This document shows positions 1-64,000 of a DNA stretch of 64,000 bases, piece after piece (within the stretch, counting starts at the first letter, position 1; the number at the start of each line of letters is the position of its first letter). A program made the position numbers and the translations under genes. The notes beneath the pieces were generated by a model that was not told the DNA's origin, did not search any database, and was given only the letters and a program-made list of their open reading frames with translations. The stretch is from positions 62,001-126,000 of the forward strand of contig NZ_JAPMLT010000001.1 in NCBI RefSeq assembly GCF_026410385.1. The letters run 5' to 3'. This stretch comes from Tumebacillus lacus (GTDB taxonomy: Bacteria > Bacillota > Bacilli > Tumebacillales > Tumebacillaceae).

Positions 1-228
1 TTGAAGAGCCGCATCCTCGGACGCGGATCGGAGACGGAGGAGACGTTCAACCTCCGCTTTGGCGCAGCAGCAGACGAGATGAAGTACATAAGCCAGTATG
101 ACTACGTGGTCGTCAACGACCAAGTGGAAACGGCCGTCGAAAAAGTTCGTGCGATCATGCAGGCAGAACTCTGCTCGGTCGCGCGTAACCTTGAATACTA
201 TAACAGCTTGATACAGGAGGGGAAGTAA
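1..228 (+). CDS. gmk: Guanylate kinase, C-terminal part (5' end outside window)
   Basis: Frame 1 is open from the window edge to a TAA at 226-228 and encodes the last 75 residues of a guanylate kinase, which phosphorylates GMP to GDP in nucleotide synthesis. The segment resembles the C-terminal third of the family: the lid-region arginines (RILGRGSETEE), the YDYVVVND strand, and a final helix of the type LxxxxAIMQAELC. The first codon, TTG, is internal rather than a start. rpoZ begins on the very next base, as in B. subtilis gmk-rpoZ, so the two are probably cotranscribed. Confidence 0.92.
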   Translation: MKSRILGRGSETEETFNLRFGAAADEMKYISQYDYVVVNDQVETAVEKVRAIMQAELCSVARNLEYYNSLIQEGK

Positions 229-435
229 ATGATCTATCCTTCCATCGATAAACTGATGAACAAGGCGGACAGCAAATACACGCTGGTCGTCGCGGCGTCC
301 AAACGCGCTCGCCGCATTCAGGATGGTGCAGAGAAACACGTAAATGTCCCGACCAACAAAAACGTCACCGTTGCGCTCAACGAGATCCACGAAGACAAAG
401 TTACCTTTGTGCGCACGAAAGAAGGCATCAAGTAG
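229..435 (+). CDS. rpoZ: DNA-directed RNA polymerase omega subunit
   Basis: A 68-residue protein of typical omega length for Firmicutes. Omega helps fold and assemble the beta' subunit. The N-terminal pattern MIYPSIDKLM, followed by SKYTLVVAASKRARRI, is the conserved core that contacts beta'. The ATG abuts the gmk stop codon, and the AGGAGGGGAAGTAA overlapping the end of gmk supplies the ribosome-binding site. A clear intrinsic terminator follows, so gmk-rpoZ probably forms the end of a transcription unit. Confidence 0.95.
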   Translation: MIYPSIDKLMNKADSKYTLVVAASKRARRIQDGAEKHVNVPTNKNVTVALNEIHEDKVTFVRTKEGIK

Positions 436-455
436 GCTGAGCATGATGTTGCAAA

Positions 456-485
456 GAAACAACCTCCCGGGGTTGTTTCTTTTTG
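456..485 (+). terminator. Intrinsic terminator after rpoZ
   Basis: A perfect 9-bp stem (GAAACAACC at 456-464 with GGTTGTTTC at 471-479) with a 6-base loop is followed by a T run. It separates gmk-rpoZ from coaBC. Confidence 0.85.
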
Positions 486-536
486 TACCAAGACAGAGCA
501 GGACCAGAGACAAGAGAAGGAGAGGAGACGGTAGCC

Positions 537-1763
537 ATGTTGCAGGGGAAAACGATCGTGCTCGGCGTCGCCGGCGGCATCGCCGCTTTTAAAGCGGCTT
601 CTCTCGCCAGCGCGCTGAGCAAAGCGGGAGCGGATGTGCATGTGATCATGACCGAATCCGCACAGAAGTTCATCACGCCGCTGACCTTTCAGAGCTTGAC
701 CAAGCACCCGGTGTTGACCGACATCTTTACCGAGCCGGACCCGGCCGAACTGGCGCATATCGCCTTGGCCGACAAAGCGGACCTGATCGTCGTCGCCCCC
801 ACCACCGCCAACGTGCTGGGCAAGGTCGCGCACGGCATCGCCGACGACATGCTGACGACGACGATCATGGCGACGCAAGCGCCGGTGCTGTTTGCGTTGG
901 CGATGAATGTGAACATGTTCAACAACGCCATCGTGCAGGACAACATCGCCTATTTGCAGGAAAAGGGATACCTCTTCGCCGAACCGGCCGAAGGGTACTT
1001 GGCATGCGGTTGGACGGGCAAGGGCCGCCTGATGGAACCGCCGGACATCGCAGCGTATATCGAGGACTATTTCCGAAAAAAAAGCCAGCCGAAAGTGCGC
1101 GACCTCGAAGGGGTGCGCGTGCTGATCACGGCGGGTCGCAACAACGAGCCCCTCGACCCGGTGCGTTTTATCACCAACCGTTCGACCGGACGCATGGGCT
1201 ATGCGCTGGCCGAAGCGGCTCTGGCGAGAGGGGCGGATGTGACGCTCGTCTCCGGTCCGTCCGGTCTCACGCCGCCGTCCGGCGTGCGCACGGTGCCGGT
1301 GGAGACGGGGCTTGAGATGTATGCGGGCGTGATGGAGCATCTGGACGCGCATGATGTGATCATCGGCGCTGCAGCCGTCGCCGACTACAGGCCGAAGGAG
1401 CGCAGCACGGCGAAGATCAAGAAAAAGGACGGCCCGCTGGTGATCGAGATGGTGCGCAACCCGGACATTTTGCTGGAGGTCGGTCAGCGCAAACGCGCCG
1501 ATCAAGTGCTGGTCGGTTTTGCCGCCGAGACAAACGATGTGCTGGAAAATGCGCGCGGCAAACTGCAGCGCAAAAAGGCCGATCTGTTTGTTGCCAACGA
1601 CGTCTCGCGGGAGGGGGCGGGCTTTGGTACGGATACGAACATCGTCACGCTGATCGACCGGGAGCGTGAGGTGGACCTGCCGCTGATGAGCAAGCGGGAC
1701 GTCGCCGACCGGGTGCTCGACCGGGTCTTGGAACTGCGGCTGGAAAGGCAAGACGTACGATGA
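537..1763 (+). CDS. coaBC: Bifunctional phosphopantothenoylcysteine decarboxylase/synthetase
   Basis: A 408-residue bifunctional enzyme of coenzyme A synthesis. The C-terminal CoaB domain joins cysteine to 4'-phosphopantothenate and the N-terminal flavoprotein CoaC domain decarboxylates the product. CoaC marks are the FMN-binding GVAGGIAAFK start, a histidine in ELAHIALA, the MNVNM form of the usual PxMNxxM motif, and the active-site cysteine in ACGWTGKGRL. CoaB marks are NRSTGRMG and AAVADYRP. The ATG at 537 was preferred over an upstream in-frame ATG at 483 because it follows an AGGAGAGGAG ribosome-binding site and gives the family N-terminus. priA overlaps its stop by 4 bases. Confidence 0.95.
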   Translation: MLQGKTIVLGVAGGIAAFKAASLASALSKAGADVHVIMTESAQKFITPLTFQSLTKHPVLTDIFTEPDPAELAHIALADKADLIVVAPTTANVLGKVAHGIADDMLTTTIMATQAPVLFALAMNVNMFNNAIVQDNIAYLQEKGYLFAEPAEGYLACGWTGKGRLMEPPDIAAYIEDYFRKKSQPKVRDLEGVRVLITAGRNNEPLDPVRFITNRSTGRMGYALAEAALARGADVTLVSGPSGLTPPSGVRTVPVETGLEMYAGVMEHLDAHDVIIGAAAVADYRPKERSTAKIKKKDGPLVIEMVRNPDILLEVGQRKRADQVLVGFAAETNDVLENARGKLQRKKADLFVANDVSREGAGFGTDTNIVTLIDREREVDLPLMSKRDVADRVLDRVLELRLERQDVR

Positions 1764-4261
1764 ACGGGACAGACCGGCAGATGGCGGCGCTTTGGGAGAC
1801 CGTTCGGAACAAGCGCTATGCCGAAGTGATCGTCGAAGTGCGCGCCGCTGAGGTCGACCGTCCGTTTCACTACGAAGTGCCGCCGAGTTGGGCACAGTGC
1901 GTGCATGTCGGCACTCGCGTTCTCGTCCCGTTCGGACCGCGCAAATTGGAGGGATACGTGGTCGGTTTTACCTCTGAGACGGACAAGCCGGAGAAGACCA
2001 AACCGCTGCTGGAAGTGCTCGACGACGAGCCGCCGCTGACCGAGGACTTGGTGGAACTGGCCTCGTGGCTGTCGGAACGCTACCTGTGCACGAAGGCGGC
2101 CGCTGTACAAGCTTTGCTCCCTAGTGGCATGCGAGCCAAGGCGACCACGTATCTAAAGATAAAAGACATCGAGGCGCTGAGCGCTTTTTTGCCTGGAACG
2201 CCTGAGATCGAGTTGCTCGATCTCTTGCAAAATTCGCCAAAGACGACCAAAGAGCAGATGCTCTCTTCGCGTCCGGAGTGGCGGCCGATGATCCGCAGTT
2301 TTGTGGAACAGGGCGTGCTGGAGGAGTTGTACGGGGTTAAGCAGGCGATTCAGGCCAAGATGATCACCTATCTGATCTGCCCGCTCAGTCAGGAGCAGTT
2401 GCAGGCGGCCCTCGAGGAGATCTCGCCACGGGCGAAAAAGCAAAAAGAATTGCTCGCCCATGTGTATGATCTCGGCGAGGCCGCGCCGATGAAGGACATT
2501 TTTGCTGAGACGGGCGCGAGTTCGGCGACGCTCAAGCCTTTGCTGGAAAAAGGCTGGGTAGTCAAAGAGGAGCGGGAAGTGCTGCGTGATCCATACGGCG
2601 TGCAGCACGGCGAGCGGCAGACGAAACTGCCGCTGACCGAGAGCCAGCAAAACGCCTATAACGAGATCCGTTCAGCGGTGGACAGCGATGCGCCGCGCAC
2701 GATCCTGTTGCAGGGCGTGACCGGCTCCGGCAAAACGGAAGTGTACCTGCAGGCGATCGCCGCCTGCGTCGAGTCGGGGAAACAAGCGGTGATGCTCGTC
2801 CCGGAGATCGCCTTGACGCCGCAGATGGTGGAACAATTTAAAAAGCGGTTTGGCGATATGGTCGCCGTCATGCACTCCCGGCTGTCGGCCGGGGAAAAAT
2901 TTGATGAATGGCGGCGCATCCGAGGCGGCGAGGTGGAGATCGTGGTCGGAGCCCGCTCGGCGATCTTTGCCCCGTTCCGCCGGATCGGGTTGATGATCAT
3001 TGACGAGGAGCACGAGACGTCCTACAAACAGGACGATCATCCGAAATACCTCGCCCGCGAAGTAGCGATGTACCGGGGCCGTCAACACGGCGCGACGGTC
3101 GTGCTCGGGTCGGCGACCCCGGCGTTGGAGACGCGATGGTGGGCGCACCAAGGACAGATCGGTCGGGTGGAGATGCCGGAGCGCGTCAGAGGGCAGAAAC
3201 TGCCGAAAGTGCGCGTGATCGACATGCGGCTCGAACTGCGTGAACGCAACCACTCGATGTTCTCCAAAGCGTTGAAAAAAGGCATCGAGGAGCGGCTGGA
3301 GCGAGGGGAGCAGATCATTTTGTTCCTCAACCGCCGCGGGTTTGCCACGTTTGTGCTCTGCCGCTCCTGCGGGTTTGTCGCCCGCTGCCCGGAGTGCGAG
3401 ATCCCGCTGACCTACCACAAAGCGCGGGGCTATGAGCAGTTGCGCTGCCACTATTGCGGCTATGCGGAGCGCAATCCGGAGCAGTGTCCCGACTGCCGCG
3501 GCGATCATGTGCGCCATTTCGGCACAGGCACGCAGCGCGTCGAAGAGGAACTCGGCCGCGTGTTCCCGGATGCGAAGGTGATCCGGATGGACGTCGACAC
3601 GACGACCGGAAAAGGGGCGCATGCCGAGTTGCTCCAGCGTTTCCGGCAAAAGGAAGCGCAGATCCTGCTCGGCACGCAGATGATCGCAAAGGGGCTGGAT
3701 TTCCCAGATGTGACGCTGGTCGGCGTCATCTCAGCGGAGTCTTCGCTGTATCTGCCTGATTTTCGGGCGGCGGAGCGAACGTTCCAACTGCTGACTCAGG
3801 TCGCGGGCCGCGCCGGACGGCACGAGCTGCCGGGCGAGGTGGTCGTGCAGTCGTACAACCCGGAACACTACGCGATCCAGTTTGCGAAAAAACAGGAGTA
3901 CGAAGCGTTTTTCCAACACGAGATCCGCGTTCGCCACGCGATGCACAATCCGCCGTTTCGCGAGTTGGCCGCCTTCACGTCGGTCAATGAAGATGAGGAC
4001 AAAGCGCTGGCGGTGGCACGTCGGGTCGAAGAGCGGATGCGCCGTGAGTTGAGCGGACGCGAAGAGGTGATCATCCTCGGCACGTCACCGGCCCCGCTCT
4101 CCCGGCTGCAGGGCAAGTACCGATTTAACGTCGTGATCAAATACGGGCGCTTCAAGACGGTGGGGGCGGAGGTGCGCACCGTCTATCAGGAGATGGCGCA
4201 GGAAGCCAAAAAGCTCGGCGGCTATCTGTCGATCGACGTCAACGCGCAGATGATCCTGTAA
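1760..4261 (+). CDS. priA: Primosomal replication restart helicase PriA
   Basis: An 833-residue superfamily 2 helicase that recognises stalled forks and reloads the replisome. The N-terminal DNA-binding region includes FHYEVP and GTRVLVPFG. The motor has Walker [12 protein letters not shown] and a DEEH box. Four CxxC pairs (CRSC, CPEC, CHYC, CPDC) form the two zinc sites inserted between the helicase lobes, followed by [13 protein letters not shown] and the QVAGRAGR motif VI. The ATG overlaps the coaBC stop as ATGA, indicating translational coupling. A later in-frame Met at codon 8 is a possible alternative start. Confidence 0.95.
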
Positions 4262-4319
4262 TTTCCTTGGGAAGTTTGGTAAACTGAAAGTTGGAGTAAA
4301 AGAGGAGGGCTGTCACTGT

Positions 4320-4805
4320 ATGGCTGTCAAGATCATCAGAATGGAAGGCGATCCGGTTCTCCGGCAAGTGGCCAAACCGATCCCGGAAGTGACTTCGAAT
4401 ATACAAAAACTGCTGACCGATCTCGCGGACACGATGTATGACACCGGCAACGGTATCGGCCTTGCCGCGCCGCAGATCGGCATTTTGAAACGGGCGATCG
4501 TCGTCGATGTCGGCGAAGGTTTGATCGAACTGGTCAACCCGGAAGTGGTCGCGTCGGAAGGCGAGCAGATCGGCCCGGAAGGCTGTCTGTCGATCCCCGG
4601 CGTCTCGGGCGACGTGTTGCGCGCCAACCGCGTTACGGTCAAAGCGTTGAACCGTCACGGCGAGGAGTTTGAGATCACGGGTGAGGGCATGCTCGCCCGC
4701 TGCCTGCTGCATGAGATCGATCATCTGAACGGCATTCTGTTCACCGACCATGTCCGCCGCATGGCGACAGGAGCGGAACAGCGGCCTGGCAAACGGAAAA
4801 AGTAG
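4320..4805 (+). CDS. def: Peptide deformylase
   Basis: A 161-residue metalloenzyme that removes the formyl group from nascent protein N-termini. All three family motifs are present: [15 protein letters not shown] (metal-binding Cys) and HEIDHLNG (HExxH metal and catalytic residues). An AGAGGAGGG ribosome-binding site precedes the ATG. The next gene, fmt, adds the formyl group that this enzyme removes; the def-fmt pairing is conserved in bacteria. Confidence 0.95.
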
Positions 4806-4818
4806 GAGCGGATCTGAG

Positions 4819-5778
4819 ATGAAGATACTGTTTATGGGCACGCCCGATTTTGCGGTGCCGTGCTTGGACGCTTTGGTGGAAAATGGCTATGAGGTCGTGG
4901 GTGTCGTCACCCAGCCGGACCGCCCGAAAGGCCGCAAAGGAGAACTGGCGCCGCCCCCTGTCAAAGTGGCGGCCGAGCGACAGGGCCTGCGCGTGTTTCA
5001 GCCGGAAAAGGTGCGGGAAGCGGCTGTGCTCGACGAACTCGAGACGCTGCAGGCCGATCTGCTCGTCACCGCCGCGTACGGACAACTCCTGCCCAAGCGT
5101 CTGTTGGAGATGCCGCGCCTTGGCTCGATCAACGTGCATGCGTCGCTGCTCCCGCGCTGGCGGGGCGGTGCTCCGATCCATCGTTGCATCATCGAAGGCG
5201 ACAAAGAGTCGGGCGTCACGATCATGCGGATGGTACAGGCTCTCGACGCAGGCGATATGATCTCCAAGGTCGTCGTGCCGATCGAGGAGACCGATACCGT
5301 CTCCTCCCTGCACGACAAACTCTCTCCGGCCGGGGCGAAACTGCTGATCGAGACCCTGCCGCTGATCGAGAGCGGCACGCAGACCGAGACGCCGCAGGAT
5401 GAATCGCTCGTCACGTACTCGCCGAACATCAAGCGCGAGGACGAGCGGATCGACTGGAGCCGTGACTCCCGTTCCCTCTACAACCAAGTGCGGGGCCTTA
5501 ACGCTTGGCCGGTCGCCTTCACCACGTTGAATCATAAAGTGATGAAGATATGGCAAGCTAGGGTTAACGAGGAAGAAAGCGCTCCGAACGCAGAGCCGGG
5601 CACCGTCCTCAAGGCGGCCGACGGCGAGATCCTCGTGCAGTGTGGGCGCGGTACGCTGGCACTGGTCGAGATTCAACCGTCCGGCAAAAAGCGCATGATG
5701 GTCACCGACTACCTGCGCGGCGTAAAGATGGAGCCCGGCACTCGTTTCGGGGCGGAGGAGGATCAGCATATTGGCTAG
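4819..5778 (+). CDS. fmt: Methionyl-tRNA formyltransferase
   Basis: A 319-residue enzyme that formylates initiator Met-tRNA using 10-formyl-tetrahydrofolate. It shows the N-terminal MGTPDFAVP fold, the NVHASLLPRWRGGAPI catalytic segment with the conserved Asn and His, and a C-terminal OB-like tRNA-binding domain. The ATG at 4819 begins the family N-terminus MKILFMGTP; upstream in-frame codons run back into def and were rejected. It starts 13 bases after def and overlaps the rsmB start by 8 bases. Confidence 0.95.
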   Translation: MKILFMGTPDFAVPCLDALVENGYEVVGVVTQPDRPKGRKGELAPPPVKVAAERQGLRVFQPEKVREAAVLDELETLQADLLVTAAYGQLLPKRLLEMPRLGSINVHASLLPRWRGGAPIHRCIIEGDKESGVTIMRMVQALDAGDMISKVVVPIEETDTVSSLHDKLSPAGAKLLIETLPLIESGTQTETPQDESLVTYSPNIKREDERIDWSRDSRSLYNQVRGLNAWPVAFTTLNHKVMKIWQARVNEEESAPNAEPGTVLKAADGEILVQCGRGTLALVEIQPSGKKRMMVTDYLRGVKMEPGTRFGAEEDQHIG

Positions 5779-7114
5779 TACCGCGAGAGACATCGCCTTG
5801 GACGTACTGATCGCGATTGAAACGAGAGGGGCCTACAGCAACCTCGCGCTGACGGGCGCGTTGCGCGGGGCCCGGTTGGACGCACGGGACACGGGACTGG
5901 CGACCGAGTTGGTCTACGGCACGGTCGGTCGCTTGAACACGCTGGATTATTATCTCAAGCCGTCGCTGAAAACGCCGCTGGACCGATTGGAGCCGTGGGT
6001 GCGCAACTTGCTGCGCTTGACTGTCTATCAACTGTTCTATTTGGAGCGGATCCCGGCTTTTGCCGCGATCAACGAGGCGGTCGAGATCGCCAAGCGGCGC
6101 GGGGCCAAAGCCAGCGGCTTTGTCAACGGTGTCTTGCGCGCCACCCTGCGCAAAAAAGCGGAACTGCGGCTGCCTTCGAAGCAGAAAAACTGGCTCCGGC
6201 ACGTTTCTTTGCTGCACTCGCACCCTGAGTGGCTGGTGTCGGAGTGGGAGCAGGCTTTCGGTCGCGAACAGACGGAGGCGATGTGCGAAGCGAACAACCG
6301 CCGCCCGCCGCTCGTTCTGCGCGTCAACGCGCACCGCACGACGCGCGACGCGCTGCTCGCCGAACTGGAGGAGCAGGGCATCGCGGCAAGAGCCTCGCTC
6401 GTGTCACCGCAGGGTATCGTCCTCGAAGCAGGGCTAGATGTGACCAAACTGCCGGCGTTCCGCGACGGTCTGTGCACCGTGCAGGATGAGAGCTCGATGC
6501 TCGTCGCGCCGGCTCTTGCGCCGGAGCCAGGCATGCGCGTACTGGACTGCTGCGCCGCCCCGGGCGGCAAAACTACTCACCTCGCCGAGTTGATGAGGGA
6601 CGAAGGTGAACTGCTGGCGGTGGACATCCACCCGCACAAGATCGAGTTGATCGAAAATGTGGCGGGCCGTCTCGGCCTTTCGGTGATCCGCACTGAGGCG
6701 GGCGACATCCGCGACGTGGTCGGCGAGGCTGGAACGTTTGACCGCATCCTGCTCGATGCGCCGTGCAGTGGCCTTGGCGTCATTCGCCGCAAGCCGGACT
6801 TGAAGTGGAAGAAAGTCCCGGAGGATGTGACGGAGATCGTAGAGATCCAGCGGGACCTGCTGGAGATCGTTTCCAAGGCGCTTCGCCCGGGCGGGGTGCT
6901 CGTCTATTCGACGTGCACCGTAACTCACGAGGAGAACCTCGGCGTCGTCCGCGACTTTTTGGCGCGGCACCCCGAGTTTGCTCCCGATCCGATCCGACCG
7001 CATCTGCCGGAACTCGTGCAAGAAGCGGTGGTTGACGATGCGTTTGTGACATTGATGCCGCAGCAGTTTGACAGCGACGGATTTTTCATCGCGCGTTTGC
7101 GACGGCTTACATAG
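5771..7114 (+). CDS. rsmB: 16S rRNA (cytosine-C5-967) methyltransferase
   Basis: A 447-residue enzyme that methylates cytosine 967 (E. coli numbering) of 16S rRNA. The first about 150 residues are the NusB-like RNA-binding domain. The Rossmann methyltransferase follows, with CCAAPGGKTTHLAE for SAM binding, DAPCSGLG, and the catalytic cysteine in STCTV. The TTG start lies inside the end of fmt, with GGAGGAGGA as ribosome-binding site, so fmt-rsmB are translationally coupled. Confidence 0.93.
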   Translation: MASTARDIALDVLIAIETRGAYSNLALTGALRGARLDARDTGLATELVYGTVGRLNTLDYYLKPSLKTPLDRLEPWVRNLLRLTVYQLFYLERIPAFAAINEAVEIAKRRGAKASGFVNGVLRATLRKKAELRLPSKQKNWLRHVSLLHSHPEWLVSEWEQAFGREQTEAMCEANNRRPPLVLRVNAHRTTRDALLAELEEQGIAARASLVSPQGIVLEAGLDVTKLPAFRDGLCTVQDESSMLVAPALAPEPGMRVLDCCAAPGGKTTHLAELMRDEGELLAVDIHPHKIELIENVAGRLGLSVIRTEAGDIRDVVGEAGTFDRILLDAPCSGLGVIRRKPDLKWKKVPEDVTEIVEIQRDLLEIVSKALRPGGVLVYSTCTVTHEENLGVVRDFLARHPEFAPDPIRPHLPELVQEAVVDDAFVTLMPQQFDSDGFFIARLRRLT

Positions 7115-7131
7115 ACAGATCACGAGAGTAG

Positions 7132-8208
7132 GTGGACAACATCGAGACGATTCAACTGTTTGAAGAGAAAAAAATGATCCAACTGCTCGACATGTTGCCG
7201 GATGAACTCGACGAGTGGGTGCAAAGCCTTGGCCAGCCCCGCTTCCGAGCCAAACAGATCTTTACCTGGCTGCACAAAGATCGGGTCGACACGATCGACG
7301 CGATGACCAATCTGCCGCAGAAGTTTCGCGAGCAGCTCAAAGCGATCGCCACCGTCACCACGATGAAGGAAGTGACGCGCCAAGTATCGACCGACGGCAC
7401 CGTCAAATGGCTGTGGGAACTGTATGACGGCTCGACCATCGAGACGGTGTTGATGCGCCACGACTATGGCAACTCGGTTTGTGTCTCGACGCAGGTCGGC
7501 TGCCGGATGGGTTGCACGTTCTGCGCCTCGACGCTCGGCGGCCTTGTGCGCAACCTGTCGGCAGGTGAAGTGGTGGAGCAACTCTGGCACGTCCAGCGTT
7601 TCCTTGACGAATCGGACGAGCGCGTCTCCTCGTGCGTCTTGATGGGCTCGGGCGAGCCGATGGAAAACTACGACGCGGCGATGAAGTTTGTCGACATCAT
7701 CAACAACCCGGACGGTTTGCAGATCGGCGCGCGTCACATCACCATTTCCACATCGGGCCTCGTGCCGGCGATTCGCCGTCTCGCCGATGAAAAGCGCCAG
7801 ATCACGCTGGCGATCTCGCTGCACGCGACGCGCGACGAGATCCGCTCGGCCTTAATGCCGATCAACCGCCGTTGGGGGATCGACGAACTGCTCGATTCGT
7901 GCCATTACTATTTCAAACAGACCGGACGCCGGATCTCGTTTGAGTACGCTTTGGTCGGCGGTCAAAACGACGATCTCCAGCACGCGCGGGAACTGGCCGG
8001 GCTGCTCGGCAATCTGGACTGTCATGTCAATTTGATTCCGGTCAACTATGTGCCGGAGCGAAACTATACGAGAACTCCGAAAGATCAAATCCGTGCCTTT
8101 GTCAATGAACTGAATCGATTGGGAGTCAACGCGACGGTGCGCCGGGAAAAAGGGCATGACATTGCGGCGGCTTGCGGACAACTGCGGGCGGAGCAGGGGA
8201 GAATCTAG
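7132..8208 (+). CDS. rlmN: Dual-specificity 23S rRNA/tRNA (adenine-C2) methyltransferase
   Basis: A 358-residue radical-SAM enzyme that makes 2-methyladenosine at 23S A2503 and in some tRNAs. The CRMGCTFC motif supplies the three 4Fe-4S cysteines; GEPMENYD and the C-terminal CGQL cysteine segment (the methylated Cys, in AAACGQLR) are also present. The GTG start gives the usual family length. An ATG at 7174 is an alternative but has a poor ribosome-binding site. It lies between rsmB and the prpC-prkC pair, as in B. subtilis. Confidence 0.94.
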
Positions 8209-8219
8209 AGGTGAGAGAG

Positions 8220-8966
8220 ATGCAATATGCGGCGAAGACCCACATTGGTCTGGTGCGGCAACTGAACGAGGACGGCTATGCGATCGAAGCGGATCTGCGG
8301 CCGTTCGGCGTTGCGGTTGTGGCGGACGGCATGGGGGGGCACCTTGCGGGTGAGGTGGCCAGTTCTCTGGCGGTGGAAACGTTCGTCGGTCATATCAAGG
8401 CGGCCGGCGCAACGGACGCGGACCCTTCCGACGAACTGATGGAAGGGATGCAGCGCGCCAACCGCGTGGTCTATGAACGCTCTTCTTCTTCGGATGGGTT
8501 GAGCGGCATGGGGACGACGCTAGTGGCGACGCTGTTCGATGAGAGCCAAGTGTTTCTCGGACACATCGGCGACAGTCGCGGCTACCTGTATCAAGCAGGC
8601 ATGCTGCGCCAGTTGACCGATGATCATACGCTCGTCAACGAGCTGTTTAAAAACGGGCAGATCACGGCGGAAGAGGCCAGCCACCACCCGCAGCGCAACA
8701 TCGTCACGCGGGCGGTCGGCACCGATGAGAAGGTGCAGGCCGATCTGATGCGCCTGCAGTGGTCGAAAGGCGACATCCTGCTGCTCTGCTCGGACGGGTT
8801 GACCAACATGGTGAAGCAGGACCAACTGGCGGAGATCCTCGCGGCGGACCTGCCGCTCGCAACCAAGGTGGACACGTTGATCGACAAGGCCTTGGCTGCC
8901 GGCGGGTATGACAACATCACCGTGGTGGCCGTACAAAATGAGTCGGAGCGAGGTGGTGCACGGTGA
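8220..8966 (+). CDS. prpC: PP2C-type serine/threonine protein phosphatase (Stp1/PrpC)
   Basis: A 248-residue metal-dependent phosphatase that reverses PrkC phosphorylation. The PP2C metal and substrate motifs are all visible: NEDGY, VADGMGGHLAGE, GHIGDSRGYL, SDGLT and GGYDNITVV. The ATG at 8220 follows an AGAGGTGA site placed just after the rlmN stop and yields the canonical MQYAAKTHIG N-terminus. The stop overlaps the prkC start as GTGA, so phosphatase and kinase are coupled, which is the standard arrangement for this signalling pair. Confidence 0.95.
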   Translation: MQYAAKTHIGLVRQLNEDGYAIEADLRPFGVAVVADGMGGHLAGEVASSLAVETFVGHIKAAGATDADPSDELMEGMQRANRVVYERSSSSDGLSGMGTTLVATLFDESQVFLGHIGDSRGYLYQAGMLRQLTDDHTLVNELFKNGQITAEEASHHPQRNIVTRAVGTDEKVQADLMRLQWSKGDILLLCSDGLTNMVKQDQLAEILAADLPLATKVDTLIDKALAAGGYDNITVVAVQNESERGGAR

Positions 8967-10936
8967 TCGGACGCAAGCTCGGCAATCGCTATGAAGTGAT
9001 CGAGCGCATCGGCGGCGGGGGGATGGCTGTTGTATTTCGGGCCCTGGACACCCTGTTGAACCGTCATGTCTCGATCAAAGTGCTGCGTGCGCAGTTCGCC
9101 ACCGACGAAGAGTTCGTCCGCCGCTTCCGCAGGGAAGCGCAGGCGGCCGCCTCGCTGTCGCACCCGAATGTCGTCAACATTTACGATGTCGGCATGGAAG
9201 GCGAAGACTACTACATCGTCATGGAGTTTGTGGACGGCCTGACGCTCAAAGAAGTGATCCAAGACCGCGCCCCGATGCCCGTCTCGGAAGCGATCGACGT
9301 CACCAAGCAGATCTGCTCGGCGCTCGGCCACGCGCATGAAAACAACATCGTGCATCGCGATATAAAACCGCACAACATCCTGATCGGCAAAGACGGCCGG
9401 GTCAAGGTGACCGACTTTGGCATCGCCCGTGCCATCACGTCGAACACGATCACGCAGGACGGCTCCGTGCTCGGGTCTGTGCATTACTTTTCCCCGGAGC
9501 AAGCGCGCGGCGGCATCACCGATGTCAAATCGGACATCTATTCGCTGGGCGTCGTGCTCTATGAAATGGTGACCGGCGAGCTGCCGTTCTCCGGCGAAAC
9601 ACCGATCTCGGTGGCGCTCAAGCACCTCCAAGATCATTTCATGGAACCGCGCCAGATCAACCCGTCGCTTCCGCAGTCGGTGGAGAACATCGTTCTCAAA
9701 TCGCTGGCGAAAGATCCGACGGTGCGCTACCAGAGCGCCCGTGAGATGCAACGCGATCTGGAAAAGGCGCTGCTGTATCCGAACGTGCCGAAGTTCATCC
9801 CGCCGAGTTTTGATGATCAATCGACGATCCAAGTCCCGGCTGTCGGTCTGCGTCAACACGGCACCAACGCTCCGGGAGCTGTCGAGGCGGAAGAGCAGTC
9901 GTCGAACCACGTGCAGGAGACGCGGGTGAATCGCGAGCAGACGTCGGGCGAGTGGGCGGATAAAAAGAAAAAGAGCTTCTGGAAGCCGGTCGTTTGGCTG
10001 TTTGCGGTCTTCCTGTTGCTCGGTGTCGGCGCCGTCGCCGCCTATGCGATCGTCACCAACTACATGAGCGTTCAAGACGTGGAGATGCCGGACGTCAAAG
10101 GCAAGACGTTCGACGAGGCGGTCAAGGAGCTCGATAAAGCCGGCCTCGACGTCCAGAATATCCACAAGGAAGAGGTCTTCGATGACACAGCCCCGCCGGG
10201 GACGGTGATCAACCAAGACCAATACGCAGGCAAGACGATCAAAGCCAACCGGGAAGTGACGCTGACCGTCTCCAAAGGGGCGGAAAAGCTGGAGATGCCC
10301 GATCTGATCGGCAAGACGAAAGATCAGGCGGCCGATCTGCTCAAACAGCTCAAGATCCCGGCTGGCAAGATCACGTTTGAAGAGAAGGAAGAAAAAGAAA
10401 AGCCGGCCGGCACCGTCATCGGGCAAAATCCGGACCCGGAAGTGTCGATCTCGCCGAACAGCGACATCAAGCTGACCGTCGCCAAAGCGATCCCGACCGT
10501 CCGCCTGCCGGATCTGACCGATACCGCGGAAGAAGATGCCAAGAAAAAACTGAGCGATCTCGGACTGAAAGTCAGCCAGGTCGTCACCTCCACGCACGCG
10601 ACGATCAAAGCGGGTCACGTCATCCGCACGTCGTACCCGCCGGGCACAGAGATGAAAAAAGGTGAGTCGGTCGAGCTGATCGTCTCCAAGGGACCGGAAG
10701 CGGTGAAGCGCACCGTCGAAGTGGTCGTGCCGGTGCCGAACGAAGGCGAAAAAGCGAAGGTCAAGCTGGTTCGACGCGACATGCGCGGCGAGCAGACGGT
10801 CAAAGAAGAGACGATCACCAAAGAGACCAAGTACAACGTGGAATGCTATGTAGCCAAAGATCAGATCGCCTCCATTGAGGTGTACATTGACGGCCAGCCG
10901 GAGCGCACGATCACCGTGCCGTATGACGGCGAATAA
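8963..10936 (+). CDS. prkC: PASTA-domain serine/threonine protein kinase
   Basis: A 657-residue membrane kinase that senses muropeptides or lipid II and phosphorylates cell-wall, translation and germination targets. The cytoplasmic Hanks kinase spans roughly residues 1-270: glycine loop GGGGMAVV, HRDIKPHN and DFGIAR. A basic linker and one transmembrane helix (about 340-362) follow. Outside are three PASTA repeats, each beginning (M/L)PDL or MPDV and ending TVSKG or similar, then a C-terminal beta-rich tail of about 80 residues. The start is GTG, overlapping prpC. Confidence 0.96.
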   Translation: MIGRKLGNRYEVIERIGGGGMAVVFRALDTLLNRHVSIKVLRAQFATDEEFVRRFRREAQAAASLSHPNVVNIYDVGMEGEDYYIVMEFVDGLTLKEVIQDRAPMPVSEAIDVTKQICSALGHAHENNIVHRDIKPHNILIGKDGRVKVTDFGIARAITSNTITQDGSVLGSVHYFSPEQARGGITDVKSDIYSLGVVLYEMVTGELPFSGETPISVALKHLQDHFMEPRQINPSLPQSVENIVLKSLAKDPTVRYQSAREMQRDLEKALLYPNVPKFIPPSFDDQSTIQVPAVGLRQHGTNAPGAVEAEEQSSNHVQETRVNREQTSGEWADKKKKSFWKPVVWLFAVFLLLGVGAVAAYAIVTNYMSVQDVEMPDVKGKTFDEAVKELDKAGLDVQNIHKEEVFDDTAPPGTVINQDQYAGKTIKANREVTLTVSKGAEKLEMPDLIGKTKDQAADLLKQLKIPAGKITFEEKEEKEKPAGTVIGQNPDPEVSISPNSDIKLTVAKAIPTVRLPDLTDTAEEDAKKKLSDLGLKVSQVVTSTHATIKAGHVIRTSYPPGTEMKKGESVELIVSKGPEAVKRTVEVVVPVPNEGEKAKVKLVRRDMRGEQTVKEETITKETKYNVECYVAKDQIASIEVYIDGQPERTITVPYDGE

Positions 10937-10953
10937 TCAGCTGGAGGAAGCAC

Positions 10954-11835
10954 ATGCCGCAAGGAATCATCGTCAAAGCCATCTCAGGATTTTACTACGT
11001 GCAGGACGGAGAGGACGTCCGCCAATGCCGGGCGCGGGGCGTGTTCAAGAAGGAGGGGATCTCGCCGCTGGTCGGTGACCGCGTCGAGTACACCCCGATC
11101 GGCGGGAAGGAGGGCGTCGTGGAGAAAGTCTTTCCCCGCAGATGGGAGCTTGTCCGTCCCCCCGTCGCCAACATCGACCAAGCGGTGTTGACCTTCTCGG
11201 TGCGCGAACCGGAATTTAATGCCAAACTGCTCGATCGGATGCTGGTGCAGCTTGAACGCGTCGGGCTGCCGGCGGTGATCGTGCTGACCAAGCTCGACCT
11301 CCTCGACGATCCTGCGCAGGCGGAGGCGTGGATCGCTCCGTACCGCGAGATGGGCTATGCGACGGCAGCGGTCTCCACCGCCTCGCAAACGGGCTTGGAT
11401 GAGGTACGGGACTTGCTGCGCGGCAAACTTTCGGGTCTGGCAGGCAACTCCGGCGTCGGCAAATCGACGCTGCTCAACTCGCTGGTGCCAGGGCTGAACC
11501 TCGCCATCGGCGAGATCTCGCAAAAGCTCGGGCGCGGCAAACACACGACCCGGCACTCGGAGATCTTCCGCATCTTCGAAGACACCTACGTGATCGACAC
11601 GCCGGGCTTTGCGACGCTGGAGTTTACCGATCTGGAGCCCGCCCGACTGTCTGAGTGCTTCCGCGACGTGTGGGAGATCTCTCACGACTGCAAGTATCGC
11701 GGCTGTCTGCATGAAGGCGAGGACGGTTGCGCAGTGCGCACGGCTGCCGAAGTTGGCACGATCAACCGGGCTCGCTATGAGCATTACCTCGAATTTCTCG
11801 CAGAAGTGAAGGAAGCCAAGGAGTGGAGGTATTAG
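10954..11835 (+). CDS. rsgA: Ribosome small-subunit GTPase RsgA
   Basis: A 293-residue circularly permuted GTPase that checks late 30S assembly. It has an N-terminal OB fold, then the GTPase motifs in permuted order (TKLD as G4 before Walker [13 protein letters not shown] and DTPG), and a C-terminal zinc site in the [14 protein letters not shown] segment. A CTGGAGGAAG ribosome-binding site precedes the ATG, 17 bases after prkC. Its proximity to PrkC/PrpC is conserved in Firmicutes. Confidence 0.95.
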
Positions 11836-11837
11836 AG

Positions 11838-12506
11838 ATGACGAACGGAATGGAACGGACGATCAAAATCGCGCCTTCGATCCTGTCGGCCGACTTTTCC
11901 CGGTTGGGGGAAGAGGTGCATGCGGTGGAGGCGGCCGGGGCTGATCTGATTCACGTCGATGTGATGGACGGTCATTTTGTGCCGAACATCACCATCGGCC
12001 CGCTGGTGGTGGAAGCGATCAAACCGGTCACCTCCCTGCCGCTGGACTGCCACCTGATGATCGAAAACCCGGACCGCTACATCCCACAGTTTGTCAAAGC
12101 GGGGGCGGACATCATCTCGGTCCACGTCGAAGCGACGGCCCATCTGCATCGCACCTTGCAGCTGATCCGCTCGCTCGGGGCCAAGGCGTCGGTCGCGCTC
12201 AACCCGCATACGCCGCTGGTGATGATCGAAAACGTGTTGCAGGACCTCGACATGGTGCTGCTGATGACGGTCAACCCGGGATTTGGCGGCCAGTCCTTTA
12301 TCCCGAACGTGCTCGGCAAGATCGGGGCACTGCGGCAGATGCTCGACGCGCAAGACCTGCATCACGTCGAGATCGAAGTGGACGGCGGCGTGAACGCAGC
12401 GACGTCCAAGCTGGTGCGTGAAGCGGGCGCCAACGTGCTCGTCGCCGGCAGTGCCGTCTACAACACATCCGACTACCGTGCGGCGATCTCTTCGATCCGC
12501 GGCTGA
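11838..12506 (+). CDS. rpe: Ribulose-phosphate 3-epimerase
   Basis: A 222-residue TIM-barrel enzyme of the pentose phosphate pathway that interconverts ribulose-5-phosphate and xylulose-5-phosphate. Visible motifs: [21 protein letters not shown] (metal and catalytic residues), [15 protein letters not shown] and EVDGGVN. The ATG at 11838 is chosen over an in-frame GTG at 11823 because the GGAGGT at 11825-11830 is its ribosome-binding site. The usual downstream neighbour thiN is absent here. Confidence 0.95.
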
Positions 12507-12591
12507 TCCTGAAAAATACGACATGTCCTCACGTCTAAAGTCATCCGAACCCTAATAGGATGTACTACACGGGCAGGGGGACCACACAAAG

Positions 12592-12640
12592 AAACGGTCG
12601 CTCCCGCCGGAACGTGCAACGGCAGGAACGACCGTTTTTT
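12592..12640 (+). terminator. Intrinsic terminator after rpe
   Basis: A long GC-rich stem (AACGGTCG paired with CGACCGTT, extended by an inner CCGCCG/CGGCAGG match) is followed by TTTTTT. It ends the long coaBC-to-rpe run of genes. The 85 bases between rpe and this hairpin hold no gene I can support. Confidence 0.75.
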
Positions 12641-12719
12641 CGTTGCACAAAACGATCTCATACGAATATAAATAATACGGAATGGGCGAGGGTCCGTGCG
12701 GCGAGGAGAGGTGGCACTG

Positions 12720-12896
12720 GTGGCCTTTTACCGGGCACGACGGATGAAGATGCAGATCGGGGCGAGGCGGGGCTTGGGAATCGGCGTGGCGACGACCGGC
12801 CTGGTTCTGACCGTCCGCTATCTGCCGCCGGAGATGTGGGTATCACTGATCGGATTGACTCTGATCTGGGCCGGCTGGATGCTGTTTCGGAATTAG
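12720..12896 (+). CDS. Small membrane protein, unknown function (58 aa)
   Basis: A 58-residue protein of no recognised family. A basic N-terminal segment (RARRMKMQIGARR) is followed by hydrophobic stretches (about 20-34 and 37-55) that could form a hairpin of two short helices or one re-entrant helix. The GTG at 12720 is preferred because AGGAGAGG lies at 12703-12710; a GTG at 12696 is the other option. It occupies the position of thiN between rpe and spoVM. A CATACGAAT stretch at about 12659-12667 vaguely resembles a sigma-E -10, so sporulation expression is possible but unproven. Confidence 0.6.
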   Translation: MAFYRARRMKMQIGARRGLGIGVATTGLVLTVRYLPPEMWVSLIGLTLIWAGWMLFRN

Positions 12897-12959
12897 GGAC
12901 CGAAAACAGCCCGCACCCGCAGCAACAAAAAACATACATCACAGCAAGGAGGGGTCACT

Positions 12960-13043
12960 TTGCGCTTTTACACGATAAAGTTGCCTCGCTTCCTAGGCGG
13001 GATTGTCAAGGCGATGTTGAACGCCGTGCAGAAGGAAAAATAA
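12960..13043 (+). CDS. spoVM: Stage V sporulation protein M, SpoVM (27 aa)
   Basis: A 27-residue open frame starting TTG with AAGGAGGGG at 12946-12954. The translation begins MRFYTIKLPRFLGGIVKAM, nearly identical in pattern to the B. subtilis SpoVM amphipathic helix, including the conserved prolines, the glycine pair and the hydrophobic face. SpoVM sits on the convex outer forespore membrane and anchors SpoIVA to start coat assembly. Its place before rpmB matches B. subtilis. It is too short for routine gene calling. Family membership is very likely; activity is inferred. Confidence 0.93.
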   Translation: MRFYTIKLPRFLGGIVKAMLNAVQKEK

Positions 13044-13071
13044 AAAAGCACCCCGAAAGGTGCTTTTTTAT
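13042..13071 (+). terminator. Terminator between spoVM and rpmB
   Basis: The stem AAAAAAGCACC / GGTGCTTTTTT with a short loop is symmetrical, with A and T runs on both sides, so it can stop transcription of spoVM on the plus strand and of rpmB on the minus strand. Confidence 0.8.
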
Positions 13072-13107
13072 TTGCGTGTATTCGGTTGGACAAGAGTCCG
13101 AACAAAA

Positions 13108-13299
13108 TTAGATCGCACGCTTGACTTTGCCTGCTTTCAGGCAACGGGTGCAGACAGTGACACGCTTTACGGAGCCGTTGATGTTTGCGCGAACTTTTTG
13201 AACGTTCGGCAGCCAGCGGCGTTTGGTATGAATATTGGAGTGGGAAACTTGGTTGCCCGCTTTCGGCTCTTTCCCACACATCTCGCAACGTTTAGCCAT
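13108..13299 (-). CDS. rpmB: 50S ribosomal protein L28
   Basis: A 63-residue L28 with the zinc-type N-terminus CEMCGK and a second CTRC pair, so it is a four-cysteine (C+) form. HTKRRWLPN is the conserved rRNA-binding stretch. On the minus strand the ATG at 13299 follows TAAGGAGGTGC. It is the only minus-strand gene in this block, as in B. subtilis, where rpmB lies opposite spoVM and yloU. Confidence 0.96.
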   Translation of the reverse strand: MAKRCEMCGKEPKAGNQVSHSNIHTKRRWLPNVQKVRANINGSVKRVTVCTRCLKAGKVKRAI

Positions 13300-13379
13300 T
13301 ATAGATTGCACCTCCTTACCTCATAGTCCCGAGGCATATCGACAATAATACAAGAGCGATAGGCCGCAAACACTCACTT

Positions 13380-13408
13380 ATCTTACCATAGGCATTCTAG
13401 CTGTGCAA
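13380..13408 (-). promoter_or_regulatory. Putative sigma-A promoter for rpmB
   Basis: Reading the minus strand: TTGCAC, a 17-base spacer, then TAAGAT preceded by an extended TGG. It lies 80 bases upstream of the rpmB start. The rest of the 279-base gap between rpmB and the Asp23 gene shows no gene; a plus-strand promoter for the Asp23-fakA pair should be there but no strong match stands out. Confidence 0.45.
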
Positions 13409-13578
13409 GCTATCTCTTTGCTAAGCAGATTATTTTTCCTGTAGAGAGCGAAGAACGGATAGATACTTTTCCTTTGTCTGAACTTGTAGTACACTGTTGG
13501 TGCTAGAATTGTCCAACCGAATGATCCAGATACTGTCTGTTCTTCTTTAGTAAGGTCCAGTTTTCAGGGGGTGCGAAT

Positions 13579-13944
13579 ATGCCAAAAGAAATTCAAACTC
13601 AACTCGGGAAGATCACGATCTCGGAAGATGTCATCGCTACTGTAGCCGGGTATGCCGCCTTGGACTGCTACGGATTGGTGGGCATGGCGTCCCGCAAACA
13701 GGTGAAGGATAGCATTACGGAACTGCTCGGCCGCGAAAACCTGAGCAAAGGAGTTCAGGTGCGCACGGTCAACGAACAGGTCATCGTGGACATGTACATC
13801 ATCGTCTCGTACGGCACGCGAATCTCCGAAGTCGCCCACAACGTGATGGACAAGGTCAAATATACATTGGAAAACACTCTCGGCCTCGCGGTTGATCGCG
13901 TCAATGTAGTTGTCCAGGGTGTGCGCGTGATTGGCGAGAGGTAA
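13579..13944 (+). CDS. Asp23/Gls24 family envelope stress protein (YloU-like)
   Basis: A 121-residue member of the Asp23/Gls24 (DUF322) family. The pattern GKITISEDVIATVAGYAALDCYGLVGM and the later VDMYIIVSYGTRI, VDRVNVVVQGVRV are typical. Family members associate with the membrane or envelope; in B. subtilis this gene (yloU) precedes fakA. The ATG follows an AGGGGGTG site. It ends 16 bases before the fakA start and the two are surely cotranscribed. Precise role unknown. Confidence 0.9.
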   Translation: MPKEIQTQLGKITISEDVIATVAGYAALDCYGLVGMASRKQVKDSITELLGRENLSKGVQVRTVNEQVIVDMYIIVSYGTRISEVAHNVMDKVKYTLENTLGLAVDRVNVVVQGVRVIGER

Positions 13945-13960
13945 AAGGAGGTCATTTTTC

Positions 13961-15661
13961 TTGAAGAACCAGCACTTGGATGGCGCTCTGTTTGTACAGA
14001 TGGTGCTCGCCGGGGCTCACAGTTTGGAACGCAACATGGAAAGAGTGAACGCTCTCAACGTCTTTCCGGTGCCGGACGGTGACACGGGAACCAACATGAG
14101 CCTGTCGATGACATCTGGCGTCAACGAACTGAAGCGATACATAAACGAACCGCTGCATCGCGTGGCGGAAGCGGTGTCGACCGGCCTGTTGATGGGCGCG
14201 CGCGGCAACTCCGGCGTCATCTTGTCGCAGCTGTTCCGCGGCTTCTCGAAAGGGATCGCGAAACAATCCCAGATCGATGCCAAAGGATTTGCCGAGGCGC
14301 TGCAAAACGGCGTGACCACCGCGTACTCCGCCGTCGTCAAGCCGGTTGAGGGCACGATCCTCACCGTGGCCAAAGACGCTGCAAAAGCGGCGCTGACAGC
14401 AGCGGGCAAAGCGGGCGCGACCGTCACCGACGTGATGGAAGCGACGATCGTCGAAGCGCAAAAATCGCTCGACCGCACCCCGGACTTGCTCCCGGTGCTC
14501 CGTCAGGCGGGCGTCGTCGACTCCGGCGGCCAAGGCCTCGTCTACATCTACCACGGCTGGATGGCCGCCATGCGCGGCGAGAGTGTCGCGGTCGATGAGA
14601 AACCGGCCAAAGGTCTGACCGTGATGCCGGCACCCAAAAACAAATCGTTGACGGCTGCCGCTGCACACGGCGACCTGGAAACTGAATATGGATATTGCAC
14701 GGAGTTCATCATTCGCATGGAAAAGGTCGCGGAAGATGAGCAGGCGGTTGAGTCGACGGTGCGAGAAGCACTGATCCCGCTGGGTGAGTCCCTGCTGGTC
14801 GTCGCGGCTGACAACATCATCAAGGTTCACATCCACGCTCTGAAGCCGGGCACCGTGCTCGACAAGGCGATGGAGTACGGGGAACTGACCCGCATCAAGA
14901 TCGACAACATGACCGAGCAACATCACAACCTGCAGGTCATGGGTGACGAAGAGGCGGCGGAGGAAGCTCCGCAGGCAGCCGCAGCTCTTGCAGACGAGCC
15001 GAAAAAACCGTTTGGCATCGTCACTGTCACCGCAGGTCAAGGTCTGACTGAGATCTTCCGTTCGCTGGGTGTCGAAGGCGTCATCGAAGGCGGCCAAACG
15101 ATGAACCCGAGCACCGAAGATATCGTCAATGCGGTGAAAGCGCTTCATGCCGAACATGTCTACATCCTGCCGAACAACTCCAACATCATCCTCGCCGCTC
15201 AACAAGCACAGACCGTTCTAGGCGACAATGTCTCGGTGATCCCGACCAAGTCGATCCCGCAAGGTATCGCCGCTGCGATCTCGTTTGACGGGGGGGCAGA
15301 CAGCGCCGAAAACCTGGAGGGCATGCTGGCGAGCATCTCTCGCGTCAAGTCCGGCCAGATCACCCGCGCCGTCCGCGACTCCAACTTCCAAGACTTCGAC
15401 ATTAAAGAAGGCGACTTCATGGGCATGGAAGAAGGAAAAGTCGTGACGCTCGGGAAAGAATTGGATTTGACCGCGATCACGCTGCTTGAGAAAATGGTGG
15501 AGCCGGACAGTGAAGTGGTGACGATCTTCTACGGAGATGACGTCGGCGAAGAGCAGGCGAATACTCTGCTGGAAGCGGCGCAAAACCAATTCGATCATTG
15601 CGAATTTGAACTTCATTATGGCGGTCAACCGCTGTATTCTTATATTTTCTCTGTTGAATAG
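13961..15661 (+). CDS. fakA: Fatty acid kinase catalytic subunit FakA (DAK2 domain)
   Basis: A 566-residue protein: an N-terminal DhaL-like ATP-binding domain (VFPVPDGDTGTNMSLSM, with metal-binding Asp residues, and GARGNSGVILSQLFRG), a middle domain, and a C-terminal domain including GQGLTEIF and ILPNNSNI. With FakB acyl carriers it phosphorylates exogenous fatty acids for phospholipid synthesis. The TTG start at 13961 follows AAGGAGGT at 13945-13952; an upstream in-frame TTG overlaps the Asp23 gene. No fakB lies in the window. Confidence 0.92.
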   Translation: MKNQHLDGALFVQMVLAGAHSLERNMERVNALNVFPVPDGDTGTNMSLSMTSGVNELKRYINEPLHRVAEAVSTGLLMGARGNSGVILSQLFRGFSKGIAKQSQIDAKGFAEALQNGVTTAYSAVVKPVEGTILTVAKDAAKAALTAAGKAGATVTDVMEATIVEAQKSLDRTPDLLPVLRQAGVVDSGGQGLVYIYHGWMAAMRGESVAVDEKPAKGLTVMPAPKNKSLTAAAAHGDLETEYGYCTEFIIRMEKVAEDEQAVESTVREALIPLGESLLVVAADNIIKVHIHALKPGTVLDKAMEYGELTRIKIDNMTEQHHNLQVMGDEEAAEEAPQAAAALADEPKKPFGIVTVTAGQGLTEIFRSLGVEGVIEGGQTMNPSTEDIVNAVKALHAEHVYILPNNSNIILAAQQAQTVLGDNVSVIPTKSIPQGIAAAISFDGGADSAENLEGMLASISRVKSGQITRAVRDSNFQDFDIKEGDFMGMEEGKVVTLGKELDLTAITLLEKMVEPDSEVVTIFYGDDVGEEQANTLLEAAQNQFDHCEFELHYGGQPLYSYIFSVE

Positions 15662-15680
15662 TGTCTGACCGAAGAAACCA

Positions 15681-15713
15681 GTCCTGTCGTACTTTTCGGC
15701 AGGACCTTTTTTC
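15681..15713 (+). terminator. Intrinsic terminator after fakA
   Basis: The stem GTCCTGTCG / CGGCAGGAC with a TACTTTT loop is followed by a T-rich run. It separates the Asp23-fakA unit from the serine dehydratase genes. Confidence 0.8.
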
Positions 15714-15741
15714 TCTCAGGCGGAGGAGGAAGAGACCCATC

Positions 15742-16413
15742 ATGTCTTCGTTTCGCCATTCTTTTGATATAATCGGTCCGGTGATGATCGGGCCGTCCAG
15801 CTCGCACACGGCCGGTGCGGCCCGCCTCGGTCGGATGGCGCGCAGTTTGTTCGGCCGTCAACCGGAGGTCGCGGAGATCACGCTGTACGGTTCGTTTGCC
15901 AAGACTTATAAGGGGCACGGCACCGATGTGGCGCTGGTCGCGGGCCTGCTCGATTTTGAAACGCACGACCCCCGGATCCCGGACTCGCTGAAAATCGCGG
16001 AAAGCCTCGACTTCCACGTAACGTTCCGCCCGGGCAGACCCAACCCGGACTTTCACCCCAACACCGCACGGATCTCGCTGAAAGCCGGCGAGGACGCGTT
16101 TGAGCTGCTCGGCTGCTCGATCGGCGGCGGAGCGGTGGAAGTGCTGGAGATCTACGGATTTCAGGTAAAGATCACCGGGTCCTACCCGACGCTGGTCATT
16201 CCGCACGCGGACCGTTACGGTGTCGTGGCAGCGGTGACGGCGATCCTCTCCGCTCACCAACTGAACATCTCGACGATGGAGGTCGCTCGCCGAGGGCGGG
16301 GCTCCGACGCGCTGATGGTGATCGGCACCGACGAGATGCCGCCTGATGACGCGGTCGCGGCGATCCAGTCGTTGGACGCTGTGCGGCAGGTGGCCAGGAT
16401 CAACCCTTCCTAA
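15742..16413 (+). CDS. sdaAB: L-serine dehydratase, iron-sulfur-dependent, beta subunit
   Basis: A 223-residue subunit of the two-chain serine dehydratase that turns L-serine into pyruvate and ammonia. GPSSSHTAGA is the substrate-binding signature. A C-terminal ACT domain (about 150-223, HADRYGVVAAVTAIL) probably senses an amino acid. The ATG at 15742 follows GGCGGAGGAGGAAG; a GTG at 15661 overlapping fakA was rejected. sdaAA follows after 11 bases. The fakA-sdaAB-sdaAA-recG order matches B. subtilis. Confidence 0.95.
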   Translation: MSSFRHSFDIIGPVMIGPSSSHTAGAARLGRMARSLFGRQPEVAEITLYGSFAKTYKGHGTDVALVAGLLDFETHDPRIPDSLKIAESLDFHVTFRPGRPNPDFHPNTARISLKAGEDAFELLGCSIGGGAVEVLEIYGFQVKITGSYPTLVIPHADRYGVVAAVTAILSAHQLNISTMEVARRGRGSDALMVIGTDEMPPDDAVAAIQSLDAVRQVARINPS

Positions 16414-16424
16414 GGAGGTACACC

Positions 16425-17315
16425 ATGAGATTTCGCAACCTTGCAGAATTAGTAGCGGTCGCGGAGCAAGAGAAGAAGCCGATGTATGAGATCATGATCG
16501 AAGAGCATGTCAACGAGACGGGACAGACTCGTGAGCAGGTCATCCAGACGATGACCGATTCTTTTGATGTGATGGTGGCTTCTGTGCAACGTGGCCTGAC
16601 TGAAGATATCAAATCGTTTTCCGGACTGACCGGCGGCGATGCGAAGCGCGTTTATGAGTATGCGCAAAAAGGCAAGACTCTGCTCGGCAAACAGGCGACA
16701 GAGGCGGTGGCGATGGCGCTGTCCACCTCGGAGGTCAACGCGGCGATGGGTTTGGTGGTCGCCACACCGACGGCGGGCTCCTGCGGCATTTTGCCGGGTG
16801 TCCTCTCCTCGTTGCGCGAGTCGCTCGGCCTTGAGAAGGAACAACTGGTGCTCGGCATGTTCACAGCGGCTGCTGTCGGCTATGTCGTCGCCAACAACGC
16901 CTCGATCTCAGGTGCGGGCGGCGGTTGCCAAGCGGAAGTCGGCTCCGCGACGGCGATGGCGGCGGCTGCCGCTGTGGAACTGGCCGGTGGTTCGCCGGAG
17001 CAGGCGATCCAAGCGGCGGGTCTGGCGTTGAAAAACGTCCTCGGCCTCGTCTGCGATCCGGTGGCGGGCCTCGTCGAGGTGCCGTGCATCATCCGCAACG
17101 GCTTTGGCTCCGTCTTGGCGCTGGCCGGCGCGGATATGGCGCTGGCAGGTGTGCGCAGCGTGATTCCGCCGGATGAGGTCATCCTTGCGATGTACAACAT
17201 CGGCAAGCAAATGCCGGTCGAATTGCGGGAGACGGCGATGGGCGGTCTCGCCACGACCCCGACCGGCAAAAAAATTGAAAAACAGATCTACGGGGACGAG
17301 TTGAACGAGGCGTGA
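16425..17315 (+). CDS. sdaAA: L-serine dehydratase, iron-sulfur-dependent, alpha subunit
   Basis: A 296-residue catalytic subunit carrying the oxygen-sensitive 4Fe-4S cluster. Candidate cluster cysteines lie in AGSCGILPG, GGGCQAEVG and LVCDPVAGLVEVPC, in the usual family order. The ATG follows AAGGAGGTACACC. The stop overlaps the recG GTG start as GTGA. Confidence 0.95.
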   Translation: MRFRNLAELVAVAEQEKKPMYEIMIEEHVNETGQTREQVIQTMTDSFDVMVASVQRGLTEDIKSFSGLTGGDAKRVYEYAQKGKTLLGKQATEAVAMALSTSEVNAAMGLVVATPTAGSCGILPGVLSSLRESLGLEKEQLVLGMFTAAAVGYVVANNASISGAGGGCQAEVGSATAMAAAAAVELAGGSPEQAIQAAGLALKNVLGLVCDPVAGLVEVPCIIRNGFGSVLALAGADMALAGVRSVIPPDEVILAMYNIGKQMPVELRETAMGGLATTPTGKKIEKQIYGDELNEA

Positions 17316-19369
17316 GTGCCGACACTCTCTCGGTCAGCATCTTGCCGGGAGTCGGACCCCAGCGTCAGAGGACGCTGGGGTTACTCGGCATTGAGACGAT
17401 CGCCGACCTGCTGACCTACTACCCCTTTCGCTACGAAGACCGCAATGCCAAGGCAGGCCGCGAGCTGGCAGACGGCGCGCGCGTGACCGTCCGGGTCACC
17501 GTCGATGGCATGCCCGGGGTCAAATATCGGGGCAAGCGCGCCTCGACGACGATGGTGCCGGTCGTGACGGAGGACGTGCGCCGTCTGCATGCGGTCTGGT
17601 TCAACCAGCCGTACGTCAAAGACCAGCTCAAACCGGGCCGGAAAATGACGATCACCGGCAAATACGACGCCAAACGACGCTCGATCTCTGTCGCCCACCA
17701 CGACTTTGTCGTCGCCGGGGAGACGGTGCACAGTGACCGGATTGTGCCGGTCTATGAGGTCAAGGCGGACATCACGCCGAAGATCCTGCGCAATCTGCTC
17801 GCTCATGCGGTCAAAACGTACGGCGAGCAGGTGGATGAGCTGTTGCCGATGATTTTGCGTCAGAAATACAAGCTTCTGGACCGTTGTCCGGCGCTCCAGC
17901 AGATTCATTTCCCAAAGGACGGCGAGCATCTGCATCAAGCTCGCCGCCGGTTGGTGTTTGAAGAATTCTTTCTCTTCCAATTAAAGCTTCAGGCGTTCCG
18001 CTGGTTGCATCGCCATGAGCAGCCCGGCGTGTCGCATCCGATCCCGGAGGAGGCGCTGGCCACATTTGCAGAGCGGTTGCCGTTTGCGATGACAGGCGCG
18101 CAGCGACGGGTCGCGGGCGAGATCGTGCGCGACATGCAAAGTCCGGTGCCGATGAACCGACTCGTGCAAGGCGATGTCGGCTCGGGCAAGACGGTGCTTG
18201 CATTCCTCGCTCTTTATGCCGCGAAGGTCTGCGGTCACCAAGGGGCGTTGATGGTGCCGACGGAGATCCTCGCCGAGCAGCACTACCGAGCGGCACAAGA
18301 GTTGCTGGAGCCGCTCGGTTGCCGCGTCGGAATGCTCGTCGGCTCGCAAAAGGAAAAGGAGCGGCGACAGGTGCTCGCCGAGATGGAGAGCGGTGATGTG
18401 GACGTCGTGATCGGCACGCACGCGCTGCTCGAAGAAGGCGTGAGATTTCGCTCGCTTTCTGTCGTCATCACCGACGAGCAGCACCGCTTTGGCGTCGAAC
18501 AACGCTCGATCTTCCGCCAAAAAGGGCACGCTCCCGATGTGCTGTTCATGTCGGCGACCCCGATCCCGCGCACGCTGGCGATGTCGGTGTTCGGTGATCT
18601 CGACGTCTCGGTCGTGGACGAGCTGCCGGCCGGTCGGCAGCCGATTCAGACCTACTGGATCACGCCTGACAAGGAAGAGCGTGCGTTGCGCTTTATCCGC
18701 GGGGAACTGGTCAAAGGCAGACAGGCGTACATCGTCTGCCCGCTGGTCGAAGAGTCGGAAAAAGTCGAGGGCGTCGTCAACGCCACCGCACTGTACGAGA
18801 TGCTCAAAGACTGGTTTGCCGGTTACGAGGTCGGCCTGATGCACGGTAAATTAAAAGCGGCCGAAAAGGAAGACGTGATGCGCCGCTTCACGAAAAATGA
18901 GATTCAGGTGCTCGTCTCCACCACCGTCATCGAGGTCGGGGTCAACGTGCCGAACTCGACGGCGATGATGGTCTACAATGCCGAGCGGTTCGGTCTTGCC
19001 CAGTTGCACCAGTTGCGCGGCCGGGTCGGGCGGGGGGAGCATGCGTCTTCCTGCATCTTGATGTCCAAACCGGACACCGACGCGGGGCTGGAGCGGATGA
19101 AGGCGATGGTCGCCACGCAGGACGGATTTGTATTGGCGGAAAAAGACCTGCATCTGCGCGGTCCGGGTGAGTTTTTCGGTGTCCGTCAGAGCGGCATCCC
19201 GGAGTTTAAACTCGGAGATCTGCTCCAAGACGCCAAGATCATGGAGGTCGCGCGCGGCGAAGTGCAAGAGTGTCTGCGCGCTGCCGATTTTTGGACGTTA
19301 CCCAGCTATCAGCCGCTGGTCCATTATCTCAAACGGGAGAAAGTCCTGCTTCAGCGGGCGGGCGACTGA
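17312..19369 (+). CDS. recG: ATP-dependent DNA helicase RecG
   Basis: A 685-residue helicase that remodels stalled forks and Holliday junctions. The N-terminal wedge (OB) domain begins LPGVGPQRQRTL and includes YYPFRYED. The motor has Walker A GDVGSGKTVLA, a DEQH box in TDEQHRFGVEQR, and QLRGRVGRG. The GTG start overlaps sdaAA by 4 bases. In B. subtilis fapR follows recG; here about 7.5 kb of other genes lie between them. Confidence 0.95.
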   Translation: MSADTLSVSILPGVGPQRQRTLGLLGIETIADLLTYYPFRYEDRNAKAGRELADGARVTVRVTVDGMPGVKYRGKRASTTMVPVVTEDVRRLHAVWFNQPYVKDQLKPGRKMTITGKYDAKRRSISVAHHDFVVAGETVHSDRIVPVYEVKADITPKILRNLLAHAVKTYGEQVDELLPMILRQKYKLLDRCPALQQIHFPKDGEHLHQARRRLVFEEFFLFQLKLQAFRWLHRHEQPGVSHPIPEEALATFAERLPFAMTGAQRRVAGEIVRDMQSPVPMNRLVQGDVGSGKTVLAFLALYAAKVCGHQGALMVPTEILAEQHYRAAQELLEPLGCRVGMLVGSQKEKERRQVLAEMESGDVDVVIGTHALLEEGVRFRSLSVVITDEQHRFGVEQRSIFRQKGHAPDVLFMSATPIPRTLAMSVFGDLDVSVVDELPAGRQPIQTYWITPDKEERALRFIRGELVKGRQAYIVCPLVEESEKVEGVVNATALYEMLKDWFAGYEVGLMHGKLKAAEKEDVMRRFTKNEIQVLVSTTVIEVGVNVPNSTAMMVYNAERFGLAQLHQLRGRVGRGEHASSCILMSKPDTDAGLERMKAMVATQDGFVLAEKDLHLRGPGEFFGVRQSGIPEFKLGDLLQDAKIMEVARGEVQECLRAADFWTLPSYQPLVHYLKREKVLLQRAGD

Positions 19370-19380
19370 GGGAAGCATAG

Positions 19381-19434
19381 TATCGTTCCTTGGAACACAC
19401 CCTATGGCTGTGTTCGCGGAAGGAGCGATAGAGG
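19381..19434 (+). promoter_or_regulatory. Hairpin covering the ribosome-binding site of the SASP gene
   Basis: Bases 19381-19391 (TATCGTTCCTT) pair with 19420-19430 (AAGGAGCGATA) with one U-G wobble, and inside this 19394-19399 (AACACA) pairs with 19409-19414 (TGTGTT). The right arm contains the AAGGAG that lies 9 bases before the ATG at 19435. As RNA the ribosome-binding site would be closed. A GAGG directly before the ATG stays outside the stem but is too close to serve well. Confidence 0.55.
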
Positions 19435-19662
19435 ATGGCAACCAACAAAAAAAGTCTGCCCGTGTTGAGCTTGCAAGCGACGATCCGGCAGTTTCGCTAC
19501 GAGGTGGCCCGCGAGATCGGTCTGGACATTACGCTGGCGGCAAACGAATATGAATCGCCTCCGATGCACTCGTTGCACGTCGGTGCGATCCGGGGCGATG
19601 TGGCGAAGCGGATGGTCGATTTGGCCCAAGAACAACTCGGATGTAAACGGTCTCTTTCATGA
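19435..19662 (+). CDS. Alpha/beta-type small acid-soluble spore protein, divergent
   Basis: A 75-residue protein with the two signatures of alpha/beta SASPs: a FRYEVAREIG segment corresponding to the KYEIAQEFG block that holds the germination-protease site, and GAIRGDVAKRMVDLAQEQLG corresponding to GGEITKRLVQMAEQQL. The middle (LAANEYESPPMHSLHV) is longer and less regular than usual. SASPs coat spore DNA in A-form and protect it. The start follows the AAGGAG hidden in the preceding hairpin, and the terminator overlaps the last codons. Expected to be sigma-G controlled; CATAGTA at 19376-19382 resembles a sigma-G -10 but no good -35 is visible. Confidence 0.88.
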   Translation: MATNKKSLPVLSLQATIRQFRYEVAREIGLDITLAANEYESPPMHSLHVGAIRGDVAKRMVDLAQEQLGCKRSLS

Positions 19663-19676
19663 GGCCGTTTTTTTTA
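19645..19676 (+). terminator. Terminator overlapping the end of the SASP gene
   Basis: The stem AAACGG(TCTC) / (GAGG)CCGTTT is followed by a run of eight T. The TGA stop at 19660-19662 lies between the arms, so the 3' end of the coding sequence forms half of the terminator. Confidence 0.75.
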
Positions 19677-19705
19677 TCTATTCTTACTTACTTTCCGAAC
19701 AACCC

Positions 19706-19735
19706 CTTACATTTTTTGGTCGTATGATTTATAGT
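19706..19735 (+). promoter_or_regulatory. Putative sigma-A promoter for the Spo0E-like gene
   Basis: CTTACA at 19706-19711, an 18-base spacer, then TATAGT at 19730-19735. It lies between the SASP terminator and the Spo0E-like start. Confidence 0.4.
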
Positions 19736-19833
19736 GGAGAGAGAGCATCAAAAGATCAGATTGTTTGCAAGAGGACGGACTTTCGTTCGTAAGATAGTGG
19801 AAAACGCCATGTAGAAGGGTAAGGGTGTTGAAG

Positions 19834-20022
19834 ATGAGCGGTATCTCTCTGCAGATCGAGACGTTGAGACAGAAGTTGCTCGAGATGGTGGATGTTCACC
19901 GAGGGGATTTTCTGCATCCGAATGTGCTTCGTATCTCTCAAGAACTCGATCTGTTGATCGTGCGGGTTCAAGAGACGCGCAGACGGGAGCGGCAGTCCGA
20001 AGAGAGGGTCTATCATCGTTGA
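19834..20022 (+). CDS. Spo0E-family aspartyl-phosphate phosphatase
   Basis: A 62-residue helical protein with the Spo0E signature SQELDLLIVRVQ at about residues 33-44, preceded by a first helix (IETLRQKLLEMV). Such proteins dephosphorylate Spo0A-P and delay sporulation, although several Spo0E-like proteins act on other targets. The ATG at 19834 was chosen for its AAGGGTG site; an in-frame GTG at 19825 is an alternative. A cell-wall hydrolase gene follows after 21 bases, apparently in the same transcript. Confidence 0.85.
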   Translation: MSGISLQIETLRQKLLEMVDVHRGDFLHPNVLRISQELDLLIVRVQETRRRERQSEERVYHR

Positions 20023-20043
20023 TCACACGGGGAGGTGTAGCGA

Positions 20044-20760
20044 GTGGCAACGCCGATTATGGGCAGATCTCAGGCAACAGCTTCACAGATGCGTGAATTT
20101 TTGCGCAGCCGCAACCCGGATGCGCCCGATTACAGCCAGTTGTATCTCGACATCGGTGCGAAGTACGGCGTTCGCGGTGATCTTGCTTTTGCCCAGTCGA
20201 TGCATGAGACGGGGTATTGGCGGTTTACCGGTACGGTGCGCCCTTACCAAAACAATTTTTCCGGCCTTGGCGCCGTAACGTCCGACACGCGCGGCGCGAT
20301 GTTTGCCACTCCCGCGCTCGGCATCGAAGCGCAGATTCAGCATTTGTACGGCTATGCGACAAACGCGCCGTTGCCCGCGGGCGTGAAAGTGGTCGATCCG
20401 AGATTTGACCTGCTCCAGCGATCCGGACTGCGTGGCATCGCGCCGAACTGGGAAGACCTCAGCGGCCGATGGGCGGTGCCAGGTGTCGGCTACGGCGAGA
20501 GCATCGTCCGACTCTGGCAGGAAATGTTGCAAACTCCTGTTTCCGAACCAATTCCGACGCCGCCCCCGCAGGTCGATCCTGTGGTCGCGCAACCGACGCA
20601 ACCGGACCCTGCCGACCCGCTGGCGATCGGGTTGGCCGAAGCGGTGAGGCTCGGACTGTTGCAAGGATATGAAGACAACACATTGCGCCCCGACCGGCCT
20701 TTGACCCGGGCGGAGCTGGCGGTCGTCTTGAAACGACTGGCGGAGCGGCTGGGGAGATAA
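20044..20760 (+). CDS. GH73-type N-acetylglucosaminidase with one SLH-like motif
   Basis: A 238-residue protein. Residues about 1-165 are a glucosaminidase domain of the Lyt-type (GH73): YGVRGDLAFAQSMHETGYWRF with the catalytic Glu, and PYQNNFSGLGAV. A Pro-rich linker (PTPPPQVDPVV) leads to a single SLH-like motif (AVRLGLLQGYEDNTLRPDRPLTRAEL). No signal peptide is visible: the GTG start follows GGGGAGGTG, and the N-terminus MATPIMGRSQ is polar. It could be released by a holin, exported unconventionally, or act during sporulation. Family assignment is firm; the export route is unknown. Confidence 0.87.
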   Translation: MATPIMGRSQATASQMREFLRSRNPDAPDYSQLYLDIGAKYGVRGDLAFAQSMHETGYWRFTGTVRPYQNNFSGLGAVTSDTRGAMFATPALGIEAQIQHLYGYATNAPLPAGVKVVDPRFDLLQRSGLRGIAPNWEDLSGRWAVPGVGYGESIVRLWQEMLQTPVSEPIPTPPPQVDPVVAQPTQPDPADPLAIGLAEAVRLGLLQGYEDNTLRPDRPLTRAELAVVLKRLAERLGR

Positions 20761-20786
20761 CCCCGGCCACTCCGCCAGTTTTTTTA
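20737..20786 (+). terminator. Terminator overlapping the end of the glucosaminidase gene
   Basis: CTGGCGGAGCGG at 20737-20748 pairs with CCACTCCGCCAG at 20767-20778, followed by seven T. The stop codon lies in the loop. Confidence 0.8.
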
Positions 20787-20906
20787 TCGGCGATGTTTGT
20801 CTTTGGGCGGCATCATGATCATGATCGCAAATTGAAAGAGAATGATGCCGACAAAGATCAGCGAGGCGAAGATCGCCACTTGCGTCGGGGTGAAATCGAA
20901 CTCCAT
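20784..20906 (-). CDS. Small single-pass membrane protein, unknown (40 aa)
   Basis: A 40-residue frame on the minus strand. It starts MEFDFTPTQVAIFASLIFVG, continues with one long hydrophobic helix through about residue 31 (ending IMIMMPP), and closes with a basic tail (KDKHRR). This is a coherent small membrane protein with N-out/C-in charge bias, and codon use resembles neighbours. The ribosome-binding site is weak (GCGAGGG). It starts 22 bases after the upstream 91-aa gene, so the two probably form one unit downstream of the CsfG-like RNA. No family recognised. Confidence 0.6.
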   Translation of the reverse strand: MEFDFTPTQVAIFASLIFVGIILFQFAIMIMMPPKDKHRR

Positions 20907-20928
20907 GCAGGAACCCTCGCTTTCTGTG

Positions 20929-21204
20929 TCAGATCTGGGAGATCTCGACGGTCGCCTCCTGCACGCGCCGGCCGAGAGACGCTTGTTCCGGCGAGGCGGG
21001 CAGCAGACCTTGTTCGATTGTGTGTTCGACGTTTCGCGTCGCGTCGCAGATCCGGTTGCAGATCGCTTGCAGACGTTGCCCGTGTGCGCGAGTGCCCGGG
21101 TCTGCGAGCAACAGATGGATCAATCCGTCCGCGTCCTCAACCGACAGCTCGATCTGGCGGAGCGACTGCTCGATGTACATCCGTTTTTGCTGCTCAGTCA
21201 ACAT
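20929..21204 (-). CDS. Hypothetical helical protein (91 aa)
   Basis: A 91-residue soluble protein predicted to be mostly helical (QSLRQIELSVEDADGLIHLL; LQAICNRICDATRNVEHTIEQ). I do not recognise the family. The ATG at 21204 has AGAGGAGTGA upstream. It is transcribed on the minus strand 74 bases beyond the terminator of the CsfG-like RNA, so readthrough of that terminator could feed it. No separate promoter stands out. Confidence 0.65.
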   Translation of the reverse strand: MLTEQQKRMYIEQSLRQIELSVEDADGLIHLLLADPGTRAHGQRLQAICNRICDATRNVEHTIEQGLLPASPEQASLGRRVQEATVEISQI

Positions 21205-21276
21205 GTGATGCTCACTCCTCTGCCTACTAGGGTGTCTGCAGGGGAGGCGGCTCATGCTGGATGTTGCTGGACAAAA

Positions 21277-21418
21277 CAAAAAACCCGCGTCCGGGTATAC
21301 GCGGGTTTTCGCCCTACCGCTTTCACGATAGGAACTGGGAGAGGAGAAACCGGAGGAAGAGCTTATGGGGAAACCTAAGTCTTCTCCGCGGTTGCCTGCA
21401 ACAGCTCACGCCGTTGCT
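21277..21418 (-). ncRNA. csfG: CsfG-like sporulation small RNA
   Basis: The minus strand from about 21418 to 21277 folds into a series of hairpins: GCAAC...GTTGC; a long stem GGAGAAGACTTA with TAAGCTCTTCCTCC; CCTATCG with CGGTAGG around a TGAAAG loop; and a perfect terminator ACCCGCGT/ACGCGGGT followed by TTTTTTG. A pyrimidine-rich single strand (TTTCTCCTCTCCC) lies between hairpins and could pair with ribosome-binding sites. The position just upstream of rsmD (ylbH) matches CsfG, a conserved forespore small RNA in the B. subtilis ylbG-ylbH interval (also recorded as the ylbH leader). A sigma-F-type promoter precedes it. The exact 5' end is estimated. The name rests on position, promoter and structure, not on alignment. 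Confidence 0.68.
21278..21309 (-). terminator. Terminator of the CsfG-like RNA
   Basis: A perfect 11-bp inverted repeat (21280-21290 with 21299-21309) with an 8-base loop; the T run lies on the minus-strand side (TTTTTTGTTTTG), fixing the direction as minus. Confidence 0.85.
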
Positions 21419-21423
21419 GATAC

Positions 21424-21453
21424 TATCATCGCCCCCTTTCAGGAAGTCTATAC
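21424..21453 (-). promoter_or_regulatory. Putative sigma-F promoter of the CsfG-like RNA
   Basis: On the minus strand: GTATA (21453-21449), exactly 15 bases, then GGCGATGATA (21433-21424). The sigma-F consensus is GYWTA-N15-GGNRANANTW; only one position of the -10 differs. Forespore-specific expression is inferred from this match. Confidence 0.65.
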
Positions 21454-21489
21454 ACACGGAGGAAAAATTTTAGGACGTGAGAGGACAAG

Positions 21490-21520
21490 TTGGCTCGGAC
21501 ATGCCGATTTATGGTAAAGT
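21490..21520 (+). promoter_or_regulatory. Possible promoter for rsmD
   Basis: TTGGCT at 21490 and an extended -10 (TGG then TAAAGT at 21515-21520) with a long 19-base spacer. A weak match supported by its position 23 bases before rsmD. Confidence 0.35.
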
Positions 21521-21542
21521 AATGTCGAGGAGTTGAAGAGAG

Positions 21543-22145
21543 ATGCGTGTCATTGCCGGAGATTTTGGTGGCAGAAGATTGAAAGCGGTGCCGGGGACAA
21601 ACACCCGCCCCACCACCGACAAGGTCAAAGAATCCATGTTCAACATCATCGGACCTTACTTCAATGGAGGAACGGCCCTTGATCTGTTTGCCGGCACGGG
21701 CGGGCTTGGCATCGAAGCGCTCTCTCGGGGCATCGACCGAGCTGTCTTTGTCGACAAAGACTTTAAGGCGCTGTCGACCATCCGGGAAAACCTCACGGCG
21801 CTGGGCCTGCAAAAGGACCGCGCTGAGGTGCAGAAAAACGATGCCAAGCGGGCGCTGGAGGGCTTGAAAGCCCGAGGCGAAACGTTTAATCTGGTCTTTC
21901 TCGATCCGCCGTACAAACTGACCGGGCTGTATCACGAATTGATCCTGCACCTGCAAGAGCAGAGCATGTTGCATGACGGTGCGGTCATCGTGGCCGAGCA
22001 CAGCGAGGATGTCGAACTGCCGGATCGCTTTGCAGGCGCCGTGCGATGGCGGCTGGCGACATACGGCGAGATCGCGATCTCCTTTTATGAATGGAAGGCC
22101 GATCAAGATCCGGTCGAGGCAAATGAAGAAGGGATGACGAAATAG
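21543..22145 (+). CDS. rsmD: 16S rRNA (guanine-N2-966) methyltransferase
   Basis: A 200-residue Rossmann methyltransferase that methylates G966 of 16S rRNA (E. coli numbering). It shows the N-terminal MRVIAGDFGGRRLKA, the TRPTTDKVKESMFNII segment, SAM motif DLFAGTGGLGIEALSRG and catalytic FLDPPY. rsmD and coaD are adjacent (1 base apart), an arrangement conserved across Firmicutes. Confidence 0.94.
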   Translation: MRVIAGDFGGRRLKAVPGTNTRPTTDKVKESMFNIIGPYFNGGTALDLFAGTGGLGIEALSRGIDRAVFVDKDFKALSTIRENLTALGLQKDRAEVQKNDAKRALEGLKARGETFNLVFLDPPYKLTGLYHELILHLQEQSMLHDGAVIVAEHSEDVELPDRFAGAVRWRLATYGEIAISFYEWKADQDPVEANEEGMTK

Positions 22146-22146
22146 A

Positions 22147-22632
22147 ATGAGAATCGCAGTCTATCCGGGATCGTTCGATCCATTGACCAACGGGCATTTG
22201 GACATCGCCGAGCGCGGCGCAAAAACGTTTGACAAACTGATCATCGCCGTGATGGTCAATCCGCATAAAAATCCGCTGTTCACCGTCGAAGAGCGCAAAG
22301 AGCTGATTCGCGAGGCGACCCAGCATCTGCCGAACGTTGAAGTGGACAGTTTCCCGGGTCTGCTCGTCAACTACGCGCGCGAAAACGGCGTTTCGGCGAT
22401 CATCAAAGGCCTGCGCGCTGTCTCCGATTTTGAGATGGAGTTGCAGCATGCGACGCTCAACCGCCGGATGTTCCCGGAGGCGGAGACGCTGTTTATTCCG
22501 ACGGCTTACAACTATTCCTATCTCAGTTCGTCGATCGTCAAGGAGATCGCCCGTCACGGCGGTCCGGTCAGCGAGTTGGTGCCGCCGCACGTGGAACGTC
22601 AGCTGCGGGAAAAATACGGGATTGCAAGATAA
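22147..22632 (+). CDS. coaD: Phosphopantetheine adenylyltransferase
   Basis: A 161-residue nucleotidyltransferase for the penultimate step of CoA synthesis. Motifs: GSFDPLTNGHLDIAERGAK with the HxGH-type TNGH, and the C-terminal YLSSSIVKEIARHGG. It starts directly after rsmD. In B. subtilis the next gene is ylbJ (a sporulation membrane protein), which is missing here. Confidence 0.95.
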   Translation: MRIAVYPGSFDPLTNGHLDIAERGAKTFDKLIIAVMVNPHKNPLFTVEERKELIREATQHLPNVEVDSFPGLLVNYARENGVSAIIKGLRAVSDFEMELQHATLNRRMFPEAETLFIPTAYNYSYLSSSIVKEIARHGGPVSELVPPHVERQLREKYGIAR

Positions 22633-22690
22633 CCTCGCGGACAGGTACATAAGCATGTAAGAGCCGAACGCACGGGGAGGGAGAGACCTG

Positions 22691-23488
22691 GTGCAGGACA
22701 GACAACCACGAATCGGGCTCGCGCTGGGCGCGGGCGGCGCAAGGGGCTTTGCGCACGTCGGCGTATTGCAAGTGCTGGAAAAGATGGGCGTGAAAGTCGA
22801 CATGATCGCCGGGTGCAGCATGGGATCATTGGTCGGAGCTCTTTATTGCACAGGGATGGAAACGCGTTACCTCGAACAGCTGGCGGTCAATTTAAAACGC
22901 CGGCACTGGATCGATTTTTCTGTGGTGCCGAAGATGGGCTTTGTCAACGGGCAGCGGTTTCAAGAGATGACGCGCTTTTTAACCAAAGGGCAAAACATCG
23001 AAGACCTGCCGATCCCGCTGGCGATCATCGCCACCGACGTGGAGCGGGGCGAGCGGGTCGTCTTTCGCGAAGGGCCGATCCACGAAGCGGTGCGGGGGAG
23101 CATTTCGATCCCCGGCATTTTCATCCCACATCGTTACCAAGGGCGGATGTTGGTCGACGGTGCGGTGATCGACCGCGTTCCGATCCAGGTGGCGCGGGAG
23201 ATGGGGGCTGACATCGTCATTGCGGTCGACGTCGGCCTGTATGAAAAGCAGACGGCGGTCAAAAGCGTCTTTGACGTGATCTCGCAGTCGATTGAGATCA
23301 TGGAGCGGGAGATCCTGCGCACGCGGATCTTGAACGCCGACGTCGTGATCCGCCCGGATGTTGGACACATCTCCTCGACCGCCTTCACGCAGATCGACGA
23401 GTGCGTGTCGTTGGGGCGTGAAGCGTGCGAGCGAGTGGCGGAACACATTCGCAACACCATAGATGAATGGCGAGATGGAGGCTCCTGA
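22691..23488 (+). CDS. Patatin-like phospholipase family protein (YlbK-like)
   Basis: A 265-residue patatin-fold hydrolase: GAGGARGFAHVGVL forms the oxyanion hole, GCSMG holds the nucleophilic Ser and VDGAVIDRVP the catalytic Asp of the Ser-Asp dyad. It is cytosolic by sequence, with no signal peptide. Substrate unknown; homologues act on membrane lipids. The GTG start follows GGGGAGGGAG. The stop overlaps the ATG of the Lon-like protease. Confidence 0.88.
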   Translation: MQDRQPRIGLALGAGGARGFAHVGVLQVLEKMGVKVDMIAGCSMGSLVGALYCTGMETRYLEQLAVNLKRRHWIDFSVVPKMGFVNGQRFQEMTRFLTKGQNIEDLPIPLAIIATDVERGERVVFREGPIHEAVRGSISIPGIFIPHRYQGRMLVDGAVIDRVPIQVAREMGADIVIAVDVGLYEKQTAVKSVFDVISQSIEIMEREILRTRILNADVVIRPDVGHISSTAFTQIDECVSLGREACERVAEHIRNTIDEWRDGGS

Positions 23489-24570
23489 TGAACAAGCAAC
23501 AAGATTCCTCCCGTTTTTTGGGCAAAAAAAATCTGCGCGGTGCTCTTTTGACCGTCGTTTTTGCCATCACCTTCTTCATTCCTACTCCGTACTACATCTA
23601 TCAACCGGGCACGGCGGAAGAACTGTCGCCGAAAGTCACCGTCGAGGGCGGGGAAAAGGATGAGCAAGGCACGCTGATGCTGACCACCGTCATGTCGATC
23701 AAAGCGAGCAACATCTACTACCTCGCCTACGGGTACGTCGCACCGCACAGCGAGCTGCGCCGTGAGGAAGAGGTCAAGCAGGGGATGAGCGACGCGGAGT
23801 ATGAACGTCTGCTCAAACACATGATGGACACCTCGCAGCAAAACGCCATCATCGCAGGGCTCCACAGTGCCGGCGAAGAGGTCAAGATCGACAACAAAGG
23901 CATCTTTGTCAAAAGCATCGTCCCCGCTTCCAAAGCGGCCGGCGTGCTCGAGGTCGGCGATGTGATCACAAAAGTCGACGGCAAGGCGATGACGCGGGCG
24001 GAAGACCTGATCGATTATATGAATCACAACAAAAAGCCGGGCGACCGCGTCGAGTTGACGTACAGCCGCGACGGCGCAACCAAAAAGTCGACGATCGAAG
24101 TGGTCGAGCTGGGCGTGGAAAATCAGACCGACCCCGGCGTCCCGAAAAAGGTCGGCCTCGGCATTTTGCCTGAGAACGAGATCTCGCTGGATCTGCCGCG
24201 CAAGGTGACGATCAACGCGGAAGACATCGGCGGCCCGTCGGCCGGGCTGATGTTCTCGCTGGAGATCTACTCGCAGGCGACCAAGGGCGACCTGACCAAA
24301 GGGTACCGCATCGCCGGCACGGGCACGATGAACCAAAAGGGCGAGGTTGGCCAGATCGGCGGCATCCGCCACAAGATCGTCGCAGCTCATGAAGAGGGGG
24401 CGGAGATCTTCTTCTCCCCGGCTGACGTGGACGCGGAAGACGCAAACACCAAAGACATCTTGGATGAAGCGGAAAAGCTCGGCTACAAAGACATCAAAGT
24501 GGTGCCGGTGGCGACGCTGCAAGAGGCGATTGACTACTTGGAGAAACTGCCGCCCAAGACAGGCAAATAA
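23488..24570 (+). CDS. PDZ/Lon-type membrane serine protease (YlbL/SepM family)
   Basis: A 360-residue protein: an N-terminal transmembrane helix (LLTVVFAITFFIPTPYYIY, about 23-41), an extracellular PDZ domain (about 125-205, KSIVPASKAAGVLEVGDVI), and a C-terminal Lon-like protease domain with Ser in GGPSAGLMFSLEI and Lys in GGIRHKIVAAH. SepM in streptococci processes a competence peptide; YlbL in B. subtilis is linked to the DNA damage response. The ATG at 23488 overlaps the patatin stop; an upstream in-frame ATG at 23467 lies inside that gene. Confidence 0.92.
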   Translation: MNKQQDSSRFLGKKNLRGALLTVVFAITFFIPTPYYIYQPGTAEELSPKVTVEGGEKDEQGTLMLTTVMSIKASNIYYLAYGYVAPHSELRREEEVKQGMSDAEYERLLKHMMDTSQQNAIIAGLHSAGEEVKIDNKGIFVKSIVPASKAAGVLEVGDVITKVDGKAMTRAEDLIDYMNHNKKPGDRVELTYSRDGATKKSTIEVVELGVENQTDPGVPKKVGLGILPENEISLDLPRKVTINAEDIGGPSAGLMFSLEIYSQATKGDLTKGYRIAGTGTMNQKGEVGQIGGIRHKIVAAHEEGAEIFFSPADVDAEDANTKDILDEAEKLGYKDIKVVPVATLQEAIDYLEKLPPKTGK

Positions 24571-24606
24571 AAAGGTCCGCCAGCCTAGAGCTGGGGACCT
24601 TTTTTG
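24570..24606 (+). terminator. Terminator between the Lon-like protease and tmcAL
   Basis: AAAAGGTCC...GGACCTTTTTT with an inner CCAGC/GCTGG extension. A and T runs on either side suggest it works for both the plus-strand protease unit and the converging tmcAL gene, whose last codons overlap it. Confidence 0.8.
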
Positions 24607-25856
24607 TCTGCTTTGACCTGTTGGTCAAAACGTTCGACGCGGCGGGTATAATCCCATTGAGGCGCGCCCGGCTGCGGGATGGGATAGCCTTGCGCGTAGA
24701 GGCGGCTGGCACGGATGTCCAGCTCCAACATCGGAGATTTTTCTTTTGGCAAGTTGGTCAGAATAGGGACACGAGCGACCTCGGTTGCCTGCCTGAGCAA
24801 CCGGCGGCCCCGCTCGGTAAAGCCGAGAACGCGGATATAGTCCGGTCCGTCAGCCATGCGGAGCGCCGCTTGTTGGTCGCGGGTCAGCCCCAGCAAAATC
24901 GCCGTCAGAGCCCGTTGGATCTTCGTCCAAGTGAAACGTTTGGTCTTGACCAAAGAGATCAGTTCTTGCACCGTCTGCGCGTTTCTGGCGGCTTCCAGAA
25001 GACGGTGCTCCAGCCCTTCGTCGACGCCGACATAGCCGGACAGCTCGGCCGGAGTGGCGCGCAGGAGCAGAGAGAAGATCGTCTGGGCGAAGTTTTCCCA
25101 CCGCATCGGCCCGCGTCCTGCGGCAAACTCCGCTTGAAGGATGCGGTAGGAGGTGGCGGGGAGAAGCGGTTCTGCGGTCGCGAGCCCGGTCTCGAGGGTC
25201 GCTTTGCGGATCGCAGTCGCGCTGGCGATCTTCGGGTGGGTGATCCGCTCCTCGTTGTAGCCTGCCGCGATGCGGGTGATCGTCGTCGGTCGGATCGAAG
25301 AGCCGAGCTTGTGCAGGGCAGCCAGGTATTCGAGGCCGAGCATGTTGTTCGGCGAGGCGGCCAGAGCGGCGTCCAATCCGGCGTCGCCCGACGCGTAGCG
25401 GACGAGCGCGGCGGAGGCGGCCCGGGGATAAGATTGACCTTTTGCCAATTCTTCGCGAATATACTCTTGTAGAAGCGGGGGTTCGTCCGCTATGATGGTG
25501 CTAAGCGTTTGCAATGCTGCGATGTCGCCGCTCTCGCTGCCAAAGCACAGCGAGTCGACGACGCCGAGACGGTCGAGCACAGCCACCGACCCGTAGGCGA
25601 ACCACGACGCGCTCTGCGTCGAATACGCGACAGGCATCTCCAGCACGAGGTCGACACCTTGCGCGAGCGCCATCTGGGCGCGGGCCCATTTGTTCAGAAT
25701 CGCCGGTTCCCCGCGCTGAAGAAAGTGGCCGCTCATCACGGCGACAACAGCGTCTGCTCCAGTGGACAAGCGGGCCTGTTCGACGTGATAGAGGTGGCCG
25801 TTGTGCATCGGGTTGTATTCAACGATCACGCCGGTGACGTGAGTTGAGGCATGCAT
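24585..25856 (-). CDS. tmcAL: tRNA(Met) cytidine acetate ligase (YlbM family)
   Basis: A 423-residue enzyme that acetylates the wobble cytidine of elongator tRNA-Met using acetate and ATP. The N-terminal nucleotidyltransferase-like motif GVIVEYNPMHNGHLYHV carries the HxGH-type site, and GVDLVLEMPVAYSTQSA follows. On the minus strand the ATG at 25856 follows GGGAGGGG. It lies in the rsmD-rpmF block, between the Lon-like protease and yceD, but is inverted relative to its neighbours. Confidence 0.92.
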   Translation of the reverse strand: MHASTHVTGVIVEYNPMHNGHLYHVEQARLSTGADAVVAVMSGHFLQRGEPAILNKWARAQMALAQGVDLVLEMPVAYSTQSASWFAYGSVAVLDRLGVVDSLCFGSESGDIAALQTLSTIIADEPPLLQEYIREELAKGQSYPRAASAALVRYASGDAGLDAALAASPNNMLGLEYLAALHKLGSSIRPTTITRIAAGYNEERITHPKIASATAIRKATLETGLATAEPLLPATSYRILQAEFAAGRGPMRWENFAQTIFSLLLRATPAELSGYVGVDEGLEHRLLEAARNAQTVQELISLVKTKRFTWTKIQRALTAILLGLTRDQQAALRMADGPDYIRVLGFTERGRRLLRQATEVARVPILTNLPKEKSPMLELDIRASRLYAQGYPIPQPGAPQWDYTRRVERFDQQVKADKKGPQL

Positions 25857-25913
25857 GAGAAAATCCCCTCCCGGACTCCATTTCTAGCGTCATTATAGCA
25901 ATCAGACTCTTTA

Positions 25914-25942
25914 TTGACAATTTGCCAATCACTAGCTATAAT
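25914..25942 (+). promoter_or_regulatory. Perfect consensus sigma-A promoter for yceD-rpmF
   Basis: TTGACA at 25914-25919, 17 bases, TATAAT at 25937-25942: a full match to consensus. It fixes the yceD start downstream of the -10, at TTG 25971. Confidence 0.9.
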
Positions 25943-25970
25943 GAACTCTGTTGCTTACGAGGTGATATCG

Positions 25971-26504
25971 TTGAAACTGCGTTGGCGTGATTTGAGAGAG
26001 CGCTCGGAAGGCGTATCTCTGCACGAGACGATCGAATGGCCGAATCTCACCAAAGAGAATCGACAATTGATCGCCATTGAGCCTTTTGATGTTCAGGTGC
26101 ACGGTTCGGAAACGAACGGGATCGGTATCGTCAAGGGTGATCTTAAGAGCAGAGCTACCTACCGTTGTTCCCGATGCCTCTGCGATTTCACGGAAGAGTT
26201 GCACGTTCCGATCGCAGAGCACTTTGTACAGAAAGAGGATGACGAGCTTTCCGAAGCCGATCTGTTCGCGGGCCTTGATGAGCAAGATCGCACCCCGGTA
26301 ACAGGGGACACCCTTGATCTTTCGCCTCATCTTGAGCAAGCGGTTCATCTCGCTCTGCCGTATAATCCGGTATGCAAACAAGATTGTGCTGGATTGTGTC
26401 CAGAGTGCGGCGTAAACCGCAACGAGGTGACGTGTTCGTGCAACACGGAACGAATCGATCCTCGACTGGCAGATCTGGCCAAGTTTTTTGAAAAAGATTC
26501 CTAG
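25971..26504 (+). CDS. DUF177/YceD family protein (YlbN-like)
   Basis: A 177-residue protein of the YceD family, which precedes rpmF in most bacteria and has been tied to 23S rRNA maturation in E. coli and plants. Four cysteines in two pairs (YRCSRC and CGLCPEC-like CAGLCPEC) suggest zinc binding. The TTG start follows GAGGTGA; earlier in-frame ATGs lie in or upstream of the promoter and cannot be used. rpmF starts 40 bases downstream. Confidence 0.88.
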   Translation: MKLRWRDLRERSEGVSLHETIEWPNLTKENRQLIAIEPFDVQVHGSETNGIGIVKGDLKSRATYRCSRCLCDFTEELHVPIAEHFVQKEDDELSEADLFAGLDEQDRTPVTGDTLDLSPHLEQAVHLALPYNPVCKQDCAGLCPECGVNRNEVTCSCNTERIDPRLADLAKFFEKDS

Positions 26505-26544
26505 TAAGCTTTTTTGCCTTTTCTGGTAAGGAGGTGTTTTTAAG

Positions 26545-26721
26545 ATGGCAGTACCACAGCGACGCACGTCCAAGACGCGTAAGCGCATGCGCCGTACGCA
26601 CTTCAAGATCTCGGCTCCGGGTATGGTTGAATGCCCGCAATGCCATGAAATGAAGCTGGCTCATCGCATCTGCAAGAACTGCGGTTCCTACAAAGGCCGC
26701 ACCGTTGTTGAAAACAACTAA
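26545..26721 (+). CDS. rpmF: 50S ribosomal protein L32
   Basis: A 58-residue L32 beginning [19 protein letters not shown], with two CxxC pairs (CPQC and CKNC) that bind zinc. AAGGAGGTG precedes the ATG. Short but unmistakable; it is the second gene of the strongly promoted yceD-rpmF unit and is followed by a terminator. Confidence 0.96.
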
Positions 26722-26733
26722 TTCTTGCGCGTT

Positions 26734-26767
26734 AAAAAGCAAGTGTGCATCAGCCACTTGCTTTTTT
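26734..26767 (+). terminator. Terminator after rpmF
   Basis: AAAAAGCAAGTG pairs with CACTTGCTTTTTT around a 9-base loop; T run follows. Confidence 0.85.
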
Positions 26768-26804
26768 ACTTTGTTCAGCAAAAAGACTCCGAAAATCGCA
26801 CCGC

Positions 26805-26857
26805 AAAAAAAGAAACGTTCCGACAAAGAAATCGGTTGTACGAACGGTTCTTTTTTT
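26805..26857 (+). terminator. Second hairpin between rpmF and fapR
   Basis: AAAAAAAGAA-CGTTC pairs with GAACG-TTCTTTTTTT, with an inner CCGA/TCGG. It is symmetrical with A and T runs and may act as a backup terminator insulating the fapR promoter. Confidence 0.5.
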
Positions 26858-26869
26858 ATATACTTGTTC

Positions 26870-26884
26870 TAGCACTAGGTACTA
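26870..26884 (+). promoter_or_regulatory. FapR operator upstream of fapR
   Basis: TAGCACTAGGTACTA is an imperfect inverted repeat (TAGNAC-TAG-GTNCTA) resembling the FapR box of Bacillus (TTAGTACC-type half-sites). It overlaps a plausible -10 (TACTAT) and lies 38 bases before the fapR start. FapR bound here would block transcription until malonyl-CoA releases it. Inference from similarity and position. Confidence 0.55.
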
Positions 26885-26922
26885 TGAGCGACTAGAAGCC
26901 CTGGGTGAGGAGGGTGATACAT

Positions 26923-27525
26923 ATGGCTGCTGTAAGGAACAAACGGCAACGGCAACATGAATTGACCGCCCTGATCGAGAGCGAGCCGTTCCTCACCGAT
27001 GAGGATCTGGCGGAGCGCTTTAGGGTCAGCGTGCAGACGATCCGACTGGATCGCCTCGCCCTCGGGATACCGGAGCTGCGGGAGCGGATTCGAGCGGTTG
27101 CCACGAACAAGCAGGAAGAACTTCGCTCGCTGGAGGTCACCGAGGTGATCGGTGAGTTGATCGAGCTCGATCTCAACCGGATGGCGATCTCGATCTTGGA
27201 GATCAGCCCGGAGCACGTGTTCTCCCGGACCAAGATCGCCAGGGGACACTACTTGTTTGCGCAGGCCAATTCGCTCGCCGTCTCGGTAATCGACGCGGAG
27301 ATCGTGCTGACAGGCAGCGCCGAGGTGCGATTTATCCGACCCGTCAAAGAAAACGAGCGATTGATCTCCAAGGCGGTCGTGGTGGAAAACCGCGACGACC
27401 GGGCTTTGGTCGAGGTTCGATCCAAATCGGGCGACGAATATGTGTTCGAAGGTCAATTTGTAGTATTTAAAATGACAGTGCATAGAATGGAGAATGGAGG
27501 GGCGCCTGTTGAAAATCGCGATTGA
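26923..27525 (+). CDS. fapR: Transcriptional repressor of fatty acid synthesis FapR
   Basis: A 200-residue repressor with an N-terminal helix-turn-helix (LTDEDLAERFRVSVQTIRLDR, about 25-45) and a C-terminal hotdog-fold effector domain (HYLFAQANSLAVSVIDAEIVLTGSA) that binds malonyl-CoA. The ATG at 26923 follows GTGAGGAGGGTG. It heads the lipid cluster and has a FapR-like operator in front, so it probably autoregulates. It overlaps plsX by 17 bases. Confidence 0.95.
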   Translation: MAAVRNKRQRQHELTALIESEPFLTDEDLAERFRVSVQTIRLDRLALGIPELRERIRAVATNKQEELRSLEVTEVIGELIELDLNRMAISILEISPEHVFSRTKIARGHYLFAQANSLAVSVIDAEIVLTGSAEVRFIRPVKENERLISKAVVVENRDDRALVEVRSKSGDEYVFEGQFVVFKMTVHRMENGGAPVENRD

Positions 27526-28510
27526 TGCGATGGGCGGTGACAACGCGCCGGACGCGATTGTTGCCGGCACCGTGCTCGCAGCCCGTGAAAACCCGGCCGT
27601 TACGCTGGTGCTGGTCGGGGATGAAAACGCGATCAAGCGTTGCCTTGGACAAGATGCCCCGCGCAACATTGAGGTCGTGCATACCACAGAAGTGATTGAA
27701 GCGGAGGACGAGCCTGTGCGCGCCGTCCGTCGCAAAAAAGACGCCTCGATGGTCGTCGCGGCCCGCATGGTCAAAGAAGGACAGGCGGACGGCGTCGTCT
27801 CCGCCGGAAACACCGGCGCACTGATGGCTGCGGGTCTGTTGGTCGTCGGCCGCATTCGCGACATCGACCGTCCGGCGCTGGCTTCGGTCTGGCCGACGAT
27901 GGGCGGCAAGGCGATGCTGGTGCTCGACGTCGGTGCCAATATGGACGCCGAGGCGAACCACCTGTATCAATACGCTTTGATGGCCAACGTTTACGCCAAG
28001 GTCGTGCTCGGGATGCCAGAGCCGCGCATCGGTCTGCTCAACGTCGGCTCCGAGCCGGGCAAAGGGGACAAGTTGCGCAAAGAAGCCTACGGGCTTTTGG
28101 AAAACGGGCCGTTCCGCTTCGCCGGCAACATCGAGGCGCGGGAAGCGCTGAACGATCGTTGCGATGTTTTGGTCGCCGATGGTTTTACCGGCAACAATAT
28201 GTTGAAACTGATAGAGGGTTTCGGCTTGGGGTTGTTTGACCAACTGAAGCGCATCTTTTTGGCCAACACGTTGTCCAAGTTGGCAGCTGCGGTCTTGAAA
28301 CCGGGTCTGACCGCGTTTAAAAAACGTTTCGACTATACCGAATACGGCGGCGCTCCGCTGCTTGGCATTGACGGCGCAGTGATCAAGGCGCACGGTTCGT
28401 CCAACGACCGTGCCTTCCAGATGGCGATCACGCAGGCGATTCGCTTCCTCGACGGCAACGTCTTGGAGCAGATCCGCACCGATCTGACCAAAACGACGGA
28501 GACAGTCTGA
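27509..28510 (+). CDS. plsX: Phosphate acyltransferase PlsX
   Basis: A 333-residue enzyme that converts acyl-ACP to acyl-phosphate, the acyl donor for glycerolipid synthesis. The N-terminus LKIAIDAMGGDNAP and the VSAGNTGALMAAG segment are diagnostic. The TTG start follows GGAGGGG inside the end of fapR; an in-frame ATG at 27494 overlaps that site and is less likely. Confidence 0.95.
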   Translation: MKIAIDAMGGDNAPDAIVAGTVLAARENPAVTLVLVGDENAIKRCLGQDAPRNIEVVHTTEVIEAEDEPVRAVRRKKDASMVVAARMVKEGQADGVVSAGNTGALMAAGLLVVGRIRDIDRPALASVWPTMGGKAMLVLDVGANMDAEANHLYQYALMANVYAKVVLGMPEPRIGLLNVGSEPGKGDKLRKEAYGLLENGPFRFAGNIEAREALNDRCDVLVADGFTGNNMLKLIEGFGLGLFDQLKRIFLANTLSKLAAAVLKPGLTAFKKRFDYTEYGGAPLLGIDGAVIKAHGSSNDRAFQMAITQAIRFLDGNVLEQIRTDLTKTTETV

Positions 28511-28551
28511 GCCGATAGCATCATGGTTTTACGGGAGAGGAGAACGACAGA

Positions 28552-29538
28552 GTGACCAAGATTCCTGTTGGTATTTTGGGGACGGGTTCCGCAGTTCCAG
28601 AGCAAGTGCTCACCAATGACGATCTCGCGCTGCGAGTGGACACCAGTGACGAATGGATTCGTACCCGCACGGGGATTCGTGAGCGGCGCATCGCTGATCG
28701 CGACACGGCGAGTTCTGACTTGGCGGTCTTGGCCGCAGAAAAGGCGATGCAGGCGGCGGGCATCACGCCGGAAGAGATCGGTGTGGTGATCTGCGCCACC
28801 GTCACGCCCGACCACATGTTTCCGGCGACGGCCTGCCTCGTGCAGGAGCGCATCGGTGCGAAACAGGCAGCCGCTTTTGATCTGTCGGCCGGCTGCTCTT
28901 CCTTCCTGTACGCGCTCTCGACGGCCGTTCCGATGTTGCAGACGGGCATGTACCGCTATGCGCTCGTGATCGGCGTGGAGACGCTGTCAAAGATCATGGA
29001 CTTTGAAGATCGCTCCACCTGTGTGCTCTTTGGCGACGGTGCCGGTGCGGCCGTTCTGGGCACGGTAGAAGAGGGGAAAGGATTTTTGTCCTTCGAGATG
29101 GGCGCGGACGGCGGCGGCGGTCAACTGTTGATTCAACAGGCGGGCGGTTCGCGGATTCCGGCTTCCCAAGAGAGTGTGTTGGCACGCCAACACTATATCT
29201 CCATGGCCGGGAGCGAAGTGTTTAAATTTGCGGTGCGCGTGATCGGTTCCTCGTCGGAGGCCGCTTTGAAAAAGGCGGGCTATACAAAGGACGATATCGA
29301 CTACCTGATCCCGCACCAGGCCAACGTTCGGATCATCGACGCGGCCACGAACCGTTTGGGTCTCGACCCGGAAAAAGTGTTCGTCAATTTGGATCGCTAC
29401 GGCAACATGTCGTCCGCTTCGATACCTGTGGCACTTGACGAAGCGGTACGAACTGGTAAGATTCAAGAGGGTGACTTGCTCGTCCTCTGCGGGTTCGGCG
29501 CTGGGCTGACCTGGGGCGCGACAGTCGTCCGCTGGTAG
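28552..29538 (+). CDS. fabH: Beta-ketoacyl-ACP synthase III
   Basis: A 328-residue initiating condensing enzyme that joins acyl-CoA to malonyl-ACP. The catalytic Cys lies in AFDLSAGCSSFLYAL, His in PHQANVRIIDAA, and Asn in NLDRYGNMSSAS. In branched-chain producers it sets chain type. B. subtilis keeps its two fabH genes outside the fapR cluster; here it is between plsX and fabD. The GTG start follows GGGAGAGGAG. Confidence 0.95.
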   Translation: MTKIPVGILGTGSAVPEQVLTNDDLALRVDTSDEWIRTRTGIRERRIADRDTASSDLAVLAAEKAMQAAGITPEEIGVVICATVTPDHMFPATACLVQERIGAKQAAAFDLSAGCSSFLYALSTAVPMLQTGMYRYALVIGVETLSKIMDFEDRSTCVLFGDGAGAAVLGTVEEGKGFLSFEMGADGGGGQLLIQQAGGSRIPASQESVLARQHYISMAGSEVFKFAVRVIGSSSEAALKKAGYTKDDIDYLIPHQANVRIIDAATNRLGLDPEKVFVNLDRYGNMSSASIPVALDEAVRTGKIQEGDLLVLCGFGAGLTWGATVVRW

Positions 29539-29570
29539 TTGGTAAGAGAAGACGCGAGGAGGTAGCGACA

Positions 29571-30518
29571 ATGTCGAAGTACGCATTTGTATTCCCTGGA
29601 CAGGGAGCGCAAGTCGTCGGCATGGGCAAGGCGATGGCCGATGCCTATCCGGAGGCGGCCGCGATCTTCAAACAAGCGGACGAAGCGCTGGGATTCTCTT
29701 TGTCAGAGATCATCTGGGAAGGTCCGGAGGACAAGCTCCGCCTGACCTACTACACCCAACCCGCGATCTTGACGGCCAGCATCGCTCTGTACGAAGTGTT
29801 TAAAAAAGAAGGCATCGTGCCGGTGTGCACGGCGGGGCACTCGCTGGGCGAGTACTCCGCGCTTGTGGCAGCCGGTGCGCTGACATTCTCGGACGCAGTG
29901 CGTCTGGTACATATGCGCGGCACCTACATGGACGAGGCGGTTCCGGCCGGTCAAGGGGCGATGAGTGCCGTGATGGGCATGGATCGCGAGGAACTGTCTG
30001 CGATCTGCGCCGACGTGAGCGCGGCTCACGGTCCGGTTGAACTGGCAAACGTCAACTGCCCGGGTCAGATCGTCATCTCCGGCAAAGCGGAGGCGGTGTC
30101 GAAGGCGGGCGAGGTGATCAAGGAGCTCGATCGCAGCGGCGTGCGGGTGATTCCGCTGGTCGTCAGCGGTCCGTTCCACTCCTCGTTGATGGCGCCGGCA
30201 GCAGACCGACTGGCTGAGCAACTGGCGGCAGCGGATGTCCGCGATGCGCAAGTTCCGGTGATCGCCAACTGCACGGCGTCTCCGGTCAGCACCGCAAACG
30301 AGATCCGTACCGCGCTCAAAGAGCAGGTGGCATCGGCAGTCCTCTGGGAGGACTCGGTGCGCACGATGCTGGAACTCGGTGTCGACACGTTCGTCGAGAT
30401 CGGCCCGGGCAAAGTGCTCTCCGGCTTGATCAAGAAGGTCGACCGTAAGCTCCAGACGTTCTCGATCCAGACGCCGGAGACGCTCGACGCCGCGCTCGCA
30501 GCCATCAAGGGGGAATAA
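29571..30518 (+). CDS. fabD: Malonyl-CoA:ACP transacylase
   Basis: A 315-residue enzyme loading malonate onto ACP. FPGQGAQVVGMG at the N-terminus, the nucleophile Ser in GHSLGEYSALVAAGAL, the Arg in RLVHMRG, and the His in VSGPFHSSLM are all in place. The ATG follows GCGAGGAGGTAG. Confidence 0.96.
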   Translation: MSKYAFVFPGQGAQVVGMGKAMADAYPEAAAIFKQADEALGFSLSEIIWEGPEDKLRLTYYTQPAILTASIALYEVFKKEGIVPVCTAGHSLGEYSALVAAGALTFSDAVRLVHMRGTYMDEAVPAGQGAMSAVMGMDREELSAICADVSAAHGPVELANVNCPGQIVISGKAEAVSKAGEVIKELDRSGVRVIPLVVSGPFHSSLMAPAADRLAEQLAAADVRDAQVPVIANCTASPVSTANEIRTALKEQVASAVLWEDSVRTMLELGVDTFVEIGPGKVLSGLIKKVDRKLQTFSIQTPETLDAALAAIKGE

Positions 30519-30523
30519 CAGCC

Positions 30524-31264
30524 ATGTTAAGCGGAAAAGTAGCACTGGTCACCGGCGGCTCTCGCGGGATCGGCCGCGCGATCAGCCTTGAGTTGGCCTC
30601 GCAAGGCGCGAAGGTCGTCGTCAACTATGCAGGCAGTCAATCGGCCGCTGAAGAAGTGGTGGCGATGATCAAAGAGCAAGGCGGCGAAGCGATTGCTGTG
30701 CAAGGCGACGTCGCAAGCTATGAAGACGCGGAGAAGATGGTGCAGTCGACGCTCGACGCGTTCGGTCGGGTCGACATCCTCGTCAACAACGCCGGCATCA
30801 CCCGCGACAATCTCCTCATTCGCATGAAGGAGGAGGAGTGGGACAGCGTGTTGAACACCAACCTCAAAGGCGTGTTTCACTGCACGAAGGCTGTCGCTCG
30901 CACAATGATGAAACAACGTGCAGGTCGGATCATCAACATCACCTCGGTGGTGGGCGTGATCGGCAACCCGGGTCAAGCCAACTACGTCTCGGCCAAAGCG
31001 GGCGTGATCGGGCTGACCAAGTCGAACGCGAAGGAACTGTCGTCTCGCGGCATCACCGTCAATGCGGTGGCACCGGGTTACATCGAGACGGACATGACCG
31101 ACAAGCTCGGCGAGGATGTGAAAGGCAAGCTGTTTGAGGCGATCCCGCTGCAGCGGCTCGGTCGCCCTGAAGATATCGCGAACGCCGTTTCGTTCTTGGC
31201 GTCCGACAAGGCCGCTTATATCACCGGCCAAGTGCTGAACATCGACGGCGGCATGGTGATGTAA
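30524..31264 (+). CDS. fabG: 3-oxoacyl-ACP reductase
   Basis: A 246-residue short-chain dehydrogenase that reduces beta-ketoacyl-ACP with NADPH. It has the TGGSRGIGRAI cofactor loop, NNAG, a catalytic Ser in TSVVG, and the YxxxK pair in NYVSAKAG. It starts 5 bases after fabD and is cotranscribed with it. Confidence 0.96.
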   Translation: MLSGKVALVTGGSRGIGRAISLELASQGAKVVVNYAGSQSAAEEVVAMIKEQGGEAIAVQGDVASYEDAEKMVQSTLDAFGRVDILVNNAGITRDNLLIRMKEEEWDSVLNTNLKGVFHCTKAVARTMMKQRAGRIINITSVVGVIGNPGQANYVSAKAGVIGLTKSNAKELSSRGITVNAVAPGYIETDMTDKLGEDVKGKLFEAIPLQRLGRPEDIANAVSFLASDKAAYITGQVLNIDGGMVM

Positions 31265-31313
31265 CGAATCGTCGTCGTGCAACCGTTGACTCTTGAGGGG
31301 AGGTGAACACATA

Positions 31314-31550
31314 ATGTCCGCAGAAATCTTTGACCGCGTAAAAAACATCATCGTAGATCGTCTGGGTGTCGAAGAGGGTGAAATCTCTCTGCAGTCTTCT
31401 TTCAAAGACGACCTCGGCGCAGACTCCCTGGACGTAGTCGAACTGGTAATGGAACTGGAAGACGAGTTCGATATGGAAATCTCCGATGAAGATGCTGAAA
31501 AGATCAACACTGTAGGTGACGTCGTCACGTACATTGCTTCTCAGAAGTAA
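31314..31550 (+). CDS. acpP: Acyl carrier protein
   Basis: A 78-residue acidic carrier; the phosphopantetheine-accepting serine is in [12 protein letters not shown]. The ATG at 31314 follows GAGGGGAGGTGAAC. Codon use shifts toward that of highly expressed genes (for example CTG, GAA, TCT). A long hairpin lies between it and fabF. Confidence 0.97.
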
Positions 31551-31568
31551 TCTTCACCGTTGAAATGG

Positions 31569-31617
31569 AGGAGTCCCGTGACGCACAACTGCACGATCGG
31601 GACTTCTCTTTTCTCTA
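31569..31617 (+). terminator. Hairpin between acpP and fabF
   Basis: GAGGAGTCCCG at 31569-31579 pairs with CGGGACTTCTC at 31599-31609 (one wobble), followed by a T-rich tract TTTTCTCT. It may partly terminate after acpP, giving more ACP than FabF, or protect the acpP 3' end. Confidence 0.6.
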
Positions 31618-31667
31618 CGTATGACGAACAGCTACAATAGCACTGTAAAGCGAAGGTGACTCTCAAC

Positions 31668-32912
31668 ATGAAAAGACGTGTAGTAATCACCGGTATGGGT
31701 GTCATTTCTCCGGTCGGGAATGACGTCGAGACGTTTTGGAACAGCTTGATCAACGGAAAATCAGGAATCCGGAAGATTGACCGCTTTGACACAGAGGGCT
31801 TTGCCACAACGATTGCAGGCCAAGTGGTCGACTTCAATCCGGAAGACTTTATCGATAGAAAAGAAGCTCGCAAAATGGACCGTTTCGTGCAGTATTCGGT
31901 GGCGGCGGCGATCCAAGCGATGAATCAATCGGGTCTGAAACTCGATCAGGAGAACGCAGAGCGCGTCGGTGTTTACATCGGCTCCGGCATCGGCGGTCTC
32001 GAGACGCTGTGCGAGCAACACTCGATCTTGAAAGAGCGCGGTCCGCGCCGCGTGTCCCCGTTCTTCATCCCGATGATGATCGGTGACATGGCGTCCGGCC
32101 AAGTTTCGATCTACTTTGGCGCCAAAGGTCCGAACTCCTCGCCGATCTCGGCGTGCGCGACCGGCACCAACGCGATCGGCGATGCTTCCAAGATCATCGA
32201 ACGGGGCGCGGCTGACGTCATGCTGACCGGCGGATCGGAGGCAGCGGTGCTGCCGCTGACAGTGGCCGGGTTCAACGCGGCGAAAGCGATGTCCACATCC
32301 TACAACGAAACGCCGGAAAAAGCGTCTCGCCCGTTTGATAAGGATCGTGACGGCTTTGTCCTCGGCGAAGGTGCGGGCGTGCTCGTGCTGGAAGAGTTGG
32401 AACACGCGAAGAAGCGCGGTGCGACAATCCTCGCCGAAGTGGTCGGCTACGGCATGAGCGGCGACGCCTACCACATCACCGCACCGGCTCCGGAAGGCGA
32501 AGGGGCGGCGCGGGCGATGAAGGCGGCACTGCATGACGCGGGGATCGAACCGAGCGCAATCGGCTACATCAACGCACACGGCACCTCGACCGAGTTCAAT
32601 GATTTCTTCGAGACGCAAGCTGTGAAGAGCGCGTTTGGCGAGCATGCCTACAAACTGGCGATGTCGTCGACCAAGTCGATGACCGGTCATCTGCTGGGTG
32701 CTGCGGGCGCAATCGAAGCGGTCGCCTGCGTGCAAGCGTTGCGCGAAGGCATCTTGCCGCCGACGACCAACCTCGACCAACCGGGTGAAGGTTGCGACCT
32801 CGACTATGTGGCCAATGTAGCGCGCAAAGCGGATGTCGAATATGTCATGTCCAATTCTCTTGGATTTGGCGGGCATAATGCGTCGATCATTATAAGAAAA
32901 TATAACGACTGA
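31668..32912 (+). CDS. fabF: Beta-ketoacyl-ACP synthase II
   Basis: A 414-residue elongating condensing enzyme. The Cys-His-His triad lies in [23 protein letters not shown] and [10 protein letters not shown]; the C-terminal [11 protein letters not shown] is also standard. The ATG at 31668 follows AAGGTGA; an in-frame GTG at 31656 lies within that site. Confidence 0.96.
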
Positions 32913-32924
32913 GCAACACGTTCT

Positions 32925-32951
32925 TCCCTGGCATTCCGGCAACGGGTGCCA
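32925..32951 (+). other. Hairpin between fabF and rnc
   Basis: CCCTGGCA / TGCCAGGG, a perfect 8-bp stem without a directly adjoining T run (TTTTAG follows 9 bases later). It could be a weak terminator or an RNA processing site upstream of rnc. Role unknown. Confidence 0.4.
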
Positions 32952-32982
32952 GGGCATCTCCATTTTAGGGTCAGGTGAGCAG

Positions 32983-33675
32983 ATGATGGGTCAATTCGAG
33001 AAACTGCTGTCGAATTTGGACATCAAGTTTGAGAATCGCAAGCTGTTGAAACAGGCGTTCACACACGCCTCGTACCGCAACGAACATCGCACGGAGGCCG
33101 GTCAGGACAACGAGCGGCTGGAGTTCCTCGGCGATGCTGTGTTGGAACTGCTCGTCAGTGAGTATCTGTTTTTGAAGTATCCGAAGATGCCGGAGGGAGA
33201 GTTGACCCGTCTGCGGGCTGCGATCGTCTGTGAACCGTCGCTGGTGCGTTTTGCCACCAAGCTGGAGTTCGACAAGTACATCCGGCTCGGGCGCGGTGAG
33301 GAGATCTCCGGCGGCCGCAAGCGTCCGGCGTTGCTCGCCGATGTGTTTGAGGCGTTTGTCGGGGCTTTCTATCTTGATCAGGGACTGATGGCAGTCAAGG
33401 ATTTCCTGCATCGCTTCGTCGTCTCGGAACTCCAAGACGTCAATGCGCCGCTTCTGTCCGACTACAAGACCATGTTGCAAGAGCATGTCCAGCGTGAAGG
33501 GCTCGGCGCGCTCGTCTACCAGATCCTCGAAGAACGTGGCCCGGCGCACAACCGCGAGTTTGTCGCCCGCGTGATGCTCGACCAAAAGCCGATGGGCGAA
33601 GGGTCGGGGCGTTCGAAAAAGGAAGCGGAGCAGCATGCCGCCCGGATGACGATGATGATGCTCGGCAAGATCTGA
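32983..33675 (+). CDS. rnc: Ribonuclease III
   Basis: A 230-residue double-strand RNA endonuclease for rRNA processing. The signature [15 protein letters not shown] and [16 protein letters not shown] hold the metal-binding acidic residues; a C-terminal dsRNA-binding domain ends [28 protein letters not shown] precedes the ATG; a second Met follows immediately. rnc precedes smc in B. subtilis; here about 3.4 kb of minus-strand genes intervene. Confidence 0.95.
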
Positions 33676-33708
33676 GCTGGGCTTCCTGGAGTGATCAGGT
33701 CGAATGGC

Positions 33709-34434
33709 TCACTCTTGATCGCTTGAGGAAGCCTTATAGAGGAACGGACGGCCGTGTTTGATGGCGTCGATCTCTTGGCGCAGCAGTTCGTTTTCGATCT
33801 CCAATTGCTCCTGCCGATAGCGGGAGCGTATCATGGACTTATAAAGGCTTGGCGTGAAATGACGGGCTAACAGCTCGTCGATCATGTCCAAGTCTTTTTT
33901 GTCGATCACAATCGGGTCAAAGTCGGAGAGTTCCACACCGTATGGCATGCATTCGTGTTGGGATTTGGAGACAAAGTAGCCAAGGATGCGCCGCTTGTCG
34001 ATCACTTTGATCGCATCGAGTTGCAAGGTGGTGGGGGTATCGAAGGGGTAGTGCAAGGAGAGGTCGTAGTGGAGGACGACAGGGTCGCCGTATTTCTTGC
34101 TGGTCATCGGGGCGACGAGGGCCCAGTTGCGGCCTTCGTAGAGGATCAGGCAGGGGTGACGGTAGGAGGTTTCCGAGCCGATGTTAAACGCGCCGAGGTC
34201 GGCATAGATGACTCGTCCTCGTTTGTAGCGGGTGTGGTTTTCGGCGCTGAAGGCGCGGTCGAGCCAGAACTCATTCCAAAGGATCAAGGGGACGGTGCGA
34301 CGCAAGGGGGCGTCCTGCAGATAGAGGGCGAGCTTGGCGAGGGATTTCATCATCTCCGGGAACAGACCCATGTGCTTGGCGTCCTGCTCGGGACAGAGGC
34401 GATACTTTTCCAAAAGGAATTTTTTGTTGGGCAT
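33709..34434 (-). CDS. MazF/PemK-fold protein with helical extensions, no antitoxin
   Basis: A 241-residue protein whose centre (about 70-185) reads like MazF/PemK endoribonucleases: YKRGRVIYADLG, IGSE followed by YRHPCLILYE, VAPMTSKK, and QLDAIKVIDKRRILGYF. The Arg of YRHP and the Thr of MTSKK align with the MazF catalytic Arg and Thr. About 65 N-terminal residues and a C-terminal coiled-coil-like tail (QEQLEIENELLRQEIDAIK) are extra; typical MazF is about 115 residues. No antitoxin-like gene adjoins it. The ATG at 34434 follows AAGGAGAC. It could be a housekeeping derivative, not a toxin. Confidence 0.7.
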   Translation of the reverse strand: MPNKKFLLEKYRLCPEQDAKHMGLFPEMMKSLAKLALYLQDAPLRRTVPLILWNEFWLDRAFSAENHTRYKRGRVIYADLGAFNIGSETSYRHPCLILYEGRNWALVAPMTSKKYGDPVVLHYDLSLHYPFDTPTTLQLDAIKVIDKRRILGYFVSKSQHECMPYGVELSDFDPIVIDKKDLDMIDELLARHFTPSLYKSMIRSRYRQEQLEIENELLRQEIDAIKHGRPFLYKASSSDQE

Positions 34435-34532
34435 TTCGAGGTCTCCTTACGAGGGGATTTCGAGGATCAAAAGGGGGGGTGTAACGCCTTTTATTTTTTC
34501 ACAGTGCGATTGATAAAGTCAAGCCGTTTTTT

Positions 34533-34570
34533 GTAACAAAACAGAGGACCACCCGTGCGTTGGGCGGTCC
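34533..34570 (-). terminator. Terminator after the 34-aa gene
   Basis: GGACCACCC / GGGCGGTCC stem; on the minus strand it is followed by TCTGTTTTGTT. The T run is interrupted, so strength is uncertain. Confidence 0.5.
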
Positions 34571-34579
34571 CGTTGAAAG

Positions 34580-34684
34580 TCAGATGACAGATTGCAGAGA
34601 GTTGGAGCGATATTTCTCATATTCGCGGTCGATTTCATGCAAGGTGACCAGGAACTGTTTAACCTTCGTGACAAAACGTTTCAT
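34580..34684 (-). CDS. Small basic protein, unknown (34 aa)
   Basis: A 34-residue frame on the minus strand, MKRFVTKVKQFLVTLHEIDR at its start, predicted to be a single amphipathic helix with a basic N-terminus. A very strong AAGGAGGAG lies 8 bases before the ATG at 34684, and a stem-loop terminator follows, so it looks like a complete gene. No family recognised. It sits between the MazF-like gene (downstream, same strand) and an unassigned stretch. Confidence 0.55.
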   Translation of the reverse strand: MKRFVTKVKQFLVTLHEIDREYEKYRSNSLQSVI

Positions 34685-34689
34685 GCGGT

Positions 34690-35080
34690 GACTCCTCCTT
34701 GGGAGAGTGATGTTGTTTTGACATCCTGATCGTACACCGCGAATGTGAAGCCAGTATGAAAAAGGTGTAATCACTCGATATTTGAATAACAGACGAAAAA
34801 TTCAGTCGAAAAGGCGGCGTGTGCAGACGGTTACTGGTCAACACATCGGTGAGCGTGACAGCGATGCGGCTCTGGCGGCCGCAAAACGGGCGATCTCAGC
34901 ACGAGATGTGCTCGACTATGCCCAGACCCATGAAAAGGTCGTACTCCTGCTGTCAGGGCAGTCAAGCGTCGCTAACAAGGTCAGCTTGAACTTCCTCGTA
35001 GAGCAACGGGGAAACCGGCTTGCGTGGATGCCAAGACTTACGATGCCCGCGTGGCGACGACTCAGACTGCAACCGAACAA
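34690..35080. other. Unassigned stretch without a recognisable gene
   Basis: About 390 bases between the 34-aa gene and the 90-aa gene. Base use resembles coding DNA (high GC), and a plus-strand frame stays open from 34782, but it runs through the terminator hairpin at 35079-35113 and into the 90-aa gene, has no ribosome-binding site and matches nothing I know. Several local hairpins can be drawn, for example GGGC...GCCC enclosing AGCAC/GTGCT near 34887-34926, and CAAGC/GCTTG near 34966-34991. It might be a decayed gene or a structured RNA ending at the hairpin. Neither is established. Confidence 0.3.
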
Positions 35081-35113
35081 AAAAACGCTCTGTCGGCTGA
35101 CAGGGCGTTTTTT
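35079..35113. terminator. Bidirectional terminator after the 90-aa gene
   Basis: ACGCTCTGTC / GACAGGGCGT with a GGCT loop, flanked by AAAAAA and TTTTTT. On the minus strand it ends the 90-aa gene; on the plus strand it would end any transcript of the unassigned stretch. Confidence 0.8.
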
Positions 35114-35137
35114 GTGGATGCCGCAGGGGGCAGCAAG

Positions 35138-35410
35138 CTACTCGACCAGTCCAAAGCCGCGGGCGAGTTTCATCCCGAGGTCTTCGTTCAGGGATTGGAA
35201 TTCGCCGTTGTTGAACTCGATCTCTTGCTCTGCGATCATCGTGCCCCAAAAATCGGTGGCAGCGGTGCTTTCGATGACGATCGGCAAGAACGGTCGCTCG
35301 TCATCCGCGCGAATCTCATAATAGACGAGATCGGGGTCGCGATCCTCTTCAGCGATGCGGTCGCGTGTGATCGTCACTTTGTGGCCTTTGAATTTTAACG
35401 TTTTGGTCAT
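35138..35410 (-). CDS. Hypothetical acidic protein (90 aa), LPD28-like
   Basis: A 90-residue protein preceded by GGAGGGG on the minus strand. The core (DPDLVYYEIRADDERPFLP, then a WGTMIAEQEIEF strand and a FQSLNEDLG end) resembles the small LPD28-type domain seen in mobile-element-associated and standalone proteins; this is a weak impression, not an assignment. Function unknown. It stands alone between two terminators, so it is a single-gene unit. Confidence 0.6.
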   Translation of the reverse strand: MTKTLKFKGHKVTITRDRIAEEDRDPDLVYYEIRADDERPFLPIVIESTAATDFWGTMIAEQEIEFNNGEFQSLNEDLGMKLARGFGLVE

Positions 35411-35442
35411 CTCGTTCCCCTCCTTGTCCTGATTATACCAAA

Positions 35443-35471
35443 CAAAAAAACCGTCGGCGAACCGACGGTTT
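35443..35471 (-). terminator. Terminator after the NSS symporter
   Basis: AAACCGTCGG / CCGACGGTTT with a CGAA loop; on the minus strand a run of seven T follows. It separates the symporter from the 90-aa gene. Confidence 0.85.
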
Positions 35472-35482
35472 CTTGTTTCTCA

Positions 35483-36841
35483 CTATTCGAACTTGATGAC
35501 GCCCAGCGAGAAGAGGAAGATCACGATGATGAGCACCGGTGCCACATAGCGCAGCAGGAACATCCAGATCTTGTAGATCGGACCGGTGAGACCCGCTTCT
35601 TCGCCCGCTCTCTTCCAAGCGTAGCCGGTGAACAGGGTGACGAGCAGGCCGCCGACCGGCAGCAGGACGTTCGACGAGATGAAGTCGAACCAGTCGAAGT
35701 ACGTTTTGCCGCCCGGTGCAAAGTCAGCCAGAACACCGAAGGACAGAGCCGACGGGATGCCGACGATGAAGCAGATCAGGGTGACCCAGAAAGCAGCTTT
35801 TGCGCGGGACATCTTGAGTTTGTCCATCGCCCAGGTGACCGGAACTTCCAGCAGGGAGACTGCGGAGGTCAGAGCTGCGACAGCCAGCAGGATGAAGAAC
35901 AGGAAGCCAAACAGGTTGCCGAGCGGCATCGCGGCAAAGGCAGCCGGGAGCGCCATGAACACGAGGCCCGGGCCTTGACCCGGCTCGATGCCGTAGGAGA
36001 AGATCGTCGGGAAGATGATCAGACCTGCGATCAGCGCGTACATCAGGTCGCCGAAACCAACTGCGACGGCCGCTTTGCCGAGCGATTGTTGACGGTGGAC
36101 GTAGGTGCCGTACGTGAGCATGGTGCCCATACCCAGCGACAAGGAGAAGAAGGCATGTCCCAGTGCGACGAGAACCGATTGGGTGGTCAGTTTCGAGAAA
36201 TCAGGCTTGAGGAAGAACTCGACGCCTGCACCTGCGCCCGGAAGCGTCAGGCCGCGAACCATCAAGATCACCAGAAGGATCATCAGGCCCGGGATGAGGA
36301 TTTTGTTGAATTTTTCGATGCCGCCTTTGATGCCTCGTGCGATGACAACGCCGGTGACGAGGAAGGCGATCACCGTCCAGATCAGCGGCGTGTAGCCGCC
36401 GACAAAGGAACCGAACGTGCTGGTGTAGTCCGCATTTTCAAAGAGCGATCCGGTGATCGAGATCAGCGAGTAGTGCATCGTCCAGCCGGCGATGACGCCG
36501 TAGTAGGACATGATCGCAAACGCGCCGAGGACGGCGAGGAAGCCAAACGCGCCCCAATACTTGGAGCCGGACAGCGTGTTGAACGCCGATACGGCAGAAC
36601 CGCGTCCGCCGCGACCGATCGCCATCTCCGCGAGCAAGACCGGGAGACCGACGAAGATCAGACAGCCGATGAACACGAGGAAGAAGGCAGCGCCGCCGTA
36701 CATGCCAGTGATGTACGGGAACTTCCACATGTTCCCAAGGCCTACAGAAGAGCCGATTGCTGCGAGGATAAAGCCAGTGGAACTAAACTGATCCCCCAGT
36801 TGCGCGGACTGTAGTTTGTTGTTGGATGGATTCGGTAACAT
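35483..36841 (-). CDS. Sodium-dependent transporter, NSS (SNF) family
   Basis: A 452-residue membrane protein with about 11-12 helices. The first helix carries the NSS sodium and substrate signature GSSVGLGNMWKFPY, and helix 6/8 regions include ALGHAFFSLSLGMGTMLTYGTY. Bacterial members (LeuT, MhsT type) import amino acids with sodium; the substrate here cannot be read from sequence. The ATG at 36841 follows AAGGAGGATC on the minus strand. It is transcribed away from smc. Confidence 0.93.
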   Translation of the reverse strand: MLPNPSNNKLQSAQLGDQFSSTGFILAAIGSSVGLGNMWKFPYITGMYGGAAFFLVFIGCLIFVGLPVLLAEMAIGRGGRGSAVSAFNTLSGSKYWGAFGFLAVLGAFAIMSYYGVIAGWTMHYSLISITGSLFENADYTSTFGSFVGGYTPLIWTVIAFLVTGVVIARGIKGGIEKFNKILIPGLMILLVILMVRGLTLPGAGAGVEFFLKPDFSKLTTQSVLVALGHAFFSLSLGMGTMLTYGTYVHRQQSLGKAAVAVGFGDLMYALIAGLIIFPTIFSYGIEPGQGPGLVFMALPAAFAAMPLGNLFGFLFFILLAVAALTSAVSLLEVPVTWAMDKLKMSRAKAAFWVTLICFIVGIPSALSFGVLADFAPGGKTYFDWFDFISSNVLLPVGGLLVTLFTGYAWKRAGEEAGLTGPIYKIWMFLLRYVAPVLIIVIFLFSLGVIKFE

Positions 36842-36997
36842 GACGAAAGAGATCCTCCTTGGCAACAATAATTGTCGCAATATTTGTATGATTTTTTTGA
36901 GTGCTACGCCGTCATTCTATAGAAAAGTAAGAATTTTGTCAATTCGAATCTTGGCATCGTTTGAATTTTCACCCCTGCGCCGCATACTGGCGGGCGT

Positions 36998-37008
36998 GTG
37001 GTACAATA
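36998..37008 (+). promoter_or_regulatory. Extended -10 promoter for smc
   Basis: TGTGG then TACAAT at 37003-37008, an extended -10 without a good -35. It lies 66 bases upstream of the smc start. It rules out starts farther upstream in the same open frame. The remaining gap between the symporter and smc is AT-rich and holds nothing else I can identify. Confidence 0.45.
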
Positions 37009-37073
37009 GACAGGTTGAAAACCCATTAGACAGAATGATCACCCATTCGGGAGCTAGCTGGAGGGGAAAAGGG

Positions 37074-40000
37074 TTGTATTTAAAACGAATAGAAGCAGTC
37101 GGTTTTAAGTCGTTTGCCGACCGCACCGAATTGGAGTTCGTGCCGGGTGTCACCGCCGTGGTCGGACCAAACGGCAGCGGCAAATCGAACATCTCCGATG
37201 CGATCCGCTGGGTGTTGGGCGAACAGAGTGCCAAGAGTTTGCGCGGGGCGAAGATGGAAGACGTGATCTTTGCCGGCACCGATAAGCGCAAGCCGGTCAA
37301 CTACTGCGAAGTGTCGTTGACGCTCGACAACAGCCAGCGGGAACTGGATCTCGATTATAACGAAGTGACGGTCACCCGCCGGGTCTATCGCTCGGGTGAT
37401 TCTGAATATATGATCAACAAGCAATCGTGTCGCTTGAAGGACATCACCGAGATGTTCATGGACACGGGGCTTGGCAAAGAAGCGTACTCGATCATCGGAC
37501 AAGGCCGCATCGAGGAGATCCTCTCCACCAAATCGGAGGATCGCCGCGGCATCTTCGAGGAAGCGGCTGGTATCGTCAAGTACAAAGCACGCAAGAAAGA
37601 AGCGGAGAAAAAACTGGATGAGACGACTGCCAACCTGATCCGAATCGGCGATCTCGTCGGCGAGCTGGAAGTTCAGATCGGACCGATGCAAGAGCAGGCC
37701 GAAGTGGCCAAGGCCTACAAAGAACTCAAGTCCGAGTTGGAACGCTACGAGGTCGCTCTCTACGTTCACGACATCGAGGATTTGCATGGACGGTGGACAG
37801 CCGGTACGAAGGAAGGACAGACCTTGCAGTCTGAGCAAGTGGGCCAGAGCGCGTTCGTCAGCACGCTGGAGGCCGACTATGAAAAATGGCGCCTCGAACT
37901 GGCGCAGGTGGAACAGGCGATTGAAGGGGCGCAGACGGCGCTCGTCGAGGTCGTGCAAGAATTTGAAAAGGCGGAAGGACGCCGTGAAGTGCTGCGCGAA
38001 CGACGGCGCAACTTGACTGCGGGGCGCGATGACCTGGCCGCTGTGCTCGCCAAGCTCGAAAAGGAGATCGCCTTGACACAAGAGCAGCGCACCGTCGAAC
38101 AAGAAAAGGCGGAAGCACTCTACACCGAGATTCACAGATGGCGTCGCGAGTTGGAGGAAAAGATGAATGTCGCGCGCGGTTTTCTCGACCGGGCGGAGCG
38201 AGAGGCGGAGGTCGAGCGGCTGAAGTCCGACCTGATTGAAAAGTTGAACGACAGCGCCTCCAAGCGCAACGAACTCAAAAATATTGAAGCCACCTTGGAG
38301 ATGCTCGCTCGTCGCGTCGGGCGTCAAACGGATGACGAGCGCGACCTGCTGGAGCGGGCCAAAGCGATCCGGCAAGCACTGGATGAGTCGGAACAATCGC
38401 GCCAAGAGGAAGCAGCACGCGAGTCGGAAGTCGGGGAACGGCTGACCGCATTGCGCGCCCAACTGCAAGCGGGGAGCGGGGAACAGGAGAAACGCAGTCA
38501 AGTTCTGCGCTCGTGGCAGACCGAACAGGCGTCGCACCGCTCGCGCCTCGAACTGCTGCGCGACATGGAAGCGCAGTACGGCGGCTACCAAGTCGGCGTG
38601 CGCAACGTGTTGCAAGCGTCGGGCAAAGGTCACCTCGACGGTGTCTGCGGGGCGGTGGCCGAACTGGTGCAGGTGCCGCGCGAGTATGAACTGGCGATGG
38701 AGACCGCTCTTGGCGGTGCGATGCAAAACGTTGTCGTGCTGTCGGAAAAAGCGGGCCGTGATGCCATCCACTATCTGAAACAATCCGGCGGAGGACGGGC
38801 GACCTTTATGCCGCTTGACGTCATGCGCGGCCGCTCGCTGAGCAAGCCGGAGCGGATGGCGGTGGAGGGGCACAAAGGCTATGTCGGCCTCGCATCCGAG
38901 TTGGTCGGCTGCGAGGCGCAGTACCGCCCCATCGTCGACAATCTGCTCGGCTCCGTTGTCGTCGCCAAGACGATCGCCGATGCGAACGCTCTCGCCCGGC
39001 TTCTTCAGTACCGGGTGCGGATCGTCACGCTCGAAGGCGACGTCGTCAACCCCGGCGGTTCGATGTCCGGCGGTTCGGTACAGAAAAAAGGCACGTCCTT
39101 GCTCGGCCGCACCCGCGAGATTGAAGAGATGGAAGAGAAGCTCAAGGCGATGAACCAAAAGATCGCCGACGCCCAGCGGGTCTACGAGCAGACCGGGCAG
39201 ATGCTCAGCCGAGCCGCCGATGAAATCGAGCACTTGGCCCGTGAGCAGGAGCAGCGTCGCGCTGCTCTGTATCAGCACGAGTCCAGCGTCCGCGAACTGC
39301 AAGTTCAACTCAAAGGCGTGGAAGAGCGATTGGAACTGGTCACGCTGGAACTGGCGCAGTATCGCTCCGAGGAAAAGGATCATACCCAAAAGGGCGAGCG
39401 GGTCGCCGCCGCTCTGACGCATCTTGACGCAGAAGTGACAACGATGCAAACAAACGTCGACGAACTGCAAGCGACGTTGCGCGAACAACAGACCGTCGCG
39501 GCCGATGTCAACGAAGAAGTGACCGCTTTTAAAGTCAAATTGGCTACAATGGAAAGTGAGCACGCCGGTTTGAAAGAAAATGTGCAGCGGCTCGATGCGC
39601 GACTGTCCGAACTGACCGCAGAACTCTCCGCCCGTCAAGGCGAAAACGGTACCATCGAAGAGCGGCTGCGCGAAACGGAGAGCGAATTGACCGTTGCCGA
39701 GTCGTTGCTGCAAAACTTCGAGGAGCATCGCCAGGCGGCGGAACAAAAACTGGAGAGCCATCGCGAGAAAAAGTGGGATGTCTCCCGCCAGATGGGCGAC
39801 CTCGAACAAAAGCTTCGCGAAGGCCGCATCCTCTTGAAGGCCATCGAGGACAAAGTGCGCACCAACGAGGTCAAGACGGGCCGACTCGATGTTGAGTTGA
39901 ACAACGCCTTGAACAAACTCTCAGAGGAATATCACATTTCCTTCGAATATGCCAAGGAACGTTATCCACTTCCGGAGGAGTTGGCGGTCACCAAGCAGCG

Positions 40001-40652
40001 CGTCGGCGAATTCCGCCGCAAGATCGCGAGCCTTGGCGATGTCAACCTCGGCGCGATCGAAGAGCATGCCCGGATGGGGGAGCGTCTGGAGTATTTGACC
40101 ACGCAGCGGGATGATCTCAGCAAAGCGATTGAACAGCTCTATGAAGTGATCGGTGATATCGATGAAGAGATGTCGAAGCGCTTTAACGAGACGTTCTATC
40201 AGATCCGCGAGCAGTTCACCGACGTGTTTGTCGCGCTGTTTGGCGGCGGTCGTGCCGATCTGATCCTCGCCGAACCGGATCGTCCGCTGACGACCGGGAT
40301 CGACGTCGTCGCCCAGCCGCCCGGCAAGAAATTGCAAAATCTGCAATTGCTCTCCGGCGGGGAACGGGCCCTGACCGCATTGGCTCTGCTGTTCGCCATC
40401 CTGCGGATCAAACCGGTGCCGTTCTGCGTCCTCGACGAGGTCGAAGCGGCACTCGACGAGGCGAACGTCGCCCGTTATGCCAAGTACCTGCGCGAGTTTT
40501 CCTCCATGACGCAATTTATCGTCGTCACCCACCGCAAAGGCACGATGGAGGGGGCAGACGTTCTGTACGGCGTCACGATGCAGGAGTCTGGCGTCTCCAA
40601 GATCGTCTCCGTCCGCCTCGTCGATGAAGCGGTGGAGATGATGAGTTCGTAG
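37074..40652 (+). CDS. smc: Chromosome segregation ATPase SMC
   Basis: A 1192-residue condensin subunit. N-terminal Walker A is GPNGSGKSN, followed by long coiled coil, a hinge at about 500-660 (GVCGAVAELVQVPREYELAMETALGG), returning coiled coil, then the C-terminal signature LSGGERALTALALLFAI and Walker B CVLDEVEAALDEANV. The TTG at 37074 with GGAGGGG gives the canonical LYLKRIEAVGFKSFADRT N-terminus. ftsY follows after 38 bases, as in B. subtilis. Confidence 0.97.
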   Translation: MYLKRIEAVGFKSFADRTELEFVPGVTAVVGPNGSGKSNISDAIRWVLGEQSAKSLRGAKMEDVIFAGTDKRKPVNYCEVSLTLDNSQRELDLDYNEVTVTRRVYRSGDSEYMINKQSCRLKDITEMFMDTGLGKEAYSIIGQGRIEEILSTKSEDRRGIFEEAAGIVKYKARKKEAEKKLDETTANLIRIGDLVGELEVQIGPMQEQAEVAKAYKELKSELERYEVALYVHDIEDLHGRWTAGTKEGQTLQSEQVGQSAFVSTLEADYEKWRLELAQVEQAIEGAQTALVEVVQEFEKAEGRREVLRERRRNLTAGRDDLAAVLAKLEKEIALTQEQRTVEQEKAEALYTEIHRWRRELEEKMNVARGFLDRAEREAEVERLKSDLIEKLNDSASKRNELKNIEATLEMLARRVGRQTDDERDLLERAKAIRQALDESEQSRQEEAARESEVGERLTALRAQLQAGSGEQEKRSQVLRSWQTEQASHRSRLELLRDMEAQYGGYQVGVRNVLQASGKGHLDGVCGAVAELVQVPREYELAMETALGGAMQNVVVLSEKAGRDAIHYLKQSGGGRATFMPLDVMRGRSLSKPERMAVEGHKGYVGLASELVGCEAQYRPIVDNLLGSVVVAKTIADANALARLLQYRVRIVTLEGDVVNPGGSMSGGSVQKKGTSLLGRTREIEEMEEKLKAMNQKIADAQRVYEQTGQMLSRAADEIEHLAREQEQRRAALYQHESSVRELQVQLKGVEERLELVTLELAQYRSEEKDHTQKGERVAAALTHLDAEVTTMQTNVDELQATLREQQTVAADVNEEVTAFKVKLATMESEHAGLKENVQRLDARLSELTAELSARQGENGTIEERLRETESELTVAESLLQNFEEHRQAAEQKLESHREKKWDVSRQMGDLEQKLREGRILLKAIEDKVRTNEVKTGRLDVELNNALNKLSEEYHISFEYAKERYPLPEELAVTKQRVGEFRRKIASLGDVNLGAIEEHARMGERLEYLTTQRDDLSKAIEQLYEVIGDIDEEMSKRFNETFYQIREQFTDVFVALFGGGRADLILAEPDRPLTTGIDVVAQPPGKKLQNLQLLSGGERALTALALLFAILRIKPVPFCVLDEVEAALDEANVARYAKYLREFSSMTQFIVVTHRKGTMEGADVLYGVTMQESGVSKIVSVRLVDEAVEMMSS

Positions 40653-40690
40653 ACCATATATATAGAAGAGATGAAGAGGTGCATGACAGA

Positions 40691-41605
40691 ATGGGATTTT
40701 TCAGCAAATTTAAAGAAGGCCTGACCAAAACCCGCGATGCTCTGATGGGCAAAGTGGAATCGCTGATCTCCTTTGGCCGCAAGATCGACGAGGAGTTCTA
40801 TGAAGAACTGGAAGAAGCGCTGATCATGGCCGACGTCGGTGTCAACACCGTCATGGGCATCATGGACGATCTGCGCTCCGCAGCGAAAAAGCAGAAGCTT
40901 ACCGAAGCGGAAGAGCTGAAGCCGGTGCTCAAGCAGATCCTTGTCGAATTGATGGGTGAGGACAAGGCGGAGCTGTCGACAAACCGCGACGGACTGACGG
41001 TCATCCTTTTTGTCGGCGTCAACGGCGTCGGCAAGACGACCACCATCGGCAAGCTCGCCAACCAATTCAAGGCGGAAGGCAAAAAAGTGATCCTGGCCGC
41101 GGGCGACACGTTCCGCGCAGGGGCGATCGAACAGCTCGAAGTATGGGGCCAGCGTGCCGGTGTGGACGTGATCAAGCAGGGGGCGGGCTCCGACCCGGCT
41201 GCCGTGATCTTTGACGGCATACAGGCGGCCAAGGCGCGCAAGGCGGATGTCTTGTTGTGCGACACAGCAGGTCGTCTCCAGAACAAGGCGAACCTGATGG
41301 ACGAGCTGAACAAGATCTACCGCGTCATCCGCCGCGAGATGCCGGAAGCGCCGCATGAGACCCTGCTCGTTCTCGATGCCACCACAGGCCAGAACGCGCT
41401 GTCGCAGGCGAAACTGTTCGGCGAAGCGACCGGCGTCACCGGGCTTGTCCTGACCAAACTGGACGGCACAGCGAAGGGCGGCATCGTCATTGCGATCCGC
41501 AAAGAGCTGGAAGTCCCTGTGAAAATGGTCGGCCTCGGCGAGAAGATTGACGACCTCCAGCCGTTCGATCCGAAGGACTTTGTCGACGCTTTGTTCGCAG
41601 AATAG
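40691..41605 (+). CDS. ftsY: Signal recognition particle receptor FtsY
   Basis: A 304-residue SRP GTPase that docks ribosome-SRP complexes at the membrane. It has a short N domain and a G domain with [42 protein letters not shown] and [10 protein letters not shown]. The long acidic A domain of E. coli is absent, as usual in Firmicutes. The ATG at 40691 gives [10 protein letters not shown], with AGAGGTG 10 bases before it; a GTG at 40679 is possible. Confidence 0.96.
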
Positions 41606-41624
41606 ATAGATTTTTAGGTTTTAG

Positions 41625-41653
41625 TTGACAACCCCTTCGCTTTTCAGTAATAT
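41625..41653 (+). promoter_or_regulatory. Sigma-A promoter for ylxM-ffh
   Basis: TTGACA at 41625-41630, 17 bases, TAATAT at 41648-41653, located between ftsY and ylxM. Confidence 0.65.
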
Positions 41654-41698
41654 ATCGTCTGTAAAGGACATGAGCTTGACAGGCGAGGGGGAGTCGAC

Positions 41699-42031
41699 AT
41701 GTTGGAAAAGACCACCCAAATGAACCTGTTATATGACTTTTACGGTGTGATGTTGACTGACAAGCAGCGTCAATTCGTGGAACTGTACTATCTCGATGAT
41801 CTCTCGCTGGCGGAAATCGCCGAACAGTTTGAGATCTCGCGTCAGGCGGTTCACGACAACATCCGCCGAGCGGGCGCCCAGTTGCTCGACTTTGAGTCGA
41901 AGCTGCGGCTGGTCGAGCGGTTTGAGAGACGCAGCGCTGTCGGCGCACAGCTCCTGACCCTCCTCGACGGACTGCCGCCTGAGCGCGCGCAGCAGGTGAC
42001 CGAAATGGTTCGGGAACTGGTCGAGGAATGA
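41699..42031 (+). CDS. ylxM: YlxM/p13-family helix-turn-helix protein
   Basis: A 110-residue protein with a sigma-70 region-4-like helix-turn-helix: LTDKQRQFVELYYLDDLSLAEIAEQFEISRQAVHDNIRRA. In streptococci YlxM modulates SRP assembly. It lies directly upstream of ffh (31 bases) under a shared promoter, the usual arrangement. The ATG follows GAGGGGGAG. Confidence 0.93.
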   Translation: MLEKTTQMNLLYDFYGVMLTDKQRQFVELYYLDDLSLAEIAEQFEISRQAVHDNIRRAGAQLLDFESKLRLVERFERRSAVGAQLLTLLDGLPPERAQQVTEMVRELVEE

Positions 42032-42062
42032 TCTGAACGAAAGATCCAAAAGGAGGATGGCC

Positions 42063-43427
42063 ATGGTCTTCGAAAGCTTAGCGAACCGATTGCAGGATAC
42101 CTTCAACCGTTTGCGCGGGAAGGGGAAACTGAGTGAATCGGACGTCAAAGAAGCCATGCGGGAAGTGCGGCTCGCGCTCCTCGAAGCGGACGTCAATTTC
42201 AAAGTCGTCAAAGACTTTGTTGAAAAGGTCCGTGAGCGCGCAATCGGCCAGGAAGTCCTGCAAAGCCTGACTCCGGGACAACATGTCATCAAGATCGTCA
42301 ACGATGAGCTGACGGAGCTGATGGGTGGAAGCCAGGCGAAACTCAACATCTCCAATAAGCCGCCGACTGTGATCATGATGGTCGGTCTGCAGGGTGCGGG
42401 CAAGACGACGCACACTGGCAAGTTGGCGAAACTTCTGCAAAAAGAAAAGAAAAAACCGTTGCTGGTCGCCTGTGACATCTATCGTCCGGCTGCGATCAAG
42501 CAATTGCAAGTCTTGGGCGAACAATTGCAAGTTCCGGTCTTCTCGCTCGGCGATCAAGTGTCGCCGGTGGAAATCGCGAGAAAAGGTCTGGAACATGCGA
42601 TCTCATACGGTCACGACTATGTCCTGATCGACACCGCAGGTCGTCTGCACATCGACGAGACGCTGATGGACGAACTCCGCAACATCAAAGAAGCGGTGCA
42701 ACCGTCCGAGATTCTGCTCGTCGTGGACGCGATGACCGGCCAAGTGGCGGTCGAAGTGGCGGAGACGTTTAACAACACGCTCGACGTCACCGGCACGATC
42801 TTGACCAAGCTTGACGGCGATACGCGCGGCGGTGCCGCACTCTCGATCCGTGCTGTCACCGGCACCCCGATCAAATACGTCGGGACGGGCGAGAAGATCG
42901 ACGCGATCGAGCCGTTCCACCCGGACCGCATGGCTTCGCGCATCCTCGGGATGGGCGACGTCCTCACCCTGATCGAAAAGGCACAAGCGAGCATCGACCA
43001 AGACAAGGCGATGGATCTGGAGCGAAAGATGCGCAACGCGGACTTCACGCTCGAGGACTTCCTCGACCAGCTCTCTCAGGTCAAAAATCTCGGTCCGCTC
43101 GATCAGATCCTCGGCATGCTGCCCGGCATGAACAAAGTCAAGGGCATGCAAAACATGAACGTGGACGACAAGCAGATCAACCGGATCGAAGCGATCATCC
43201 AATCGATGACGCCGGCCGAGCGCCGCGAACCGAAACTGATCGACTCGTCGCGCCGCAAGCGCATCGCCAAGGGGAGCGGCATGACCGTTCAGGATGTCAA
43301 CCGCCTGTTGAAGCAGTTCGAAGAGATGCAGAAGATGATGAAACAGTTCTCCGGCATGGCGAAGAAAATGAAAGGCAAGAAAGGGAAAAAAGGCCTTGGA
43401 GGCATGAAATTCCCGTTCCTGCCGTAG
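42063..43427 (+). CDS. ffh: Signal recognition particle protein Ffh
   Basis: A 454-residue SRP54 homologue. The NG domain includes GLQGAGKTTHTGKLA, DTAGRLHIDETLM and TKLDGDTRGGAA; the methionine-rich M domain (about 300-440, LPGMNKVKGMQNM and GSGMTVQDVNRLLKQFEEM) binds SRP RNA and signal peptides; a Lys/Gly tail ends the protein. The ATG at 42063 is favoured over the one at 42057, which touches the AAGGAGG. Confidence 0.96.
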   Translation: MVFESLANRLQDTFNRLRGKGKLSESDVKEAMREVRLALLEADVNFKVVKDFVEKVRERAIGQEVLQSLTPGQHVIKIVNDELTELMGGSQAKLNISNKPPTVIMMVGLQGAGKTTHTGKLAKLLQKEKKKPLLVACDIYRPAAIKQLQVLGEQLQVPVFSLGDQVSPVEIARKGLEHAISYGHDYVLIDTAGRLHIDETLMDELRNIKEAVQPSEILLVVDAMTGQVAVEVAETFNNTLDVTGTILTKLDGDTRGGAALSIRAVTGTPIKYVGTGEKIDAIEPFHPDRMASRILGMGDVLTLIEKAQASIDQDKAMDLERKMRNADFTLEDFLDQLSQVKNLGPLDQILGMLPGMNKVKGMQNMNVDDKQINRIEAIIQSMTPAERREPKLIDSSRRKRIAKGSGMTVQDVNRLLKQFEEMQKMMKQFSGMAKKMKGKKGKKGLGGMKFPFLP

Positions 43428-43508
43428 CAATTTCCTACCGTATAAAACTTTTCGTTCCCGTGGAACGAGATTTATGATATGATTCTGTGTTGGGAGGTGA
43501 ATATCAAG

Positions 43509-43781
43509 ATGGCAGTTAAAATTCGTTTGAAGCGCATGGGTCAAAAGAAAGCTCCGTTCTACCGTGTAGTTGTAGCTGATTCCCGTTCTCCGCGTGACGG
43601 TCGTTTCATCGAGGAGATCGGTACCTATAACCCGGTCACCCAACCGGCTCAGATCAACATCGACGAAGAAAAGGCAATCGCTTGGCTGAACAACGGTGCA
43701 CAACCGTCCGATACCGTGAAAAACCTTTTCTCGAAGACCGGTATCCTCAAAAAGGTTCACGAAGCGAAAGCAGGCAAGTAA
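43509..43781 (+). CDS. rpsP: 30S ribosomal protein S16
   Basis: A 90-residue S16: [24 protein letters not shown] and [12 protein letters not shown] are the family core. The ATG at 43509 follows TGGGAGGTG. Upstream, TCGTTCC/GGAACGA forms a small hairpin (43449-43465) in the gap after ffh, followed by TATGATATGATT, which may hold the promoter. khpA follows after 25 bases. Confidence 0.97.
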
Positions 43782-43806
43782 TCCTCATTCCTGAGGAGGC
43801 CCTGTC

Positions 43807-44037
43807 ATGATACCTTTGATTGAGACGATTGCGAAAGCTCTCGTAGATCAACCGGATCAGGTCCGCGTCACTGAAGTGAGTGCGGATGACAAGAACGTCG
43901 TGTACGAGCTGTCGGTGGCCCCTGGCGACATGGGCAAGATCATTGGCAAGCAAGGGCGAATCGCGAAAGCACTTCGCGCCGTGGTCTCCGCAGCTGCGCT
44001 GCAAGGCCAGAAACGTGTCACGATTGAAATTGTCTAA
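43807..44037 (+). CDS. khpA: KH-domain RNA-binding protein KhpA (YlqC)
   Basis: A 76-residue single KH domain with the GKIIGKQGRIAKALR loop. KhpA partners with KhpB in Gram-positives and binds many RNAs, affecting cell division and elongation. It lies between rpsP and ylqD as in B. subtilis. The ATG follows GAGGAGG. A terminator follows directly. Confidence 0.95.
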   Translation: MIPLIETIAKALVDQPDQVRVTEVSADDKNVVYELSVAPGDMGKIIGKQGRIAKALRAVVSAAALQGQKRVTIEIV

Positions 44038-44042
44038 ATAAG

Positions 44043-44077
44043 AAGGCTGAGAGGCTCTGATGCTTCTCAGCCTTTTT
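44043..44077 (+). terminator. Terminator after khpA
   Basis: AAGGCTGAGA / TCTCAGCCTTTTT, with a G-rich loop, followed by T. Confidence 0.85.
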
Positions 44078-44087
44078 GTGGTATAAT
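44078..44087 (+). promoter_or_regulatory. Extended -10 promoter for ylqD-rimM-trmD
   Basis: TGTGG followed by a perfect TATAAT at 44082-44087, immediately after the khpA terminator; its -35 would overlap the terminator stem and is poor. Confidence 0.5.
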
Positions 44088-44118
44088 AACCAAGAATCCC
44101 AAAGGAGAGTGAATTTAG

Positions 44119-44541
44119 GTGTTAAAAGTAAATGTAGCGATCCCGGTCAAATTGATCTTGACGGAAACCACCAAACAACAGATCACCTCTGAAATCAACG
44201 GTGCGATCCAACAAGTGCAAAACGAATTGGAACAAATCGAATTCCAAGGCCGTGCAGCTTTGAACGATGCCGAGCAAAACGGCAACCAAGCGGCTGTGCA
44301 AGCGATCACCGGCCGCATGAACCAAGAGCGCGGCGTGCGCATGGAACGCCGTGAGCAAATGATGCAACAACTCGTACAGATCCAACAAACTCCTCTCGGT
44401 TCGGAAGTTCCGGGCGGCCAGATTGAAACGGTTGTCGAAGTGAACGTTGGCGATGTGTGGGAAGACGTGGTAGCCGGCACCGAAATCGTTCTCAAAGACG
44501 GCATTGTCGCTGAGATCCGCCGTGGCGGTGGACAGGCTTGA
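44119..44541 (+). CDS. ylqD: YlqD family protein
   Basis: A 140-residue protein conserved in Firmicutes between khpA and rimM; function unknown. A central coiled-coil-like helix (about 22-90, Gln/Glu-rich) is flanked by beta segments (VAIPVKLILTE; VVEVNVGDVWEDVVAGTEIVLKDGIVAEIR). The GTG start has AAAGGAG about 11 bases before it. The stop overlaps the rimM start. Confidence 0.88.
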   Translation: MLKVNVAIPVKLILTETTKQQITSEINGAIQQVQNELEQIEFQGRAALNDAEQNGNQAAVQAITGRMNQERGVRMERREQMMQQLVQIQQTPLGSEVPGGQIETVVEVNVGDVWEDVVAGTEIVLKDGIVAEIRRGGGQA

Positions 44542-45062
44542 ATCAAAAGAAACTGATCCTCGTCGGCCACTTGGTCAACACGCAAGGCGTGCGGGGAGAA
44601 GTACGGGTCATCTCGCGAACCGATTTTGACGATGTTCGTTTCAAAAAAGGTTCCAAGCTCTGGCTCGTGCACGAAAAGTTCCCAAAACCGGTGCAGCTGA
44701 CCGTTGAAACGTCCCGCCCACACAAACAATTTATTTTGCTCACCTTAGAGGGGCATTTCTCCATCAGCGATGTGGAAAAGTACAAAGGCGGCGACTTGAT
44801 GGTCGAAGAAGACGATCTGGTCAAACTGCCGGAGAATACATACTACATCTACCAGTTGATCGGCTGCCAAGTCGTGACCGACGAGGGCCAGGAACTGGGA
44901 GTATTGAAAGAGGTCTTGCAACCGGGTGCCAACGACGTCTACGTCGTCAAGCCGCCCAAGGGCAAGGACATCCTGCTCCCGGTCATACCGGACTGCGTTC
45001 TGGACGTGGACGTGCAGAACAAGAAGATTGTGGTCCACATCATGCCGGGACTGCTGGAGTAA
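44538..45062 (+). CDS. rimM: Ribosome maturation factor RimM
   Basis: A 174-residue 30S assembly factor that acts on the S19 region. N-terminal VGHLVNTQGVRGEVRVIS and C-terminal PRC-barrel (YYIYQLIGCQVVTDEG; LLPVIPDCVLDVDVQNKKIVV). The TTG start overlaps the ylqD stop. trmD follows after 15 bases. Confidence 0.94.
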   Translation: MNQKKLILVGHLVNTQGVRGEVRVISRTDFDDVRFKKGSKLWLVHEKFPKPVQLTVETSRPHKQFILLTLEGHFSISDVEKYKGGDLMVEEDDLVKLPENTYYIYQLIGCQVVTDEGQELGVLKEVLQPGANDVYVVKPPKGKDILLPVIPDCVLDVDVQNKKIVVHIMPGLLE

Positions 45063-45077
45063 GATGGAGGGACCTAC

Positions 45078-45818
45078 TTGCGTATAGACATCGTAACCAT
45101 CTTCCCGGAAATGTTCGAGGGCGTGATCGGGACGAGCATCATCGGCCGCGCCCGTCAACAAGGGTTGGTCGAGATCAACCTCATCGATTTTCGCGAGTAC
45201 TCGACGAACAAGCACAACACCGTGGATGACACGCCCTACGGAGGCGGCGGCGGCATGGTGCTTAAGCCGGAGCCGATCTTTGGCGCGGTGGAGGCGCTGA
45301 CCGGGCAGCAGTCGCGCCCGCGCGTGATTCTGACCTGTCCGCAGGGAGAAGTCTACAGCCAGCAAAAGGCGATCGATTTCGCCTCTGAGGAGCATCTGGT
45401 GATCATCGCCGGGCATTACGAAGGGTATGACGAGCGCATCCGCGAGTACCTCGTCACCGACGAGATCTCCGTCGGCGATTATGTGCTGACCGGCGGTGAG
45501 TTGCCGGCGATGATCATCGTCGACTCGGTGACGCGGCTCCTGCCGGGCGTGCTCGGCAACGAGACGTCGGCGGTGCTCGATTCGTTTCGTGAGGGATTGC
45601 TCGAATACCCGCACTACACCCGTCCGGCCGAGTTTCGCGGCTGGAAGGTGCCGGATGTGTTGCTCTCCGGGCATCACGGCAACGTCGAGCGTTGGCGGCG
45701 CAAAGAGTCGTTGCGACGGACGCTCAAGCGCCGTCCCGATCTGCTGCACGGTCGCGATCTCGACAAGCTCGACGCGCAGTTGCTCACAGAGGTCAAGCGC
45801 GAAGAGGGAATTGAATAA
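45078..45818 (+). CDS. trmD: tRNA (guanine-N1-37) methyltransferase TrmD
   Basis: A 246-residue SPOUT methyltransferase that makes m1G37 and prevents frameshifting. Knot motifs [10 protein letters not shown] and [16 protein letters not shown], and the [10 protein letters not shown] segment, are present. The TTG start follows GGAGGG. In most Firmicutes rplS follows at once; here a tRNA cluster and three genes intervene. Confidence 0.96.
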
Positions 45819-45830
45819 GAACGCAAAAAC

Positions 45831-45859
45831 AGCCCTGCTCACGAGAGCGGGGCTGTCCT
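45831..45859 (+). other. Hairpin after trmD
   Basis: ACAGCCCTGCTC / GAGCGGGGCTGT with an ACGA loop, but followed by CCTATAG and not by T. It may end trmD inefficiently or stabilise its 3' end. Confidence 0.4.
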
Positions 45860-45906
45860 ATAGCGATAATGCCGAGATTCGCGCCAATCTGGGCAGATTT
45901 CCGGGC

Positions 45907-45935
45907 TTGAGGGGATGTCGGGAACGTGGTATTAT
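45907..45935 (+). promoter_or_regulatory. First of two tandem promoters for the tRNA cluster
   Basis: TTGAGG at 45907-45912, 17 bases, TATTAT at 45930-45935. Confidence 0.5.
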
Positions 45936-45956
45936 AAGTCCTGTCACCGAGAGCGG

Positions 45957-45985
45957 TTGACACGGAAAACGAAGCGTGCTACAGT
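45957..45985 (+). promoter_or_regulatory. Second tandem promoter for the tRNA cluster
   Basis: TTGACA at 45957-45962, 17 bases, TACAGT at 45980-45985; 15 bases later tRNA-Gln begins. Confidence 0.6.
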
Positions 45986-46000
45986 AGTTTTCATCATCGT

Positions 46001-46075
46001 TGGGGAGTCGCCAAGCGGTAAGGCAACGGACTTTGACTCCGTCATGCGAAGGTTCGATCCCTTCCTCCCCAGCCA
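46001..46075 (+). tRNA. tRNA-Gln (anticodon TTG)
   Basis: 75 bases with CCA encoded. Acceptor TGGGGAG/CTCCCCA, anticodon stem ACGGA/TCCGT around CTTTGAC, T arm GAAGG-TTCGATC-CCTTC. Confidence 0.96.
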
Positions 46076-46092
46076 GTTTACAACAAATGAAT

Positions 46093-46174
46093 GCCTGAGT
46101 GGCGGAATGGCAGACGCAGTCGACTCAAAATCGACCGGGAGACCGTGGGGGTTCGAGTCCCTTCTCAGGCACCA
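46093..46174 (+). tRNA. tRNA-Leu (anticodon CAA)
   Basis: 82 bases, class II with a variable arm; acceptor GCCTGAG/CTCAGGC; anticodon loop CTCAAAA on a GTCGA/TCGAC stem; CCA encoded. Confidence 0.95.
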
Positions 46175-46181
46175 CTTTAAT

Positions 46182-46257
46182 GGGGGTATAGCTCAGTTGG
46201 TAGAGCACCTGCCTTGCAAGCAGGGGGTCAGCGGTTCGAATCCGCTTATCTCCACCA
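46182..46257 (+). tRNA. tRNA-Ala (anticodon TGC)
   Basis: 76 bases; acceptor GGGGGTA/TATCTCC with wobble pairs; anticodon stem CCTGC/GCAGG around CTTGCAA; CCA encoded. Confidence 0.95.
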
Positions 46258-46261
46258 TTAT

Positions 46262-46337
46262 TCCTCGATAGCTCAGCTGGTAGAGCGCCCGACTGTTAAT
46301 CGGATGGTCACAGGTTCGAATCCTGTTCGAGGAGCCA
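46262..46337 (+). tRNA. tRNA-Asn (anticodon GTT)
   Basis: 76 bases; acceptor TCCTCGA/TCGAGGA; anticodon loop CTGTTAA; CCA encoded. Confidence 0.96.
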
Positions 46338-46342
46338 TACTT

Positions 46343-46418
46343 GCCTTTTTAGCTCAGTAGGTAGAGCGCATCCATGGTAAGGATGAGGTCATCGGTTCGA
46401 TTCCGGTAAAAGGCACCA
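46343..46418 (+). tRNA. tRNA-Thr (anticodon GGT)
   Basis: 76 bases; acceptor GCCTTTT/AAAAGGC; anticodon stem CATCC/GGATG around ATGGTAA; CCA encoded. A run of eight T shortly after could end some transcripts here. Confidence 0.95.
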
Positions 46419-46454
46419 TTTCTTTTTTTTGCTCAAAAATCGTATACTGTACGT

Positions 46455-46531
46455 GGCTCGTTGGAGAAGCGGCTTAACTCACCGCCCTTTCAAGGCGGCA
46501 TTCACGGGTTCGAATCCCGTACGAGTCACCA
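46455..46531 (+). tRNA. tRNA-Glu (anticodon TTC)
   Basis: 77 bases; acceptor GGCTCGT/ACGAGTC; anticodon stem CCGCC/GGCGG around CTTTCAA; CCA encoded. TATACT at 46443-46448 just upstream resembles a -10, but the -35 is poor. Confidence 0.95.
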
Positions 46532-46538
46532 CGTTTCC

Positions 46539-46614
<76 letters not shown>

Positions 46615-46660
46615 TTTTTATTTCGGAAGTGAGCAATGAGGGACGCTCGCCTCCTTGCGA

Positions 46661-46745
46661 GCGAGTGTGGTGGAATGGCAGACACACCAGACTTAAAATC
46701 TGTCGGGGCTTCCCCGTGCCGGTTCGAGTCCGGCCACTCGCACCA
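46661..46745 (+). tRNA. tRNA-Leu (anticodon TAA)
   Basis: 85 bases, class II; acceptor GCGAGTG/CACTCGC; anticodon loop CTTAAAA; variable arm CGGGGCTTCCCCG-like; CCA encoded. A GCTCGC/GCGAGC hairpin just upstream would compete with the 5' end of the acceptor stem. Confidence 0.95.
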
Positions 46746-46761
46746 AACAGAATGAAGAGAC

Positions 46762-46796
46762 AAACAGCACCTATCCCGATAGGTGCTGTTTTCGTT
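46762..46796 (+). terminator. Terminator after the tRNA cluster
   Basis: AAACAGCACCTAT / ATAGGTGCTGTTTT with a CCCG loop, a perfect 13-bp stem. It also lies just beyond the stop of the minus-strand L,D-transpeptidase and can serve both. Confidence 0.9.
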
Positions 46797-46797
46797 T

Positions 46798-47154
46798 TTA
46801 CGGTTCGATTTTCACTTCGGTGCCGATGGAGACGCGGGTGGCGAGATCTTCCACGTCTTTGTTGTGCATACGGATGCAGCCTTTGGAGACCAATTTGCCG
46901 ATGGAGGACGGATTGGTGGTGCCGTGGATGCCGTAGCCTTTTTTGGACAGGCCCATCCAGTACGTCCCGTAGACGGTCATTGGTCCGCCTGGCCGACGTC
47001 CCGGGTTTGGCACCTTGTTGATGATCTTGAACGTGCCGGTCGGAGTGCGTGTGGTCATCTTGCCAACGCCGACGGGGTAGCTTTTGATCGCTTTGCCGTT
47101 GTCGAACAGAGTGAGCCGCCGCTTGCTGAGCGATACTTTGATCGAGCGTGCCAT
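46798..47154 (-). CDS. L,D-transpeptidase (YkuD domain) without a signal peptide
   Basis: A 118-residue protein that is essentially one YkuD catalytic domain: [27 protein letters not shown] and the active site SKGCIRMHN with catalytic Cys and His. L,D-transpeptidases make 3-3 crosslinks or attach proteins in peptidoglycan, often in the spore cortex. The N-terminus [20 protein letters not shown] is the domain's first strand, so there is no signal peptide, LysM or membrane anchor. The ATG at 47154 follows GAGGTCGAGG. In B. subtilis YkuD and related proteins have or lack LysM; export here is unexplained. Confidence 0.88.
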
Positions 47155-47205
47155 CGAACCTCGACCTCTTTTCCGCGAAGGTGTTCATGGTCAGGGTATG
47201 CGCGT

Positions 47206-47234
47206 TTGCCTCCGCCGGGAACCTGTGCTACACT
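47206..47234 (+). promoter_or_regulatory. Putative sigma-A promoter for nfo
   Basis: TTGCCT at 47206-47211, 17 bases, TACACT at 47229-47234; 38 bases upstream of nfo. Confidence 0.5.
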
Positions 47235-47271
47235 CTCTGTCAAAAGGATAAGCAGGGAAGGATGGAGAGAT

Positions 47272-48096
47272 ATGCCAAAACTGGGAGCTAACGTATCGAT
47301 TGCCAAGACTGGCATGCTGCTGGCCGTGCAAGAGTCGATCAGCTACGAAGCGGATACATTTATGATCTACACCCGTTCCAATCGCGGCGGCAACGCGCGT
47401 CCCATCGAAAATTTCAATCGAGAAAAAGCGTACGAAATGATGAAAGAACACAACCTCGCCGATCCGGTGGTGCATGCGCCCTATCTGATCAACTTGGCTT
47501 CGAATAAACCGGAAACGTTCGAATACGGCGTGGAATTGTTACGGGAGGACATTCGCCGCACCGAGTACCTCGGCATCCGCTACATCGTCTTCCACCCGGG
47601 CTCACACACGGGCGCGGGAGTCGAGTACGGTGTCAAGCGCATCGCGGAGGGTCTCAATGAGATCCTGACCGGCGAGGAAAACTTGTTCGTGTGCCTCGAA
47701 GGCATGGCGGGAGACGGTTCGAAGGTCGGTTCGAACTTTGAAGAGTTGGCCGAGATCCTTTCGCTCGTCAAGCACAACGACAAGATGGGCGTGTGTCTGG
47801 ACACCTGCCATCTGTATTCGGCGGGCTACGATATCGTCAATGACTTTGACGGCGTGATGAAGCGGTTTGACGAGACGGTCGGATTGGACCGTTTGAAGGT
47901 CTGGCACATCAACGACAGCAAGACGCCGTTCAATTCGCGCAAAGACCGCCATGAAAACATCGGACAGGGTTCGATCGGCTTCGAAGCGATCCATCGCATC
48001 GTCCATCACGAATTGGCAGAGGGCAAACCGTTGATCCTTGAGACGCCGGAAGGAAAATATAAGGAAGAGATTGCGATGCTGCGCCAGAAAGCCTAG
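47272..48096 (+). CDS. nfo: Endonuclease IV (AP endonuclease)
   Basis: A 274-residue TIM-barrel, zinc-dependent enzyme that cuts at abasic sites; in B. subtilis Nfo protects spore DNA. Metal ligands are seen in VHAPYLIN, HPGSHTG, CLEGMAGDG, GVCLDTCHLYSAGYD, VWHINDSK with DRHENIG, and LETP. The ATG at 47272 follows GGAAGGATGGAG. It has its own promoter and terminator. Confidence 0.95.
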   Translation: MPKLGANVSIAKTGMLLAVQESISYEADTFMIYTRSNRGGNARPIENFNREKAYEMMKEHNLADPVVHAPYLINLASNKPETFEYGVELLREDIRRTEYLGIRYIVFHPGSHTGAGVEYGVKRIAEGLNEILTGEENLFVCLEGMAGDGSKVGSNFEELAEILSLVKHNDKMGVCLDTCHLYSAGYDIVNDFDGVMKRFDETVGLDRLKVWHINDSKTPFNSRKDRHENIGQGSIGFEAIHRIVHHELAEGKPLILETPEGKYKEEIAMLRQKA

Positions 48097-48108
48097 CTGT
48101 ACATAGTG

Positions 48109-48134
48109 CCCGCCTGTCAAAGGCGGGTTTTTTT
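48109..48134 (+). terminator. Terminator after nfo
   Basis: CCCGCC / GGCGGG with a 7-base loop and seven T. Confidence 0.85.
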
Positions 48135-48229
48135 GCGTCCCTTGCCAGCAATTGCTCGGACTTTGCAAGGCCCTTCGCTCAAACACTACTTGCGTGGGGT
48201 CTAATCTTCAAGCAGAGGGGACAAAAAAG

Positions 48230-49357
48230 ATGCAAAATCGAAACCTGAAACGCTTGGCGATGATGATGGCTGTGACGTTCGCGATGATGCCGCTCCCTGT
48301 GATGACCGATGCGCTGGCAGCCAAATCGCCGCTTCGCCAGACGGTGACCGCTGTGCCGACGATGCAGGCGCCGGTCGATCGTGCAGGCGTTGCGATCAAC
48401 GGTAAGATGGTGTCGGCCATCGACCCGCTGTTGATCAACGGCAAGTACTTTGTTCCGTTTAAACAGATGGCGACGATCCTTGATTATGATGATATCCGCT
48501 ATAACTACTCCACCAAGACGTACACGGCCACCGACGGCTCGTACACGGTGCGGGTGACAATCGGGGGCAGCCGCGCGATGAAGGGCGATGAGGCGGTCAA
48601 TATCGAGCCGCCGCGCTTCCTCAACGGCACCACCTACCTCTCGCTCGACTCGGTGAGCTCCGTGTTCAACGTGTTTGCCTATTTCAAATCGGAGAACGGC
48701 TCGGTGCAGGTGCAGATGCCAGCCCGCCTCTACCATGTCCAGACAGGGGACACCCTGTATGAAGTGGCAAAGGCGCATCACACGACCGTCGAGGCGGTGC
48801 GTTCGGCGAACGGGCTGCGCTCGGACATGCTGATGGTCGGACAAGACCTGCGGCTGCCGGCAGAAGCCCTGACGCGCGAGACGGAGCCGGCCCGTGGGTC
48901 GACCGCCCCGGCACCGACCGCGCCGCAGGGCACGGCGACCCCGGCGCAGAGCAGCGCGGCGCTGGCCAAAGCGCAGGCGATCATCACGACCGGGAAAAAA
49001 TACATGGGCGTGCCTTACAAATTCGGGGCGAAACCGTCCGAAGCGCCACGCCGGATGGACTGCTCGTCGTTCTTGCAGTATATTTTTAAGAAGCACGGCA
49101 TCACCTTGCCCCGCGACTCGCGCCAACAATCGCGGGAAGGGACGTACGTCAGCAAGAGCAATCTCAAGCCGGGCGATCTCGTATTCTTTAAATACCCGGA
49201 ACGCTACTCCGACGGGCGCGTCGGCCACGTCGGCATGTACATCGGCAACGGTCAGATGCTGCATACCGTACCGAAAACCGGCGTGACGATCACCAATATG
49301 ATGAAGTCCAAGTATTGGACGCGCAACTATCTGTATGGCCGTCGCGTGATCCGGTAA
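48230..49357 (+). CDS. Secreted NlpC/P60 peptidoglycan hydrolase with LysM
   Basis: A 375-residue secreted protein. A signal peptide (basic NRNLKRLA, hydrophobic core, ALAAK at about 29-33) leads to a copper-amine-oxidase-N-like beta domain (about 45-165: VDRAGVAINGKMV, LLINGKYFVPFKQMA). A LysM domain (about 168-213, YHVQTGDTLYEVAKAHHTTV) and an Ala/Pro/Thr linker precede the NlpC/P60 peptidase (about 250-375), with Cys in RMDCSSFLQYIF and His in VGHVGMYIG. Such enzymes cut stem peptides at D-Glu-mDAP. The ATG at 48230 follows GAGGGGAC. Confidence 0.92.
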   Translation: MQNRNLKRLAMMMAVTFAMMPLPVMTDALAAKSPLRQTVTAVPTMQAPVDRAGVAINGKMVSAIDPLLINGKYFVPFKQMATILDYDDIRYNYSTKTYTATDGSYTVRVTIGGSRAMKGDEAVNIEPPRFLNGTTYLSLDSVSSVFNVFAYFKSENGSVQVQMPARLYHVQTGDTLYEVAKAHHTTVEAVRSANGLRSDMLMVGQDLRLPAEALTRETEPARGSTAPAPTAPQGTATPAQSSAALAKAQAIITTGKKYMGVPYKFGAKPSEAPRRMDCSSFLQYIFKKHGITLPRDSRQQSREGTYVSKSNLKPGDLVFFKYPERYSDGRVGHVGMYIGNGQMLHTVPKTGVTITNMMKSKYWTRNYLYGRRVIR

Positions 49358-49376
49358 ATTTCTAGCAATTAAAAAG

Positions 49377-49405
49377 TTGTCAATGTCCTCCCGCTATGAT
49401 ATACT
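49377..49405 (+). promoter_or_regulatory. Sigma-A promoter for rplS
   Basis: TTGTCA at 49377-49382, 17 bases, TATACT at 49400-49405; each box differs from consensus at one position. Confidence 0.75.
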
Positions 49406-49470
49406 AACCCTTGTTAATCAAGGCGGTCCGCTTTCTGGCGCTTCATCCCATGAAAAGAACGCCTGTAGGG
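49406..49470 (+). promoter_or_regulatory. Possible L19 leader
   Basis: The 78-base untranslated leader of rplS can form CCTTG-TTAAT-CAAGG-like and GGCG...CGCC helices before GGGAGGAGG. An L19 leader element is known upstream of rplS in low-GC Gram-positives. The match here is by position and fold only. Confidence 0.35.
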
Positions 49471-49483
49471 AGGAGGTCCAACC

Positions 49484-49831
49484 ATGAACCAAGCGATCCT
49501 TCAACAACTCGTCGCGGATCAACTCCGCACGGACATCCCGGCTTTCAAAGCTGGTGACACCGTTCGAGTTCACGTTAAGGTAAAAGAGGGTAACCGTGAG
49601 CGTATCCAGGTATACGAAGGTGTTGTCATTCGCCGTAAAGGCGGCAACATTTCCGCAACCTTCACCGTTCGTAAGATTTCTTACGGCGTTGGCGTAGAGC
49701 GTACCTTCCCGCTGCACACCCCGAAGATCGAAAAGATCGAGGTTATGCGTCGCGGTCGAGTTCGCCGTGCGAAACTCTACTACCTGCGCAACCTTACCGG
49801 TAAAGCAGCTCGTATCAAAGAAATCCGCTAA
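49484..49831 (+). CDS. rplS: 50S ribosomal protein L19
   Basis: A 115-residue L19: [29 protein letters not shown] and [18 protein letters not shown] are the family core. GGGAGGAGGTCC precedes the ATG. It has its own promoter here because it is separated from trmD. Confidence 0.97.
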
Positions 49832-49838
49832 CAAAGTT

Positions 49839-49869
49839 CAGGGACTTGTACATGCAAGTCCCTTCTTTG
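49839..49869 (+). terminator. Weak terminator between rplS and lepB
   Basis: GGGACTTG / CAAGTCCC with a TACATG loop, followed by TTCTTTG. The outer GTTCAGG/CCTGAAC pairs extend it. Partial termination is likely. Confidence 0.55.
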
Positions 49870-49926
49870 TATCCTGAACAGCCTGTTGGGGAAACTATAG
49901 CGAGAGAGAAGCGGGAGGATCTAGTG

Positions 49927-50562
49927 ATGAACGACCAAGAACGGCAAGAGAGCCAAACCGAACCGAACACAGTCACCACGGAAGAGACCGCAGCAGAGTC
50001 GACAGTCGGTACAATCACCGAGGAAAAGACACCGGGTAAAAAAGCAAAAAGTGCCGGGAGCGAGGCTTGGGAGTGGGTGAAGTCGCTGCTCGTCGCGCTG
50101 GTGCTCGCCTTTTTGATCCGCCAGTTCCTCTTTGCTATCTTTATGGTGGACGGCCTTTCGATGTATCCGACTTTGGATGACAAGGAGCGTCTGGTCGTCA
50201 ACAAGATCGTTTACGAACTACATAACCCCGAGTACAACGACATACTGGTCTTCAAATATCCGGCCGATCCGACGAAGGATTTTATCAAGCGCGTCATCGG
50301 TCTGCCGGGCGACAAGATCGAGATCCACGATTACAAAGTCTTCCGCAATGGACAAGAGTTGGATGAGCCGTTTATCAACGAGCCGACGGGCACGATCAAC
50401 GGCAGCTACACCGTACCGGAAGGCACCGTGTTCGTCATGGGCGACAACCGCAACGCGTCCAAGGACAGCCGCGACGCGTCGGTCGGCTATGTGCCGTTTG
50501 ACAACATCATCGGCCGCGCCGAAGTGGTCTGGTGGCCGATCCAAAACTTCCGCACACCCTAA
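49927..50562 (+). CDS. lepB: Signal peptidase I
   Basis: A 211-residue type I signal peptidase. An acidic and Thr-rich cytoplasmic tail of about 60 residues (longer than in most Firmicute paralogues) precedes one transmembrane helix (SLLVALVLAFLIRQFLFAIF). The catalytic Ser is in VDGLSMYPTL, Lys in FIKRVIGLPGD, and box E MGDNRNASKDSRD follows. The ATG at 49927 comes after GGGAGGATC; a GTG one codon upstream is possible. Confidence 0.94.
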   Translation: MNDQERQESQTEPNTVTTEETAAESTVGTITEEKTPGKKAKSAGSEAWEWVKSLLVALVLAFLIRQFLFAIFMVDGLSMYPTLDDKERLVVNKIVYELHNPEYNDILVFKYPADPTKDFIKRVIGLPGDKIEIHDYKVFRNGQELDEPFINEPTGTINGSYTVPEGTVFVMGDNRNASKDSRDASVGYVPFDNIIGRAEVVWWPIQNFRTP

Positions 50563-50587
50563 CTAAACAGAAAAAGGGGGAACAACC

Positions 50588-51511
50588 ATGACCATTCAAT
50601 GGTTCCCCGGCCATATGGCGAAGGCTCGCCGGGAAGTCACAGAAAAGCTCAAGCTGATTGACGTTGTGATGGAACTGCTCGATGCACGCCTGCCGCTCAG
50701 CTCCCGCAATCCGATGATGAACGAACTGGTGGAACACAAGCCGCGACTGGTGATCCTGAACAAAGCTGACCTCGCGGACCCGCGTGTTACCGACGAATGG
50801 ATCAAGTATTTTGCCGCTCAGGACATCACCGTCGTCCCGCTCAACGCCATCAAAGGCGAAGGTCTGCCGAAAGCGGCGGCTGAGGCAAAGAAGCTGTTCG
50901 AACCGAAACTGGAACAAATGCGCAAAAAAGGCATCCGTCCGCGCGCGACTCGGGCGATGATCCTCGGCATTCCGAACGTCGGCAAATCTTCGCTGATCAA
51001 CCGGATGGCGAAAAAGACCATCGCGAAGACGGGCGACCGTCCGGGCGTCACGCAAAAGCAACAGTGGATCAAAGTGGGCAAGGACTTCGAACTGCTCGAC
51101 ACGCCGGGGATTCTCTGGCCCAAGTTTGAAGACCAAAAGGTTGGTCTGCGACTCGCTTCCACCGCTGCGATCAAAGAAGAGATCCTCAACACCGAGCCGG
51201 TGGCCTTGTATATCGTCGAGTTTATGAACGAGCGATATCCGGGCGTGATGGAGTCTCGATTTGGAATCGAGAAACTCTCGTCCGACCCGCGTGAGGCGTT
51301 GGAGGAGATCGGCCGCAAGCGCGGCTACCTGCGCCAAGGCAACTCGGTCGACATCGAAGCGGCGCAAAAGCTGATGATCCGTGAGTTCCGCGGCGGGGCT
51401 TTCGGCCGCGTATCGCTGGAGCGCCCGAGCGATTATGCGACTGTGGCGAGCGAGACCGAAGCGGCAGCAGAAACAACTGCAGAAGAGGCGACATCAACCA
51501 CCGTGGAGTAG
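50588..51511 (+). CDS. rbgA: Ribosome biogenesis GTPase RbgA
   Basis: A 307-residue circularly permuted GTPase needed for late 50S assembly. G motifs are in permuted order: NKADL (G4), then GIPNVGKSSLINRM (G1), then DTPGILWPK (G3). The N-terminal MTIQWFPGHMAKARRE is the family signature. The last about 30 residues are Ala/Thr/Glu-rich and variable. The stop lies within the terminator. rplS-lepB-rbgA-rnhB order follows B. subtilis, with lepB added. Confidence 0.95.
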   Translation: MTIQWFPGHMAKARREVTEKLKLIDVVMELLDARLPLSSRNPMMNELVEHKPRLVILNKADLADPRVTDEWIKYFAAQDITVVPLNAIKGEGLPKAAAEAKKLFEPKLEQMRKKGIRPRATRAMILGIPNVGKSSLINRMAKKTIAKTGDRPGVTQKQQWIKVGKDFELLDTPGILWPKFEDQKVGLRLASTAAIKEEILNTEPVALYIVEFMNERYPGVMESRFGIEKLSSDPREALEEIGRKRGYLRQGNSVDIEAAQKLMIREFRGGAFGRVSLERPSDYATVASETEAAAETTAEEATSTTVE

Positions 51512-51524
51512 ACGGTGGTTTTTT
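51497..51524 (+). terminator. Terminator overlapping the end of rbgA
   Basis: ACCACCGT / ACGGTGGT with the stop codon in the loop, followed by six T. Confidence 0.85.
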
Positions 51525-51590
51525 CTTCCGCAACAGGATTCGCAAGTGTGATGACGAACTGTATGGAGAGAAGAAAGGGGTTCGTCTCGC

Positions 51591-52418
51591 ATGGCAAGAA
51601 CTGTGGATTTTCAGGAGATGACCGTGGGAGAGATCCGCGATCACATACAGCAAAAAGCACCGAACAAGCGGCAAGTGAAGCAATTGTTGGCTGACGAAAG
51701 GGCCGGAGTGCGCAAGGTGATCGAGAGCTACCTGCGCGCGCAGGAGCGGCTCGCGTCGGAGGCGGCCCGGCAGGAGCGGATGTGGCGTTATGAGCGGGCG
51801 GCGAAGGAACAAGGCTATCGCTTTGTCGCCGGGATCGACGAGGCAGGCCGCGGACCGTTGGCAGGGCCGGTCGTCGTCGGAGCGGTGATCTTGCCGGAGG
51901 AGATCGATCTGCCGGGGTTAAACGATTCAAAGCAGGTCAAGGAAGAGACGCGGGATCTGCTGTTCGATTTGATCCGGGAACAGGCAGTGGCGTTTGGCAT
52001 CGGAGTGGTCGAGGTGGAATATATCGACCGGCACAACATTTTGCAGGCGACGTTTGAAGGGGCGCGCCGTGCGCTAAAGCAACTGAGCGCGTCGTTTGCG
52101 TTGGAGGCCGATTATCTCGTCACTGATTATTTGAAGATCCCCGGTGTGACGCAGCCTTATGAGGCGATTGTAAAAGGGGATGCCAGCTCGTATTCGATCG
52201 CTGCGGCGTCAATTTTGGCAAAGGTGACGCGGGATCGACTGATGAGCGCGTATGCGAGCGAGTATCCGGAGTATGGATTTGAACGGCACAAAGGGTATTC
52301 CAGCCCGGAACATCTGGCGGCGATTGAGCAGCATGGGCCGTGTGCGATCCATCGGAAGTCGTTTGCGCCGATCAAGCAGATGGTGCAAGGTTCGCTGTTT
52401 GACGGCATGGAGTGGTGA
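51591..52418 (+). CDS. rnhB: Ribonuclease HII
   Basis: A 275-residue enzyme that removes ribonucleotides from DNA. Catalytic acids: Asp and Glu of GIDEAGRGPLAGPVVVGAVI, with further Asp in LVTDYL and the second half of the domain. An N-terminal extension of about 75 residues (TVGEIRDHIQQK..., helical) is shared with the B. subtilis enzyme. The ATG follows AGAAAGGGG. The orphan FliK-like gene starts 26 bases later. Confidence 0.94.
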   Translation: MARTVDFQEMTVGEIRDHIQQKAPNKRQVKQLLADERAGVRKVIESYLRAQERLASEAARQERMWRYERAAKEQGYRFVAGIDEAGRGPLAGPVVVGAVILPEEIDLPGLNDSKQVKEETRDLLFDLIREQAVAFGIGVVEVEYIDRHNILQATFEGARRALKQLSASFALEADYLVTDYLKIPGVTQPYEAIVKGDASSYSIAAASILAKVTRDRLMSAYASEYPEYGFERHKGYSSPEHLAAIEQHGPCAIHRKSFAPIKQMVQGSLFDGMEW

Positions 52419-52444
52419 TCTGCTAGGAGGAGGGGGAGAGGCGA

Positions 52445-54490
52445 ATGTTGAGAGTGTCGGCGGGGCAATACGCGCAGTTGGCGGTGCAGGCGGTCACAGG
52501 CGCGAAGGAGGTCGACCTGAAGGTCGGCAGTGTGGTCAAGGCGACGTTGTTGGAAAAGCACGGCGACGGAGAAGCGACCGTACAGATCGGCGGTGCGAAG
52601 GTCCGGGCCAAATTGGAAGCCAACCTGCAACCGGGTGATCGTGTCAATCTGCTCGTCGCCGGGCAGACCGCACGCGGCGCGCTGGAACTGAAAGTGGTCG
52701 GCAAGGCTGGCTCGGAAGCGAGCAGCGGTGTCGATGCGGCGAGTCTGTTGCAAGCGTTGGGGTTGCCGGAGTTGGAAGAAGCCAAGGCTGTCGTCCGCGA
52801 GTTTGCGGCACGCGGGGTGCCGCTGCGCACCGACACGGTGAAAGCGGCAGTGGAAGCGTTGCACCAACTCGGCATCTCGAAACCAACTCCTGAACAGGTT
52901 GCGACGATTGGCAAGATGGCGGAGCTTGGCATCCCGATCAACAAGAGCACTGTGGAAGCGATGTTGGCGCTCGAGACCGGACCGAAACTGCACGACCTCC
53001 TGACTCGCCTCGCCACCAACCTCCGCACCGCGCTCCCGGCGAGCCTCTTCGCCGCCGGAGCAAGCCCCGAGTCCGCCCCCTCACCTGGGCAGACCGGGAC
53101 TGTGCAAGCAGGGATTGCTCAGACAGGCACTGCTCCGACAGGTACTGCTCCGACAGGTGCTGCTCAGACACGTGCTGCTCCGACAGGTACTGCTCAGACA
53201 GGTGCTGCTCAGACAGGTGCTGCTCAGACAGGTGCTGCTCAGACAAGTACTGCTCAGACGGGTACTGCTCAGACGGGTACTGCTCAGACAGGTGCTGCTC
53301 AGACAGGTGCTGCTCAGACAGGTGCTGCTCAGACAGGTGCTGCTCAGACAGGTGCTGCTCAGACAAGTACTGCGCAGACGGGTACTGCTCAGACAAGTAC
53401 TGCGCAGACGGGTACTGCTCAGACAAGTACTGCTCAGACAAGTACTGTGCAGACGGGTACTGTGCAGACGGGTACTGCTGCGACAGGTGCTGCTCCAACA
53501 GCAGGTACTGCTCCGACAAGTACTGCTCCGACAGGTACTGCTCCGACAGGGACTACCCAGACAGGCACTGCCCAAACAGGCACTGCCCAAACAGGCTCCG
53601 GTCCCGTTTCTCAACGGGCCTTTGCCGCTTCTGGAAATGCTGGGCTTTTCCTGGAAAATGAGATGGGTCGACCGAACCTGACAGGAGCCGACTCAACACC
53701 CCGTTCCGTTCTCTCCGAATCGACCGTCCGCGATCTTGCATGGCTCGCCCGAACGGCGGAGGAACTGCTCGCCACCGTACCGGAGTCGGATCACGCCGAT
53801 CTGGCCGACAAAGCACGCCGTCTTGGACTCGGTCTGGAAGAGCGGCTCGCTCACACGATGCGCCGCCTGCCGACCGACGCAGACCCGGAAGCGCTGCGCA
53901 CCGCTGCCAATTCCGCCCTGCGTGCCGATCTCACCTCAGACGGGAGCCTCAAATCCGCGCTGCTCCGCGTCGCCGCCGTAGCGGACGATCTCTCTGCGGC
54001 AGGCTTCCCTCATCTCGCAGATGACGTTTCGACGCTTCTGCGCCATGTCAGTGGCCAACAGGTCATGCAAACGGCAGGTGCGGAAAGGTCAGACCTTTTT
54101 TACCAATTCACCGCCATCCCATTCCAAGCAGGCGGCAAAGGTCAGACGCTCGAACTGCACGTCATGTCCCGCAAAAACAATGGTCAAAAAGCGATCGATC
54201 CGTCCAACTGCTATGTCCTGTTCCGCCTCGATCTGCCACATCTCGGCCAGACAGACATCCACCTGCACATCGTTGACAAAGTGGTCGGCATCCGTTTCCA
54301 GACCGCTCCCGACTCCGCACGGATCGAACTGACCGGCGGGGAACAACGCGAGCTGCGGGATGCCCTGCAGAACGTCGGCTTCCATCTGGGTGTCGTCCGC
54401 TCGGAAACAAAAACGCCCCCGGCACCCGGCGAGCGATTGCCTTTGCTCCCGCCGGTGCTGACCCAAGGGGCTGTCGATATGAAAATCTAG
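52445..54490 (+). CDS. FliK-like protein (YlqG position) with a pentapeptide repeat tract
   Basis: A 681-residue protein. The N-terminal about 210 residues combine a small beta domain (GSVVKATLLEKHGDGEATVQIGG) with helical segments. Residues about 216-386 are 34 tandem units of five residues, mostly QTGTA, QTGAA or QTSTA. The C-terminal about 130 residues resemble the flagellar hook-length control (FliK) C-terminal domain: an ELHVMSRKN-type start, VLFRLDLPHLGQTDIHLHI and LRDALQNVGFHLGVV. It lies between rnhB and an FlhB-C homologue, the ylqG-ylqH position of B. subtilis, far from flagellar genes. FliK binding to FlhB-C suggests the two proteins interact. The ATG follows AGGAGGAGGGGG. Confidence 0.8.
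   Translation: MLRVSAGQYAQLAVQAVTGAKEVDLKVGSVVKATLLEKHGDGEATVQIGGAKVRAKLEANLQPGDRVNLLVAGQTARGALELKVVGKAGSEASSGVDAASLLQALGLPELEEAKAVVREFAARGVPLRTDTVKAAVEALHQLGISKPTPEQVATIGKMAELGIPINKSTVEAMLALETGPKLHDLLTRLATNLRTALPASLFAAGASPESAPSPGQTGTVQAGIAQTGTAPTGTAPTGAAQTRAAPTGTAQTGAAQTGAAQTGAAQTSTAQTGTAQTGTAQTGAAQTGAAQTGAAQTGAAQTGAAQTSTAQTGTAQTSTAQTGTAQTSTAQTSTVQTGTVQTGTAATGAAPTAGTAPTSTAPTGTAPTGTTQTGTAQTGTAQTGSGPVSQRAFAASGNAGLFLENEMGRPNLTGADSTPRSVLSESTVRDLAWLARTAEELLATVPESDHADLADKARRLGLGLEERLAHTMRRLPTDADPEALRTAANSALRADLTSDGSLKSALLRVAAVADDLSAAGFPHLADDVSTLLRHVSGQQVMQTAGAERSDLFYQFTAIPFQAGGKGQTLELHVMSRKNNGQKAIDPSNCYVLFRLDLPHLGQTDIHLHIVDKVVGIRFQTAPDSARIELTGGEQRELRDALQNVGFHLGVVRSETKTPPAPGERLPLLPPVLTQGAVDMKI
53090..53602 (+). 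repeat. In-frame 15-base tandem repeat, about 34 units
   Basis: Repeats of the form CAGACAGGTGCTGCT or CAGACGGGTACTGCT, one per pentapeptide. Central units are identical or differ at 1-3 positions; outer units diverge (P for Q, one 6-residue unit PTAGTA). The high identity in the centre points to recent duplication by slippage or recombination. The array stays in frame throughout. Confidence 0.93.
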
Positions 54491-54502
54491 GAGGCGTGCC
54501 CT

Positions 54503-54784
54503 TTGTCCAGCGAACATCCGTCGTCAAAAAAAGCGGTCGCCCTCCGCTACGACCCGAACCAAAGCGCCGCTCCCCGCATCGTGGCCTCGGGGCGAGGCGC
54601 CTTGGCGGAGCAGATCCTTTCCACCGCCGAAGCGGCCGGCGTCCCGCTGCAAGAGGACAAAGCGCTCGTTGAAACCTTGCTCGCCTTTGAAGTCGGCAAA
54701 GAGATCCCGCCGGAACTCTATCAAGTCGTCGCAGAGGTCCTTGCTTTCGTACAACGCATCGATAAACGAGGACCGCGCTCATGA
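54503..54784 (+). CDS. FlhB C-terminal-domain homologue (FhlB/YlqH type)
   Basis: A 93-residue cytoplasmic protein matching the C-terminal domain of FlhB/YscU export switches: KAVALRYDPNQSAAPRIVASGRGALAEQIL and a final helix ending VLAFVQ. The N-terminal membrane part of FlhB is missing, and the NPTH autocleavage motif is not seen because the domain begins just after where it would lie. It follows the FliK-like gene after 12 bases with a TTG start (GGAGGCG) and overlaps yraN. Function unknown. Confidence 0.9.
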   Translation: MSSEHPSSKKAVALRYDPNQSAAPRIVASGRGALAEQILSTAEAAGVPLQEDKALVETLLAFEVGKEIPPELYQVVAEVLAFVQRIDKRGPRS

Positions 54785-55155
54785 CGGTCACAGACCCTCG
54801 CAAACAAACGGGTGCTCGGGGCGAAGCGTTCGCCGCCGACTACCTCGCCGGGTACGGCTACCGCATCCTCGACCGCAACTGGCGGCGCGCCGGCGGAGAG
54901 ATCGATTTGATCGCGGTCATCGGCGACACACTGGTCTTTATCGAGGTGCGCACGAGAACGTCTCGCGCCTACGGCAGCGCAGAGGAGTCGGTCGACGCAC
55001 GCAAACAACGCCAAGTCCGCAAAGTCGCGGCCCTCTACCTGGTCGAGGCGGGTCGTCTCCCGTTTCGCCGCTTCCGCTTTGACGTGATCGCCGTTCAGCT
55101 CGACCGGCGAACAGGCGAGTTGCAAACGCTCCGTCACCTCGAAGACGCTTTTTAA
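54781..55155 (+). CDS. yraN: YraN/UPF0102 endonuclease-like protein
   Basis: A 124-residue protein with a Holliday-junction-resolvase-like nuclease fold: GARGEAFAADYLAGYGYRILDRNWR, GGEIDLIAVIGDTLVFIEVRTR (the E-x-D...E-x-K-like core, here ending VRTR and not VKTR), and KQRQVRKVAALYL. The biological role of the family is unsettled. The start overlaps the FhlB stop. It ends the rnhB-to-yraN operon. Confidence 0.9.
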   Translation: MTVTDPRKQTGARGEAFAADYLAGYGYRILDRNWRRAGGEIDLIAVIGDTLVFIEVRTRTSRAYGSAEESVDARKQRQVRKVAALYLVEAGRLPFRRFRFDVIAVQLDRRTGELQTLRHLEDAF

Positions 55156-55167
55156 AAACGTTCAGCT

Positions 55168-55177
55168 ATGGTATAGT
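55168..55177 (+). promoter_or_regulatory. Extended -10 promoter for the YneF gene
   Basis: TATGG then TATAGT at 55172-55177, 45 bases before the ATG; -35 poor. Confidence 0.4.
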
Positions 55178-55221
55178 ATCAATATCTGGTAAGAACCAAG
55201 TAGTAGGGGGATTGTCGCAAC

Positions 55222-55467
55222 ATGGTAATGACACTGGTAGCGATCGGTACATTTATCCTCGGCCTCGTGCTCGGCGCACTCGGGGGCGTGTACTATCTGA
55301 AACAAAAGATGTCCAACATGAAGATGTCCGACCAAGACATCCAGCAAATGGCTCGCAACATGGGCATGAATCTCAACCAAAAGCAACTGATGCAAGTTTC
55401 CAAGCGCATGCAGAACATGAACAGCAAAGGTATGCCGGGTGCTGGCAAACCGAAAAAGAAAAAGTAG
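55222..55467 (+). CDS. YneF/UPF0154 family membrane protein
   Basis: An 81-residue protein with one N-terminal transmembrane helix (LVAIGTFILGLVLGALGGVYYL) and a cytoplasmic Met/Gln/Lys-rich helix containing MSDQDIQQMARNMGMNLNQKQ, the UPF0154 signature. The C-terminus is poly-Lys. Function unknown. GGGGG lies about 10 bases before the ATG. It is flanked by its own promoter and terminator. Confidence 0.9.
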   Translation: MVMTLVAIGTFILGLVLGALGGVYYLKQKMSNMKMSDQDIQQMARNMGMNLNQKQLMQVSKRMQNMNSKGMPGAGKPKKKK

Positions 55468-55477
55468 CGCCAACGTC

Positions 55478-55508
55478 AAAAAGAGAGGGGAGCCCCTCTC
55501 TTTTTTTT
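55478..55508 (+). terminator. Terminator after the YneF gene
   Basis: AAAAAGAGAGGGG / CCCCTCTCTTTTTTTT, a perfect stem with a short AG loop; it also lies just beyond the stop of the converging minus-strand gene. Confidence 0.9.
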
Positions 55509-55523
55509 GCGTCCTTTGGCGGT

Positions 55524-55880
55524 TTACCAGAAGAGCAAGCTGGACAAGGCCAGAATGCTCAGGAACGGCACGAAGAACGCAGCCGGATTGTACCCATATC
55601 CATAACCGTATCCGTACCGATACCGGCCATAAGGCGCTCCGTATCCGTACGGGCGGCCGTATACCAGCTCCGCATCCAGAGTGTTGTCAAGTTGTTCAGC
55701 CGGGAAGATCCGCTGGTCGACCGGGCCGGAGGCGAGATGATTTCCACCGTTTGCACGACGCATGTACAGACCTTTTTTCGTGACTCGTTCGACGACCCCT
55801 TCTTGAATGCCTTGTTGTGTGTGGACGCGAACCATCTTGCCGAGGTACGATCTGCACGTTTTATGATTGTAGCGTTGCAT
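55524..55880 (-). CDS. Tyr/Gly-rich protein, possible spore coat protein (118 aa)
   Basis: A 118-residue protein. The N-terminal half has a small beta domain (LGKMVRVHTQQGIQEGVVERVTKKGLYMRR). A segment rich in Tyr, Gly, Arg and Pro follows (YGRPYGYGAPYGRYR, then four GY pairs), and a hydrophobic end (AAFFVPFLSILALSSLLFW). Tyr/Gly-rich composition is common in spore coat and crust proteins, hence the suggestion; the family itself is not recognised. The ATG at 55880 follows GAGGAGGGGG on the minus strand. Confidence 0.68.
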   Translation of the reverse strand: MQRYNHKTCRSYLGKMVRVHTQQGIQEGVVERVTKKGLYMRRANGGNHLASGPVDQRIFPAEQLDNTLDAELVYGRPYGYGAPYGRYRYGYGYGYGYNPAAFFVPFLSILALSSLLFW

Positions 55881-56020
55881 GTGTGAACCCCCTCCTCTCG
55901 GTGATGTCACTATCAACCTATGTGCAAACGCCAAGACATGCTCATGGCAAGAGCGGAGGACAAAGGAAAATAGGGCGGACATCCAAGGCATACACATAGA
56001 AAGGTGAGGAGGGAGGCTCC

Positions 56021-56524
56021 ATGAAGATGGGCTCTGCGCACTGGCAGGTTCAATACCAGATGCGTCGCAAACCGTGGCTCCTGCTCGTTCCGCTGGCTGC
56101 GGCCGCTCTGCTGGTCTGTCTGATCGCGCTGGCGTTTTCAAAGGGAGCGGGCGACGGGGGAGAGGCGGTCACCCGCACGGTCGGGCAGTCGGTGATCGAC
56201 GGATGGGTCTATGGCGGCTATGACTCGGGCGGCAATCTGATCTTTCAGCAGGGGGATCGCGTCGTCTTGCTCCCGGCGAACAGCAAAGAGATCAAGCTCA
56301 ACGGCAAGGCGGTGCCGCTGCGGGACAGTTCCCCGGACACGATTCACATCGGTTTGGAAAAATCGGAAGAGGCGGTGGAGGAACCATCCTTCCCTTGGTG
56401 GCTGTTCTGGCTGTTGACCGGGACTTTGATCGGACTGGTCGTCGGTCTTCGCCTTGGCAAGTCTGGTCGGTCGAAAGCGGCCAAACGCCCGTTGTACCGG
56501 TTTCAAGGGCGACTGATGCGATGA
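56021..56524 (+). CDS. Two-helix membrane protein, unknown (167 aa)
   Basis: A 167-residue protein with a hydrophobic helix near the N-terminus (about 19-40, WLLLVPLAAAALLVCLIALAF) and another near the C-terminus (about 125-145, WWLFWLLTGTLIGLVVGL). The loop of about 85 residues between them (GWVYGGYDSGGNLIFQQGDRVVLLPANSKEI) looks like a beta-rich domain, probably extracellular. The tail is basic. No family recognised. GAGGAGGGAGG precedes the ATG. Confidence 0.7.
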   Translation: MKMGSAHWQVQYQMRRKPWLLLVPLAAAALLVCLIALAFSKGAGDGGEAVTRTVGQSVIDGWVYGGYDSGGNLIFQQGDRVVLLPANSKEIKLNGKAVPLRDSSPDTIHIGLEKSEEAVEEPSFPWWLFWLLTGTLIGLVVGLRLGKSGRSKAAKRPLYRFQGRLMR

Positions 56525-56562
56525 GAACCACGTTCTGTTGAGGACGTGGTTCTCCGTGTTTT
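56523..56562 (+). terminator. Terminator after the two-helix membrane protein
   Basis: GAGAACCACGTTCT / AGGACGTGGTTCTC, then CGTGTTTT. A strong stem; the T tract starts a few bases late. Confidence 0.6.
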
Positions 56563-56605
56563 AGAGGCTTCGACATAAGTTATCAAAATATTCCTAAAAA
56601 TAGCC

Positions 56606-56634
56606 TTGCAAATGTTTCGAATAGTATTTATAAT
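56606..56634 (+). promoter_or_regulatory. Sigma-A promoter for the subtilisin-like protease
   Basis: TTGCAA at 56606-56611, 17 bases, perfect TATAAT at 56629-56634, in an AT-rich stretch. Confidence 0.7.
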
Positions 56635-56705
56635 CAGAAGCAAGGGACAGTAAAACAAAAGATCCCTGCTGAAAATATTTTATTTACAAAGGGAGGAAAT
56701 GAATC

Positions 56706-57899
56706 ATGAAAAAAGCGATTTCCATGATGACCGCCATCGCGGCATTGGCACTGGTTGTTCCGGCGGGCGCATCCGCAACTCCGGCAGCAGTTCCGGCGGT
56801 AACCAAAACGGCTGACGTTACGGCAGCGACCGACCGCATCTTGGTCAAATTTGCACCGGGCAAAGCGGCTGTTGACAAAGAAAAGGTACACGCGGCTCTC
56901 GGCGGCAAAGTGAAGCGCGAACTGGCTCAAGGCAAGTCGGGCTGGACGCTCGTAGAAGTTCCGGCGGGTCAAGCGGAAGCATATAAAGCGAAATACGAAA
57001 AAAACCCGAACATCGAGAAAGCGGAACTTGATCTCGTGTACACCAAGACCGCACTGCCGAACGACCCGTTGATCGGTCAGCAGTGGCACCACACCAACGT
57101 GAAGTCCTCGGCTGCTTGGGGCGTTGTGACCGGCTCCACGAAGACCATCGCGATCATCGACACCGGCATCGACCTCGATCACCCGGACCTCGCTGCAAAG
57201 ATCGTACCGGGCGCGACCTTCGTAGACCGTACCACCACTGCGGATGACGATGAAGGGCACGGCACGCACTGCGCAGGCATCGCGGCTGGCATCGGCAACA
57301 ACGGCGTCGGCATCTCGGGCATGGACCAAACGGCGAAACTGATGCCGGTTAAGGTTCTGAACAAGCGTGGCTCCGGCTACACCTCCGACATCATCGAGGG
57401 CGTATACTTCGCAGCTGACAACGGCGCGGACGTATTGTCGATGTCCCTTGGCGGCGGCGGCGCGACCTCTGCGTTCCAAGACGCGATCAACTACGCACAC
57501 GGCAAGAACAAGATCGTCGTAGCGGCTGCAGGCAACAGCGGCGTCTCCACGCTGTCCTACCCGGCTGCTTACAACAACGTATTGTCTGTTGCAGCAACCG
57601 ACCAAAACGATGTGAAGACCTCCTGGTCGAATTACGGTTCTTCCTGGGTTGACGTAGCAGCTCCGGGCCTGTCGATCTACTCGACCTACAACGACGGCGG
57701 TTACACCACGATGTCCGGCACCTCGATGGCTACTCCGCTGGTCGCTGGCCTGCTGTCCCTGACCTGGGGTGCAAACCCGGGCGCAACCAACGCGGGCGTC
57801 ATCAACCGCGTGCTGACCACTGCTGACAACACCGCTGGCGTAGGTTCTTACTACAAATACGGCCGTGTGAACGCGTACAACGCAGTCTTCGGCTTCTAA
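56706..57899 (+). CDS. Secreted subtilisin-like serine protease (thermitase type)
   Basis: A 397-residue pre-pro-protease. A signal peptide (KKAISMMTAIAALALVVPAGASA) is followed by an I9-like propeptide (about 40-105, RILVKFAPGKAAVDKE...). The S8 domain has Asp in AIIDTGIDLDHPDL, His in GHGTHCAGIAAG, the oxyanion Asn in AAAGNSG and Ser in SGTSMATPLVAGLL. The HGTHCAG cysteine and the overall pattern are thermitase-like. Codon use is that of a well-expressed gene (GCA, GCT, GTA enriched). GGGAGGAAATG lies before the ATG. Confidence 0.95.
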   Translation: MKKAISMMTAIAALALVVPAGASATPAAVPAVTKTADVTAATDRILVKFAPGKAAVDKEKVHAALGGKVKRELAQGKSGWTLVEVPAGQAEAYKAKYEKNPNIEKAELDLVYTKTALPNDPLIGQQWHHTNVKSSAAWGVVTGSTKTIAIIDTGIDLDHPDLAAKIVPGATFVDRTTTADDDEGHGTHCAGIAAGIGNNGVGISGMDQTAKLMPVKVLNKRGSGYTSDIIEGVYFAADNGADVLSMSLGGGGATSAFQDAINYAHGKNKIVVAAAGNSGVSTLSYPAAYNNVLSVAATDQNDVKTSWSNYGSSWVDVAAPGLSIYSTYNDGGYTTMSGTSMATPLVAGLLSLTWGANPGATNAGVINRVLTTADNTAGVGSYYKYGRVNAYNAVFGF

Positions 57900-57906
57900 T
57901 CAAACG

Positions 57907-57945
57907 ATAAAAAGCTCCTCGCACAACTTGCGGGGAGCTTTTTTA
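57907..57945 (+). terminator. Terminator after the protease
   Basis: AAAAAGCTCC-TCGC / GCGG-GGAGCTTTTTT with a loop ACAACTT. Confidence 0.88.
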
Positions 57946-58016
57946 ATTGATAAACGAGGTTGCAACCGGGATGTAACCGATTTCATCTATGCTCAATAAA
58001 AAAGGAGGTACTATCC

Positions 58017-60302
58017 ATGAGACGCACTTTGGTATGGGGCATCATCATGACGATGCTGCTTGCGCTGTTTGCGCCGAGCACATTCCCGACGTTTGCAGCC
58101 ACTGGAAAATGGGAGCAGTTCAATTACAGCGGCACCCCCGGTTCACGGCCTTACTTTGTCTACACGCCATCGACCTATCAACCGGGCACGTCGGTGCCGA
58201 TGGTGGTTATGTTGCACGGTTGCACGCAAACGCCGGCCGATTTTGCGGCTGGCACGGGGATGAACGAGCTCGCCGAGCAGTACAACTTCCTCGTCGTCTA
58301 CCCGCAACAGACCAGTTCGAACAATCAAAATCAATGTTGGAACTGGTTTGAAACTGCGCATCAAGCACGCAGCGGCGGCGAACCGGCGATCATCGCCGGC
58401 ATCGTCAAGGCCGTGACAGACAACACGGCAAAATGGACGGTGGACAAAAACCGCGTCTACGTCACCGGCCTCTCCGCAGGAGCGGCGATGTCGGCCATCG
58501 TCGGCGTCACGCACCCTGACGTATTTGCCGCCATCGGTATACACTCGGGGCTGGAGTACAAAGCGGCCACGACGATGACAGCCGCTTTCACCGCGATGAG
58601 CAGCGGCGGTCCGAACCCGACCTCGCAAGGGCAGGCTGCTTACAATGCGATGGGCTCCTATGCCCGCGTGGTCCCGACCATCGTCTTCCAAGGCACCAGC
58701 GACTACACCGTCTACCCGGTCAACGGCGATCAAGTGATCCAGCAATACATGGAGACGGATCGACTCGCATCCGGCGGTTCGTACAACGCATCGTTCAACA
58801 CCCCGTCCAGCACCACGCCGGGGCAAGTATCCGGCACACAAGGGCGTTCTTACAACATCTACCGTTGGAATGACAACAACGGCAATCTCGTGCAAGAATA
58901 CTGGAAGATCAACTCGATGGGCCATGCATGGTCCGGCGGCAGCACCAGCGGCTCCTACACGGACCCGAACGGTCCGAACGCGAGCCTTGCCATGTATCAA
59001 TTCTTCATGGCGCACCCCAAAGGCATCGCAGTCAGCGCTTCCCCCAAGGGTGGCTCCTTCTCGTCCTCTGTGCAAGTCACGCTGAGCAGCACGCCGTCCG
59101 GTACGATCTACTACACGACAGACGACAGCACGCCGACGACAGCCTCGACTCGCTATACAGGCGCGGTTACGCTGACGCAGACGACGACGCTGAAGTTTTT
59201 CGCCGTTGACGCAGGCGGACAAAAGAGCGCGATCCAGTCGGAAACCTACACGATCAGCACCCCTGCTCCTGTGATCACCGCTTCTCCGGATGCCGGCACG
59301 TACGGCGGCCCGGTCAGTGTCTCGCTCACTTCCAACAAAACGGGCACGACGATCTACTACACCACGAACGGCAGCACGCCGACCGCCTCTTCTGCTCGCT
59401 ACTCTGCACCATTGGCTCTGTCCGCTGCGACGACGCTGAAGTATTTTGCGGTCGACAGCATCGGCAACACGAGCCCGGTCACGACCAAAACCTACGCGAT
59501 CACCGGCTTCGAACTGTCGGCCAGCCCGGCAGGCGGCACGTACAGCGGTGCACAGAGCGTATCCCTGTCGATGAACATGCCGGGTACGATCTACTATACG
59601 ACCAACGGCACCACGCCGACGATCGCGTCGACCGTCTACACAGGTCCGATCAAAGTCTCCGCCTCGCAGACGCTGAAATTTATCGGCAAAGACCTGGCAG
59701 GCAATTTGTCGGGTGTGCAGTCGCACACCTACACGATCACCTCGCCGCCTGCCACCGACGTCACGTTCAAATCGCTGGCCGCGGATGACGGATACGTCTA
59801 CCAATACAGCAGCGACGGCGTTCCGAACAGCATGATCAACTACCTCGAAGTCGGTTCGAGCTCGCTCAACCACGGTCAGATCGGCATTCTTTCGTTCGAT
59901 ACCTCGTCGATCCCGGATACCGCAACGGTGGTCAGCGCTTCGATTACCATGTACCGCTATGACAATACGCTCTATTACTATGACCTCGGTCCGATCACGG
60001 CTGACATCGCGCCGCTCTCCGGCTTCAACGGCAACTACTCATTGGAGCAGGCGGACTATGCGGCACCGGCTGCGGTTGTAAACATCGGCAACTTCGACGC
60101 GGTACCCACGGCGCAGTATCAGGCGATCTCTGACTCGATTGCCACGGCTGCCTTGCCCTACCTGAACAAAACCGGTCGCACCCAGTTCCGCATTCACTTT
60201 GAAAAGGCAACCAACAACCGCTATGCGCTCGACGTGATGCGCTTCTTCAGCGGCAACTCGGCAGGCGCCTATGTGCCGACGCTGAAAGTTCAATACCGGT
60301 AA
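58017..60302 (+). CDS. Secreted PHB-depolymerase-type esterase with chitobiase-C repeats
   Basis: A 761-residue secreted enzyme. A signal peptide (to about residue 28, TFAAT) leads to an alpha/beta hydrolase of the PHB depolymerase/LpqC family (about 30-335): oxyanion MLHGCTQ, nucleophile GLSAGAAMS, Asp in QGTSDYTVYP, His in SMGHAWSGG. Three consecutive chitobiase-C-type beta repeats of about 80 residues follow (about 335-595), each with (G)TIYYTT and then a TTLKFFAVD-type strand. The C-terminal about 160 residues (GILSFDTSSIP, ITMYRYD, RIHFEKATNNRYALDVMRFFS) resemble DNRLRE-type modules that bind polysaccharide or anchor enzymes. AAAGGAGGT precedes the ATG. The true substrate (polyester, feruloyl or acetyl ester) cannot be told. 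Confidence 0.88.
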   Translation: MRRTLVWGIIMTMLLALFAPSTFPTFAATGKWEQFNYSGTPGSRPYFVYTPSTYQPGTSVPMVVMLHGCTQTPADFAAGTGMNELAEQYNFLVVYPQQTSSNNQNQCWNWFETAHQARSGGEPAIIAGIVKAVTDNTAKWTVDKNRVYVTGLSAGAAMSAIVGVTHPDVFAAIGIHSGLEYKAATTMTAAFTAMSSGGPNPTSQGQAAYNAMGSYARVVPTIVFQGTSDYTVYPVNGDQVIQQYMETDRLASGGSYNASFNTPSSTTPGQVSGTQGRSYNIYRWNDNNGNLVQEYWKINSMGHAWSGGSTSGSYTDPNGPNASLAMYQFFMAHPKGIAVSASPKGGSFSSSVQVTLSSTPSGTIYYTTDDSTPTTASTRYTGAVTLTQTTTLKFFAVDAGGQKSAIQSETYTISTPAPVITASPDAGTYGGPVSVSLTSNKTGTTIYYTTNGSTPTASSARYSAPLALSAATTLKYFAVDSIGNTSPVTTKTYAITGFELSASPAGGTYSGAQSVSLSMNMPGTIYYTTNGTTPTIASTVYTGPIKVSASQTLKFIGKDLAGNLSGVQSHTYTITSPPATDVTFKSLAADDGYVYQYSSDGVPNSMINYLEVGSSSLNHGQIGILSFDTSSIPDTATVVSASITMYRYDNTLYYYDLGPITADIAPLSGFNGNYSLEQADYAAPAAVVNIGNFDAVPTAQYQAISDSIATAALPYLNKTGRTQFRIHFEKATNNRYALDVMRFFSGNSAGAYVPTLKVQYR

Positions 60303-60319
60303 CAGCAGATCACCTACAC

Positions 60320-60360
60320 AAAAAAGACCGCCTGACGCACTCGATGTGTGCAGGCGGTCT
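60320..60360 (-). terminator. Terminator between the esterase and the GGDEF-EAL gene
   Basis: AGACCGCCTG / CAGGCGGTCT with an inner CGCAC/GTGTG match. The T run is on the minus-strand side, so it mainly ends the GGDEF-EAL gene; on the plus strand the tail is CTCTTA. Confidence 0.75.
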
Positions 60361-60363
60361 CTC

Positions 60364-62889
60364 TTATTCGGTGCGGTCCAGCAAGACCCGTTCAAACTCT
60401 CGGGCCGGCATCGGGCGGTGGAAGAGATAGCCTTGTATCTCATCGCAGCCGTGTGCGCGCAGAAAGGCCAGTTGTTCCTCCGTCTCGACCCCCTCTGCGA
60501 CCACATCCAAGTCCAGCGAGTGGGCGAGAGAGATGATCGCGGCGACGATCTCCGCGTCTTTGCGGTCATGAGCGATGTCGCGCACGAACGCTTGATCGAT
60601 CTTGAGCATGTCAAACGGGAATCGTTTTAAGTAGCTGAGCGACGAATAGCCGGTGCCAAAATCATCGATGGAGATGCGGATTCCCATCTCTTTCAAGCGG
60701 CGCAGCGTGTTGAGCGTCTTTTCCGTGTTTTGCATCAGCGTGCTCTCGGTGATCTCCAACTCCAGAAACTTCGGGTCGAGCCCGGTTTCCTGCAACGAGT
60801 CGGCGACAGTGGCAATCAGGTCGGGGGATAGAAACTGGCGCGGCGACAGGTTGACGGCCATCCGCACCGGAGCGTGACCGGCCTGTTGCCAGTTTACTGC
60901 CTGCTCACAAGCGTGTCGCAGCACCCACGCGCCAATCGGTATGATCAGTCCGGTTTCCTCGGCGAGGGGGATAAAGGTGGCAGGGGAGATAAGACCGCGC
61001 TGCGGGTTGTGCCAGCGGATCAGCACCTCCATCCCGGAGATGCCGCTCGAGTGCAGATGCAGTTTGGGCTGGAAATACAGTTCAAACTCTTCTCGTTCAA
61101 TCGCCTTGCGCAGATGACCTTCCAACTCCATCCGCTCAAAATCGGTGCTTTTCATCTCGGCGGTGTAGAGCTGGTAGCGGTTGCCCCCTTGTTCCTTCGC
61201 TTGATACATCGCCGTGTCCGCGTGTTTCAGCAGCACTTCCAACTCCTCGCCGTCCTGCGGGTAGAGTGCCACCCCGATACTCGGAGCGACAAACAGCTCA
61301 TACCCGCTGAGCAAAAACGGATCGGCCAGTCGGTTTAAGATCAGTTGCGCCGTCGCCTCGATCTGCTCGCCGGTCGCGTTCGGCAAGATCACGGTAAATT
61401 CATCGCCGCCAAGTCTTGCCACAAAGTCGAGCTCCGGCACGCAATCGGTCAGTCGCTCCGCCACTTCTTGCAACAGCAGATCGCCCATGCTGTGGCCGAG
61501 CGTGTCATTGACCGCCTTGAAGCGGTCGACATCGAGGTAGAACAAGGCGATGGGCTGGTCGGTCAGCCGAGCTGCTGCGATCGACTCTTGCAACCGGTCG
61601 TTGAACATCCGACGGTTGGCGAGGCCGGTCAGTGCGTCATGATAGGCTTGGTAGCGGATCTGCTCGGACTGGGCTTGCAATTCGGTCGTGTAGCTCTGCA
61701 AGCTTTCCGACATCAGGTTGACTTGACCTGCCAGCAGGCCGAGCTCATCGCCCCGGTCGATTCGGATCCGCGTGCCGAAGTTTCCTTCGGCGATCTCGTT
61801 GACCTTTTGCAAGATCACGTGCACCGGGCGAACGATCCAGCCGGCGAGCAGATAGCAGCCGACAAAGACGATCGCCAAGAGGATCAGCGAGATCAAGACG
61901 TTGTTCAACAACTGGCGGTTCAGCACGTCCTGCACGACGCGGTAGTCGGTCACGACGCCGATCACGTACGGTTGTACAGTCGAGTGGATCGGGATGAAGC
62001 TCTTGATCACAGGCAGGCCGTCGACCTCGGTGTTAAAACTGACCAGTTTGCCAGACTCAGACGCCCGTTCGATGCTGGCCTGATCCTGCGAATCGTCTTG
62101 ATAGTTGTAGTCGCCAAACAGGATCGGTCGATTTGCAAGCTCGATGTACTCGACTCCGTTGTTTTTCGTGATGATCGGATCCTTGCCGAATGTGCGCGGG
62201 TTGAACCCGGTGATTTCCAGCAGCGCACCGTTGTCGGCGAGCGTCTTGTCGATGACCGCCTTGGGCCCGGTCAGCCGCTCAAACTCGCGGACATCGACAT
62301 CATTCACGTACGGATCGATGATATAGTTGGTCGTTCCGTCATAGTAGTAGCCCCATTTGCTGAGATGCACCGGATCGGAGCTGGCCACGTCGATCGGACC
62401 GGACCAGTAGTTTGGCAGTTTCTGTCCTTGCGTGATGCTGACAGCGTGGGTGTCGAGCAGTTGCCACAGCGCCGTGTACCAAAAGCCCCAGTCTTTGGTG
62501 CTCAGGTTGATCTCCTTTGGATCGGACGATTTCAAGCCGACGATGTCATCGCCGACCGGCGCGAACAACGTGATATCGGAGATGCCCAACTTGTCGGCGA
62601 GCGTGCGCAGTTCTTCGTTCGTCACCTTGTTGATGTCCGGATCGAGGGCATGCAGCGCTGCGACGGCAGCCACGCGCAACTCCCGACCGATCAGATCTTC
62701 CACTTGTCGGGCTCCTGTCTCCGAACTCTCGATGGCGATACGCACTTCCTTTGCGATCATCTCCATCTGATGCTCTTGATCTTGCACCAGCGCATCTCGA
62801 GCTGAGAAATAATACAATGCGTTGTTTGCGATCAGAAAGACGGTGACAATCAAGGAAATAACGGTGGTTAGTTTTGTTTTGATCGACAA
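60364..62889 (-). CDS. Membrane GGDEF-EAL cyclic-di-GMP protein with Cache sensor
   Basis: An 841-residue protein: transmembrane helix 1 (about 9-27), a large extracellular Cache-like sensor (about 28-320), helix 2 ([23 protein letters not shown]), HAMP (about 350-400), a GGDEF domain with intact GGDEF in [12 protein letters not shown], and an EAL domain whose signature reads EVL (GMEVLIRW), with [31 protein letters not shown] and EGVETEEQ present. The allosteric RxxD I-site before GGDEF is PELD, so product inhibition is probably lost. Both activities look possible. The TTG at 62889 follows GGAGGGG on the minus strand. Confidence 0.92.
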
Positions 62890-62967
62890 ACAGACCCCTC
62901 CAAACCATACTCTTGTTAACCCATTCGACAGTGGTCGACAAATTCCTTTTAACAGGCAGGGGAAGGA

Positions 62968-62996
62968 TTGATAAAAGAATGGCAGATTCTTGTCAA
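62968..62996 (-). promoter_or_regulatory. Promoter for the GGDEF-EAL gene
   Basis: On the minus strand: TTGACA (62996-62991), 17 bases, TATCAA (62973-62968). Its -35 overlaps that of the divergent lactate permease promoter. Confidence 0.55.
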
Positions 62997-63018
62997 TTCG
63001 TATCTTTCGACGTATCAT
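62990..63018 (+). promoter_or_regulatory. Promoter for the L-lactate permease gene
   Basis: TTGTCA at 62990-62995, 17 bases, TATCAT at 63013-63018; 23 bases upstream of the permease ATG. Confidence 0.6.
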
Positions 63019-63041
63019 CGGGGAAAGAGGGGTGTTGCCGA

Positions 63042-64000
63042 ATGTGGGAATCGAGTCTCGGTTTGTTGCCTGTCGCCGTCATTCTGCTGCTGTTGTTTGG
63101 GTTCAAGCAGACGGCGACCCGCACCGCACTGGGCGGATACGTGATCGCTCTGTTACTTACGTTCGCCGTACCTGCCTTTTCGCTCGGACTGCCGGGGATC
63201 TGGCATGCCTCCGTGCAGGGGGTACTGACGACATCGCTCGTCGCCTACGTCTTGCTTTTTGGTATTTTCCTTTATCATTTAATGAAAGAAAAAGAAATCA
63301 TCCCGTCCATCGCCGCCTTCGTCGCCCGTTCGACAGACGACCCGGTGCGGCAGGTGTTGATCCTCTGCGTCGCCTTTTCGCCGCTGGTCGAGTCGGCGAG
63401 CGGTTTTGGGGTGTCTGTCATCGTCGTAGCCCCGATCTTGGTCGCGCTCGGGTTTCGCCCCTATCGCGCTGCGCTGCTTTCGCTGATCTCTATGTTCGCT
63501 GTGCCTTGGGGCGCGATGGCAACCGGCATGGTGGTCGGCGCGTCGCTCTCCGATCTGCCTCTGCGTACCATCGGCGTGTGGACGGCAAATCTTACGGTGC
63601 CGACCTTTTTCTTTTTTGTGCTCTTGCTCGTCTGGTTGGCCGGCGGCTGGCAGGGCGTGAAGAAGAGGGGGGCGGAGGCGTTGTTCCTCACCGCTGTGCT
63701 GGGTGCGTCCGTCTACCTGTTTAACGCCTGGGTCAGCGTCGAACTGGCCGGTGTTTTCGGCGGGCTTGTCACGCTGTCTGTCGCTCTGACTCTGGTTCGG
63801 CTCTCCGCGTCCCGAGCGGCAAGGCAGGCTGTCGACGGCGTCAGGGAGACGGCGGCAGATGTTGAGGCGGCGCCCGCTTACTCTTTGTTCAAAGCGATGA
63901 GCCCGTATCTGTTTCTGACCGTCTTTTTGTTTTTGACCCGGTTGATCCCGCCGCTGGAAGCATGGCTGCGCAGTCATGCGCGATTGGAGTTTGCGAGCTA
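63042..64000 (+). CDS. L-lactate permease family protein, 3' end outside window
   Basis: The frame is open from ATG 63042 to the window end (319 codons visible of about 540-560 usual). The visible part is a polytopic membrane protein beginning [20 protein letters not shown], with the LctP-family motif [21 protein letters not shown] and [21 protein letters not shown]. LctP/LutP carriers import L-lactate, D-lactate or glycolate with protons. AGAGGGGTG precedes the ATG. It is divergent from the GGDEF-EAL gene, and the promoters overlap. Confidence 0.9.

Follow-up and report, generated by a model that had tools for sequence, protein, structure and literature searches.

In Salmonella, the target of the C-terminal domain of FliK (FliK_C) is FlhB, and for binding to be efficient the flexible linker must be adequate (PMC6972891); according to another study, the export switch involves losing the cleaved C-terminal domain of FlhB (PMC13344023). 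For the products of the Bacillus genes ylqG and ylqH, our literature search returned no functional study, and none of an array such as the one described here, which is weak evidence because subscription journals were thinly covered. One further report lists a ylqG point mutation, one of many, from evolved B. subtilis clones (PMC11523185), and another has ylqH as a gene named in an annotation (PMC9235176).

The locus analyzed here lies in a 64,000-nucleotide stretch of the Tumebacillus lacus genome (the window). It carries a gene pair of this known kind, with a new variation on it, a tandem array in the linker of the FliK-like protein. The gene order is rnhB, array gene, FlhB-C-like gene and yraN-type gene:

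51591-52418, plus strand: rnhB (ribonuclease HII), the conserved upstream neighbour (Pfam PF01351, 127 bits).
52445-54490, plus strand: FliK-like (YlqG-type) gene, 681 aa, ATG start, stop included (open reading frame with orthologs in 6/6 other family genomes).
54503-54784, plus strand: partner gene (YlqH-type), 93 aa, TTG start, a stand-alone FlhB cytoplasmic domain without NPTH (PF01312, TIGR00789 and alignment with 3b1s_B).
54781-55155, plus strand: UPF0102 (YraN-type) gene, downstream, overlapping the end of the partner gene (Pfam PF02021, 101 bits).

We take the array gene to be of the YlqG type and the pair to correspond to ylqG/ylqH of Bacillus. Further along the window, two ORFs were recognized by eye, one of them protease-like of the subtilisin type (56706-57899), the other esterase/depolymerase-like and carrying repeated modules at its C-terminus (57960-60302). 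The array gene itself divides into the following parts:

52445-53053, plus strand: residues 1-203, the N-terminal part, for which a beta barrel and then helices are predicted (moderate-to-low-confidence model; conserved in a 10-sequence alignment).
53054-53707, plus strand: predicted disordered linker, residues 204-421 (pLDDT below 50 throughout; composition; unalignable among relatives).
53090-53602, plus strand: 34-unit array of 15-bp units encoding QTG[T/A]A, interrupted at 53501-53503 by 3 inserted bases (Tandem Repeats Finder and unit-by-unit reading).
53708-54487, plus strand: C-terminal part, residues 422-681, with a Flg_hook match at about 54197-54415, residues 585-657 (Pfam, alignment, model and hhalign).

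Tandem Repeats Finder (TRF), run on the whole window, reports a single array scoring at least 50, at 53116-53595, with a period of 15, 31.8 copies and 86% matches. Unit-by-unit counting extends it to 34 in-frame 15-bp units at 53090-53602, free of frameshifts and interrupted only by the 3-bp insertion, so that the coordinates and description of a 34-unit pentapeptide array in the initial annotation are borne out. The consensus unit is CAGACAGGTACTGCT, encoding QTGTA, and the most frequent exact unit, CAGACAGGTGCTGCT, accounts for 8 of the 34. Shifted by 15 positions, the array matches itself at 0.85, a value compared with at most 0.32 in 1000 letter shuffles. Near-identity of the central units, as first noticed, is also confirmed (87% pairwise identity for the 19 units starting at 53195-53465 versus 75% for the remaining 15), and it supports the recent expansion proposed from it. 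That the array stays in frame is equally true, yet expected for a 15-bp period. Searching the genome for the exact pattern returned 16 matches, each inside the array gene; a dispersed element was rejected, as the array's exact pattern is confined to this one gene. Among the genomes searched there was no second strain of the same species. Since the 15-bp unit is stop-free, other frames are open across the array as well (53081-53614 and 52938-53519 on the minus strand, 53115-53681 on the plus strand), and these long open frames are not evidence of genes.

The array fills a predicted-disordered linker that separates the N-terminal domain from a Flg_hook (FliK_C-type) C-terminal domain. Of the linker residues, 90% are T, A, G, Q, P or S and 4% are charged, with threonine alone contributing 57 of 218. 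The AlphaFold2 model, for which 4 sequences were used, has a mean pLDDT of 50 and is thus weak; it gives the C-terminal part a mixed structure. The Flg_hook profile, whose cut-off is 29.8 bits, matches the array protein marginally, at 31.3 bits in one search and 27.9 bits by hmmscan, and its six family relatives at 37-45 bits; hhalign against seven true FliK C-domains, a single pairwise profile comparison rather than a library search, returned 75% probability (E 2.6e-5, 62 columns). On these matches the FliK-like label of the initial annotation holds as far as the C-terminal domain is concerned. When the C-domain profile was compared with solved structures, no FliK chain was found and the two weak matches were unrelated (best E 0.43). 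A fold search with the weak full-length model gave 0 matches at E 0.001 or lower, OB-barrel-like matches of the N-terminal part in the fold search were not significant, and the NCBIfam search yielded no family for the array protein. A pentapeptide beta-helix was considered for the array and rejected, PF01469 scoring 24.2 bits, below its Pfam cut-off of 26.4; the array units also lack the central Leu/Phe of that motif.

The same genome encodes a second Flg_hook protein, a 443-aa ORF (C1:157486-158817; 67 bits) about 41 kb downstream, within the flagellar operon. Its neighbours, read by eye, are fliF, fliG, fliH, fliI and fliJ before it and flgD, fliL, fliM, fliY, fliP and fliR after it, and FlhB and FlhA, backed by sequence matches, lie further on. 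The array gene does not occupy this FliK position before flgD, being located between rnhB and the FlhB-C-like gene. Exactly two Flg_hook matches occur in each of the 7 family genomes compared, and no tandem array scoring at least 40 was found at the FliK locus of any of the 7. Judged by sequence and position, the array protein is distinct from the genome's own FliK, and the hook-length ruler of T. lacus is probably that separate protein.

Comparison with relatives covered 7 family genomes including T. lacus, among them Tumebacillus avium, T. flagellatus and T. permanentifrigoris; array-driven low-complexity matches outside the family, which appeared in the first protein search, were left out. 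In the 10-sequence alignment the N-terminal and C-terminal flanks can be matched up but the linker cannot; measured from one conserved anchor motif to another, its length ranges from 192 to 293 residues in the 7 family members. Linker arrays with a TRF score above 300 are present in three of them, with units of 15 bp (T. lacus), 39 bp (L005) and 78 bp (L006) that are mutually unrelated in sequence, and absent at that score from the other four (L004, L007, L008, L009). The 39-bp array of T. avium (L005:2161-2566) and the 78-bp array (L006:2259-2675) occupy positions equivalent to that of the T. lacus array. No TRF match scoring at least 100 was found in 23 more distant loci (L010-L032, several with a partial gene). 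A full-length gene scan of the named genome collection found only three loci, all from Tumebacillus, and the plasmid collection contained no match to the array protein. Related species have thus filled this place in the linker in different ways, a pattern that agrees better with a tether tolerant of length changes than with a ruler. Of the functions offered at the outset, the elastic spacer stands in the form of a flexible tether, our best reading, given that the linker varies in length and the arrays of relatives are unrelated or missing.

The partner gene matches PF01312 at 76 bits (cut-off 24.4), only profile positions 262-335 being covered, and TIGR00789 at 102.2 bits, below the curated cut-off of 117.35; it can also be aligned with FlhB fragments of solved structure, among which 3b1s_B scores best (E 1.5e-14). 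According to these profile and structure alignments, it is the cytoplasmic domain of FlhB in the form of a short protein of its own. A full FlhB was ruled out, as the membrane part and the NPTH autocleavage motif are absent. NPTH was likewise found in none of 39 partner-matching ORFs from the loci examined (a set in which L027 and L054 represent one gene, L024 is truncated at its end and L003 comes from the window), and it is present in the 40th, the genome's own FlhB. RnhB lies directly upstream in 17 of the 18 primary loci fetched, the exception being L099.

Across the class, 200 genomes were sampled, with FlhA detected in 152, weakly in four of these (G049, G125, G165, G194). TIGR00789, which matches FlhB itself too, matches 148 of the 200 and exceeds its cut-off in 3. 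The FliK_C-type profile A2 matches 107, all of which are FlhA-positive, and none of the 48 FlhA-negative genomes; the association is strong (Fisher p 1.6e-20), in a test that ignores shared ancestry, which inflates the counts. Among the 133 TIGR00789-matching genomes listed, none is FlhA-negative. An A2 match is missing from 45 of the 152 FlhA-positive genomes, so either flagella do not generally require the protein or it escapes the profile. A TIGR00789 match lies at most 700 bp downstream of at least 112 of the 129 A2 hits, and of the ten hits fetched from among the 17 unpaired ones, a partner is clear in eight (L052, L074, L080-L085), weak in L079 and absent in L075.

Two A2 hits occur in 22 of the 107 matching genomes. 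Ten long copies were fetched, with frames of 795-1939 aa, and in all ten flagellin lies beside the pair; a FliS-like gene stands between the two in nine, the exception being L050, whose flagellin is on the other strand. Around L048, Pfam identifies FlaG, FliD, FliS, FliT, a second FliS and flagellin. Sixteen further regions were chosen among second or unpaired A2 hits, of which L075 turned out to be rnhB-linked; 13 of the remaining 15 show the order pair, FliS-like gene, flagellin, with a weak and distant flagellin match in L079 and none within the fetched stretch of L073. Flagellin therefore adjoins the pair in 23 of the 25 copies examined outside the rnhB neighbourhood, a non-random selection, and both flagellin and FliS do so in 22 of the 25. 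Because some of the genomes have a single A2 hit, we call these copies flagellin-linked rather than second copies. Pairs beside FliS-like and flagellin genes, with FliK-like frames of up to 1939 aa, are those of L045-L054, L070-L072, L074, L076-L078 and L080-L085. In L048 the 1353-aa flagellin-linked FliK-like gene contains 3.8 copies of a 375-bp unit (L048:4675-6115; 125 aa, probably helical). The confinement of A2 matches to FlhA-positive genomes, together with the flagellin-side copies, ties the gene pair to flagella by context.

We consider it likely that the array is a slippage-grown, length-tolerant tether in a YlqG-type protein belonging to a FliK_C/FlhB_C-like export-control module. 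Within the disordered linker, replication slippage or unequal exchange would have expanded a young 15-bp minisatellite, and it would remain in frame because either process, acting on a 15-bp unit, preserves the frame. The linker would tether the N-terminal domain to the FliK_C-type domain, with selection keeping mainly its flexibility and solubility, so that both the unit and the number of units could drift; we infer that no ruler-like readout of its length takes place. By analogy with FliK and FlhB, the FliK_C-type domain may bind the free FlhB-C-like partner and/or FlhB and thereby modulate flagellar export. Counted against this explanation are the location of the primary copy among housekeeping rather than flagellar genes, the marginal Flg_hook score, the weak model, the structure and fold searches, which brought up no FliK chain and no significant fold match, and the 45 FlhA-positive genomes lacking an A2 match. 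A bolder version, which we regard as unlikely, would make YlqG/YlqH pairs a second FliK_C/FlhB_C switch in the flagella of Bacilli, self-contained and directed at late (filament) export. In it a FliK_C-type protein would handle a free FlhB_C-like protein, and its spacer, lengthened by tandem duplication, would tune the timing or the manner in which late export is permitted. The spacer would then be of different kinds, a pentapeptide array in T. lacus and 125-aa helical repeats in a copy beside flagellin.

It is quite unlikely, in our judgement, that the array is neutral filler in a pair that is itself a housekeeping relic, sharing domains with FliK and FlhB and having no flagellar role. The primary copies do lie between rnhB and yraN-type genes, with RnhB directly upstream in 17 of 18, and our literature search yielded no functional study, ylqG being mentioned for a point mutation among many (PMC11523185). 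However, such a relic would hardly be expected to match A2 exclusively in FlhA-positive genomes (107/107, with 0/48 FlhA-negative genomes matching), to have flagellin and FliS beside its copies at 22 of 25 loci, or to conserve both domains that flank the linker. A flagellar role of a different sort is assumed if the extended array is a ruler that determines how long some flagellar structure becomes, in the way that the physical length of FliK determines that of the hook. The FliK_C-type domain and the adjoining FlhB-C-like gene are compatible with it, and so are the long helical repeats of some flagellin-linked spacers (125 aa in 3.8 copies in L048; frames up to 1939 aa); moreover, linker deletions in Salmonella FliK shorten the hook (PMC6972891), and 171 residues at 0.37 nm each would span about 63 nm. 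Yet a separate FliK is encoded in the flagellar operon, two Flg_hook proteins are found in 7/7 family genomes, the linker differs by about 100 residues among the 7 family members and the array is absent from 4 of them. Since a separate FliK without an array exists and both linker length and arrays vary, the hook ruler suggested in the initial annotation is rejected as the leading reading, and we hold a ruler of any kind to be improbable.

The remaining alternatives concern the repeat units themselves and their number. Threonine-rich units could serve as glycosylation or phosphorylation sites or as a repeated binding motif, for which the 57 threonines among 218 linker residues might speak, but the units of relatives are unrelated and we think this very unlikely. 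The copy number could also be wrong in the assembly, a 26-contig draft. We rate such an artefact as possible but highly improbable: the units are distinguishable by their variants, and the longest exact repeat internal to the array is 71 bp, shorter than common short reads, so that reads of at least 100 bp could in principle resolve it.

By itself the array is a modest finding. It is a clear example of unrelated tandem repeats refilling a disordered linker in close relatives. The FliK_C-like and FlhB_C-like module is of more interest, since the confinement of the pair to FlhA-positive genomes in the class sample, often also beside flagellin, suggests an additional component of export control. 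Four known systems come closest. Pentapeptide-repeat beta-helix proteins share the five-residue period with the array, whose region, in contrast, is predicted to be disordered and scores below the PF01469 cut-off. With FliK, the hook-length control protein, the array protein has in common a Flg_hook C-domain preceded by a long flexible linker; the array gene differs in lying outside the flagellar operon, in its unrelated and variable linker and in its N-terminal part. Helicobacter pylori HP1575, a stand-alone FlhB C-terminal homologue reportedly termed a 'spare part' in the title of a paper, resembles the partner gene in being an FlhB cytoplasmic domain without the membrane part, a likeness drawn from its description, whereas the T. 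lacus partner is paired with a FliK-like gene. The YlqG/YlqH pair of Bacillus has the same position after rnhB, a FliK-like C-domain and an FlhB-C-like partner, and the T. lacus pair is set apart from it by the 34-unit pentapeptide array in its linker.
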